In this document: positions 1 through 64,000 of the stretch, in pieces
How the letters are laid out: the number at the start of each line of letters is the position of its first letter
Position numbering within the stretch: the stretch's first letter is position 1
NCBI GenBank assembly: GCA_945873815.1
Contig: CAMCEE010000002.1
Span: 1 to 64,000 of the forward strand
Origin: an uncultured Caryophanales bacterium
GTDB taxonomy: Bacteria > Bacillota_I > Bacilli_A > RFN20 > CAG-449
Direction of reading: 5' to 3'
Length of the DNA: 64,000 nt
Notes under the pieces: generated by a model
Database searches by the model: none
What the model was told of the DNA's origin: nothing
What the model saw: only the letters and a program-made list of their open reading frames with translations
Translations under genes and position numbers: made by a program

Positions 1-840
1 ACAAAAATCAGTATCAAAAAGATGGATATACTTTTGTGGGCTGGTCTACTTCTCCAAATGGTCAAATTGAATATATTGATTGTGATAAAACTTATCAAAT
101 GGGTACAGGTTTAAGCTATACGCTATATGCAGTTTGGAAAGCAAACTTAAACACTATCTTCTTTGATGGGAATGGTGCCACATCAGGCGAAATGGCAAAT
201 CAATATGCAAGTTCGAATAGTAATGTAAAGTTAAACAAAAATGAGTTTAGCAAACAGGGATATCACTTTATTGGATGGGCTAATAACAAAAACGGAACCT
301 CTCAATATGCGGATTGCGCTAATTATCTAATGGGGATAAATTCTCAAAACATATTATATGCAGTTTGGGAGCCGAACACAAACATTATAACTTTTAATGG
401 AAATGGTTCTACTTCTGGAAGTATGTCAAGCCAATCAGGGCTGTCAAACAGCAATATTTTACTTAATCAAAATATGTTTAAAAGAGTAGGATTTTCTTTT
501 GCAGGTTGGTCAACTTCTCCTAATGGTGAGATTGAATATTTAGATTGTTCTAAGTTTAGCTTAGGGGTCGAAAGCAATTATACTCTTTATGCTATTTGGA
601 ATGCTAACACAAATACTATCATTTTTAATGGTAATGGTGCCACATCAGGTGAAATGGCAAATCAAAGTGCAAAAACTGACCAAGTTGTAACATTAAACAA
701 AAATCAGTATCAAAAAGATGGATATACTTTTGTGGGCTGGTCTACTTCTCCGGATGGACAAGTTGAATATATTGACTGCGATAAGGCTTATCAAATAGGC
801 ACGAGTTCTAGTTATACACTTTATGCAATATGGGAATTTG
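1..840 (+). repeat. Coding tandem repeats, about 232 bp per unit (InlB B-repeats)
   Basis: nt 1-55 is identical to nt 697-751 (offset 696 = 3 x 232). The segment AATGGTGCCACATCAGG[C/T]GAAATGGCAAATCAA recurs near 170 and 632. Confidence 0.9.
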
Positions 841-1796
841 GAACTCTATATTTTGTATATAACGAACAAAATCTTATAGACCTAATTGCGTCAAATTATA
901 ACGACTACGACGAAATTAGATTAATGGCGGATTTAGATTTTAAAGGCAGCGAAATTACACCTTTTGCAAACTTTACAACGACATTTAATGGAAACCATTT
1001 TAGTATTTCTAATTTTAAAATCAATAATAGACTAGGATTCTTTGAAAGGACATCTGGTGCAATAATACGAAATTTGGGACTCTGCAATGTTACATTAACA
1101 TCAACATCAACATCCTATGACGCATTTGGGGGACTTATTGGAAAATGTGCAGATACGACAGTTGAAGAGTGCTATACGACAGGACTCATATATATAAATC
1201 GTTATACTGGGACAACCAAAGATACAAGAGCGACCGCTGGTGGACTTATCGGAGAGTTTGTCAGCGATACAAATTCTACTGTTAAGAATTGTTATTCAAC
1301 TTGTGATGTTACAGCAAGAGCTAATTATATTGCTGAAGCTGGTGGGCTTATTGGAGGTTTTGTCGCAGGTTCAGCAGAAGTCATTACGATTGAAAACTGC
1401 TATGCAACTGGGAATATTACAACCTATAGTTATGGGCAAATTCAAGATTCAAGAGCGTATTCTGGAGGATTTATTGGAGATGTAAACAGGTATGCAAGCA
1501 GCAGAGGTGCGACAATAAATATATCAAATTGCTTTGCGACTGGAAATTTAGAGTCATATGCCAACAGATACAATGATAATGGACGTTTCGCTGAAAGCAT
1601 AGCAAATGTAGAATCTAATATCAGCAATTGTTATTCATATTTTGGTCAAAAATCAACACATAATGGCAAAAAGTCTTCTTTCGGTTACAATTATAGTAAA
1701 ACTGTAGAGTTAAGTGAAATATACTCATTTGTATTTAATAACTGGGATACTGACACTTGGAATTTGTCATTGACAGAATCCCCAACACTAAAATAA
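1..1796 (+). CDS. Surface protein, 5'-truncated by the window edge: tandem InlB B-repeat (Listeria-Bacteroides repeat) modules followed by GLUG-like repeats
   Basis: The reading frame is open from nt 3 (KNQYQKDGYTFVGWSTSP), so the ORF-track GTG at 36 is not a real start. Repeats of type NTIIFNGNGATSGEM...GYTFVGWSTSPDG...YTLYAIW; then GGLIG...NCYATG repeats. Confidence 0.85.
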   Translation, partial: KNQYQKDGYTFVGWSTSPNGQIEYIDCDKTYQMGTGLSYTLYAVWKANLNTIFFDGNGATSGEMANQYASSNSNVKLNKNEFSKQGYHFIGWANNKNGTSQYADCANYLMGINSQNILYAVWEPNTNIITFNGNGSTSGSMSSQSGLSNSNILLNQNMFKRVGFSFAGWSTSPNGEIEYLDCSKFSLGVESNYTLYAIWNANTNTIIFNGNGATSGEMANQSAKTDQVVTLNKNQYQKDGYTFVGWSTSPDGQVEYIDCDKAYQIGTSSSYTLYAIWEFGTLYFVYNEQNLIDLIASNYNDYDEIRLMADLDFKGSEITPFANFTTTFNGNHFSISNFKINNRLGFFERTSGAIIRNLGLCNVTLTSTSTSYDAFGGLIGKCADTTVEECYTTGLIYINRYTGTTKDTRATAGGLIGEFVSDTNSTVKNCYSTCDVTARANYIAEAGGLIGGFVAGSAEVITIENCYATGNITTYSYGQIQDSRAYSGGFIGDVNRYASSRGATINISNCFATGNLESYANRYNDNGRFAESIANVESNISNCYSYFGQKSTHNGKKSSFGYNYSKTVELSEIYSFVFNNWDTDTWNLSLTESPTLK

Positions 1797-1996
1797 AAAT
1801 ATTAATAAATTAAAAACACTCAATCAAAATAAGTTTTGGTGTTTTAATTTTCTATGGGATATGGTTATTTCTGAAATTATAAAATACATAACAAGTCCGG
1901 TATTTAGGACAAGTGGTAGGATTTGCCAATCTTCGACAAAGAAAGTTGTCGCTTTTGAAAGATTTTTTAGTTTTATTATGCTATGCTTAAAATGGA

Positions 1997-2665
1997 ATGG
2001 AAGAAAAATTTTATGTTAAGATTAAAGACGACTTTGGCGTAGTTCGTGAGTTTGAAGTTCCTACACTTGAAATGAAAGTTGCGATTGACAACATTGACAA
2101 AGATTTGAAGGAACAAAACAAACATGACGCTATGAACTATGCTCGTTCTTTTTCTGCCTATCCAAGCGAGGACTATATAAGCTATAAAGCACAGCAGTTT
2201 GATGACAACAAACTTATTTCATATTTTGAGTAGCAGCGAGTGATTTTGAAAAAAGCAATTTGGCAAGTTGTCAAAAATATGGCAAACGAGAAATACAAAA
2301 AGATTTTGTATATGCGCTTTAAAGAAAAAATGAAATTCAATAAGATTGCCGAAAAACTTGACTGCTCTAAACAAAGCATATCTGACAACTATAAAACTGC
2401 CATTGATTTGAGTGTTTTGCTTTGTGAAAATAAAGATTTTCAAAACACATATTTATTCAAGCATTGGAAAGAACATTTGAAGATTGAAACAAACTTAATT
2501 GCAAAGGAAAAGTTAAATGAGTTTGCAAAAACAAAAGACTTTTCTTCAATCACGAGCATAGATAAAATTATTGATTTTGTTGATGAGGTTAAAATAATCC
2601 AAAAGAAAGATAAAAAGCTCGGACTTGTTGATGATACTAAAAAAACTTTAAAGAAAAATATTTGA
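1997..2665 (+). pseudogene. Sigma-70 region 4-like protein split by an in-frame TAG at 2231-2233 (ORFs 1997..2233 and 2240..2665 share a frame)
   Basis: C-terminal half has a region-4-like HTH (NEKYKKILYMRFKEKMKFNKIAEKLDCSKQSISDNYKTAI). The two ORFs are in the same frame, separated only by TAG CAG CGA. Confidence 0.65.
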
Positions 2666-2704
2666 TGTCAAAAATTGGTTTATTCGATGTCAAAATTTGG
2701 TATT
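2664..2704. repeat. Short direct repeat GATGTCAAAAATTGGTTTATT / GATGTCAAAATTTGGTATT
   Basis: Two near-identical copies with a 22-bp period, between the sigma-like ORF and the tRNA. Confidence 0.7.
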
Positions 2705-2752
2705 AAAATTGATGAAAAAAATATAAAAAAGCCCGTAAAATCAGGATATTAC

Positions 2753-2831
2753 TGGTAAAATTGAGTTGACTCGAACTACCGACCCCCCCACCTTATGAGG
2801 GTGGTGCTCTAGCCGGCTGGGCTACAATCCT
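2753..2831 (-). tRNA. tRNA-Met-like (anticodon CAT), possibly degenerate
   Basis: Reverse complement AGGATTG TA GCCC AGCCGGCTA GAGC A CCACC CTCATAA GGTGG GGGGGTC GGTAG TTCGAGT CAACT CAATTTT A CCA: cloverleaf, CAT anticodon and encoded CCA, but mismatches in the D and T stems and a 7-nt variable loop. Confidence 0.65.
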
Positions 2832-3444
2832 ATATGTTTGTTTTAACGACTTTAACAACTGTCGTCGGATATAACCAAGTGGCTAGATTTCCCTTATCAT
2901 GAATATAGTCTACAGCAGCTGTAATTCCCACTCCAATAACAGCACCGATAATTGCTGTTAATATGAAGAAAGGTAAATTACCAGATGGATCAGCATAAGA
3001 AGTCGGATTATTATAACAATAGCAATATAAGTTCAAACCATTAATACTTTGAGGAGCTAAATACTCAACACTATCAGGACTTATGAACCTACCAATTTCA
3101 GGATCATAATAACGTGACAGTAACCAGTAAAGATCAGTTTCCTCAACATAATAATAACCTTTATATCTAAATCTATTAATAGAACTTAGATTTATACCTG
3201 AAGTATCAGTTTTTGTAATAGTTTCTCCATATGCTGAGTAATTATATTTTACAACGATGTTACGATTAGAATCAATAATGCCTATAATATTTTGAAGGAT
3301 GTCTCTAACGTAATAATACGTATTTCCATCGTATACAAAACCATATAAACTTTCATCTGTATCATATAAGTAGTATATTGATTTATTTGCCACTTTATCC
3401 GTTTCTTTTATTAATCTATTTGATATCGTATATTTATTTATCAA
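2830..3444 (-). pseudogene. Rhs repeat-associated core domain fragment (N-terminally truncated)
   Basis: RYYDPEIGRFISPDSVEYLAPQSINGLNLYCYCYNNPTSYADPSGN is the Rhs/YD core signature. Only 204 aa, TTG start inside the tyrA 3' end, stop overlaps the tRNA 5' end. Confidence 0.8.
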
Positions 3445-4273
3445 AGTTTGTTCGACGCTCTTTTGAAATAGAAAACATTTCTTTTAATGCTTCAACGTTT
3501 TCTTCATCAATGTTGTTTTTAAGTTTCGATAGAGTAGCAATGAATGAATCAATATCTAGTACTAAATGCTCTTTGTTTGCAATAAAGAGTTCACTCCATA
3601 GAGAAGCATTGATTTTTGCAATGCGAGTTAAATCTCTAAATGAATCGCCAGTGTATCTTATTAGGTGATCATTGTTTCTATCGCACATTAATGCTACTGC
3701 AATTGCATGTGGTAATTGTGATAAATATGAAATCATTTTATCATGTTCATCAATAGATAGGATTTCAATATTCTTGAATGAAAGAATTTCACCTATATAT
3801 TTTATTTTTTCTATACTAGAAGAAGTGTTTTTTTCAGTTGGTACAATAATTAGGTTCGCACCTAGAAATATATTTTCGTTTGCATATTGAACTCCACTGA
3901 CTTCGCGCCCTGCCATAGGGTGCATTGCAAGAAATTCGCCTTTTTCAAGAACGTTTTGGATTTTGGTAACGATTTCCTTTTTAACACCTGTAACGTCGCT
4001 TAAAAGGACGCTTTCTTTGAATAAATGCTTATTCTCATTAACCCAATTAAAAACCATACTTGGATATAAACATAAAATGATGATATCAGCATTTTTAATT
4101 AATTCTTCATTGCTTTCGTTGGTATTTAAAATGATTTTTTCATCTTTTGCATAATTGATTGATTCTTTATTAATATCAATAGCGTACACATTATGATTAG
4201 TTTTAGTTAATCCTTTTGCAATTGAACCGCCAATTAATCCTAATCCGACAATTAAATAGTTTAATTCTTTCAT
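3434..4273 (-). CDS. tyrA: Prephenate dehydrogenase
   Basis: N-terminal Rossmann motif LIVGLGLIGGSIAKGL; LAMHPMAGREVSG; in the aromatic operon. Confidence 0.93.
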   Translation of the reverse strand: MKELNYLIVGLGLIGGSIAKGLTKTNHNVYAIDINKESINYAKDEKIILNTNESNEELIKNADIIILCLYPSMVFNWVNENKHLFKESVLLSDVTGVKKEIVTKIQNVLEKGEFLAMHPMAGREVSGVQYANENIFLGANLIIVPTEKNTSSSIEKIKYIGEILSFKNIEILSIDEHDKMISYLSQLPHAIAVALMCDRNNDHLIRYTGDSFRDLTRIAKINASLWSELFIANKEHLVLDIDSFIATLSKLKNNIDEENVEALKEMFSISKERRTNFDK

Positions 4274-5523
4274 AAACTCTCCTTTCGTAACGATTCGAAA
4301 TCTTTTAAGAAATTTGGATATGATTTATTAATGCATGTTTCGTCATCAATAGTTATTTCATCTAGATGAGAAGTAATGATACATAATGTCATGAATATTC
4401 GATGATCATGGAAAGATGATAAAGGTTTATTTGGAGTATGCATTTTTCCACCGAAAATAACTAATGTATCTTCATCAATTATTTCAACTTTTATTCCAAG
4501 TAATTCTAGGTTGTAACGCATCGCTTCAACGCGATCTGATTCTTTTATTCTTAATCTTTTAATTGAAGTGAATGTTACTTTACTATTTGAAAAAGCAGCT
4601 AGGCCAAAAAGAATAGGACCTAAATCTGGGTTTTCATCAAGCGATACAGTACATTCATTAATTTGGGAAGGATACGAGATAATAGAATCGTCATTCACTT
4701 CAATCTTGCCTCCCATTCTTCTTAGTATCTCTATGATATTTTTATCGGCTTGATATGAGTTTCTATTCATACCATTAACTTTGACTATATCGTTAATTAA
4801 TCCAAGAGTTAAAAAGAAACTAGCTTGAGAATAATCATTTTCAATGTTATATGAAGTAGAATGGTATTCTTGATTTCCTTTGATAGTGATGATTTGATTA
4901 TTGGAATCAAAATCAATTTTAATGCCGAATCGATTTAATGTATCGATTGTCATCAAAATGTAATTTATACTACTAATTGTATTCTTTATGATGATTTTAC
5001 TGTCTCCTTCGAGTAATGGAAGAGAGAAGAGTAAACCAGAAATGAATTGACTAGACACATTACCTTCTATTTCAAAAATTCCACTTTTGAGTGACCCTTG
5101 AACGATGTATCCATCTTCAGTCTTATCGATTGTAATGTCTTGAGCTTTAAACGCTTTCTCGTATGAAGTAATTGGTCTATTTATTAAATTACCTTTTAAT
5201 ATAAATGTATTCTTTTTAGAGAAAACTAGACTTAAAGGAATTAAAAAACGAAGAGTAGAGCCGGATTCATTAACATTTAAAACTGCCTCATCTATTTTTT
5301 TATCAATTGGATGAGTAATAATCGTGTTTTCATAAACATCTATTCTTGCTCCTAGACTACGTAACGAAGCGATAGTTGCATCGATGTCGTTAGAAAAAGA
5401 AACATTATTGACAATGCATTCTTCTTTTGAAAGAGCAGCAGAAATAATGGCGCGATGAGTATCAGATTTTGAACTTGGAGGAGTGATTGCTCCTCTATAT
5501 TTACCTTTGCGTATTGTAATCAT
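4270..5523 (-). CDS. aroA: 3-phosphoshikimate 1-carboxyvinyltransferase (EPSP synthase)
   Basis: NVNESGSTLRFLIPL; RIKESDRVEAM; FHDHRIFM motifs. Confidence 0.96.
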   Translation of the reverse strand: MITIRKGKYRGAITPPSSKSDTHRAIISAALSKEECIVNNVSFSNDIDATIASLRSLGARIDVYENTIITHPIDKKIDEAVLNVNESGSTLRFLIPLSLVFSKKNTFILKGNLINRPITSYEKAFKAQDITIDKTEDGYIVQGSLKSGIFEIEGNVSSQFISGLLFSLPLLEGDSKIIIKNTISSINYILMTIDTLNRFGIKIDFDSNNQIITIKGNQEYHSTSYNIENDYSQASFFLTLGLINDIVKVNGMNRNSYQADKNIIEILRRMGGKIEVNDDSIISYPSQINECTVSLDENPDLGPILFGLAAFSNSKVTFTSIKRLRIKESDRVEAMRYNLELLGIKVEIIDEDTLVIFGGKMHTPNKPLSSFHDHRIFMTLCIITSHLDEITIDDETCINKSYPNFLKDFESLRKESL

Positions 5524-5530
5524 AATTTAC

Positions 5531-5962
5531 CTAAATATATAGTCTTTTTAATGTCTCCATCGCTTTTTTATATCCTTCAAACCCTAAACCAACAATCGTT
5601 TGAATGGAAACGAGTTTAATATATGAAACATGTCTAAATTCTTCACGCTTATATACATCCGATAAATGTACTTCAACAGTAGGAATATCTACAGATTTTA
5701 AAGCGTCCATAATCGCAATAGAATAATGTGTATATGCGCCGGCATTGATGACTATCCCATCGACTTTTTTGTATGCTTCTTGAATTTTATCAATGATAGC
5801 TCCTTCATGATTTGATTGGAAAATATCTACTTCAATTCCTAATTCATTTGCAGCATCTTTACAGTATGATACTAAATCATCGTAAGTATTGTTTCCATAG
5901 ATTGATGGTTCTCTAATACCAATCATATTGAGGTTTGGTCCGTTAATAATTAAAACTTTCAT
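5531..5962 (-). CDS. aroQ: 3-dehydroquinate dehydratase, type II
   Basis: MKVLIINGPNLNMIGIREPSIYG...NAGAYTHYSIAIMDAL...EVHLSDVYKREEFRH. Confidence 0.97.
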   Translation of the reverse strand: MKVLIINGPNLNMIGIREPSIYGNNTYDDLVSYCKDAANELGIEVDIFQSNHEGAIIDKIQEAYKKVDGIVINAGAYTHYSIAIMDALKSVDIPTVEVHLSDVYKREEFRHVSYIKLVSIQTIVGLGFEGYKKAMETLKRLYI

Positions 5963-7190
5963 CGAATGCCTCCTTAATTCTAGTTATAGTGTCTTTGAAA
6001 CTATCATTGTTTTCTATTTCAATATCACAATACTTTTTATAAAGAGTTATACGCTCGTTTAGAAGTTTATGATATTCTTCTTTATTTTTAGTTAATGGAC
6101 GTTTATCGTCGTAAATGAGTAAATCATCATCTCTATTTAAGAAAACAATATATCCATTTTCTTTTAGTGCGAAAATGTTTTCCTTATTTTTAATGATTCC
6201 TCCACCAGTTGATATAACTAGATTTGTTTCTTTTGAAATTTCTTTTGTAATTTCATTTTCTATTTCACGGAATTTACTCTCACCATATTTATCGAAGTAT
6301 TCTTTGATTGGAAGAGGTATTCTTTTTTCAATTTCCTCATCTAAATCATAGAATTTTTTATTTAATGCTTCTGCAAGAACTTTTCCAATTGTTGTTTTTC
6401 CTGCCATCGGCATACCGATTAGGACGACGTTTGATTTATTAAGGTAGATTTTCTTGTATATTGATTTATATACTTCAGCATCATTCTTTTTTGAAAAGAA
6501 GATTTCATTTGCAATAACTGCTTGATTAACAAGCATTTCTAGTCCTCCAGTTGCAATAATGCCTTTTTCTTTTGCCTCTAAAACTAAAGGTGTTCTAAGT
6601 GGATTATAAACAACATCAACAACATATTTTAGTGATGGAAAATCATTAAGAGAAATGATTCGATCGTAATTATTTGGATACATTCCAACAGGAGTAGTAT
6701 TAATAATGACTTCCACATCTTTTCTTTTTATTAATTCATCAAATGTTAACGTACCTTTTTCTTTTTTTCTAGTCGCAGTAATAATTTCTTTTGCACCTAA
6801 ATCTTGAAGTAAGGAAAGGGAAGTATTATGTGTTCCTCCATTACCAAGAATGGCACAAATCTTGTCTTTAATATCGATTTTATGATCTAGGATCATCTTC
6901 TTTAAACCACCGTAATCTGTGTTATAGCCATATAATATATTATTCCTATTTACAATCGTATTTACTGCATGAATCCTATTTGCTTGTTCATCGATTTTAT
7001 CTAGAAAAGGAATAACGAATTGTTTATAGGGAATTGTAACGTTAATTCCGAGAAAATCTCTATTCTTAAGTAAAGATGATACTTCATTTGAATCTAATTC
7101 ATTTATTTCATATGAAAAAGAAGAGAGTGATTCATGAATGGGCTTAGAAAATGAATGAATGAGTGGTTTACCGATAATTCCATATTTCAT
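5943..7190 (-). CDS. aroE-aroK: Fused shikimate dehydrogenase (AroE) - shikimate kinase (AroK)
   Basis: N-terminal GIIGKPLIHSFSKPIHES...NVTIPYK; C-terminal NVVLIGMPMAGKTTIGKVLAEALNKKFYDLDEEIE with Walker A. Confidence 0.95.
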   Translation of the reverse strand: MKYGIIGKPLIHSFSKPIHESLSSFSYEINELDSNEVSSLLKNRDFLGINVTIPYKQFVIPFLDKIDEQANRIHAVNTIVNRNNILYGYNTDYGGLKKMILDHKIDIKDKICAILGNGGTHNTSLSLLQDLGAKEIITATRKKEKGTLTFDELIKRKDVEVIINTTPVGMYPNNYDRIISLNDFPSLKYVVDVVYNPLRTPLVLEAKEKGIIATGGLEMLVNQAVIANEIFFSKKNDAEVYKSIYKKIYLNKSNVVLIGMPMAGKTTIGKVLAEALNKKFYDLDEEIEKRIPLPIKEYFDKYGESKFREIENEITKEISKETNLVISTGGGIIKNKENIFALKENGYIVFLNRDDDLLIYDDKRPLTKNKEEYHKLLNERITLYKKYCDIEIENNDSFKDTITRIKEAFDESFNY

Positions 7191-7191
7191 A

Positions 7192-8262
7192 TTATTGATC
7201 CTCTTGTTGTAACATTAAATCTAGAATGGTGAAAGCAATCAATGAATCGATTACTACGCATGCTCTTTGAACAATGCATGGGTCATGTCTACCTTTGATT
7301 TCAAGTTCGACATTTTCTTTATTTTGATTGATTGATAATTGCTTTTTTGCAATCGATGGAGTAGCTTTAATTATCGTTTTAAAAACAATAGGCATCCCAT
7401 TAGATATTCCACCATTTATTCCTGCATTATTATTAGTTAATGTGATGATTTTTCCATCGATATTTCTAAATGCATCATTAGCTTCACTACCATAAGTGGT
7501 TGCAAACTTTTCACCTAATCCAAAAAGAATTCCTTTTACAGCCGGAATAGAAAATATAGCATGAGATAAACAAGATTCAAGAGAATCGAAAAAAGGCTCT
7601 CCTAAACCAACTGGAAGAGATAGTATGTAAGATTCGACTTCTCCTCCTACTGAATCGAGATTTTCTTTAGCATTTTTAATCACTTCTTTCATCTCGATTT
7701 CTTTTTCATCATTCAATATTGGAAAAGAAGAAGAATTGAACTTTTTTATCATATCTTTAGTTGGGACAATGATTTCATCATCTTTAATTCCATGAATTGA
7801 TTTAATTCTTGAACCAATTTCAATTCCTTTTTCATTTAAATATTGGATGATGAGCGCAGCACTTGCGACAATAGGCGCAGTCATTCTCCCTGAAAGATGA
7901 CCTCCACCTCTTAAATCTGCTTGTCCGTGATATTTTATATCTTGAGTATAATCAGCATGCCCAGGTCGATAGACAATATTTGAATAAGCACTTGAATCTT
8001 GCTTTTTATTTTTAATGACTAATTTTAAGTCATCTCCATTTGTATAACCATTTGTTACTCCGCTTTGAATTTCAAATTCATCATCTTCAATTCTTGCGGT
8101 TGATTCTTTTCCATTTGGTCTTCTTTTTGCAAGTTGAAAGTTGATAAAGTCATAATCTACTTTCATCCCTTTTGGGAGATTTGATAATATTACGCCAATT
8201 TCTGGAGCGTGACTTGCACCAAAAATCGTCATTTTTAATTTATTACCTAAGGTATCTGACAT
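7192..8262 (-). CDS. aroC: Chorismate synthase
   Basis: GNKLKMTIFGASHAPEIGVIL...RPGHADYTQDIKYHGQADLRGGGHLSGRMTAP...GRHDPCIVQRA. Confidence 0.97.
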   Translation of the reverse strand: MSDTLGNKLKMTIFGASHAPEIGVILSNLPKGMKVDYDFINFQLAKRRPNGKESTARIEDDEFEIQSGVTNGYTNGDDLKLVIKNKKQDSSAYSNIVYRPGHADYTQDIKYHGQADLRGGGHLSGRMTAPIVASAALIIQYLNEKGIEIGSRIKSIHGIKDDEIIVPTKDMIKKFNSSSFPILNDEKEIEMKEVIKNAKENLDSVGGEVESYILSLPVGLGEPFFDSLESCLSHAIFSIPAVKGILFGLGEKFATTYGSEANDAFRNIDGKIITLTNNNAGINGGISNGMPIVFKTIIKATPSIAKKQLSINQNKENVELEIKGRHDPCIVQRACVVIDSLIAFTILDLMLQQEDQ

Positions 8263-9268
8263 AGTGTGCCTCCTTTACAATGATTTTTTTAAGTTCCTCA
8301 ATAGAAATAGATTCATCAATGTAACCTCCATTCTTTTTATCTACTTTGATTAAATCTATTTTTTCATCGTGCATCTTTTTATCATTCTTTATGAATTCAA
8401 TTATTTGCTCTGCATCAATCTCTTCATCAAAGTGAATGTCTAATTTCTTTAAGAAAGAAGCTACTTCAAGGGGATCATCATTAATGAGCATCATACCTAT
8501 TCCTACTGCTTCTCCATGATATAATTTGTCGGAAAAGCCATAGATGCTTTCTAAAGCATGACCGATTGTGTGGCCATAATTTAGTATTTTGCGTATTGAT
8601 TCTTCTTTTTCATCGTTTTCAACAAAATGCTTCTTTACCATAATTGATTTTATTATGATAGATTCAATATCTAATTCTTCTTTTTTGAATTCATCTATAA
8701 TTGTTTTATCGAATATGTAACCTGCTTTTAATGCTTCAACTAGGCCATTATTTAATTGGCGCTTAGGTAATGATTTCAATAAGGAAAAATCAATCAATAC
8801 TCCTTTTGCAGGGTAGAATGAACCAATCATATTTTTATAATGTTTATAGTTGATTGCAGTTTTGCCTCCAATGGATGAATCAATCATTGAAAGAGAGGAA
8901 GTAGGAATATTAATGTATTCGATACCTCTTTTATATGTTGAACAGGCAAAACCAACTAAATCACCAATAACTCCTCCTCCAAGAGCAATCACTAAATCTT
9001 TACGAGAGAAATTGTTATTTAGCAATGTTTCTTGGATTTTTAGATAATTTTCAATTGATTTGGTATTTTCTCCATGAGGCAATACTAAAACATTAACATA
9101 ATCAAAATTTGATTTTACATCTTCTATATATTCTAAAGGAATATTATCATCTGTTACGATAAGAACTTTTTTATAGTCTAATGAAAAAAGATTAGAAAGT
9201 TCTCTTAGTGAGTTCTTTTTTATGATGATAGAGTAATCTTTTATCCTTGATTTTATATTTATTAGCAT
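8243..9268 (-). CDS. aroB: 3-dehydroquinate synthase
   Basis: ALGGGVIGDLVGFACSTYKRGIEYINIPTSSLSMIDSSIGGKTAINY...NYGHTIGHALE. Confidence 0.97.
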   Translation of the reverse strand: MLINIKSRIKDYSIIIKKNSLRELSNLFSLDYKKVLIVTDDNIPLEYIEDVKSNFDYVNVLVLPHGENTKSIENYLKIQETLLNNNFSRKDLVIALGGGVIGDLVGFACSTYKRGIEYINIPTSSLSMIDSSIGGKTAINYKHYKNMIGSFYPAKGVLIDFSLLKSLPKRQLNNGLVEALKAGYIFDKTIIDEFKKEELDIESIIIKSIMVKKHFVENDEKEESIRKILNYGHTIGHALESIYGFSDKLYHGEAVGIGMMLINDDPLEVASFLKKLDIHFDEEIDAEQIIEFIKNDKKMHDEKIDLIKVDKKNGGYIDESISIEELKKIIVKEAHYVRYLR

Positions 9269-9351
9269 ATTTTCACCTCATGTATAGGTTAATAGTAAAA
9301 CATAAAATGTTTTAATGCAAATAATATCGAAGAAATTGGATATAATAGAAC

Positions 9352-10029
9352 TTATTTCATTATATCTAACGAAAAGAAATCTAGTAAATCCAAAATGGAA
9401 TAATCTGGTAAATCACTTTTTTGTTTACGAGGATTGAACCATACAGTTGTAATATTAAAGTTCTTACCTCCTTGAATGTCACTAGATAAACTATCTCCAA
9501 GAATGACCATCTCTTCTTTTTTATTAGGGAAATCTTTTTCTATTGCTTTAAAAAAATTGACATCTGGTTTAGCATAACCAATGAATTCAGAAATATAACG
9601 ATTATCCAAATATTTATCGATGCTAGATAATTTGAGTCGAGATTCTTGAACTTCATTGACTCCGTTTGATACTAAACAAATTGTCATCCCTAATTTTTTA
9701 CAATGTGATAGGAATGGAAGAGCGTTATTAACAAATATGACAATATTTTTAAGACCGTCAAAATACATTCTATTTTCAATTTTACCATCTGTATTAATGC
9801 CAAAATCATTAAAAAATGAACTAAAACGTTCATTTAATATGACGTCTCTACTGATCTCTTTTCTTTCATATTTTTCCCAATATGAACGATTTATTCTATC
9901 GTATTTATCAAGGTTTTCTTTCGATACTGGAATGTGATGATAGTTAAAAACAGAAACGATTGCCTCATCGCTTGTTTTTCGAAAATCGAGTAATGTGTCA
10001 TCTAAGTCAACTAATAGAATTTTTTTCAT
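9352..10029 (-). CDS. HAD-superfamily hydrolase (YjjG-like nucleotidase)
   Basis: MKKILLVDLDDTLLDF...VSNG...GYAKPDVNFF...ILGDSLSSDIQGG. The start inside the ORF at MKKILL is preferred over 10062. Confidence 0.85.
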   Translation of the reverse strand: MKKILLVDLDDTLLDFRKTSDEAIVSVFNYHHIPVSKENLDKYDRINRSYWEKYERKEISRDVILNERFSSFFNDFGINTDGKIENRMYFDGLKNIVIFVNNALPFLSHCKKLGMTICLVSNGVNEVQESRLKLSSIDKYLDNRYISEFIGYAKPDVNFFKAIEKDFPNKKEEMVILGDSLSSDIQGGKNFNITTVWFNPRKQKSDLPDYSILDLLDFFSLDIMK

Positions 10030-10030
10030 A

Positions 10031-11080
10031 TCATTTACCTGTTTCAAACCATTTTGTTTCAATGAATGGTTTATCTTTTTCTTCTAAACTTGGAACGAGT
10101 TGATTGTTGAAATAATAATCTATTGTCCTCCCTTTTCCTTCAACTTTGCATGTTTTACCATCACTTGAACAAACAAATGTTCCGTTTGTTCCTGTCCAAT
10201 ATATTTCATTAGTATAATATCTGAATCTTGAAATGACTGCAGGATAAGGGTGTTGAGAGGAAACGACACCTTTTTGAGAACGATTATTATCGCTTATTGC
10301 GGAACTAATTAAAACCATATTCGGAGAAACTATATCTAGCATTGTAAGTGAATTAGATCCGGTCGAGCCATGATGATTTGCTTTAAAAACGGTGAACTTG
10401 TCTTTTGAAAAATATTGTTTATCAATTCTATTTTCTAGTCTTTCTTCAATCATTTTAGAAATATCTCCTCCAAAAAAGAATTGAGTATTATTATAATTTA
10501 AGGCGAATGTCACAGAGACATTATTGATATTTCCTCCTTGGTAAGTAGAATTTGGTAGAGGATATTCTCCAGTATCAAAAAGATCAATATAGACATTGTC
10601 ATCAACATCTAAATATATGCGATTAGAAAGGTTTTCCGTATGAAAGAAATCATATGCAGCATGATAAAGCGTTCCTTTATCAATGAATGAATGCTTGATA
10701 TTTTCAACGATTTGAAATGAACTAGTTGAATATAGCGCCCCAGAATCAATCCAGGTTGTAATAGATTTGATTCCGCTATTAGATAAGACACCAGAAGCAA
10801 TTCCTCCAATATGATCAGCATGAGGATGAGTTAGTATTAATGTGTCTAAGATATTATCTTTTACGTTTTCCTTGATTGTTTTTGATACTTCTTCTGCATC
10901 TTCGTTTTGACCCGCATCAACTAGGATTTCAAAGTTCTTGTATTTAATAAGTATTGAATCCCCATATTGATTTTTCATTTCGTTGAAAATAACATAGAGT
11001 TTTTCTACATTATTATTTTTACAGGAACTAAATGATAATAATATCAATAATAATAAAATAATGTTTTTAAGCTTTTTCAT
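10031..11080 (-). CDS. Metallo-beta-lactamase-fold (ComEC C-terminal-like) lipoprotein
   Basis: Lipobox LLSFSSC; ILTHPHADHIGG; FKANHHGSTGSN. Confidence 0.85.
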   Translation of the reverse strand: MKKLKNIILLLLILLSFSSCKNNNVEKLYVIFNEMKNQYGDSILIKYKNFEILVDAGQNEDAEEVSKTIKENVKDNILDTLILTHPHADHIGGIASGVLSNSGIKSITTWIDSGALYSTSSFQIVENIKHSFIDKGTLYHAAYDFFHTENLSNRIYLDVDDNVYIDLFDTGEYPLPNSTYQGGNINNVSVTFALNYNNTQFFFGGDISKMIEERLENRIDKQYFSKDKFTVFKANHHGSTGSNSLTMLDIVSPNMVLISSAISDNNRSQKGVVSSQHPYPAVISRFRYYTNEIYWTGTNGTFVCSSDGKTCKVEGKGRTIDYYFNNQLVPSLEEKDKPFIETKWFETGK

Positions 11081-11184
11081 CGATACCTCTATTTAAAATA
11101 TAAATAGAAAGTAACAAAAGAACAAGAAATTAATATTCTTAAAATGAAAATATGGTAATATTTATAAGCAAGAGGTGTATAAAT

Positions 11185-12015
11185 ATGTTTAAGATTGGAT
11201 GTCATGTTTCAAGTAGCAATGGATATATGCAAATGATTAAGGATACCGAATACATTGGAGGTAATGTCTTTCAATGGTTTACAAGGAATCCTCGAGGATG
11301 TCAAGCAAAGGAGATTGACCCTATTGATTTAAAAGCATTTATCGATTATGTTAACGAAAGGGATTATGGTCCATTTTTAGCGCATGCTCCATATACATTA
11401 AATTGCTGCTCGGATAAAGAAAGTGTAAGAGAATTTGCATGTGATGTCTTTAAAAAAGATTTAGAGATACTCAATAATATTCCTAATTCAATGTATAATT
11501 TTCATCCTGGAAGTCATGTAGGACAAGGAATAGAAACGGGTATTAAATATATTATCGATACATTGAATGAAGTATTAACTAAGGATAATAAGGTTCTAGT
11601 ATTATTAGAAACTATGGCTGGAAAAGGTAGTGAAGTAGGCTCGAGATTTGAGGAGATAAAGCAAATTATCGATGGAGTAGTTTTAAAAGAACAAATAGGA
11701 GTCACGCTTGATACATGTCACATTTCTGATGCTGGATATGATGCGATTGAGAACTTTGATAAAGTATTAGATGATTTTGATAGAATAATTGGATTAGACA
11801 GATTAAAAGCGATTCATTTAAATGATTCTAAGAATCCGCTTGGTGCACATAAAGATCGTCATGAAAAAATCGGAGAAGGATATTTTGGTTTAGAGTCAAT
11901 TAAGAAAATTATTAATAATCCGAGAATAAAACATTTACCATTTTATCTTGAAACTCCTAATGAGTTAGATGGATATAAGAAGGAAGTTGAAATGCTAAAG
12001 GAAATGAGGGTTTAG
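11185..12015 (+). CDS. nfo: Endonuclease IV
   Basis: MFKIGCHVSSSNGYMQM...GVTLDTCHISDAGYD...HLNDSKNPLGAHKDRHEKIGEG; RBS AAGAGGTG supports the internal start. Confidence 0.95.
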   Translation: MFKIGCHVSSSNGYMQMIKDTEYIGGNVFQWFTRNPRGCQAKEIDPIDLKAFIDYVNERDYGPFLAHAPYTLNCCSDKESVREFACDVFKKDLEILNNIPNSMYNFHPGSHVGQGIETGIKYIIDTLNEVLTKDNKVLVLLETMAGKGSEVGSRFEEIKQIIDGVVLKEQIGVTLDTCHISDAGYDAIENFDKVLDDFDRIIGLDRLKAIHLNDSKNPLGAHKDRHEKIGEGYFGLESIKKIINNPRIKHLPFYLETPNELDGYKKEVEMLKEMRV

Positions 12016-12016
12016 T

Positions 12017-12733
12017 ATGCAAAGATATTTTATTGAAGAGATAGATAATGGTAGACCGATATTTTCAAAAGAACAAACTCATCATATCGTTAATGTGATG
12101 AGAATGAAAAGCGGTGATAGGATTACAATAGTTTATCAAAATGAATCATTCCTTTGTGAACTTGAAAACAATAATCCATTATCTATGAAAATTATTGAAA
12201 AATTAAATGAAGATCATGAACTTCATAATGATGTAACGTTATTATATTGTCTTCCAAAAGGAGAAAAATTGGAACTAGTTGTACAAAAAGCTACCGAATT
12301 AGGAGTGAATGAAATAATCTTAGTTCAATCGGAAAGATGTATTGCAAAGATTACTAAAGAAAATAAGGATAAGAAATTATTGAGACTTAATAAAATTGCT
12401 TTAGAAGCTAGTGAACAATCAAAAAGAACTAAAGTACCTCTTATTAAGGAAGTAATATCGTATAAGGAATTATCGAAATTCCACTTTGATCATCAATTTA
12501 TTGCCTATGAAAATGAAGGAGATTTATCTTTTAAGGCCCATATTGAAGCGATTAAGGAAAATGAAAGTATTGGAATATTAATCGGATCTGAGGGTGGATT
12601 TTCTCCTAGCGAAGTTGAAAAAGCAAAGGAAGCAGGATATATATCCGTTTCGTTAGGGAAAAGAATATTAAGAAGCGAAACTGCAGTATTCTACGCTTTA
12701 TCTACTATTGGATTCGTACTTGAAAACAAATGA
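12017..12733 (+). CDS. rsmE: 16S rRNA m3U1498 methyltransferase
   Basis: ATELGVNEIILVQSERC...IGILIGSEGGFSPSEVEKA...LGKRILRSETAVFYALS. Confidence 0.94.
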   Translation: MQRYFIEEIDNGRPIFSKEQTHHIVNVMRMKSGDRITIVYQNESFLCELENNNPLSMKIIEKLNEDHELHNDVTLLYCLPKGEKLELVVQKATELGVNEIILVQSERCIAKITKENKDKKLLRLNKIALEASEQSKRTKVPLIKEVISYKELSKFHFDHQFIAYENEGDLSFKAHIEAIKENESIGILIGSEGGFSPSEVEKAKEAGYISVSLGKRILRSETAVFYALSTIGFVLENK

Positions 12734-12782
12734 TATTCAATGTGAATAATGATATAATGTGAACTATGAAAGGAAGATAGAA

Positions 12783-13616
12783 ATGAGTATATTTACAGTA
12801 TTGAAAAGAAAAAAAAGAATATCTCTTATACGTTCGGAAGAATATGCTTTTTATGCTGAAAACACTCAATTGCTTTCTAGATTTACTACTCATTATCATA
12901 TGAGTCAACCAGATACTACAGGGTTTAAGATTATTCAATGCAATATTTTAATTCGCGCGATAAAAAATAAAGATATTATTGAAAAGAATCTTGAAAAATA
13001 TTCATTGGAATCGTTGGCTGTTCCTGTAGATAAAAGAGATAGATTTATTAGAGATAAAGTATGGGAGGATTTAGAAAATGCGCATGCACCATATTTTGAA
13101 ATCGATAAGGGTAGAATCTACATTCCGTTCTTTTCAAGAGGATTGAATTTAATATATAACGATCAACCAACTAGATTAATGGATTATCCTTATAACGAAT
13201 TAAAAGATAAACCTCTCACTGCATGTATTGATTTGTTTGATATGTATAATTTTTCATTATTTTCTTCTACCTTTACTTCACTAATCAAAATTAAAGAAGA
13301 TAAAACTAGCGCAGCCTATTATCATAAGGAATTCGAAACGATATACATTATTAATAATCAAGGAAGATTGGATGTTTGTATTCCGATTTTTGACCGATAT
13401 TTAAAAACTAGAAATGAAGAACATCTCATTAGGCGAATCGAAAGAGTAGTAACTGCATATTACTCAAATGATTGTTCAGCATTTATTAAAAGTTTATATG
13501 AAGAAAATCTTATTTCTCATAAAACATTTATTGCTCTTGCACGTAGTGCATCAAAAAAAGCGATAAAAAAAGATAAGATTTTCAATCGAGGAAAAAGTCC
13601 AGATGAAGTATTATAA
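12783..13616 (+). CDS. Hypothetical protein (between rsmE and mtaB)
   Basis: Open ORF with RBS GAAAGGAAG before ATG 12783; overlaps the mtaB start. Confidence 0.7.
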   Translation: MSIFTVLKRKKRISLIRSEEYAFYAENTQLLSRFTTHYHMSQPDTTGFKIIQCNILIRAIKNKDIIEKNLEKYSLESLAVPVDKRDRFIRDKVWEDLENAHAPYFEIDKGRIYIPFFSRGLNLIYNDQPTRLMDYPYNELKDKPLTACIDLFDMYNFSLFSSTFTSLIKIKEDKTSAAYYHKEFETIYIINNQGRLDVCIPIFDRYLKTRNEEHLIRRIERVVTAYYSNDCSAFIKSLYEENLISHKTFIALARSASKKAIKKDKIFNRGKSPDEVL

Positions 13617-14871
13617 GACATTGTCACTTGGTTGCAAAGTAAACACGTATGAAACGGAAGCAATTAAGGAATTATTAGAAAAAGAGGGATATATTGAATC
13701 GCACGATGAAAAATGCGATGTTTTTGTCATCAATACTTGTGCAGTTACTCAAGTTGGAGAACAAAAATCTCGTCAAATGATCCGTAAATCAATAAAAAGT
13801 AATCCTCATGCAATTTTTGTTGTGATGGGATGCTATTCTCAATTACATCCTGAAGTGGTCAAAGAGATTGAGGGCACAAACATTATTCTTGGAACTTCGA
13901 AAAGAAGTGAAATCATTTCTTTGATTAAAGAATTTGAAGAGAAAAAAGAACAAATTGTAAAAGTTAATAAAGATAATAGAAATGAAGAATATGAATGTCT
14001 AAATATAGTTTCTTATAATGAAAACACTAGAGCATTTGTGAAAGTTCAAGACGGATGCAATAATTTTTGTTCCTATTGTATCATTCCCTATACAAGGGGT
14101 GGATTTAGATCGAGAAATAAAGAGAGTATTCTTGAAGAGATACATGCCCTTGCAGATGCTTCTTTTCAAGAGATAGTGATTACGGGAGTTGATACCGCTG
14201 GATATGGAAGCGATAAGAATGATGGGTATTATTTTAATGATTTAATAAAAGATATTTTAAAAGAAGAACCACGTATAAAAAGAATTCGTATTTCATCGAT
14301 TGAAGCTAGTCAAATCGATGATGAATTTATCGAGATTTTAAAAACTAATCCTCGCATTGCCTCACATTTACATATTCCACTTCAATCAGGATCGGCAGGC
14401 GTATTAAAAAGAATGCACCGTAAGTATACAAAGGAAGAATTTTTGGAAAGAATTAAGAAAATAAGAAACGCCTTACCTGAAATTGCGCTTGCGTGTGATG
14501 TTATTGTAGGATTTCCAGGAGAGACGGAAGAAGAATTCTTAGAATGCGTGGAGTTTATTAAAGAATGTGGATTTAATTATCTACATGTTTTTCCATATTC
14601 TATTAGACCAGGTACTCTTGCTTCTAAAATGGATAATCAAATTGATCCAAAAGTAAAAAAGGATAGAGTTCACCGTCTTATTGAAGTTGGAGAAAAACTA
14701 AAAATGGAATACGAAAAGAAGTTTATCGGAAGAGAACTTGATGTCATAATCGAATCATATGATCCTAAAACAAAACTTTATAAAGGATATTCGAGCAATT
14801 ATATTGAAGTACACGTCTCTTCTAAAGAAGAGATAATTGGAAAATATATTGTTACAACATATAATGGGTAA
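13603..14871 (+). CDS. mtaB: tRNA t6A37 methylthiotransferase MtaB (radical SAM)
   Basis: LGCKVNTYETEAI; DGCNNFCSYCIIPYTRGGFRSR; HIPLQSGSAGVLKRMHRKYT. Confidence 0.94.
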   Translation: MKYYKTLSLGCKVNTYETEAIKELLEKEGYIESHDEKCDVFVINTCAVTQVGEQKSRQMIRKSIKSNPHAIFVVMGCYSQLHPEVVKEIEGTNIILGTSKRSEIISLIKEFEEKKEQIVKVNKDNRNEEYECLNIVSYNENTRAFVKVQDGCNNFCSYCIIPYTRGGFRSRNKESILEEIHALADASFQEIVITGVDTAGYGSDKNDGYYFNDLIKDILKEEPRIKRIRISSIEASQIDDEFIEILKTNPRIASHLHIPLQSGSAGVLKRMHRKYTKEEFLERIKKIRNALPEIALACDVIVGFPGETEEEFLECVEFIKECGFNYLHVFPYSIRPGTLASKMDNQIDPKVKKDRVHRLIEVGEKLKMEYEKKFIGRELDVIIESYDPKTKLYKGYSSNYIEVHVSSKEEIIGKYIVTTYNG

Positions 14872-14917
14872 ATGGAAAAACTATTCATTTTTTGTATAAC
14901 TAATTTAATAAAAAAGG

Positions 14918-14946
14918 TTGACATGAAATAAGATTTCCTTTAAAAT
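14918..14946 (+). promoter_or_regulatory. Sigma-A-type promoter of rpmF
   Basis: TTGACA - 17 nt - TAAAAT upstream of rpmF. Confidence 0.8.
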
Positions 14947-14993
14947 ACATATCGTGTCTATTGAAGACAAACAACGTAGGAGGTGTGTAAAGT

Positions 14994-15179
14994 ATGGCAG
15001 TACCAGCTAGAAGAACATCTAAAACAACAAAGAGAATGCGTAGAACTCATTTCAAACTTCACGTTACAGGTTTAGCAAAATGTGCTAATTGTGGTGCAAT
15101 GGTTAAGGCACACCAAGTTTGCCCAGAATGTGGATATTATAATGGCAAAAAAGTTGTTGATGTAAAAAACGCAAAATAA
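14994..15179 (+). CDS. rpmF: 50S ribosomal protein L32
   Basis: [22 protein letters not shown]...[22 protein letters not shown]. Confidence 0.97.
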
Positions 15180-15189
15180 ATTTTTAAAA

Positions 15190-15217
15190 ATAGGTTTATT
15201 AACCTGTTTTTTTTTAC
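15190..15217 (+). terminator. Rho-independent terminator after rpmF
   Basis: AGGTT TATT AACCT followed by a T-run. Confidence 0.75.
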
Positions 15218-15288
15218 TCAAAATTTCACTCTTTTTTTATTTTATGTATTGTTATATAATTTATTTGTATTTATAAAGGAGAAAAAAA

Positions 15289-15936
15289 ATGGATTATAAT
15301 AAATATATTGATCACACGTTGTTGAAAGCAGATGCTTCAATTGCAGCGATAAAGAAATTATGTGCTGAAGCAAAAGAATATGATTTCGCTTCCGTATGCG
15401 TAAATCCTGGATTTGTAAAATTGTGTGCTGAAGAATTGAATGGAACTGACGTCAAAGTATGCACAGTTGTTGGGTTTCCATTAGGTGCTACTTCCACTGA
15501 ATCAAAGGTTTTCGAAACAAAACAAGCAGTAAAAGATGGTGCTACTGAAATTGATATGGTAATCAACGTATCAAGATTAAAAGATGGCGATGATGAATAT
15601 GTACTAGAAGAAATTAGAAAGATTAGAAAAGCATGTAAAGGGAACGTATTAAAAGTCATCATTGAAACATGCTTATTGACTGATGAAGAAAAAATTAGAG
15701 TCTGTAAACTAGCTAAAAAAGCAAAAGCAACATTTGTAAAAACTTCAACTGGTTTTTCAACTGGCGGAGCAACAGTTCATGATGTAAAATTAATGAGAAA
15801 AGCTGTTGGAAAGAAAATGGGAGTTAAAGCTAGTGGTGGAGTTAGAACTGCAGAAGACTTCCTTGCAATGATTAAAGCAGGTGCAACTAGAGTTGGTGCT
15901 TCGGCTGGAATTGCAATCATGTCGGAATTGAAATAA
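15289..15936 (+). CDS. deoC: Deoxyribose-phosphate aldolase
   Basis: [11 protein letters not shown]...[22 protein letters not shown]...KASGGVRT. Confidence 0.97.
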
Positions 15937-15948
15937 GTAAATTATTAG

Positions 15949-15978
15949 ACGGTAAGATTATTTCTTATCGTTTTTTTG
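15949..15978 (+). terminator. Terminator after deoC
   Basis: ACGGTAAGA..TCTTATCGT followed by T-run. Confidence 0.75.
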
Positions 15979-16176
15979 TATAAAAATTCTAATTCGATAG
16001 ATAATAGTAAATGTGAGAAGAAATGGTTTCTAGCAAATATAAATAAATCATTTCAGTTAACAAAATGGGCTTACATATCACTTATTGTAAATTATGAAAA
16101 TGAATGTCTTGTTTTTGAAAACATTTTCATATATACTAAATATAAGCCGTATTAAGCCCTAAAAAAAGGGGAAAAA

Positions 16177-16458
16177 ATGCAAAAAGCTGTAAAACTGATA
16201 GTATTTGGCATGGCAATGGGTATGGCGATTGAGAAATGTTTTATGAAAAAGATTTCTTCTTCGACCGATGAACCTAGTATTAGTTCATGCAAAGAAAACG
16301 ATTCTTGTTTTGATATGGATGATTGTACACCATGTTCAAAAAAGAAAACAAAACTAGATCTTTTAATTGAGGAATTCAATAAAATAGATCTAAGCGACGT
16401 TAAAGAAAAAACAAAACAAGCACTAGAAAGATTTAGAAATAAACTTCAAAGCATGTAA
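16177..16458 (+). CDS. Small Cys-containing hypothetical protein with N-terminal hydrophobic segment
   Basis: 93 aa; RBS AAAGGGG; followed by a strong terminator. Confidence 0.65.
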   Translation: MQKAVKLIVFGMAMGMAIEKCFMKKISSSTDEPSISSCKENDSCFDMDDCTPCSKKKTKLDLLIEEFNKIDLSDVKEKTKQALERFRNKLQSM

Positions 16459-16474
16459 ATGTTAACTATCACAA

Positions 16475-16501
16475 TAAAGCGCGGCTAGAGCGCTTTTTTT
16501 A
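16475..16501 (+). terminator. Rho-independent terminator
   Basis: AAAGCGC GGCTAGA GCGCTTTTTTT. Confidence 0.85.
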
Positions 16502-16526
16502 TTTAGATTATGAGAGGAGAATTATT

Positions 16527-17510
16527 ATGGGAGTGTATAAGGATAGAGTCACGATTTATGAGGTAGCTAAAGCGGCAGGAGTTTCACTTGCAACTGTTTC
16601 AAGAGTTATTAATAATCAATCGAATGTCACACCTGAAACTAAAAAAAGAGTAGAAGAAACAATTCAAAGATTAGGATATAGACCTAATGCTTTGGCTCAA
16701 GGTCTTGCAACATCAAGAACGACAAATATCGGTATTGTTCTTTCTGATACAAACTACATGTACATTTGTAATTTGTTATCTGGAATGATTGATATTGGAA
16801 AGATTTACGGATATCAAACAACATTATTTGTCACAAAGCATTCTCCTGATGAAGCAAAGGAAGTCATTTCAAAATTGATTACATCTCATGTGGATGGTGC
16901 TATAGTTTTTGATGATGAATTGGATGAATCGGACATTCGTAATATTGAATCATATAATGTTCCTACCGTCATTATTGGAAATAAGGTGAAGGGAGATAAA
17001 ATTGCTTCGATTACTTTGAATTTTATTGATGGAATCGTTGATTTTGTTGAAAAACATAAAAATGGAGATAAATTTCAATTTGTTAGAATTGCAAATGAAG
17101 GTAAACTTATTAGAGGAGTTGAAAAGGGCTTAGAAGAAAAATGTAGAGATTATATTGAAACGATTTCTTGTTCGGATTCCTATCATGAAGTATATTCTCA
17201 TTTTGTTGATTATTTTAAATCCATTCCTCATGGAAGATTTATTTGCCCTCGCGATTCCATCGCATGTGCAATTCAAAATGCTGCGCTTGACATTGGATTA
17301 AAAGTTCCTGAGGATGTTCAAGTTTTATCTATTATTGGAACAAAATATTCATCCATTGCTCGTCCAACAGTTTCATCCCTTGAAATGGATATGTATGAAG
17401 TTGGATCTATTGCAATGAGAATGGTGACTAAATTATTAAAAGATGAACTCAAAAATCGCGAATTCGTTTTCAATTCTGAATTCGTTCAAAGAGCTTCAAC
17501 AACTGAATAA
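16527..17510 (+). CDS. LacI-family transcriptional regulator, CcpA-like
   Basis: VTIYEVAKAAGVSLATVSRVINNQSNVTPETKKRVEETIQRLGYRPNALAQGLA, close to the CcpA HTH plus hinge. Confidence 0.9.
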   Translation: MGVYKDRVTIYEVAKAAGVSLATVSRVINNQSNVTPETKKRVEETIQRLGYRPNALAQGLATSRTTNIGIVLSDTNYMYICNLLSGMIDIGKIYGYQTTLFVTKHSPDEAKEVISKLITSHVDGAIVFDDELDESDIRNIESYNVPTVIIGNKVKGDKIASITLNFIDGIVDFVEKHKNGDKFQFVRIANEGKLIRGVEKGLEEKCRDYIETISCSDSYHEVYSHFVDYFKSIPHGRFICPRDSIACAIQNAALDIGLKVPEDVQVLSIIGTKYSSIARPTVSSLEMDMYEVGSIAMRMVTKLLKDELKNREFVFNSEFVQRASTTE

Positions 17511-17616
17511 TTATTTGAGACTTTCGAGTCTCTTTTTTTGACCCTTTACTTTTTCAGTGCTTTTGTTATATCTTAATAACAGAAAGAATTTTTACTATAA
17601 TTTTGGAGGTGGATTT

Positions 17617-18057
17617 ATGAGTTTTATGGGATTTAATCACGGAGTGAATATTATTGCATATAAGAAGAATAATCATAGATTTGGAATGTGCGCTGCATGG
17701 TGTATGCTTGTTGATTACGATAAAGCTATGATGCTTCTTGGAGAACAATCAGACACTGGCAATAATATTGAAAAAGGCGATATCATCGGGATAAGTGGAT
17801 TATCTAAAGGACAAAAAGATATTGCTTTACATTTTGGAAATAATCATTCATTGAGTGAAGATAAATTTGCTCTTATTGATTTTATTGAGGATGATAGTGC
17901 TATTCTTATTCCTAATGCTAAAACATCGATGGTTGCAAGAGTAATCGATATTATTCATACGAATGAAAATCAACTTGATAATCTTATTTATGTTGAGTTT
18001 ATAAAAACTAGTGAAAATGAGAACGTAAAGTTTTTATCTTTTGAGGAAATGAGGTAA
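17617..18057 (+). CDS. Flavin reductase-like domain protein
   Basis: GVNIIAYKKNNHRFGMCAAWCMLVDYDKAMMLLG...; RBS GGAGGTGG before ATG 17617. Confidence 0.6.
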   Translation: MSFMGFNHGVNIIAYKKNNHRFGMCAAWCMLVDYDKAMMLLGEQSDTGNNIEKGDIIGISGLSKGQKDIALHFGNNHSLSEDKFALIDFIEDDSAILIPNAKTSMVARVIDIIHTNENQLDNLIYVEFIKTSENENVKFLSFEEMR

Positions 18058-18062
18058 CATAA

Positions 18063-20345
18063 ATGGATTTATCATTTATTCAAGATAATTCAATCATTAT
18101 TTGCCCTAGTGAAATAAAGAATGAATTCATTACTTATTTTAATAACAAAATTGAAGTTCGTATTAAGTGTCTTTCTAAAAGTGAATTAATTGAAAGATGC
18201 TATTTTAGGTATGATGATAATGCTCTTTTATATCTAATGAAAAAAGGGAAAACATATTCTGAAGCAAAAGAAATATTAGTTAATCTTAGAGGAATTAAAA
18301 GAGGTAATGAAAAATTAGATGAATTATATAACATATATGAGGAATTAAATCAAAATCATCTTTTAAAGAAAGATTATTTGTTTAAGAATCTATTCAATGA
18401 GAAGAAAGTTTACGTATATGGATATTCAAAAAAGGACGAGGAATTGAATTATCTTCTTAAATCATATTTAAAAGTAGATTACGAGTTTATTGAACGAAAA
18501 AATAAAAACAATAAACCGATGATTATTAATTTTGAATCAAAGGAAGATGAAGTTAATAGATTATTTATTGAAATAGCTAAGTTAGTTGAAAAAGGTGTAT
18601 CATTAAATGATATCTACCTTTATAAATATCCGAGTGATTACGATATGTTAATCAAGAAATACGCTCGATATTATAATCTTCCAATTGAATTTACTTGTGA
18701 ATTAAACTTGTATGAAACAAGCGTGTTTAATGAATATCTCTATAATCTAAAAGAATGTAATAATCTAATTGAAGCTTATGATAAATTAGATGATTATTCT
18801 TATTATGATTATGGAGCAAAAAGAAAATTAGTTAATTTGATTAATGATGCATTGAACGTTTCGGATTCGATAGATAACATATATCAATTTATCATTGAAA
18901 AAGCTAAAGGAATTAGGCTAAAAGGAAAGAAATATGATAATTCAATTAAAATCGTTTCATCTAATGTTGTGAGGGATGGATATGTTTTTATCGTAGGTTT
19001 TTCTCTTGGATCATATCCTACTTTTTCAAAGGATACAGATTATTTATCGGATAAAGAAAAAGAAATTTTGCATCTTAATACAAGTGTATTGAAGAATAAG
19101 ATAAATGAGGAAGAATTATCCTATTTTGTTTCTAATCAAGATAATCTATACATATCTAGAACTAGTAAAGATGGGAAAGAAGAAAAATATGATACTCAAG
19201 TTGCTAAATCGTTGAATTTAAAAAATATTATTAAGAATGATGAAGGAATACGCTATTCGAAAGAATTAAGTGAAATCGAAGTAGCTCGATATAATGATGT
19301 ATATTTTTCATATCGAATCGATGGTGTTTTTGTCGATGCAATTGATCCTAAATCCTTTGCTTATCGTGAATATGATTATCATTTTAAATATTCTGATGTT
19401 TTTAAAGATGATAAAATGATTACTACTTCATATTCGCGTATAAATGAATATAATAAATGTCCTTTCAAATATTTTATTATGAAACTTTGTAAATGTGATT
19501 CTTTTGAGGATTCCTTTACGATAAATCTTGGTAATCTATTTCATAAAATTCTTGAGGATTCACTTAGTAAATCGATTAACCTAAATGATTACCAAAGTGA
19601 AATAGATGAGAAATTTGTTACTTGTAAAGACAAATTCTTCTTAAATCATCTACTTCCTCAAGTGGAAAAAATAATTGAAAAGAATAAGGATTTTATTACC
19701 CATAGCTCTTTTAACAAACAATATGCAGAAGTCCAATGCACGATTTCAGTGGATGATAATTCTATGCTGAAAGGAAAAATCGATAAGATTGTCGTTAATG
19801 AGAAGGAAAAAGAAATCTATATTGTGGATTATAAGACATATAATTTATCTTTTAATAGAATGAAAGTTCCTTATGGATTTGATTTGCAATTACCTTTATA
19901 TGGTGTTTTATTAAAAGAACAATTCCCAGATTATAAACAAGTTGGATTATATATTCAAAATATTTGCGTGCAAAAGGAAAATGAAAAGAGTTTTCTTTTA
20001 AATGGATTAACTCTTTCAGATGAGAGTGTAATATCCCGTCTTGATCATTCTATAGTAAATAAATCATATTATATTGATAAGATTACTAAAACAAGTAAAG
20101 GATTAAAAAAGAATAAATCTCTTATCAACGAACAAGAATTTGAAGATATCCTTAAGGACGCAAAAGAAGCTTTATCGAATTCTATAAGAAATATTAGAGA
20201 GGGTAAGTTTGATATAAAACCGACTAGATTTACTAATGAACAATCTTCTCCTTGTTCATATTGTAAATTGAGTTCAGTATGTTTCCATGAGGCTAGGGAT
20301 ACAAATATCATTACTATAGAAAAAGAAGAAAAGGAGAGTGAGTAA
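18063..20345 (+). CDS. addB: AddB-like nuclease subunit (PD-(D/E)XK plus Fe-S staple)
   Basis: EIYIVDYKTYNL nuclease motif; CSYCKLSSVC cluster; directly upstream of and overlapping addA. Confidence 0.8.
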   Translation: MDLSFIQDNSIIICPSEIKNEFITYFNNKIEVRIKCLSKSELIERCYFRYDDNALLYLMKKGKTYSEAKEILVNLRGIKRGNEKLDELYNIYEELNQNHLLKKDYLFKNLFNEKKVYVYGYSKKDEELNYLLKSYLKVDYEFIERKNKNNKPMIINFESKEDEVNRLFIEIAKLVEKGVSLNDIYLYKYPSDYDMLIKKYARYYNLPIEFTCELNLYETSVFNEYLYNLKECNNLIEAYDKLDDYSYYDYGAKRKLVNLINDALNVSDSIDNIYQFIIEKAKGIRLKGKKYDNSIKIVSSNVVRDGYVFIVGFSLGSYPTFSKDTDYLSDKEKEILHLNTSVLKNKINEEELSYFVSNQDNLYISRTSKDGKEEKYDTQVAKSLNLKNIIKNDEGIRYSKELSEIEVARYNDVYFSYRIDGVFVDAIDPKSFAYREYDYHFKYSDVFKDDKMITTSYSRINEYNKCPFKYFIMKLCKCDSFEDSFTINLGNLFHKILEDSLSKSINLNDYQSEIDEKFVTCKDKFFLNHLLPQVEKIIEKNKDFITHSSFNKQYAEVQCTISVDDNSMLKGKIDKIVVNEKEKEIYIVDYKTYNLSFNRMKVPYGFDLQLPLYGVLLKEQFPDYKQVGLYIQNICVQKENEKSFLLNGLTLSDESVISRLDHSIVNKSYYIDKITKTSKGLKKNKSLINEQEFEDILKDAKEALSNSIRNIREGKFDIKPTRFTNEQSSPCSYCKLSSVCFHEARDTNIITIEKEEKESE

Positions 20346-20346
20346 A

Positions 20347-23300
20347 ATGGCATGGACGAAAGATCAAGAACGTGCAATTCATGAAAGTGGGTATAATATC
20401 ATCGATTCTGCGGGTGCAGGTTCAGGTAAGACGGCTGTGCTTTCTGAAAGAGTTAGACATTTTATTGTGGATAAAGGATATAGAATAAATGATTTTTTGA
20501 TCGTTACTTTTACTAAACTTGCCGCTGGAGAAATGAAAGATCGCATTAGAAAAAAATTGGAGGAAAGCGGATCAAAAGAAGTTGAATTTGTCGATTCTGC
20601 AAGCATTACAACTTTTGATGGTTTTACTAATGCATTAATAAAGAAATATCATTATAAATTGGGCATTTCTAATGATTTTGGTGTAGTAGATGAACCAGTT
20701 ATGGACGTTACAAAACATCATATATTAGATGAGATGTTTGATCGAGAATATGAGAAACATGATCCACTTTTTGAAAGGATGATCTCAAAGTTTTGCTTTA
20801 AGGATGACGATGAATTAAAAGAACTTGTTTTAAAGATACAACAAAAGATAGATAAAGAAGTTGATAAGGAAGAATATTATCGCTTATTTATGTTAAACCA
20901 TTATTCAACGGAGTTTTATGATTTTTTGATTGGTGAATTAGAGGGTATAATCATCGCTCAAAGGGATGAATTTTATAATTTAGTTAACGAATTACCTCAA
21001 ATAGAATCCAAAAAAGGAGGACCTTTATATTTAGATTTAGTATTTTCTTTATTTGAAGATTTCTTTAATTCTACATCTTATGATGATTTAATTTCAAATT
21101 TTAATAAGGTTACAAAGTACCCTACAAAACCTCGAAATCAAGAAGACCCTTCATTTGAAATATGCTCAAAAAAATATAATGCAATAAAGAAATTTTTTAG
21201 TTCTCTTCCTAATTCAAAAAAAGAGATGGTTTCTTCATTAGAAGAGAATAAAGAATACGTGGAACTTCTCATGTCTTTTGCCTATGAACTTGATAAAAAA
21301 CAATATGAATACAAAAAGGAAAAACAAGTATTCTCATTTGAAGATATTGCTAAAATTGCTCTAAATTTGATTAAAAATGATAATAATGTTAGAGAAGAGC
21401 TCAAGAATCAATACAAGATGATTATGATTGATGAATATCAAGATACGTCGGCAATTCAAGAAGAAATGATGTCACTTATTAGTAATGATAATCTTTATAT
21501 GGTTGGAGATATTAAGCAATCTATCTATGCTTTTAGAAATGCTAAAAGTGAGATTTTTGCAAATAAATATTTGAAATATAAGAATCATGATGGTGGAGAA
21601 GCTATCGATATGAACAAGAACTTTAGATCGAGAAAAGAAGTTTTAGAAGATATCAATTTCATCTTTTCAAAAATTATGACTCTTGAAACTGGAGGAGCAA
21701 ACTATAAGAAGGATCACATTATTGAATTTGGTTTAGAAAAATATTTGGAATGCGATAATGAAAACCAAAACAACCATTCAGAGTTTATTATTTATAATAA
21801 AGATGATGATGAAGAAAATAGACCTCAAGCGGAGATAGAAGCACGTTTAATCGCGGAAGATATAATTTCTAAGATTAATGGAGGATATACAGTTTACGAT
21901 GCAAAACTTCAAATTAGAAGAGAATGTGAATTTAGAGATTTTTGTGTGATTATTGATCGAGGAACAGAATTTCCTTTGTATAAAAAGATTTTTACAGAAT
22001 ATCAAATTCCACTTTTTGTTGAGCAAAATGAAGAGATTCAAAATGCTTCAATCATCAAGATAATAAGAAGTATTATTGTAATTGCTCAAGCGGTGATTTC
22101 TGGTAATTTTGAGATGAAAGAAAAGATTGCACTTCTTTCTTTAGCTCGTTCATTTCTCTTTAGTAAAACTGATGAAGAAATCTATCTTATGTGCATGAAT
22201 GAGAACTATTTTGATAACGATATTTATAGAGAAATTAAAAATATTATTTATGAGAATAAGGGTTTATCTAATGCATTGTTATTTGATGAGTTAATATATG
22301 GACTTGACGTATATCACAAATTAGTTTTAATTGGTGATGTTGAAATCAATTCCATCCGTATCGATCAAATTCGCGCAACTTTTAAATCGATGACAAAACT
22401 AGATTATTCTTTCGATGATTTTATTTCGTATTTGGATAATGTAGAAAAATATGAACTTAAAATTACTATTACTTCGCAGAGTTCATCACTTAATTCTTGT
22501 AAAATAATCAATATTCATAAATCGAAGGGATTAGAATTCCCAATCGTTTATTTTCCAATGCTTACAAAATCATTTAATCCAAAAGAAAGTGACGATAAAA
22601 TCAATTTCTCAATCAAATATGGGACGATTTTACCTTTAGAAAATGATGATAAAGTAAACATATTGAAAATATTGAACGCTGATTGGGAATATCGCGAAAA
22701 TCTTTCGGAGAAAATAAGACTTTTGTATGTTGCTTTGACTCGTACAAGAGAAAAGATGATTTTTATTCTTCCTGAAGGGGAACTAGAAGAAAAGAATAAT
22801 CCTGGATCTTTTGCAGACTTATTGCGTCCATTTACTCGTGATTTTACAACAATAAAAAGGAAAGTTAGTTCGGATCTCATACTTCCAAAAATCCGAGAAA
22901 AAGAGATAGAAAGGAAAAAAATCGATTTAAAAGAGATACATTTTTCCTATAAAGAAATAAATGAAGTTCATGCAAGTAAAGATTTAAGAATCAACACGAA
23001 TAAATATATTCTTGAATATGGAACATATCTTCACGAATTAATGGAAATCATCGATTTTTATAATCCAGATTTATCAATAATCAAAAATGATAAAATTAAA
23101 AACATTATTTCTAATTTCTTTAATTCACCGATAATGAAAGATGTTAAAAATGCAAAAATCTATAAAGAATATGAGTTTTCATATGACGGAATAAATGGTA
23201 TTATCGACCTTTTCTTAGTTTATGATGATAATGTGGTTTTAATCGATTATAAGACAAAAAATATTGATGATGAACATTATGATTTACAATTGAAAACATA

Positions 23301-23385
23301 TATGGATTTTTTGAAAGAAAAATTTAATAAGCAAGTGATTGGTTATTTGTATTCACTTGAAAATGGTAATTATAGGCAAATATAA
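20347..23385 (+). CDS. addA: AddA-like UvrD-family helicase-nuclease
   Basis: DSAGAGSGKTAVLSERV Walker A; MIDEYQDTSAIQ; GDIKQSIYAFRNA; LLYVALTRTREKM; VLIDYKTKN nuclease motif. Confidence 0.93.
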   Translation: MAWTKDQERAIHESGYNIIDSAGAGSGKTAVLSERVRHFIVDKGYRINDFLIVTFTKLAAGEMKDRIRKKLEESGSKEVEFVDSASITTFDGFTNALIKKYHYKLGISNDFGVVDEPVMDVTKHHILDEMFDREYEKHDPLFERMISKFCFKDDDELKELVLKIQQKIDKEVDKEEYYRLFMLNHYSTEFYDFLIGELEGIIIAQRDEFYNLVNELPQIESKKGGPLYLDLVFSLFEDFFNSTSYDDLISNFNKVTKYPTKPRNQEDPSFEICSKKYNAIKKFFSSLPNSKKEMVSSLEENKEYVELLMSFAYELDKKQYEYKKEKQVFSFEDIAKIALNLIKNDNNVREELKNQYKMIMIDEYQDTSAIQEEMMSLISNDNLYMVGDIKQSIYAFRNAKSEIFANKYLKYKNHDGGEAIDMNKNFRSRKEVLEDINFIFSKIMTLETGGANYKKDHIIEFGLEKYLECDNENQNNHSEFIIYNKDDDEENRPQAEIEARLIAEDIISKINGGYTVYDAKLQIRRECEFRDFCVIIDRGTEFPLYKKIFTEYQIPLFVEQNEEIQNASIIKIIRSIIVIAQAVISGNFEMKEKIALLSLARSFLFSKTDEEIYLMCMNENYFDNDIYREIKNIIYENKGLSNALLFDELIYGLDVYHKLVLIGDVEINSIRIDQIRATFKSMTKLDYSFDDFISYLDNVEKYELKITITSQSSSLNSCKIINIHKSKGLEFPIVYFPMLTKSFNPKESDDKINFSIKYGTILPLENDDKVNILKILNADWEYRENLSEKIRLLYVALTRTREKMIFILPEGELEEKNNPGSFADLLRPFTRDFTTIKRKVSSDLILPKIREKEIERKKIDLKEIHFSYKEINEVHASKDLRINTNKYILEYGTYLHELMEIIDFYNPDLSIIKNDKIKNIISNFFNSPIMKDVKNAKIYKEYEFSYDGINGIIDLFLVYDDNVVLIDYKTKNIDDEHYDLQLKTYMDFLKEKFNKQVIGYLYSLENGNYRQI

Positions 23386-23500
23386 AAAAATTCGGTTTTT
23401 TTGGGTATATGATGATGTATTTATATAAATATTATTTATATATATTCCTTTTTGTTATATAATTTCTTTGGAAAGGTTCTAACATTACTTTAAGAATTAG

Positions 23501-24211
23501 ATGAGAAAAGGTTTATTTAGACTAGTCATTGCAATCCTTATTTCTTTACTCGGAATTACCGTTTCTTTTTGTTATGCGTGGTTTACTACAATTGAAAAAT
23601 CTCAAATTGAAGGTTTATCTTTCCAACTCATTGATGATATTGAAGGAAATGTTGAAATCATTGAAGGAGAAGGTGACTCATCAAAGGGTATTTTCTACTT
23701 TGGCTCTAGAATGGAATATAAGATTAAAATGCTTCGCGATATTACAAATTTAAAGGTTACTGGAGAAACAATTTTTCCTACATATGGTGAATTTAAAGCA
23801 CATTTTGAAAAACATGAAGATTTGTTGCTTGGAACATATAATAAATGCTTTAAAGACGGAGAAAAAGTTTATCAATATGTCTACGATATTGAGAAAGATG
23901 ATAATGTCAATAAGATTGATTTCTTATTTAATTTCTTGATTAATAATGATATTTTTAATGCAATTGATGTTTATGTCGAGAATCAAAAATTAATTTATCA
24001 TTCTTCTAACGACAAACCGTATTTCACTTTACCTGATCCAGAAACTGTATTTAATATGGGTATTGAATATTCATTATCTATAGCGATAGGCGAAAACGAT
24101 TTTTGTCCGACATATCAAAAACAAAATGAATCGTTTTACTATCTAACAAATAGTTTGAATTGCTTTTTATTAAGTCGAATTAATTTGAGTTTTGAATCGC
24201 AAATAGTATAG
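23501..24211 (+). CDS. Exported/anchored protein with TasA/camelysin-like N-terminus
   Basis: MRKGLFRLVIAILISLLGITVSFCYAWFTTIEKS; first gene of the LRR surface cluster. Confidence 0.7.
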   Translation: MRKGLFRLVIAILISLLGITVSFCYAWFTTIEKSQIEGLSFQLIDDIEGNVEIIEGEGDSSKGIFYFGSRMEYKIKMLRDITNLKVTGETIFPTYGEFKAHFEKHEDLLLGTYNKCFKDGEKVYQYVYDIEKDDNVNKIDFLFNFLINNDIFNAIDVYVENQKLIYHSSNDKPYFTLPDPETVFNMGIEYSLSIAIGENDFCPTYQKQNESFYYLTNSLNCFLLSRINLSFESQIV

Positions 24212-24219
24212 GAGAAAGT

Positions 24220-27200
24220 ATGCAAAATAATCCATTTAAGAAAATTATTATTTTAGTTATTTCATTACTTGCGACACTTCTTACAGCTGTCGGAGTTACT
24301 TTTGCTATTATCGCAAACCAAAATGTAAATAGAACTCATCAAATTGATATCGAATCCACGAACGTTACTTTTATTTATAATAATAAAACATATTTTGATG
24401 AAATTGGAACCGATAATATCAATTTGGATAAAGGTGTTCCAAGCGATGTAAAATTGAAAATTGAGATTGTTGGAACAAAAAAATTTATGGTCAATTACCG
24501 CGTTGATTTTGATCTTGAAATAAACGAACAAAATAGAGAAAAGAGCGAGATGCTCGCAAAAGCAATTGAAGTCTATGTTTTAGAAGATGGACATTATAAA
24601 AGTATTGGCGATTTGAATGATTTTTCAAATTATTTTTATAGTTCTCAAATGATTACAAATTATAGTAAAGAAGTATTTTTACGATTCATTTATTCTAAAG
24701 AAACATCAACCTCGTATGATAACTTGGCAAAAGAAGGCAATATAAGAATTGTAACGCGTGCTAATGCGGAAACAATGGATAATGCTGAATATATTTATAT
24801 AGATGAATCGAATGATTTTAAAGAAGCACTTTTATCGAATAATAATGTGACGATTGTTTTAATTAACGATATTACACTAAATGAAGATTTGACGGTTTCT
24901 AATAGAATAGGAATAGATTTAAATGGTCATAATTTAACGTTGAATAATAATATAAATATTTCGTATACGCAAGATTCGTTTGATGAAACAAAAAGAGGAT
25001 TAATTGATTCTCAAGGTACTGGTAATTTGCTAGGTACAGGGAAAATCACTGTATCGACAAATGAAAGTTATTTAGTAAGTAAAAATATTTCTAATTTACG
25101 TTATTCTATTTCAAATGTTAATTCTCATTTGTCGGATTTAAGTTTGACGATAAAATCTAGATTAAAGGATATAGAAGGTACTTATCATTATCCTGGAGAA
25201 GACTTAACTTACATTCTAAAAGATCTTGAATATTACATTTCTTATTTTGGTCTTACTTCGGAAGAAGGCGTTATTTCTTATAATGATGGAATTTTAAAAA
25301 TTCTTGATAGCGAAAATATTAATATAACTACAACATATTCTTATTCTTTAAGATTATCTGGGGCATATATTGACGGAAATATTCAATTATATGGTAATTC
25401 ATTAGAACAAATTGCACTCGATATTAAAAATAGTATTCCTGATACTATCTCTTCGACTATCTTATTGAAAACATATGATCAATATCGAAATGTATATATT
25501 GATTGGAGTGTCCAAGATGGTTTAGATAATAATCTTATGAATAACAATGGAATCTATTTACCAAACGGGAAGGCATTCATGGAGACAATCGATTCCTTAG
25601 AAGATACTGATATTCTTTTTACGATGAAATTAGTTAAAGGAATCAATCATTACGTTTATTCTTTTAAAAAAACTGGTGAATTAATCTCGATTGAAGATAA
25701 AGGTAATCTGTTAATTGATTCTCAACCTTTAGCTTTGAATTCTAATACGATTTATTCAGGCTATTCTTTATCAAATGAAACGCTAAATAAATATGGGGTT
25801 AAGAAAGTTGAGATTATTTTTCCTTCAAATGAAGAACCATATAAATACTTGAGTATAACTCCTGATAATAGAATAATCGTCGATGCTCTTGAGCAAAATT
25901 ATCGTAAGGAAGGAACATTGAATGTTAAGTTGACATTTAATGATAATAGGACGTTTGTAAAAGAAGTGCATTTCTTATTGTTAGGCGATAATTCATATGT
26001 TACAGAGTACGATATTTTATACCGCTTAGAAAAAGCTTTCAAAGATAATATGTATACTCGTGGTGAGGGAAGGGAATTCTTAGTTCCTGGTTCTTTATCA
26101 CCTCAATCGAGCAATGAATCAAAAGAAATCTTCGTTCAATATACATTTGATAATTCCATTAAAGATGCGATTTCAGCACTAACTAAATATTCACTAGTTT
26201 CTGAATATGAAGATCAAATCTCATATTATCTTAAAGATGGTGCAAACTATGTATTTATTAGAAATCTAAATAACCTAACATATGTTTATAAGAAAGTCGT
26301 TTCTCCAACTTTTGGAAATGAGTATTTTATATTAATAGATGGGAAATATCAAAAAACAAATGATTTATCTTTAGGAGTAAATTATTATTCTAGACATACT
26401 GCTTTATTTGAATATCAAGAAGCTAATCCGACAGATAATTCCAAAACTTATTATGTTTTCAGTAATGGAAGATACATTGAAGCAAATGATTTATCAATTG
26501 ATAGAACATATTATGAAAGAATAGCTGTTGAAAAAGACATATACAGGAAAGATATTTGCATAGAAATCCTCTTTAATAAGATTTCGTTTGTCAATAACAA
26601 AGACGTTAATGTTCATGCGGTACTATATACTCTAGATAGTGAAGGAAATATCCATTACGTAGATGATGTTCCAGGAATCAATGTTTCTGGAGATGAATGG
26701 AAAAAGATGGAATATGATTTTTCATTTACTATCAAAGGAATAATTCAAAACAATGAAAATGGGATTCTAGATCATAATTTATATTCTTTCCTATTGGCTT
26801 GTTTCGACTGTAATGGAGATTCGATTATTAACTTCGATGAAAGCGAATTGACATGGGATGAAATTATTCAAAATGCAATAAATAATGGGTATAGCAGTTT
26901 GATTGGTACTGTTACAGATTCAAAAGCACCTGATTACAATAACAAATATCTAAAATTTGAAAATATGAATATCACTTCAATAAAGGGAATCGAATATTTC
27001 CAAAATATTGAAGGATTATCTCTTGAAAATACATCGATTAGTAATATCTCATATTTAGAAAGTTTGAAGAGACTTAAATATTTAGATTTATCAAACAATA
27101 ATATTGCAGATCTTTCTTCTATATCACTTATGGATGATATTATCACACTAGATTTATCGTTCAACCATATTTCTGATATCGAGCCTTTAAGATATTTAAA

Positions 27201-30200
27201 AGCTATTTCGTCTCTCAATTTGGATAGTAATACAATTGCAGATTTTGAACCACTAACGGAAATGACTACACTAAGAATGCTTAATGTAAGTAATATGAAG
27301 AAAAATGATTCTATTTCTCTTGCGCTTGATGCAAGCAGCAAATATGCTTGGGCTTTAGTTATTGCAAATAATAAGAATTTATCTAATATTACTTATAAAT
27401 TAGGCTCTTCAACATATACAATTACCGCTTCGTTAGTTGAACAAGCTATCGCAAAGGCTATGAAAGATGTATATATGATTAACCGCGTATATAAGACATT
27501 ATATTTGCCTACGGTTTACTATTATGGTGGAGTAACGTATGAACTTGAATGGTTTAATGATTCTAATGCAAACATTATTTTACAAAAGCCAGATGGAAAC
27601 CATAATTATCAATTATATGAGATTAAAAACCCATTTATTGATAAGGCATTAACTCTTCGTGTACAAGCTAAAAATGGTTCAAATTATTATGCTATTACTA
27701 GAACATTTAATATTACGATTGAAAAAGAACCAGGTACAGAAGCAATTCTATATTATAACAAACAATATATTGATTTGCTTGAGAAAGATATATCAACTGG
27801 TAAACTAAAATTCATTGAAGATGAGAGCTTATTGAGTGCAATCTTTGAAAAATTTAATACGATTACTGAAGGATCATATGATGGAAAAGATGAGAAAAAC
27901 CTTGTTTCATTAGATGATTGGAATTCCTTTGATGAAGTTAATATTGATTTCTCATATAAGAATATTACCTCATTAAAAGGTATTGAATGCTTAAATATGG
28001 TTGGGCATACTTTTACCCTTGATTTATCTGGAAATAAAATTGATGATTTATCGCCTTTAATCTTAATAAAAGATAAAATTAAATCGCTCAAATTAGGTGG
28101 ATATAATTACGATATCGCAACTCTTGTTGGTGATGATGAACGTGGAAGAATTACTAAACTTGAAGTATTGGATGTATCTAATTGCTATCAAATTGATGAA
28201 TATCTTCCAGAATTATATGAACTATATATACATAATCCAGTTGTTAAGATTTATATAGAAACTAGTTATGATACTGATAGCAATGCTTATTGGAATCCAT
28301 ATGAGGAATTGCTTCCTATTTATCTATCAGAAATTCCTAGCGTTTTAACATTTGGAATGGTTAATCAATCATATTATATTTACGATATGATTAGTGGTGA
28401 TACTACGAAAAATTCATATACATTTAATTTCTATGGATACGACTATGATTTCTATTTAGATTCTTCTTCATCGAAACTTTATTATCCAACTAGTGTAAGT
28501 GCATATAATAATTTTAAACTTAGAAATGATAATGAATTATATCTTGCTTCTATTCCTCCACAAAGTGGATCATATGGATTTGATTTATATTTATCTGCAA
28601 GCGATACTCATGGAGAAATCAGTTGTAATACATTAATACAATTAAACTATCTTGGAATTGAACAACGTATTGTAGTACATAATTCAAAGGGAGTGAATTT
28701 TGCTGATTATTCTTCTAGTGCTGTTTTACTTAAGCACCTTATTGCTTCTCCAGAAGTAAGAGTGATAGTTTTAACGAGATTAAATGATAATGGTTTCCGC
28801 ATGTTCTCATCTGATGACTACCGATATAAAGATGGGTCGTTAAATGATTATCTTTCTTTTGATGCTAGTTTAAATGCAACTTCACTCTCGGTTTGCCGAT
28901 ATTATTTAAAAGATGATGTATATCATATTTCTACGAATGTTCTAGCAAATATTACTCCAGGCGAGATTACTATTAATGGACCTAGTGATCATGAAAGTAA
29001 AACATTATTATATGGATTAAGATATCTTCCAAAAGTTACTAGAGTTACGATTAACCGTGATTTTGCATTTGGAGATGGAGCTGATTTAGTCAATCTTACA
29101 AGTCTAGTTGTTAAATATGGTTCAATCGATATGACAAAACTAAGATATCAATTAAAAATCACAACAATGTCCTTTACTGAATGTTTCTATTTTAATTCCA
29201 ATGCTGAGGTAGTAAAAAAATATTTACCAGATTTGGTATCATTTACATACTCTTACCAATGGACTAAAGATAAGAAAATTTGCTTCTTAGATGATTATCG
29301 TTGGACGAAAGGATTGATTGATGAAAATGGTAAGTCTAAAATAACTGTATTCAATGTTTATAAATCGATTGAAAATAGTAGTAAGCGCGGAATTATTGTT
29401 AAGAACGTAGAATATATTAAAGATTTATATCTTGCAAGTTTGAAAAATCAAAATAATGATAAAAATAAATTGTCATTTAAGATTGGTAGTCCTTCGAAAA
29501 ACGAAGATTCATCATATTTCTTCTCAGTAGATGCTTTAGGCAATATGGGTGTTAGTACATCTAAAAACCCGGATTCTTTTGATATGATGTGGGAGGAATC
29601 TTCGGAAGCAATCAATTCTGCTTTTGATACAAAAGATAACATCAATCTAGATAATATCGTAAATAATAATATGATTAATGGATTGGGTTTAAGAGTAGAT
29701 GGAACAACCTATGTATCTTTAGCTTCAACTGATTCTAGGAGAACAAAGATTACAACTTCTAATTATATTACTGTCCCTTCTTCTTCTGGTAAAGAACTAT
29801 ATGGTCTGGTTTATGGAAATAATTCAACGATTCACAATAGTTATCCAATTACATGGAAGTATATTTATAATCCTTCGGGATCATATTCTTCATCTAATCT
29901 ATGGTCGTTAACGAATAATACACTTCAAGGTGATTTAAATACTTCATCCTTGTCATCCTATTTTACTATAACTTTAGAATCTGAAGTGTATAAGATTGTT
30001 CCAAAATCATCCGCGAATGGGTATTTATTCTTGTTTGGTATCTTGAATAATAAATATTTATATGGTTACGATTTCGTCGTCAATAGTGGAGATAATTTAT
30101 TTACTAGTCTTCCTGATGTAACATTAAGAGAATATCTTTTCTCTTTATCAAAATCGAATCCAAAAACAGCGATTAACGCTACTAGCGCAATCTCGAAAAA

Positions 30201-38777: not shown

Positions 38778-40283
38778 ATGGATAGAACATATATTTGTAT
38801 CGACTTAAAATCATTTTATGCTTCCGTTGAATGCGTAGAAAGAAAGCTAGATCCTTTAACAACGAACCTTGTTGTTGCAGATCAAAGTCGTACCGATAAA
38901 ACGATTTGTCTTGCTGTATCTCCATCTTTAAAATCTTTAGGTATTCCTGGTAGAGAAAGATTGTTTATCGTTAATCAAAAAGTAAAAGAAGCAAATATCG
39001 AAAGAATGAAGAAAACACCTAATGGAAGGTTTATTGGTAAATCAAGCAATTATGAGGAATTGAAGAATAATATAGAATTAGAAATTGGATTTGAGATTGC
39101 TACTCCTCAAATGGCAAAATATATTGAAATAAGTTCTAAAATATATAATGTTTACTTGAAATATGTGGCAAAAGAAGATATTCATGTTTATTCAATCGAT
39201 GAAGTCTTTATGGATGTTACAAGATATCTTAAAGGAAGGAATATGGATGCATATACGCTTGCTGAAACGATGATTTTGGATGTTTTATCTACTACGGGTA
39301 TTACTGCAACTGCAGGAATTGGAACTAATATGTACTTAGCTAAAGTTGCGATGGATATTGTTGCAAAAAAGAAAAAACCTGATGAAAATGGGGTTAGAAT
39401 CGCTTCGCTTGATGAAATGCAATATCGTTTTGAATTATGGGATCATACTCCGTTAACGGATTTCTGGCGTGTAGGAAGAGGAATTGAAGAAAGATTAGAA
39501 AAACTTGGTCTTTATACGATGGGAGATATCGCATTATGTTCGGAAGGCAATGCAAATGATTATTATAATGAAGATTTATTGTATAAGGAATTTGGGGTCA
39601 ATGCCGAATTATTAATTGATCACGCTTGGGGATATGAACCAACAACGATAAGAGATATTAAGTCTTATAAGCCAAATGGAAAAAGCGTTAGTTCTGGTCA
39701 AGTTTTACATTGCGGATATGATTATATAAAGGCACGATTGATTGCAAAAGAGATGATAGATAATTTATCACTCGATTTAGTAAGTAAAAATCTTGTTACA
39801 AATCAAATTGGATTATATGTTGGATATGATATCAGTAATATAAGCGAAAAATATAGTGGTGAAGTTAAAAAAGATTATTATGGTCGAATAGCTCCTAAAT
39901 CTAGTCACGGCGCGATTAATCTTGGAGATTACACTTCCTCTTCAAAAAAAATGATTTGCGCTTTAGGTGAACTTTTTGATAACATTGTGAATCGAAAACT
40001 ACTGATTAGAAGAATAAATGTTTCTGCGAATAATGTTTTGTACGAGAATGAGGCAGAGAAGATTAGAAAAGTTGAACAATTATCTTTATTTGATTCTTAT
40101 GAAAGAAAAACTGAAAGTGAAAGAAAGAATAAGGAAGTTGAACAAAGAGAAAAGAAAGCACAAAAAACAATTCTGGAGATTAAAAAGAAATATGGTAAAA
40201 ATGCAATTCTAAAGGGAATGAATTATGAAGAAGGTTCAACTGCAAAAGAAAGAAACGAACAAATTGGAGGTCATAAAGCATGA
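38778..40283 (+). CDS. Y-family DNA polymerase (UmuC/UvrX-like)
   Basis: YICIDLKSFYASVECVERKLDPLTTNLVVAD...VYSIDEVFMDVT...GIGTNMYLAKVAMD. Confidence 0.9.
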   Translation: MDRTYICIDLKSFYASVECVERKLDPLTTNLVVADQSRTDKTICLAVSPSLKSLGIPGRERLFIVNQKVKEANIERMKKTPNGRFIGKSSNYEELKNNIELEIGFEIATPQMAKYIEISSKIYNVYLKYVAKEDIHVYSIDEVFMDVTRYLKGRNMDAYTLAETMILDVLSTTGITATAGIGTNMYLAKVAMDIVAKKKKPDENGVRIASLDEMQYRFELWDHTPLTDFWRVGRGIEERLEKLGLYTMGDIALCSEGNANDYYNEDLLYKEFGVNAELLIDHAWGYEPTTIRDIKSYKPNGKSVSSGQVLHCGYDYIKARLIAKEMIDNLSLDLVSKNLVTNQIGLYVGYDISNISEKYSGEVKKDYYGRIAPKSSHGAINLGDYTSSSKKMICALGELFDNIVNRKLLIRRINVSANNVLYENEAEKIRKVEQLSLFDSYERKTESERKNKEVEQREKKAQKTILEIKKKYGKNAILKGMNYEEGSTAKERNEQIGGHKA

Positions 40284-40696
40284 ATCCAAAATATGAGAAG
40301 ATTATAAATATTAAGCATCATTATCCTAAGAATCATAGAATCATGCCGATAGAAAATCGTGCAGCACAATTTGCTCCTTTTGCAGCTTTAACTGGATACG
40401 AGGAATCGATTCAAGAAGTCGGTAGAGAAGTAGAGAAAAAAAGAGAGCTTCTTGATAGTGAAAAGGACATAATAAATGATAAACTTAGGTACATTATCGA
40501 TAATAAAATACAAGGTGAAGTTAAAGTTATTTATTTTATAAAAGATAACAAAAAAGATGGTGGAAAATACGAAGAAATGACTTCATCGATAAGAAGGATA
40601 GATGAGGAAAATAGAGTTGTTATCTTTAAGAATAAAATGAAGATTTCTATTGATGATATCGTTAAAATCTATGGTGATTTTTTTCCATTTGAATGA
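40280..40696 (+). CDS. YolD-like protein
   Basis: ATGA-type overlap with the polymerase gene; HRIMPIENRAAQFAPFAALTGYEESI is typical of YolD-like partners of UvrX. Confidence 0.75.
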   Translation: MNPKYEKIINIKHHYPKNHRIMPIENRAAQFAPFAALTGYEESIQEVGREVEKKRELLDSEKDIINDKLRYIIDNKIQGEVKVIYFIKDNKKDGGKYEEMTSSIRRIDEENRVVIFKNKMKISIDDIVKIYGDFFPFE

Positions 40697-40728
40697 ATAA
40701 AAAAGCCCAATGTATTGGGCTTTTATTG
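40697..40728. terminator. Bidirectional terminator
   Basis: AAAAAAGCCCAAT GTA TTGGGCTTTTAT between convergent genes. Confidence 0.85.
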
Positions 40729-41844
40729 CATGTGTTTGATGAAGCATCTTCTTCTTTTATGTTGGATGCATTCAAAGTTTTTCCATTGGTTGATTATCGC
40801 AGTATTATCTTCTAAATTGAGATTTGTTTCTGCATATTTAATATTGTCATCTTTCAAATATTCTTGGAGTTTTGCAATGATTGCAGACGCGATACCTAAC
40901 ATTTGATATTGAGGTAATACACCGATTAATCCTAAATCAAGAATCTCAGGATTATTGACTGCACGTAGTACTTTTATTATGCAAGGTAAAGTTAAGTGAC
41001 CTTGTGATTTTTGAACAGCTTTTGCGATTGATGGGAAGCATAAGCCAAAGCAAACAACTTTATTGTTTTCGTCAAGAATAACTGCAACGTAACGAATATC
41101 GATAATTAATTTAAAGTTGCTGATAAGCATATCTTTCATTCCTTTAGTAAATGGAACAGTTCCATAGATATTCCTATAAGTTTCATCGAGTATCTCAAAA
41201 AATTGATCACCATATTTATTGATGAAATCATTCGCATTTTTTGATTCTCCAAAATGAAGTTTGCATCTGCGCATCATAAGATTTGAGATTCTAGCAAGAC
41301 GATTATTATCATCAATAGGAGAAAGAAGTTTACGTTCAACCCAGTCGACATCTTTTGTATAGCCGCAATTCTCAATTAGTTTTTGATAATAGGAATAATT
41401 GTATTGTTCTTCGAAAGTAGAAAGTTCTTCAAATCCTTCGATTAATAATCCTTCTCTTTCTAAATCACTATATCCTAAAGGACCAACTATGGTATCCATT
41501 CCTTTTTCTTTTGCCCATTTTTCGACGGCATTAAATAATGCATCTGCGACTTCTTGATCGTCAATTGCATCAAAACGAGTGAATCTTATGCGTTTACATT
41601 TATCTTTTTCATTGCTGACTTTTTGAAGGATTCCTTGTATTCTTCCTACAACCTTATTATCTCGATAAGCAAGATAAAATACATCTTCTGCTTGATCATG
41701 ATATACGTAAGATTTTTTAAACATTTTCATTTCATCTCCATATAGAGGCGGAACGAAATATGGATTATTTTTATATAGTTTTAATGGAAAATCAACAAAT
41801 GCTTTTCTTTCACTTGCTTTTTTTACTTCTCTAATCTCTATCAT
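40723..41844 (-). CDS. GNAT-fold N-acyltransferase-like protein
   Basis: VKKASERKAFVDFPLKLYKNNPYFVPPL...; LGLIGVLPQYQMLGIASAIIAKLQEYL acetyl-CoA-binding-like motif. Confidence 0.65.
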   Translation of the reverse strand: MIEIREVKKASERKAFVDFPLKLYKNNPYFVPPLYGDEMKMFKKSYVYHDQAEDVFYLAYRDNKVVGRIQGILQKVSNEKDKCKRIRFTRFDAIDDQEVADALFNAVEKWAKEKGMDTIVGPLGYSDLEREGLLIEGFEELSTFEEQYNYSYYQKLIENCGYTKDVDWVERKLLSPIDDNNRLARISNLMMRRCKLHFGESKNANDFINKYGDQFFEILDETYRNIYGTVPFTKGMKDMLISNFKLIIDIRYVAVILDENNKVVCFGLCFPSIAKAVQKSQGHLTLPCIIKVLRAVNNPEILDLGLIGVLPQYQMLGIASAIIAKLQEYLKDDNIKYAETNLNLEDNTAIINQWKNFECIQHKRRRCFIKHMQ

Positions 41845-41863
41845 AATTTAAACGTTTAATATT

Positions 41864-42733
41864 TTATCTATGTTTTGCATGGAAGCAAACACCAACACAT
41901 CCAGGACCACAATGTGCACCTGCAGTAGGGTTTACGTCTACTATCTCACAATCTAATCCTTCACCAAATTCCTTCTTTAAGGCAGCAATCATTGCTTTGG
42001 CACTATTAATACATCCAGTATTTGCAACGTATACTTTATGATTTAAAATATCATCTTCTAATTCACGTACATAACTTAATATTTTATCGATTGCATTTTT
42101 AGTACCTCTTGCTTTTGCAATACTTACCATTTGGCCATTTTCGTTCATGTAGATGATTGGTTTAATTCCAATCATATTTCCAAAGAATCCTGCAAAACCT
42201 GATACTCTTCCTGAACGAGCAAAGAATTTTAAATCTTCAGCATAGAAATAAACCGCATATCGATCGACGTTCTTGTGTCCCCATTCAATCATTTCTTCTG
42301 CTGTTTTTCCTTGTTTATATAGTTTTGCAAATTCTTGAATGAGACAATAGGAAATAGTTGTGATTCCTTTCGTATCGAATGAATAGAATTTTCTACCAGG
42401 GTATTTTTCTAATAATTCGTTAACCGCGAGATTCATGGAATTGAATGTCCCACTCATTGAAAGAGAAAAGTGAATATAGAATATATCGTCTCCATTTGCA
42501 AAATGAGGCTCGAAATATGCTTTATATTCTTCTTGATTGATTGCACAAGTTTTTGGAAGAACTCCTTCTCTTAATGAATTATAGTATTCTTCTGCATTGA
42601 AAACTTTAAAATCTTTATATGGGAAAATTGTTTTATCACCGATAATGTATGGCATGCTGATTAATTCAAAACCATTTTCTTTTGCGAATTCTGGTGTGAT
42701 ATCACAATCTGTATCTACGAAAACTTTTAACAT
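41864..42733 (-). CDS. DegV family (fatty-acid-binding) protein
   Basis: VFVDTDCDITPEFAKENGFELISMPYIIGD...; IHFSLSMSGTFNSMNLA; GAHCGPGCVGVCFH. Confidence 0.92.
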   Translation of the reverse strand: MLKVFVDTDCDITPEFAKENGFELISMPYIIGDKTIFPYKDFKVFNAEEYYNSLREGVLPKTCAINQEEYKAYFEPHFANGDDIFYIHFSLSMSGTFNSMNLAVNELLEKYPGRKFYSFDTKGITTISYCLIQEFAKLYKQGKTAEEMIEWGHKNVDRYAVYFYAEDLKFFARSGRVSGFAGFFGNMIGIKPIIYMNENGQMVSIAKARGTKNAIDKILSYVRELEDDILNHKVYVANTGCINSAKAMIAALKKEFGEGLDCEIVDVNPTAGAHCGPGCVGVCFHAKHR

Positions 42734-42895
42734 AAAAAACTCCTTAAATCATAATTAGATACACGATTAATGCATCTATATTACATGCTAAAGTTTATCA
42801 CAAAATCCTCGTCAATACAATACATTAGAAGTATGTAAAAAATGTAATTACACAACTATTTTTTTCTGTGATAGGGGAACATCTTTCTTATAAAT

Positions 42896-42935
42896 GATAT
42901 TTCAAATCAACTATAACGATATTTCAAATCAACTA
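42896..42935 (+). promoter_or_regulatory. Two perfect 18-bp direct repeats GATATTTCAAATCAACTA upstream of plsX
   Basis: Copies at 42896-42913 and 42918-42935; 22-bp period. Confidence 0.7.
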
Positions 42936-43028
42936 ATTTATTCATTTATTTTTTTAATCTAGAAATGGAAAAATTGATATCTTCTATTATTAATGTTAAA
43001 ATCTAAGAATAGAAAGAAGGATATGAAT

Positions 43029-44039
43029 ATGATAAAAATTGTTGTGGATGCTTTCGGTGGAGATAAAAGCCCTTATGTCAATGTTGAAGGAGCAATTAAA
43101 GCATTAAACGAAATCGCTGATTTAGAGATTATTTTCACAGGAGATTCAACTATCTTAAATGAAGAATTAAAAAAGTACAAATACGACGAAAGAAGAGTTT
43201 CTATTGTTCATGCACCAGATATAATAACATGCGACGAAATTCCAACAATCGCTTTAAAAACGAAAAAGGAAAGTTCTTTAGTTAAAGCATATGATTTAGT
43301 AAAGAATAATGAAGATATTGGTGGATTAGTTTCAACTGGATCAACTGGTGCAATATTAACAGGGTCTGTATTAAAAACAAGAAGACTTCCAGGAGTTATA
43401 AGACCTGCATTTTGTCCAATTCTTCCAACGATGAATCATAGTGTAGTAGGAGTTTGTGATAGTGGTGCGAACGCTTCTTGTACTGTAGATAATCTTGTGC
43501 AATTTGCTTTAATGGGTAGCTTATATATGGAAAAAGCATATGGAAAGAAGAACCCTCGAGTTGCATTGCTTAATATCGGAACAGAAGAAGAAAAAGGCGA
43601 TGAATTAAGAAAAGAAACGTATCAAAGATTAAAGAATATGAAGGAAATAAATTTCGTTGGAAATATGGAAAGTAGAGATTTACTTTCTGGTAAATATGAT
43701 TTAGTAGTTTGCGATGGTTTTGCAGGTAATGTTTTGATTAAATCAACAGAAGGAACGGCATTAGAATTATTAAAATTATTAAAGAAATCCTTTATGAAGG
43801 GAATTAAGAATAAATTAGGAGCATTACTTTTAAAAAAGGAAATTTATTCTATAAAAGATTTTATGGATTATAACAATTACGGTGGTGGAGTGATGCTTGG
43901 AGTTAATAAAACAATCATAAAAGGACATGGCAGTTCAAAAACAAATGCAATCTATAATTGTGTAAAACAAGCTTATACATTGGAAAAGAATAAACTCATT
44001 TCTGCAATTGGAGAAGCAATTAAACCTAAAGAAGACTAA
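43029..44039 (+). CDS. plsX: Phosphate acyltransferase PlsX
   Basis: MIKIVVDAFGGDKSPYVNVEGAIKAL...GLVSTGSTGAIL...VVCDGFAGNVLIKSTEG. Confidence 0.95.
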   Translation: MIKIVVDAFGGDKSPYVNVEGAIKALNEIADLEIIFTGDSTILNEELKKYKYDERRVSIVHAPDIITCDEIPTIALKTKKESSLVKAYDLVKNNEDIGGLVSTGSTGAILTGSVLKTRRLPGVIRPAFCPILPTMNHSVVGVCDSGANASCTVDNLVQFALMGSLYMEKAYGKKNPRVALLNIGTEEEKGDELRKETYQRLKNMKEINFVGNMESRDLLSGKYDLVVCDGFAGNVLIKSTEGTALELLKLLKKSFMKGIKNKLGALLLKKEIYSIKDFMDYNNYGGGVMLGVNKTIIKGHGSSKTNAIYNCVKQAYTLEKNKLISAIGEAIKPKED

Positions 44040-44828
44040 TTAGTGTCTTCTTTTTATTAGGAGAGAAATAATAATATTTAATAATAAAGTAATAATCGAT
44101 AGGATGATGATTCCAAGCATTACTAGATCTAATTTGAATGTTTGACCTCCATACATTAATAGATATCCTATACCTTTTCTTGAAACGAGAAATTCTCCAA
44201 CAATTACTCCAACCCAAGATAATCCAATATTGACTTTTAGTTGGGATAGTAAACCCTCAAATGAAGAAGGAAAAACTACTTTTAGTAATAATTGAAGGCG
44301 ATTAGCGTTTAATACTTTCATCATTTTGATAAGGTTTTTATCAACATTATTGAAATAAGATAAACAGGATAATACAGTTATAATGATAGAAAATGATATC
44401 GCGATACTTATTATTCCTTTTTCGTTTGTTCCAAAATAGATAATTAATATTGGTCCTAATGCGGTTTTTGGAATTGCATTAAGCGTGATTAAATAAGGAT
44501 CTAGAATATCGTTCACTCGAGGAAATAAATATAATATTGATGCGATTATTATTCCACTTATTGAAGAAAGAACAAGAGCAAAAATCATCTCTTTTGTAGT
44601 CACAAGAATATGAGGAAATAATTCACCTGATTTTATCATTTCTATTAGTAACTCAGTTATTCTTAATGGGGATGAAACAAGAAACGGATTAAGCAAGTTT
44701 ACTCTAGTAAGAATTTCCCAGAGAAATATAAAAGATATCAATATGAATATTTGAAGAAATAGAGTAATCATTTTCTTTCTCTTTGTTTTTCTTAAATATT
44801 CTTTGTACGACTTAATCATTCTTTTCAC
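44040..44828 (-). CDS. NitT/TauT-type ABC transporter permease
   Basis: NAIPKTALGPILIIYFG...; LLSQLKVNIGLSWVGVIVGEFLVSRKGIGYLL. Confidence 0.9.
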   Translation of the reverse strand: MKRMIKSYKEYLRKTKRKKMITLFLQIFILISFIFLWEILTRVNLLNPFLVSSPLRITELLIEMIKSGELFPHILVTTKEMIFALVLSSISGIIIASILYLFPRVNDILDPYLITLNAIPKTALGPILIIYFGTNEKGIISIAISFSIIITVLSCLSYFNNVDKNLIKMMKVLNANRLQLLLKVVFPSSFEGLLSQLKVNIGLSWVGVIVGEFLVSRKGIGYLLMYGGQTFKLDLVMLGIIILSIITLLLNIIISLLIKRRH

Positions 44829-44884
44829 CTTAATATATGATATGTTTTTTTATAGATATATCTTGATAAATGTGTATTCACCTA

Positions 44885-45616
44885 TTATTCATCAAGATTT
44901 GAAAATACTTCGTTAAAAAGAAGCGTAAAATCTTTGTGTTTTCTTCTTTCACTAGGCGATAGATTAACAAAAGGAATATTTATTATTTTAACGATTGAAC
45001 AAGGTCTTTTTGATAGAATGATAATTCGATTTGATAAGGCGATTGCTTCAGATATATCATGCGTTACGATAAGTGATGAAATCTTTTCGTTTTTAATTAT
45101 TTTAAATACATCTTCTTGAACAAATAATTTTGTTTGTGCGTCAAGCGCAGAAAACGGTTCATCGAGTAAAAGAAGATTTGGCCTTAATACAAGAGTTCTT
45201 ATTAAACTAACTCTTTGTTTCATTCCACCCGATAAATCGTTTGGATAATGCTTTTTAAATGATGATAATCCATATTTATCAATCAATTCTATCGCATATT
45301 TAATGTTATCTTTAGTTTTGATTTTTTTAATTTCTAAAGGAAAAATGACATTGTCTAGTACATTTCTCCAAGGTAATAATGCATCTTTTTGAAACATATA
45401 TCCTAATTTAGCATTAGATATGATTTCTCCTTCATTTTGTTCTTCAAGTGAAGAAATGATATTTAATATTGTAGATTTACCACATCCTGAAGGTCCAATT
45501 ATAGAAACTATCTCATTTTCATCAATTGAAAAAGAAACATTAGAGATTACATTTGTTTCTCCATTCATAGAATAAAAAGTCTTACTTATTCTATTTAATT
45601 TAACTAATTCACTCAT
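44885..45616 (-). CDS. NitT/TauT-type ABC transporter ATP-binding protein
   Basis: SIIGPSGCGKSTIL; MFQKDALLPWRNVLDNV; LSGGMKQRVSLIRTL; LLLDEPFSALD. Confidence 0.93.
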   Translation of the reverse strand: MSELVKLNRISKTFYSMNGETNVISNVSFSIDENEIVSIIGPSGCGKSTILNIISSLEEQNEGEIISNAKLGYMFQKDALLPWRNVLDNVIFPLEIKKIKTKDNIKYAIELIDKYGLSSFKKHYPNDLSGGMKQRVSLIRTLVLRPNLLLLDEPFSALDAQTKLFVQEDVFKIIKNEKISSLIVTHDISEAIALSNRIIILSKRPCSIVKIINIPFVNLSPSERRKHKDFTLLFNEVFSNLDE

Positions 45617-45765
45617 ATTCTCACCATGATATCTTATGAATAAATTAAAATATCGTTTCTTTTATTGCATATAATATTATTATTTTCTTATTCTTCTTTT
45701 AAATAATATAATAAAAATGTAAAATGGAGAGAAAGAAAGAATCAAGATTTGATTAGGGTAAATAT

Positions 45766-46434
45766 ATGAAAGTAAATGATAACATCTTAAATTTTTACGA
45801 TTTATATTCTAATGATGATAACATTGTTTATCGCGCAGTATTAAAAAAGAAAGATTGGTTGTTTAGACGTTTATTTATCCCATGCAATTTTCATTCTTTG
45901 AAGATAGATAATGTTATCACTTATCCAGATCTATTCGGACTTATGGACCAAAGCTTTGTTTTTCAAAAACTAGTTTTGGATGAATCAAAGTTTGAAGGGA
46001 ATGAAAGAAAGATTAAAAGAATTGTAAACGAATTTAATAAACGTTTTAAGATAAGATATGCTTATGAACGAATCGTACCAATGGATGATTCTTCAACATT
46101 TTGGATTGAGATGGATTTTACTAAATTAGATAAAAAGACTTATAATGATTTGGTTTGTAATTTTTACCCTTGTATTCCAAATATTGATGAAATGGATTTA
46201 TTTTATGATGAAACTAAAGATATTGATTTATTGAAGTATCCAATGATTGGAGAAAACGGTAAATGGGTCTTTATTATTGATCATCAATTAATGGTTAATG
46301 ATCGTGTATACATGCAAAATTGTTTTAAAAAAATATGGTATAATTCTCATCTTCTAGAGAATGAACAAATAGAGGCGATTAAAGAAATTGCAGAAGCAAA
46401 TCTAGTGGAAGCGGGTGATTATTATGATAAATAA
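45766..46434 (+). CDS. Hypothetical protein
   Basis: 222-aa ORF, overlaps the downstream gene. Confidence 0.65.
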   Translation: MKVNDNILNFYDLYSNDDNIVYRAVLKKKDWLFRRLFIPCNFHSLKIDNVITYPDLFGLMDQSFVFQKLVLDESKFEGNERKIKRIVNEFNKRFKIRYAYERIVPMDDSSTFWIEMDFTKLDKKTYNDLVCNFYPCIPNIDEMDLFYDETKDIDLLKYPMIGENGKWVFIIDHQLMVNDRVYMQNCFKKIWYNSHLLENEQIEAIKEIAEANLVEAGDYYDK

Positions 46435-47530
46435 AGAACTATACCATCAATTGTATATTACAAGAAAGTATCCTCCTGAATTTGAGGAATATCTTTTTCA
46501 TGTATTATTGAAAGTTAATGAAATAGTTTCCGAGAGATTAAATAAATCAAATGGAATCTTTTCTTGCAATGTTGATCCTGTTGTTTCACTTCGTTATGTA
46601 GTTGAAGAGCATATATACAATATGAGTTTAATTGAAAAAGTATACGTTGATAAATTCTTAAAAACAAAAGAATACTATGATCATTTAGTTAGAGTAGTAT
46701 CTGATAAAGTCTTTTTCAACGAATATCTTGAATATCATGCTGTATCGTATATATCAAAATATAATCCTTTAATTTCTACATTAGAATTGTTTTTGAATTA
46801 CATTATTAATAAATATGAGCAATTGCCAAGTAATTCTTCAATAGAACCAAAGATAAAATTAGATATATTGAAGAAAGGATTCTTCATGATTAAATCTGTT
46901 TTGAATTTATTATGTGATGGATATGAAACAGAGGCTTTTTCTACATGGAGAACGATTCATGAGGTAGAATGTGTTGCGAAGATTTTAGATGAAAAGCCAT
47001 ATCTTACGGAATCATATTATCTCCATATGCATTATAATTCGATTTATCGTGGTGGAGAAAAAGATAAGGAAAAAGTTGATGCGTTCTATGAAGAAGTTAA
47101 AGGTAAATTGAAAAAATGGGATTTAAAATCAAAAGATTTTAAGAAATTTTTAGAATATGGTTGGTTATTAGATATTAAGAACTGGAAAGAAGAATATCCA
47201 GAATTGAAACTTAATTTCCGTAAAGGCTTAGAATATGTTGCAGGGTTAGGTGCATATTCTAATCTATATGAGTCGAGTAGTGAAATAGCTCATGGATCTC
47301 CTTTATTAATATATTCAAGCAAGCCATATTATTTGAATATAACAATCATGTGTTTATATGAAACGTTCATTAGAATGGAATCGATGTTCGCAAGAGAAGT
47401 GGAAAAAGTAAAAGATATCGATTCAACTGCTTATTTTGGAATGAGAAATATCTATATTCCTGAAGTTAGAAAGAATATCTTAAAACTTAGGTTATTGTTA
47501 GATTATCATAATTCTAGCGATGATGAATAA
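46424..47530 (+). CDS. DUF5677-like protein
   Basis: FSTWRTIHEVECVAKIL...YSNLYESSSEIAHGSPL resembles DUF5677; ATG at 46424 preferred over GTG at 46415. Confidence 0.6.
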   Translation: MINKELYHQLYITRKYPPEFEEYLFHVLLKVNEIVSERLNKSNGIFSCNVDPVVSLRYVVEEHIYNMSLIEKVYVDKFLKTKEYYDHLVRVVSDKVFFNEYLEYHAVSYISKYNPLISTLELFLNYIINKYEQLPSNSSIEPKIKLDILKKGFFMIKSVLNLLCDGYETEAFSTWRTIHEVECVAKILDEKPYLTESYYLHMHYNSIYRGGEKDKEKVDAFYEEVKGKLKKWDLKSKDFKKFLEYGWLLDIKNWKEEYPELKLNFRKGLEYVAGLGAYSNLYESSSEIAHGSPLLIYSSKPYYLNITIMCLYETFIRMESMFAREVEKVKDIDSTAYFGMRNIYIPEVRKNILKLRLLLDYHNSSDDE

Positions 47531-47534
47531 TAAA

Positions 47535-47588
47535 AAAAGAACTCGATAGGAGACCTAATATATTGTCCCTATTGAGTTCTGTTTTTTA
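47535..47588. terminator. Bidirectional terminator
   Basis: AAAAAAAGAACTCGATAGG ... CCCTATTGAGTTCTGTTTTTT. Confidence 0.8.
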
Positions 47589-47593
47589 TATGG

Positions 47594-49120
47594 TTATAGA
47601 GTTACTGGAACGAGGAAGTAAACAAGGAATAAAGCGCATACGACAATTGATACGATGGAAACGCTGTATTTTGGAAGAGTTACTTTACCTTTCTTTTTGT
47701 CTATTGCATATTTAACTAAATCAACAACATAAACAAGTGAAGAGATGATGACGTATGAGATCATTCCAATTCCAATTCCTTTTGTAATCGAATACGATAA
47801 TACCATCATAATGATTGTTAAGAATGCTGGAACTGCGTTAGTAATCTCTTTAAAATCTATATCTTTGACATTTGACATCATTAGTACACCGACATACATC
47901 AATGCTCCTGCAGCTGCAGCACTTGGAATAAATGCAAATAATGGTAATAAGAAGATTGATAGGAAGAATAATAATGCAGTTACTAATGATGTGAAACCAG
48001 TTTTACCTCCTGCTGCAACTCCTGCGCCGGATTCTACAAATGTTGTAACAGTTGAAGTACCTACTGCAGCACCTAAAACAGTTGCGATTGAATCAGCATA
48101 CATGATTTTGTTGTAGTTTATTGGTTTACCATTTTCATCGATTAATCCAGCGTTAGTTGCACATCCAACTACCGTTCCCATAGTATCGAACATATCGATC
48201 ATAGAAAATGTGATGACAAGCATAACGCATGTTGCTAGAGAACCTTCTGGAAATGAGAAGCCTTCAGTAAAACAAGAGAAGAACACACCCTTACTTGGAT
48301 CCATTGAGAAAAAATTTGAAAAATTCTCCCAGAATTTCCATGTGACTCCAGGAACGTTTTCAATAAGGCAATCAACTGAAGTAACTCCAAGAGGAAGAGC
48401 AAGCAATGTGCCTGCGAAAATACCGATGATGACAGCTCCTTTAACTTTATAATGTGATAATACAGCAATAACGATGAATGAGAATAAACCAACAATTGCA
48501 GTTCTACCAGGGCCCCCAAGCGCCCAGTTTGCACTGCTAGTTAAATCGACAAAACCTGAGATGACGTATGGGTCACTTACAATGATTTTTGAGTTTTGGA
48601 AACCAATGTAAGCGATAAATAAACCAATACCTACTGTGATTGCCTTTCTTACTGAAGATGGAATACCTTCAAAGATTTTTTCTCTTAACGAAATAAGCTT
48701 TCCTGTTTCTTTATTTTTTCCACAAGGAATAATTGTTAATAGAAAGAAAATAATACCGCTTATGAGAACTAATAATAGAGCGTTTCCTAATGTGAAACTA
48801 AATCCTAAAGCACCTCCAACGATTGTTCCAACTGTTGAATTTAGTCCCATTCCAGAAGCTTGTGCAAATGGCATTTTTGCTAAGAGGGACATTAATAATG
48901 TTCCTATTATTGCTCCAAGTGCAGTGGCAATAAATAATGAGGACCATCTAGGGTCAGCTGTGCCACCCCATAGAATTGAGTTTGGGTTGACAATTAAAAT
49001 GTAAGACATTGCTAAGAAGGTAGCGATACCTGCGATGATTTCTTCTTTGAATGATGAATGATGTTTGCTAATTCCAAAGAAACCATCTGCTTTCTCTTTT
49101 AGAGACATTTTACTATTCAT
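47594..49120 (-). CDS. NCS2-family purine permease (PbuG/AdeP-like)
   Basis: FKEEIIAGIATFLAMSYILIVNPNSIL...; GAAVGTSTVTTFVESGAGVAAGGKTGFTSLV. ATG at 49120 has RBS AGAAAGGA; the ORF-track N-terminus runs into the riboswitch. Confidence 0.93.
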   Translation of the reverse strand: MNSKMSLKEKADGFFGISKHHSSFKEEIIAGIATFLAMSYILIVNPNSILWGGTADPRWSSLFIATALGAIIGTLLMSLLAKMPFAQASGMGLNSTVGTIVGGALGFSFTLGNALLLVLISGIIFFLLTIIPCGKNKETGKLISLREKIFEGIPSSVRKAITVGIGLFIAYIGFQNSKIIVSDPYVISGFVDLTSSANWALGGPGRTAIVGLFSFIVIAVLSHYKVKGAVIIGIFAGTLLALPLGVTSVDCLIENVPGVTWKFWENFSNFFSMDPSKGVFFSCFTEGFSFPEGSLATCVMLVITFSMIDMFDTMGTVVGCATNAGLIDENGKPINYNKIMYADSIATVLGAAVGTSTVTTFVESGAGVAAGGKTGFTSLVTALLFFLSIFLLPLFAFIPSAAAAGALMYVGVLMMSNVKDIDFKEITNAVPAFLTIIMMVLSYSITKGIGIGMISYVIISSLVYVVDLVKYAIDKKKGKVTLPKYSVSIVSIVVCALFLVYFLVPVTL

Positions 49121-49148
49121 TTTTGAATCCTTTCTGCTTTTGAAAAAA

Positions 49149-49272
49149 TAAAATCCGTCAAGTATGACGGAATGCAAAAAAAGAATTAAAAAATTCGTAA
49201 TATGATCCGTCATAGTCCTAGTTTACGGCTAAGGGTAGAGACTGCTTTCCATATCAAAGCATTATATGACTA
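49149..49272 (-). promoter_or_regulatory. Purine (guanine-type) riboswitch with terminator/antiterminator expression platform
   Basis: Minus strand: GTCATATAATGCTTTGATATGGAAAGCAGTCTCTACCCTTAGCCGTAAACTAGGACTATGAC. L2 GATATGG, L3 CCGTAAA, J2/3 and GACTATG (C at the specificity position). Downstream CCGTCA..TGACGG plus U-rich run. Confidence 0.92.
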
Positions 49273-49415
49273 TTTAGTTTTTCAACGCACTTTCATCTTA
49301 ACAAAATGGTAGATCACCTTCAATAAAACAAGAGAAAAAAAGAATGTTTTGTCTATAAAAATGCTTACATAAAAAATGAGATAGAATTTTCTATCTCACA
49401 TTTATGATTCTCTTA

Positions 49416-51080
49416 TTATACGTCTTGGAAACAAGAACCACCGATGAATTCTCTAATAATAGAATTGCATGGAGCCCATTTATCATCAAGATTTACGAAT
49501 AATTTCAAGAATTTGATTAAACGATTAGCCATAGGATAATATGGTGAATCTTGATCAATTGCAGTTAATAGTGGCAATGCGTATTTTCTCATAATGCATA
49601 ATTCGTATGGTAGCAATGAATTGAAGACGTAGTCAGCATTCTCTTGCGTATCATAAATCCATTTAAATTCACCTTTACGGACGGAAGGCCACATGGAAAT
49701 TGTTTCTTCTGCAGAGGAACCTCTAAATTGATAATCGCGGACTATTCTTCTTACTAGTCTTAAATCTGTTAATGAAATTGGATTTTGATTATCAATGTTG
49801 ATTTGAGCTTGTGGAGCAATAAATATTTTGAATTTTTGATGTTTTGCAATGAGTGAAGTTAGTTTTTCATTTAAAGCGTGGATACCCTCGATGATAATTG
49901 GTTGATTATCTTTAATCTTAATTTTTCTTCCTTCAACTCTTTTTCCAAGTTTGAAATCAAATTTTGGTAATACAACAGCTTCACCATTAATTAAATCGAG
50001 CATGTTTTTATTGATTAAATCAACATCCAATGCATCTAAGCATTCTAAATCTGGCTTTCCTTCTTCATCAAGAGGAATATCTTTTTTCTCTTTATAATAA
50101 TCGTCTAAAGATATTCTTATTGGTTTTAAACCAAGGGACATTAATTCTACTCTTAATCTATTTGCAAATGTTGTTTTTCCTGAACTTGATGGACCTGCAA
50201 CGCAAATTAGTCTAATATCATCAGAATTAGAAGCAATTTTTTGTCCTAATTCTGCGAGCATATTATTGTGATGTTGTTCACATAAATTGATAAAATCAAT
50301 AGGTCCTTCTACTTCTGCGTAATGGTTGATTGCGCTTACAGAATCCGTTCCAACTTTCTTTGCCCAAACGTATGAGTCTTTTAATGTCTTACTAAAGACT
50401 GGAGCATCAATAAAGTCAGGGATTTGTCCTTTTGTTTCGCTTCTTGGATATTGAATGATAATACCATTTCCATATACTCTTAGTGAATATTCTTTTATAT
50501 GCCCAGTGGAAGGAACCATATGGCCGTACATGTAGTTCATATATCCATTGCATTCATAGAAATGGACTGTTTTTTCTGGACGATATTTTAGAATAGCAAT
50601 CTTATCTAAATATCCGATAGAACGATAAATCCTCTTTGCTTCTTCGTTTGGAACAACTTTCCTAACTAAAGGATAATCATGAGCAATGATATCATCAATC
50701 TCATCCTTTAATTTTTTTACTAGTTCAGGTGTAATTTGGAAATTTTCTTTTTTTCTCGAGAGGGTGGAAAACGTTAAATAAATTGAACGGGAAATGTTAT
50801 ATGAGTATTTGATTGTTAAATTTGGGAATACTCTAGAACAAGCCATTGCAACAATATATCTTAATGATGTTTCATATGGTTTAATAGCTTCATAATCGCT
50901 TTTTTTCAAGAGTTTTACGTCTGCATTATAATATAGTTCATAAGATAATTCTCTTAAGCGATTATTTACTTTGGCATAGATGTAATCATGGACGTCACCT
51001 TCGATTAAATCGATGAGTTTCACTTTTTTAGTAAATGTTAATTCACGGTTGTCTACTTTAACTGTAAATGTGTTATCCAT
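49416..51080 (-). CDS. Uridine kinase/phosphoribulokinase-family protein with ThrRS-like (TGS/SAD) N-terminus
   Basis: N-terminal TFTVKVDNRELTFTKKVKLIDLI...; kinase domain CVAGPSSSGKTTFANRLRVEL...ISLDDYYKEK. Confidence 0.85.
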   Translation of the reverse strand: MDNTFTVKVDNRELTFTKKVKLIDLIEGDVHDYIYAKVNNRLRELSYELYYNADVKLLKKSDYEAIKPYETSLRYIVAMACSRVFPNLTIKYSYNISRSIYLTFSTLSRKKENFQITPELVKKLKDEIDDIIAHDYPLVRKVVPNEEAKRIYRSIGYLDKIAILKYRPEKTVHFYECNGYMNYMYGHMVPSTGHIKEYSLRVYGNGIIIQYPRSETKGQIPDFIDAPVFSKTLKDSYVWAKKVGTDSVSAINHYAEVEGPIDFINLCEQHHNNMLAELGQKIASNSDDIRLICVAGPSSSGKTTFANRLRVELMSLGLKPIRISLDDYYKEKKDIPLDEEGKPDLECLDALDVDLINKNMLDLINGEAVVLPKFDFKLGKRVEGRKIKIKDNQPIIIEGIHALNEKLTSLIAKHQKFKIFIAPQAQINIDNQNPISLTDLRLVRRIVRDYQFRGSSAEETISMWPSVRKGEFKWIYDTQENADYVFNSLLPYELCIMRKYALPLLTAIDQDSPYYPMANRLIKFLKLFVNLDDKWAPCNSIIREFIGGSCFQDV

Positions 51081-51192
51081 TTTCTGTCCTCCTTTAGCAC
51101 TGCGTGCTCATATAATGATACAATGGAGAAGAAAAAATAGCAATAATAAAAAAATTGGATTCAAAAATTAATTACAAAGTAATTAAATTATG

Positions 51193-51206
51193 TGTAAGCG
51201 ATTACA
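51193..51206. promoter_or_regulatory. Candidate cre (CcpA) site TGTAAGCGATTACA
   Basis: Full match to the consensus TGWAANCGNTNWCA; 113 bp upstream of the minus-strand kinase gene and upstream of tRNA-fMet. Confidence 0.65.
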
Positions 51207-51309
51207 TTATTGCTATATAGAATTGATGAAAATGCGAAAGAAGCAAAATAATTTTAAAAAAACTTGCATATAATATATATTAATGATATTATAAACAAGC
51301 AAACCACAT

Positions 51310-51386
51310 CGCAGGGTAGAGCAGCCTGGTAGCTCGTCGGGCCCATAACCCGGAGGCCGCAAGTTCAAATCTTGCCCCTGCAACCA
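51310..51386 (+). tRNA. Initiator tRNA-fMet (CAT)
   Basis: CGCAGGGTAGAGCAGCCTGGTAGCTCGTCGGGCCCATAACCCGGAGGCCGCAAGTTCAAATCTTGCCCCTGCAACCA: C1-A72 mismatch, GGG/CCC anticodon stem, encoded CCA. Confidence 0.97.
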
Positions 51387-51397
51387 ATGAGAATTCA

Positions 51398-51420
51398 AAT
51401 GCCGAAAGGCATTTTTTTTG
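51398..51420 (+). terminator. Terminator after tRNA-fMet
   Basis: AATGCC GAAA GGCATTTTTTTT. Confidence 0.85.
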
Positions 51421-51451
51421 TTAATAAAAAAGGTGAACATTTGTTCACCTA

Positions 51452-52762
51452 CTATTCTAAGATGATCTCCTCTTTATTGATTTTTATTGATGTTGAATAA
51501 TATTCTTTCATTGCTTTAATCATGTGTTCGATATCTTCTACTCCTGCAGTTTCATATGAAGAATGCATTGCAAGTTGAGGTAACCCAATATCAACTGACA
51601 TTATGGAAACATGTGAACAAGAAATATTACCTAATGTTCCACCACCTCTTAAATCGGCACGATTAGTAAATAATTGTGTAGGAACATTTACTTTGGAACA
51701 AATCTCATTAAATACTCCACAACTTATTCCATCGGTTGTATACGATTGAGAGGCATTGAACTTAATGACAATTCCTTTGTTCATATATACTTTATTTAAT
51801 CCATCTGAAACTTCAGGGTGGTTTGGATGGACTGCGTGTGCATTATCTGCGCTTACTAAGAATGATGTTCCAAGTGCTTTATTATATGTTTCTTCGTTTC
51901 CTCCAAGAGAGAATACAATTCTTCTTAATGTATCAAATAAGAATGATGAATCTGCTCCTTGTCTAGTTCTTGACCCAACTTCCTCATTGTCAAAACAGCA
52001 ATATACATTGATTGAATTATTATTATTTCCTTCTAAAAAGCCTTGAAGTGTTGTATAAGCACATTCTAGATCATCAAGCTTTGGAGCGGAAATGAACTCG
52101 TTGTTGTATCCCCATATTCTAACTAAATCACGATTATATAAGAATAAATCATGAGATATTATATTTTCTTTATTGATATTTAGTTCACGTGCAATTGCTT
52201 CTTCGATAGTAGCTTCTCCATTAAGAGACAATAATGGTTGCATATCTGTTGCAAAGCTATAAGTAGCATTTGAATTAGCATTTCTATTGAAATGAATAGC
52301 AAGACTTGGGATGATTAATAAATCACGATTAATATTTACTAATCTAATACTTAGTTTATTCTCATCTTTAACTAAGACTCTTCCGGCAACTGATAGCGGT
52401 CTATCAAACCATGGAGCACATAGCATTCCTCCATATCCTTCGACTGATAAGCGTGAATATAATTGTGAAGATAATGATGAGTTTGGCTTAACTTTAAATG
52501 TTGGTGAATCAGAATGGCTAGCAGATATATTAAAAGAAATATTGTCTGTTTTATCTACATTTTCACCAATCTTAAATGCGATGATTGATGATCCATTTCT
52601 AGAGATGAAGTAATTAGTATTTTTTTGTAGATTAAATTCTTTGTTTTCTTCTAATTCGATAAATCCATTTTCTTTTAATTCCTTCTCAATATTATCTATA
52701 ACATGGAAAACGGATGGACTATTATTAATAAAAAGCGATAGTTTATTTAAGTAATTGTTCAT
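51452..52762 (-). CDS. M18 family aminopeptidase
   Basis: NISASHSDSPTFKVKP; CFDNEEVGSRTRQGADSSFL; SADNAHAVHPNHPE. Confidence 0.93.
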   Translation of the reverse strand: MNNYLNKLSLFINNSPSVFHVIDNIEKELKENGFIELEENKEFNLQKNTNYFISRNGSSIIAFKIGENVDKTDNISFNISASHSDSPTFKVKPNSSLSSQLYSRLSVEGYGGMLCAPWFDRPLSVAGRVLVKDENKLSIRLVNINRDLLIIPSLAIHFNRNANSNATYSFATDMQPLLSLNGEATIEEAIARELNINKENIISHDLFLYNRDLVRIWGYNNEFISAPKLDDLECAYTTLQGFLEGNNNNSINVYCCFDNEEVGSRTRQGADSSFLFDTLRRIVFSLGGNEETYNKALGTSFLVSADNAHAVHPNHPEVSDGLNKVYMNKGIVIKFNASQSYTTDGISCGVFNEICSKVNVPTQLFTNRADLRGGGTLGNISCSHVSIMSVDIGLPQLAMHSSYETAGVEDIEHMIKAMKEYYSTSIKINKEEIILE

Positions 52763-53159
52763 ATAGTAAAACTCCTTTTTTATATTGTATATATAATTTA
52801 TTATTATTTCAGTATTTTTAAATGAAATTAAATAACAATAAATAGATTTAATAATAAATAAAAGCGATTTTTTGATGATACAAGATATATAATCTGATTG
52901 ATGAAGAATACATTATTAGATAAAATAAAAAAAGAAGTGGTGTTATGAAAATCTATGAAAATCTATGAAAATTTTGAAAATGATTTTTCTTTTTTTTATA
53001 TTGTTTTTTGCATAGAATAAAGGAAAAGTGTGCGAAATCGCTGAATGTATGAAAATTTCACTATTTATCTTTATATAATAAAAAGAAAAATATATAAAAA
53101 GAAAAAGTATTGAGTGTTATAATATTATTGTTACGTTGATGAATATAAGGAGAAAGAGC

Positions 53160-53729
53160 ATGGAAAAGTATTATCATTTTATTTTTAGAGGTAAATTGAA
53201 TAAGGACGAATTAATTGAAGTAATCTCTGGAGTTTACCATAAAGAGTATGAATTAAAAATCATTAGTAATGGTACTGGTTATATTAAAGCAGGCGTTGAT
53301 TTTTATGATTCCTTAATGAATATTCATCAAATAATGGAGATGGATTTAGATTGCCCTTTTACTTTTCTAGTTAGTTTTGAAAATGGTGAATTATCTTCTA
53401 TGGCATTAAGTAAATGTAATATACTATTTCCAAATCAAATTACAAATCTTAGTATGATATATTTTGCTTCCTTAATGCATGGAGAAAAAGAATTGACGAA
53501 TAAACTTGATGCTATTTTTTTAGATGTAGGGTATGAAGTAATACAAACGGCATTAACATTCATTGAATGTGGAATGAATGCATCTTTAGCTGCAAAGAGA
53601 TTATATGTTCATCGTAATACGTTCAATTATCGATTGAATGCGTTCATTTGCAAAACTGGCATTGATATTAGAGATTATGACAATGCAAATTTATTTGATT
53701 TATACATAAAGCAAAACGCAATAAAGTAG
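53160..53729 (+). CDS. PucR/CdaR-type HTH protein
   Basis: C-terminal MNASLAAKRLYVHRNTFNYRLNAFICKTGIDIRDYDNANLFDLYI resembles the PucR C-terminal HTH. Confidence 0.75.
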   Translation: MEKYYHFIFRGKLNKDELIEVISGVYHKEYELKIISNGTGYIKAGVDFYDSLMNIHQIMEMDLDCPFTFLVSFENGELSSMALSKCNILFPNQITNLSMIYFASLMHGEKELTNKLDAIFLDVGYEVIQTALTFIECGMNASLAAKRLYVHRNTFNYRLNAFICKTGIDIRDYDNANLFDLYIKQNAIK

Positions 53730-53732
53730 ATT

Positions 53733-53747
53733 TGTGCAATTTGCACA
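53733..53747. promoter_or_regulatory. Perfect 15-nt palindrome TGTGCAA-T-TTGCACA upstream of the msmK-like gene
   Basis: Perfect 7-1-7 inverted repeat, followed by TATAAT at 53770-53775. Confidence 0.6.
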
Positions 53748-53803
53748 TATTGATATTTGAATAATGTGCTATAATATAGATAATTTCTAAAGGAGAAGAA
53801 AAA

Positions 53804-54898
53804 ATGGAAAATGAAAACAAAGGATATGTTTCATTAAGACATATCGATAAAATTTATGATAATAATGTTCAAGCAGTATTTGATTTCAATTTAGATATTC
53901 AAAAGCATGAATTCATCGTATTTGTTGGACCTTCAGGATGTGGTAAATCAACAACACTAAGAATGATTGCAGGTCTTGAAGATATTACAAAAGGTGAATT
54001 ATTTATTGATAACGAATTATGCAATGATAAAACGCCAAAGGACAGAGACATTGCAATGGTATTCCAATCATATGCGTTATATCCACACATGTCTGTATAT
54101 GAGAACATGGCTTTCGGATTGAAGATTAGAAGAATGCCAAAATATGAAATTGATAGACGAGTTCATAATGCTGCAAGAATTTTACAAATTGAAGAATACT
54201 TAGATAGAAAACCAAAAGCATTATCTGGTGGTCAAAGACAACGTGTTGCTTTAGGTAGAGCTATTGTTAGAAACGCAAAGGTATTCTTAATGGATGAACC
54301 TTTATCAAACTTGGATGCTAAATTGAGAGTTCAAATGAGATCTGAAATCATTAAACTTCACGAATCACTAAACGCAACAACTATTTATGTTACTCACGAC
54401 CAAACTGAAGCTATGACTATGGCATCAAGAATTGTAGTTATGAAATTAGGAAGAATTCAACAAATAGGAACTCCTATTGAGATTTATAATAATCCTGCAA
54501 ACTTATTCGTTGCTGGATTTATTGGTAGCCCTGCAATGAATTTCTTAAAGGTTAAATTCGATAAAGGCGTTATTACTATGGCTGATGGAAATAAACTTAC
54601 ACTAAATAAAGAAATATTCGAAGGAAAGAATATTCCTGAAAATGTAATTTTCGGTATTAGACCTGAAAACATCGTTAAGGCTTCAGATGATGAAAAAGGT
54701 AATGGAGTATACGAAGTTAAAGTGTCGGTTGCTGAATTACTTGGTAATGAATACTATGTTCACTTTACTCTTGGAAAAGGAGAAGTCATTGCAAAGATTC
54801 CAGCAGAAACACCAATTGCTAATGGTTCAATGATTAAAGTGCGTTTCTTGTTAGATAAAGTTCATTTCTTCGATCCAGAAACGGAAAAAGCAATTTAA
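53804..54898 (+). CDS. MsmK/UgpC/MalK-type sugar ABC ATPase
   Basis: FVGPSGCGKSTTLRMIAGLEDIT; LSGGQRQRVALGRAI; MDEPLSNLDAKLR; C-terminal TOBE-like region. Confidence 0.93.
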   Translation: MENENKGYVSLRHIDKIYDNNVQAVFDFNLDIQKHEFIVFVGPSGCGKSTTLRMIAGLEDITKGELFIDNELCNDKTPKDRDIAMVFQSYALYPHMSVYENMAFGLKIRRMPKYEIDRRVHNAARILQIEEYLDRKPKALSGGQRQRVALGRAIVRNAKVFLMDEPLSNLDAKLRVQMRSEIIKLHESLNATTIYVTHDQTEAMTMASRIVVMKLGRIQQIGTPIEIYNNPANLFVAGFIGSPAMNFLKVKFDKGVITMADGNKLTLNKEIFEGKNIPENVIFGIRPENIVKASDDEKGNGVYEVKVSVAELLGNEYYVHFTLGKGEVIAKIPAETPIANGSMIKVRFLLDKVHFFDPETEKAI

Positions 54899-54914
54899 GA
54901 TTAAAAAATATAAA

Positions 54915-54943
54915 GGTAAACTTCAAAAAAGTTTACTTTTTTT
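54915..54943 (+). terminator. Terminator after the msmK-like gene
   Basis: GTAAACTT CAAAA AAGTTTAC TTTTTTT. Confidence 0.85.
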
Positions 54944-54950
54944 ATGTAAA

Positions 54951-55001
54951 TGTAAATGCTTACATTTTTTTGTTGCTTTTGCGTATGCACGTGCGTATAA
55001 T
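54951..55001 (+). promoter_or_regulatory. Promoter/operator region of the maltodextrin operon
   Basis: cre-like palindrome TGTAAATGCTTACA (54951-54964); -35 TTGCTT (54973-54978), 17-nt spacer containing TATGCACGTGCGTA, -10 TATAAT (54996-55001). Confidence 0.75.
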
Positions 55002-55111
55002 ATAGTTATAAACATAAAGCGAGTGAGAAAAAGAGTTTGGAAATATATCCCGCAAAATCATATAGATTTGCTTAGCGATTCTTTATACTCACCAGAAAAT
55101 GGAGGAATAAT

Positions 55112-55702
55112 ATGTTTAAATTTAAAAAAATACTTACCCTTGGCTTAGCAATGGTAGCAGTATGTGGTGCAGTTGCATGTGGAACACAAAATGAAACACC
55201 AAATGATGACGATATGTACAGCCAAAACTCTGTCGTTTCTGAAGGATTCGACATGTATATCGTTGGTAGTAGCTGGAATAACTGGGATCAAACATCAGTC
55301 ACTAAACATCCAGATTTAAAATTTGCAGCTGTTGGAGATGGCACATATAAGTATACAGTTAACGTTACAGCTACAATGGATGCTGTTTATTGGGGATTCA
55401 AATTTATTGCTAATGATTCATGGAATCCACAATTTGGTATGGAAGATATTGACTATGATAAATGTAATGAAGGCTTCAAAGATTTGCTTAAAGTAAAAGA
55501 AGTAAATAATTATTCAGAATATAAAGCAAAATATAAAGCAGGCACATCAAACCGTTCAAATATTTCATTCTGTCAATTAGCAAATAATGCAGGAATGGGT
55601 ACATATGAAATTATTTATAACCCAGCAAATTTTGAGGCAATAGATGAAAATGACACAACATATTTACATAAATTCGTTGTCAATTTTACAAAAGCAGCTT
55701 AA
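55112..55702 (+). CDS. Lipoprotein with starch/carbohydrate-binding-like domain
   Basis: Lipobox GAVAC; FDMYIVGSSWNNWDQTSV...AVYWGFKFIANDSWNPQFG. Confidence 0.6.
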   Translation: MFKFKKILTLGLAMVAVCGAVACGTQNETPNDDDMYSQNSVVSEGFDMYIVGSSWNNWDQTSVTKHPDLKFAAVGDGTYKYTVNVTATMDAVYWGFKFIANDSWNPQFGMEDIDYDKCNEGFKDLLKVKEVNNYSEYKAKYKAGTSNRSNISFCQLANNAGMGTYEIIYNPANFEAIDENDTTYLHKFVVNFTKAA

Positions 55703-55726
55703 TAAAACAATAAGGAGATAAAAAAT

Positions 55727-57034
55727 ATGAAAGCAAATAAATTATTAGTATTAGCATTAACAGCAGTTGCAGCAGCTGGCTTGTCAGCATGTGGAAATAC
55801 AACAACCGAAAAAGTTTACTCAGATGTAAATACAAAAATTAACATTTGGGCAACTGCTAAAGAAGAAGCCGTTATTAAAAATATTGTAGATACATACAAT
55901 GCAAAGCAAAAAGATGAAACAAAGAAATTTAATTATAAATTTACTGCTGTTGCAGAAAGTGATGCAGGCACAACATTACAAAAAGACCCTAATGTTAAGG
56001 ATGCACCAGCATTATTGTTATGTGCAGACGATCATATCTCAGGTTTAGCTAATAAAGGTATTATTCTTGAATTAAAAGGCGAATTTAAGAAAACAGTTGT
56101 AGATAATAATACTCCAGTATCAGTATTAGGTGCTACATATAATAATGGTATCTATGGATACCCAGTAACATCAGATAATGGTTACTTCTTATGGTATAAT
56201 GCTTCAACATTACAAGAAAACGATGTTACAACATTAGAAGGCTTATTAGCAAAAGCAAAATCGTTAGGTAAAAAAGTTTTGATGGATATTCCTAATGGAT
56301 GGTATGTTAACTCATTCTTTACTTCACCAGATTTATGTGGCACAGATTCATTAAGATTCGCTACAGAAAAAGACCCAGCAGATGGTGTTGTAAAAACTTC
56401 ATATACATGTAACTGGGATAATGCGAATGCAGTTGCTGCAGTAGAATACTTATCAGGTTTACTTAAACCATATTATACTGATGGTACATTAATGGTAGGT
56501 TCAAACGAGGCCATTGCAGCTGGTTTCCAAGATAAATCATTAATCGCTGCAGTTTCAGGTACTTGGATGGAAGGTGATTTGGAAAAAGCAATGGATGGAG
56601 ACACCTTAGCAGCTACTAAATTACCAACATACACAGTTAATAATAAAACTATTCAAATGTCATCATTCACAGGTTCAAAAATCTATACAATCAATAAAAC
56701 AAGACCAGTTGCAGAACAAAAAGCAGCTGCAGCTCTTGCAGATTTATTGACAACAAAAGAATCTCAATTAAAACGTTTTGAAACAAGACAATCAATTCCA
56801 TGTAATAAAGAAGCAGTAAACGATGAACGTTATACAAAAAATGTTTCAAAAGGTGCAAAAGCATTAGAACAACAAAATGCATTCGCTGCTGTTCAAGCTC
56901 AATCAGCTGAAGGTAGATATTGGGATATTGGAAAAGCTATTGGACAAGCTATTATTGATGGCGAATTAGGTACATACACAACATGGAAAGATTTCATGGA
57001 ATACCAAGTTGGCTTATTAAGACAAAAACAATAA
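55727..57034 (+). CDS. malE: Maltodextrin-type extracellular solute-binding lipoprotein
   Basis: Lipobox GLSAC; INIWATAKEEAVIKNIVDTYN; FTGSKIYTINKTRP. Confidence 0.88.
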   Translation: MKANKLLVLALTAVAAAGLSACGNTTTEKVYSDVNTKINIWATAKEEAVIKNIVDTYNAKQKDETKKFNYKFTAVAESDAGTTLQKDPNVKDAPALLLCADDHISGLANKGIILELKGEFKKTVVDNNTPVSVLGATYNNGIYGYPVTSDNGYFLWYNASTLQENDVTTLEGLLAKAKSLGKKVLMDIPNGWYVNSFFTSPDLCGTDSLRFATEKDPADGVVKTSYTCNWDNANAVAAVEYLSGLLKPYYTDGTLMVGSNEAIAAGFQDKSLIAAVSGTWMEGDLEKAMDGDTLAATKLPTYTVNNKTIQMSSFTGSKIYTINKTRPVAEQKAAAALADLLTTKESQLKRFETRQSIPCNKEAVNDERYTKNVSKGAKALEQQNAFAAVQAQSAEGRYWDIGKAIGQAIIDGELGTYTTWKDFMEYQVGLLRQKQ

Positions 57035-57057
57035 TCTAATTAAGTTTAATTAAGGGA

Positions 57058-57078
57058 AGCGAACAAGTTTTGTTCGCT
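57058..57078 (+). other. Intercistronic stem-loop after malE
   Basis: AGCGAACAA GTT TTGTTCGCT: perfect 9-bp stem, weak T-tract. Confidence 0.7.
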
Positions 57079-57444
57079 CCTCTTGTTTATTTTATAGGTA
57101 ATCTATATATGAATCGAATAAGTGTGTAAGGAAAAAATTAACGTACACTAGTAATGAGCTAACATTTTAATACAAACAGATTATCTGTATGTTAATAAAG
57201 TGTAGGCTTTAAAAATATATGTATTACCTGTGAAATTTTGGGCGTTTTATGAAACTTAAAAATAAATAATGCTCAAAGAAGTAAACTAATGTCTTTGTAT
57301 TCAAAAGACAAAAAATACGATTCTCTAAGATTTTTTTTTAGATGAATCATACAATGTTTATCTATCTTCCACATATGTAAAATATGATGGTTTATAATGG
57401 AGAGAATAATATTACTCTCTATTTGATTGTTTTTAGGAGGTTCT

Positions 57445-64000: not shown

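Follow-up and report, generated by a model that had tools for sequence, protein, structure and literature searches.

In Bacillus subtilis, an N-terminal donor strand links TasA subunits, whose signal peptides are removed by SipW (PMC9674648). SipW-containing loci have been described as tapA-sipW-tasA in B. subtilis and as sipW-tasA, capP and calY in B. cereus (PMC9674648, PMC10151520, PMC13082335). In B. cereus this region also encodes an accessory protein, CapP (PMC13082335). A search of open-licence papers gave no account of LRR proteins at SipW/TasA loci.

The window, i.e. the whole stretch of 64,000 nucleotides analysed here, contains a four-gene operon whose second gene (24220..33195) encodes a giant protein of 2,991 amino acids; every gene, domain and site placed in the window below lies on the + strand. 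By analogy, this operon would be a larger elaboration of the SipW/TasA theme. It has in common with TasA/camelysin (CalY) loci the presence of SipW-type peptidases in the source genome, N-anchored partners encoded together and the lack of a sortase anchor; for the N-terminal domain of the giant, a match in fold is tentative. Unlike those loci, the operon carries no SipW, and the giant is about ten times larger, has LRR modules and shows no sequence-level TasA match. A second comparison is with the internalins InlA and InlB of Listeria. The giant likewise has 22-residue LRRs, and its first LRR block matches internalin and internalin-like structures; however, it has neither an LPXTG tail nor a C-terminal hydrophobic segment, its LRRs start about 900 residues into the protein (aa about 908) and continue as scattered degenerate blocks, and its N-terminal half is different. 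BspA-type (LRR_5/DUF285) proteins of Bacilli and Mollicutes are also N-anchored LRR proteins, and DUF285 and weak LRR_5 members occur at SipW loci of relatives. The repeats of the giant, in contrast, are of the SDS22/internalin type, and no LRR_5 or DUF285 repeats appear among its Pfam results.

The reading preferred here, with roughly even confidence, is that the giant is an extracellular modular surface adhesin exported by way of SipW and possibly headed by a TasA-like domain. Its probable display on the cell surface is well supported, and it may bind a ligand there. The first-pass annotation missed the operon, its SipW connection and the comparable giants of congeners, which together explain the gene better than the open reading frame alone.

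The operon and its putative export route

The four genes lie on one strand (23501-37363), the first three spaced by 8 and then 14 bp and the last two overlapping by 4 bp, and every downstream gene has an AGGA-type ribosome-binding site; the spacing suggests co-transcription. A promoter-like site (TTTATA-17-TATAAT, 10 of 12 consensus matches; 23435..23463) is found just upstream of the operon. Shuffled sequences contain such sites at least as often, and what is suggestive about this one is just its position. Gene 1 (23501..24211, 236 aa) and gene 4 (36446..37363, 305 aa, overlapping gene 3) each encode a hydrophobic N-terminal segment followed by AWFT, and the gene 1 product is proposed to be a small SipW-exported partner. 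No known family was identified in either of them with Pfam and NCBIfam profiles; a CoxB match of gene 4 was rejected as chance (23.7 bits against a cut-off of 147.7). Gene 3 (33210..36449, 1,079 aa) encodes a second N-anchored LRR protein. Its LRR block (aa 790-925; 35577..35984) is homologous to block 1 of the giant (hhalign E 4.7e-8) and scores 40 bits against the LRR profile described below. Segment-by-segment comparison of the giant with gene 3 by hhalign returned LRR matches only, apart from a weak one in the solenoid stretch. A mobile island was also considered, and searches for flanking repeats and an adjacent tRNA at the operon gave no signs of one.

In each of the four products, the only hydrophobic segment is at the N-terminus, and an LPXTG tail or C-terminal anchor is absent from all of them. 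In the giant, this signal or anchor segment spans aa 9-31 (24244..24312). The source genome, a 1.8-Mb draft in 39 contigs, encodes two SipW-type signal peptidases over the TIGR02228 cut-off. The better of the two matches the SipW model NF046067 at 2.6e-22, which is below the cut-off of that model. On the same contig, about 120 kb separate the operon from the SipW locus. SipW-type enzymes occur in 33 of 41 relatives in the order, so their presence alone is not specific.

A further connection is provided by a short motif. The 276-aa protein encoded beside SipW in the source genome starts ...STYAWFTV, and the corresponding N-terminal motifs of genes 1 and 4 are ...FCYAWFTT and ...PIFAWFTI. At the same position, the giant and gene 3 have the variants TFAII and VYAYS in place of the motif, which weakens the SipW claim for the giant itself. 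A membrane segment followed by a [YF]AW[FYL]-type motif was found in 11 of 167 open reading frames at SipW loci (one locus of the source genome and 16 of relatives), compared to 0 of 193 in the background, and in two of the four operon genes. The corresponding Fisher p-values of 1.8e-4 (SipW loci) and 3e-4 (operon) are optimistic because the motif was first drawn up with the operon in view and then broadened once the SipW loci had been seen. SipW dependence of the export of the giant is moderately supported, with export itself predicted from the N-terminal segment.

Profile searches were negative. Neither TasA nor Peptidase_M73 was matched in the four operon proteins by Pfam or NCBIfam at E up to 1, and SipW-cognate signal profiles matched none of the four. 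The 276-aa SipW neighbour in the source genome also escapes these profiles, which indicates that their sensitivity is low. Comparison of the N-terminal domains of the four operon proteins by hhalign, with each other and with SipW-adjacent Acetoanaerobium proteins, detected no homology.

The SipW locus of the source genome (L057; C2:149000-168900) encodes N-anchored proteins of 245 and 276 aa, then proteins of 547 and 577 aa between the two SipW peptidases, followed by an EAL cyclic-di-GMP phosphodiesterase. A similar-sized pair between two SipW genes is seen in relatives (L118, L119, L124, L125, L126 and L128).

The N-terminal domain and the cassettes of congeners

An AlphaFold model of aa 37-262, built from two sequences, was of modest quality (pLDDT 61.6, pTM 0.45). 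TasA had been named as the test beforehand, and in a search of 350,542 PDB chains the top match was the TasA fibre 8aur (prob 0.99, E 8e-3, TM 0.34), with the TasA entries 5of1 and 5of2 also within the top 20. In a control search against a viral structure library, the same model gave unrelated matches with E 4e-3 and prob up to 0.91. As these scores are comparable, the TasA match is a lead that fits the operon evidence, not proof. The model is suggestive of a TasA/camelysin-like head, which may occupy aa 38-185 (24331..24774). A longer two-sequence model of aa 1-1031 was discarded (pLDDT 36), and a keratin match of the N-terminal profile of the giant was compositional.

Comparable gene sets are found beside SipW in congeners. 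In G003 (L125, L129, L132), proteins of 739 and 339 aa, whose N-terminal segments end ...SFSWY and ...SFAWY, and then a giant of 6,295 aa come after the second SipW, all within about 4 kb of it. This giant spans L129:3479 to L132 (G003 C3:40479-59365) and has Flg_new repeats and weak CBM26 matches. In G002 (L128, L130), proteins of 213, 312 and 2,210 aa similarly follow SipW; near its N-terminus, the largest of them (L130:2356-8988) shows a weak LRR of the BspA type that falls below the Pfam cut-off. Both giants lie 3-4 kb downstream of SipW, and by eye their N-termini look homologous to each other. In the relative G034, a BspA-like LRR protein (DUF285, 2.6e-45) is encoded beside SipW. No sequence relation to the proteins of the window was detected for the small cassette proteins or for the giants of G002 and G003. 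The scheme of small proteins with a membrane segment and AW motif plus a giant nevertheless recurs in congeners.

These observations bear on the strongest alternative, in which the giant is an ordinary membrane-anchored LRR/Ig surface protein with an uncleaved signal anchor, involving neither SipW nor TasA-like partners. Such a protein would need no AWF motif, no TasA or SipW-cognate profile match and no adjacent SipW, as is the case here, and other large LRR proteins are common in the source genome. It would leave aside the SipW-locus signature of operon genes 1 and 4, the first rank of TasA in the fold search and the comparable giants beside SipW in congeners, and it is considered a serious but somewhat unlikely explanation.

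Repeat modules and possible ligands

The first-pass annotation had divided the giant into five LRR blocks separated by long unannotated stretches. These blocks were scored with a profile of class-wide LRR proteins, with about 900 shuffled segments as the control. Block 1 (aa 908-1026; 26941..27297) is a clear, regular array of the internalin/SDS22 type with a 22-residue period, scoring 113 bits over aa 915-1023 (26.96-27.29 kb). In the PDB it matches InlA (E 1e-26), InlB and related LRR structures, the last with E down to 6e-33. The only Pfam family over the cut-off in the whole giant is LRR_4. Block 2 (aa 1245-1320; 27952..28179) is degenerate and probable, since its 18.9 bits (aa about 1249-1300, about 28.0 kb) exceed every shuffle (top 8.7) and it aligns to block 1 by hhalign at E 1.5e-6. 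Blocks 4 (aa 2030-2110; 30307..30549) and 5 (aa 2670-2785; 32227..32574) are possible degenerate LRRs, as their marginal scores of 7.2 bits (aa about 2040-2140) and 8.6 bits (aa 2631-2830) are within the shuffle tail. Blocks 1 and 5 have in common a 22-nt direct repeat of 91% identity (27177-27198 / 32322-32343). Block 3 (29.0-29.2 kb) is unsupported, at 0.3-1.2 bits against the LRR profile, which is chance level.

The suggestion that the stretches between the blocks might be new domains held in part. No segment outside the LRRs is assigned by Pfam or NCBIfam, but these segments do not look categorically new: the N-terminal stretch may be TasA/camelysin-like, to judge from the fold search, and others appear solenoid or Ig-like by eye. 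A beta-solenoid-like stretch starts at aa 190-290 (24787..25089, ...IDLNGHNLTL...), its type assigned by eye, with short regular strands in the AlphaFold model and conservation in the JAISJY010000102.1 relative discussed below. A bacterial Ig-like domain was recognized by eye at aa 389-485 (25384..25674); this region has no Pfam match and shows 35% identity to the same relative over aa 379-480. Separately, a short YxxxxDGxY...DLS...YY motif occurs twice, imperfectly, within aa 701-766 (26320-26517).

Block 1 is the best candidate for a ligand-binding surface of the giant. LRRs of characterised internalins bind proteins. Instead of acting as a cell adhesin, the giant could be a matrix or surface protein that captures substrates, e.g. 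polysaccharide or starch particles, as might be suggested by the Flg_new and the weak CBM26-like domains of the 6,295-aa giant of G003. This is quite improbable for the 2,991-aa protein, in which Pfam identified no carbohydrate-binding domain and the recognisable module is an internalin-type LRR.

Integrity and distribution of the gene

The reading frame consists of 2,991 codons from an ATG, stop-free inside (24220-33195), and an AGGAGA sequence provides a good ribosome-binding site ahead of the start. The chance of so many open codons at the base composition is about 1e-116. A codon model trained on 23 other genes of the window preferred this frame in each of 58 sliding windows. The synonymous codon use of the gene correlates with that of the rest of the window at r = 0.989. 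These codon statistics gave no hint of either a frameshift join or foreign codon usage. One-frame coding together with matching codon use indicates one gene of native composition and not a join of fragments, so the uninterrupted 9-kb frame reported by the first-pass annotation is real and complete, with coding signal throughout. The strong selection proposed on that basis can be given as plausible long-term selection, in view of the clean frame and a colinear relative at 28% identity. The description of the genome as one of small genes did not hold, as there are other open reading frames of 8,190, 2,590 and 2,436 aa.

Two further large proteins of the source genome can be described. The frame of about 8,190 aa, much longer than that of the giant, is on C8 (around 39456-39866, L040) and has weak LRR matches and an N-terminal hydrophobic segment. 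A 2,432-aa LRR protein on C3 (L042:5487-12785) has a hydrophobic C-terminal tail, KKGCKGSIIAISS...YKKKK, which has the look of an unusual surface anchor that lacks LPXTG.

In a set of 279 genomes from the order, the sole relative of the non-LRR part of the giant is on JAISJY010000102.1, from "Bacillales bacterium isolate Hs463_bin23", which belongs to another family of the order. It is colinear with the giant over aa 47-999 at 28% identity, which supports a single architecture over this range, and it ends in LRRs of the same type; both of its ends are cut by contig ends. No relative of the giant or gene 3 was detected in the genus or family, and the order yielded no convincing relative of gene 3 or gene 4. 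A scan of the genome collection with the whole giant gave no match, and no relative of it was found in the viral collection. In a class-level search with a profile of aa 1-1031, the matches listed fall only in the LRR end of the profile. The upstream gene addA has 43-48% identity in the five congeners with a full-length copy, and in congeners it is followed by genes other than those of the operon. The scarcity of relatives and the different genes after addA point to an accessory, fast-diverging locus. That the frame is an assembly artefact or a decaying gene is very unlikely, for although the coordinates rest on sequence assembled in a draft genome of 39 contigs, the single frame in all 58 windows, the native codon use, the ribosome-binding site, the tight operon and the colinear relative all argue against it.

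A proposed mechanism and its meaning

For the giant as an exported adhesin, the following route can be proposed. The protein would be targeted by its single N-terminal hydrophobic segment, exported by Sec and processed by one of the two SipW-type signal peptidases. The order of domains in the protein would be a head that is perhaps TasA/camelysin-like, a beta-solenoid-like stretch, and Ig-like domains with LRR modules. The mature N-terminal domain might then associate with the small partners encoded by genes 1 and 4, as TasA subunits do by donor-strand exchange, so that the giant would be retained in a matrix or on a fibre with no need of a sortase anchor. Such assembly with small partners is proposed by analogy. 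Finally, the LRR and Ig-like modules would face outward and could bind a partner, which may be a host, a protist, a polysaccharide or a neighbouring cell. A bolder form of this proposal, unlikely as it stands, is a fibre-borne adhesin system in which TasA-like small subunits, assembled by donor-strand exchange, display giants with a TasA-like N-terminal domain. If true, pilus tip adhesins would have a counterpart among Gram-positive bacteria in this system, and each species would swap an unrelated giant module and keep SipW export and the small partners.

The novelty of this locus lies in the combination and in the repeated occurrence of giants alongside SipW; the molecule itself is not of a new kind. 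If the preferred reading is right, SipW/TasA-type export would serve more than the biofilm fibres for which other bacteria use SipW, and in Bacilli with small genomes it would also carry surface proteins that are very large and diverge fast. A membrane segment followed by AWF or AWY near SipW could serve as a testable rule for recognizing such proteins where profiles fail. The proposal would also provide a first functional guess for the giant open reading frames of uncultured Bacilli.
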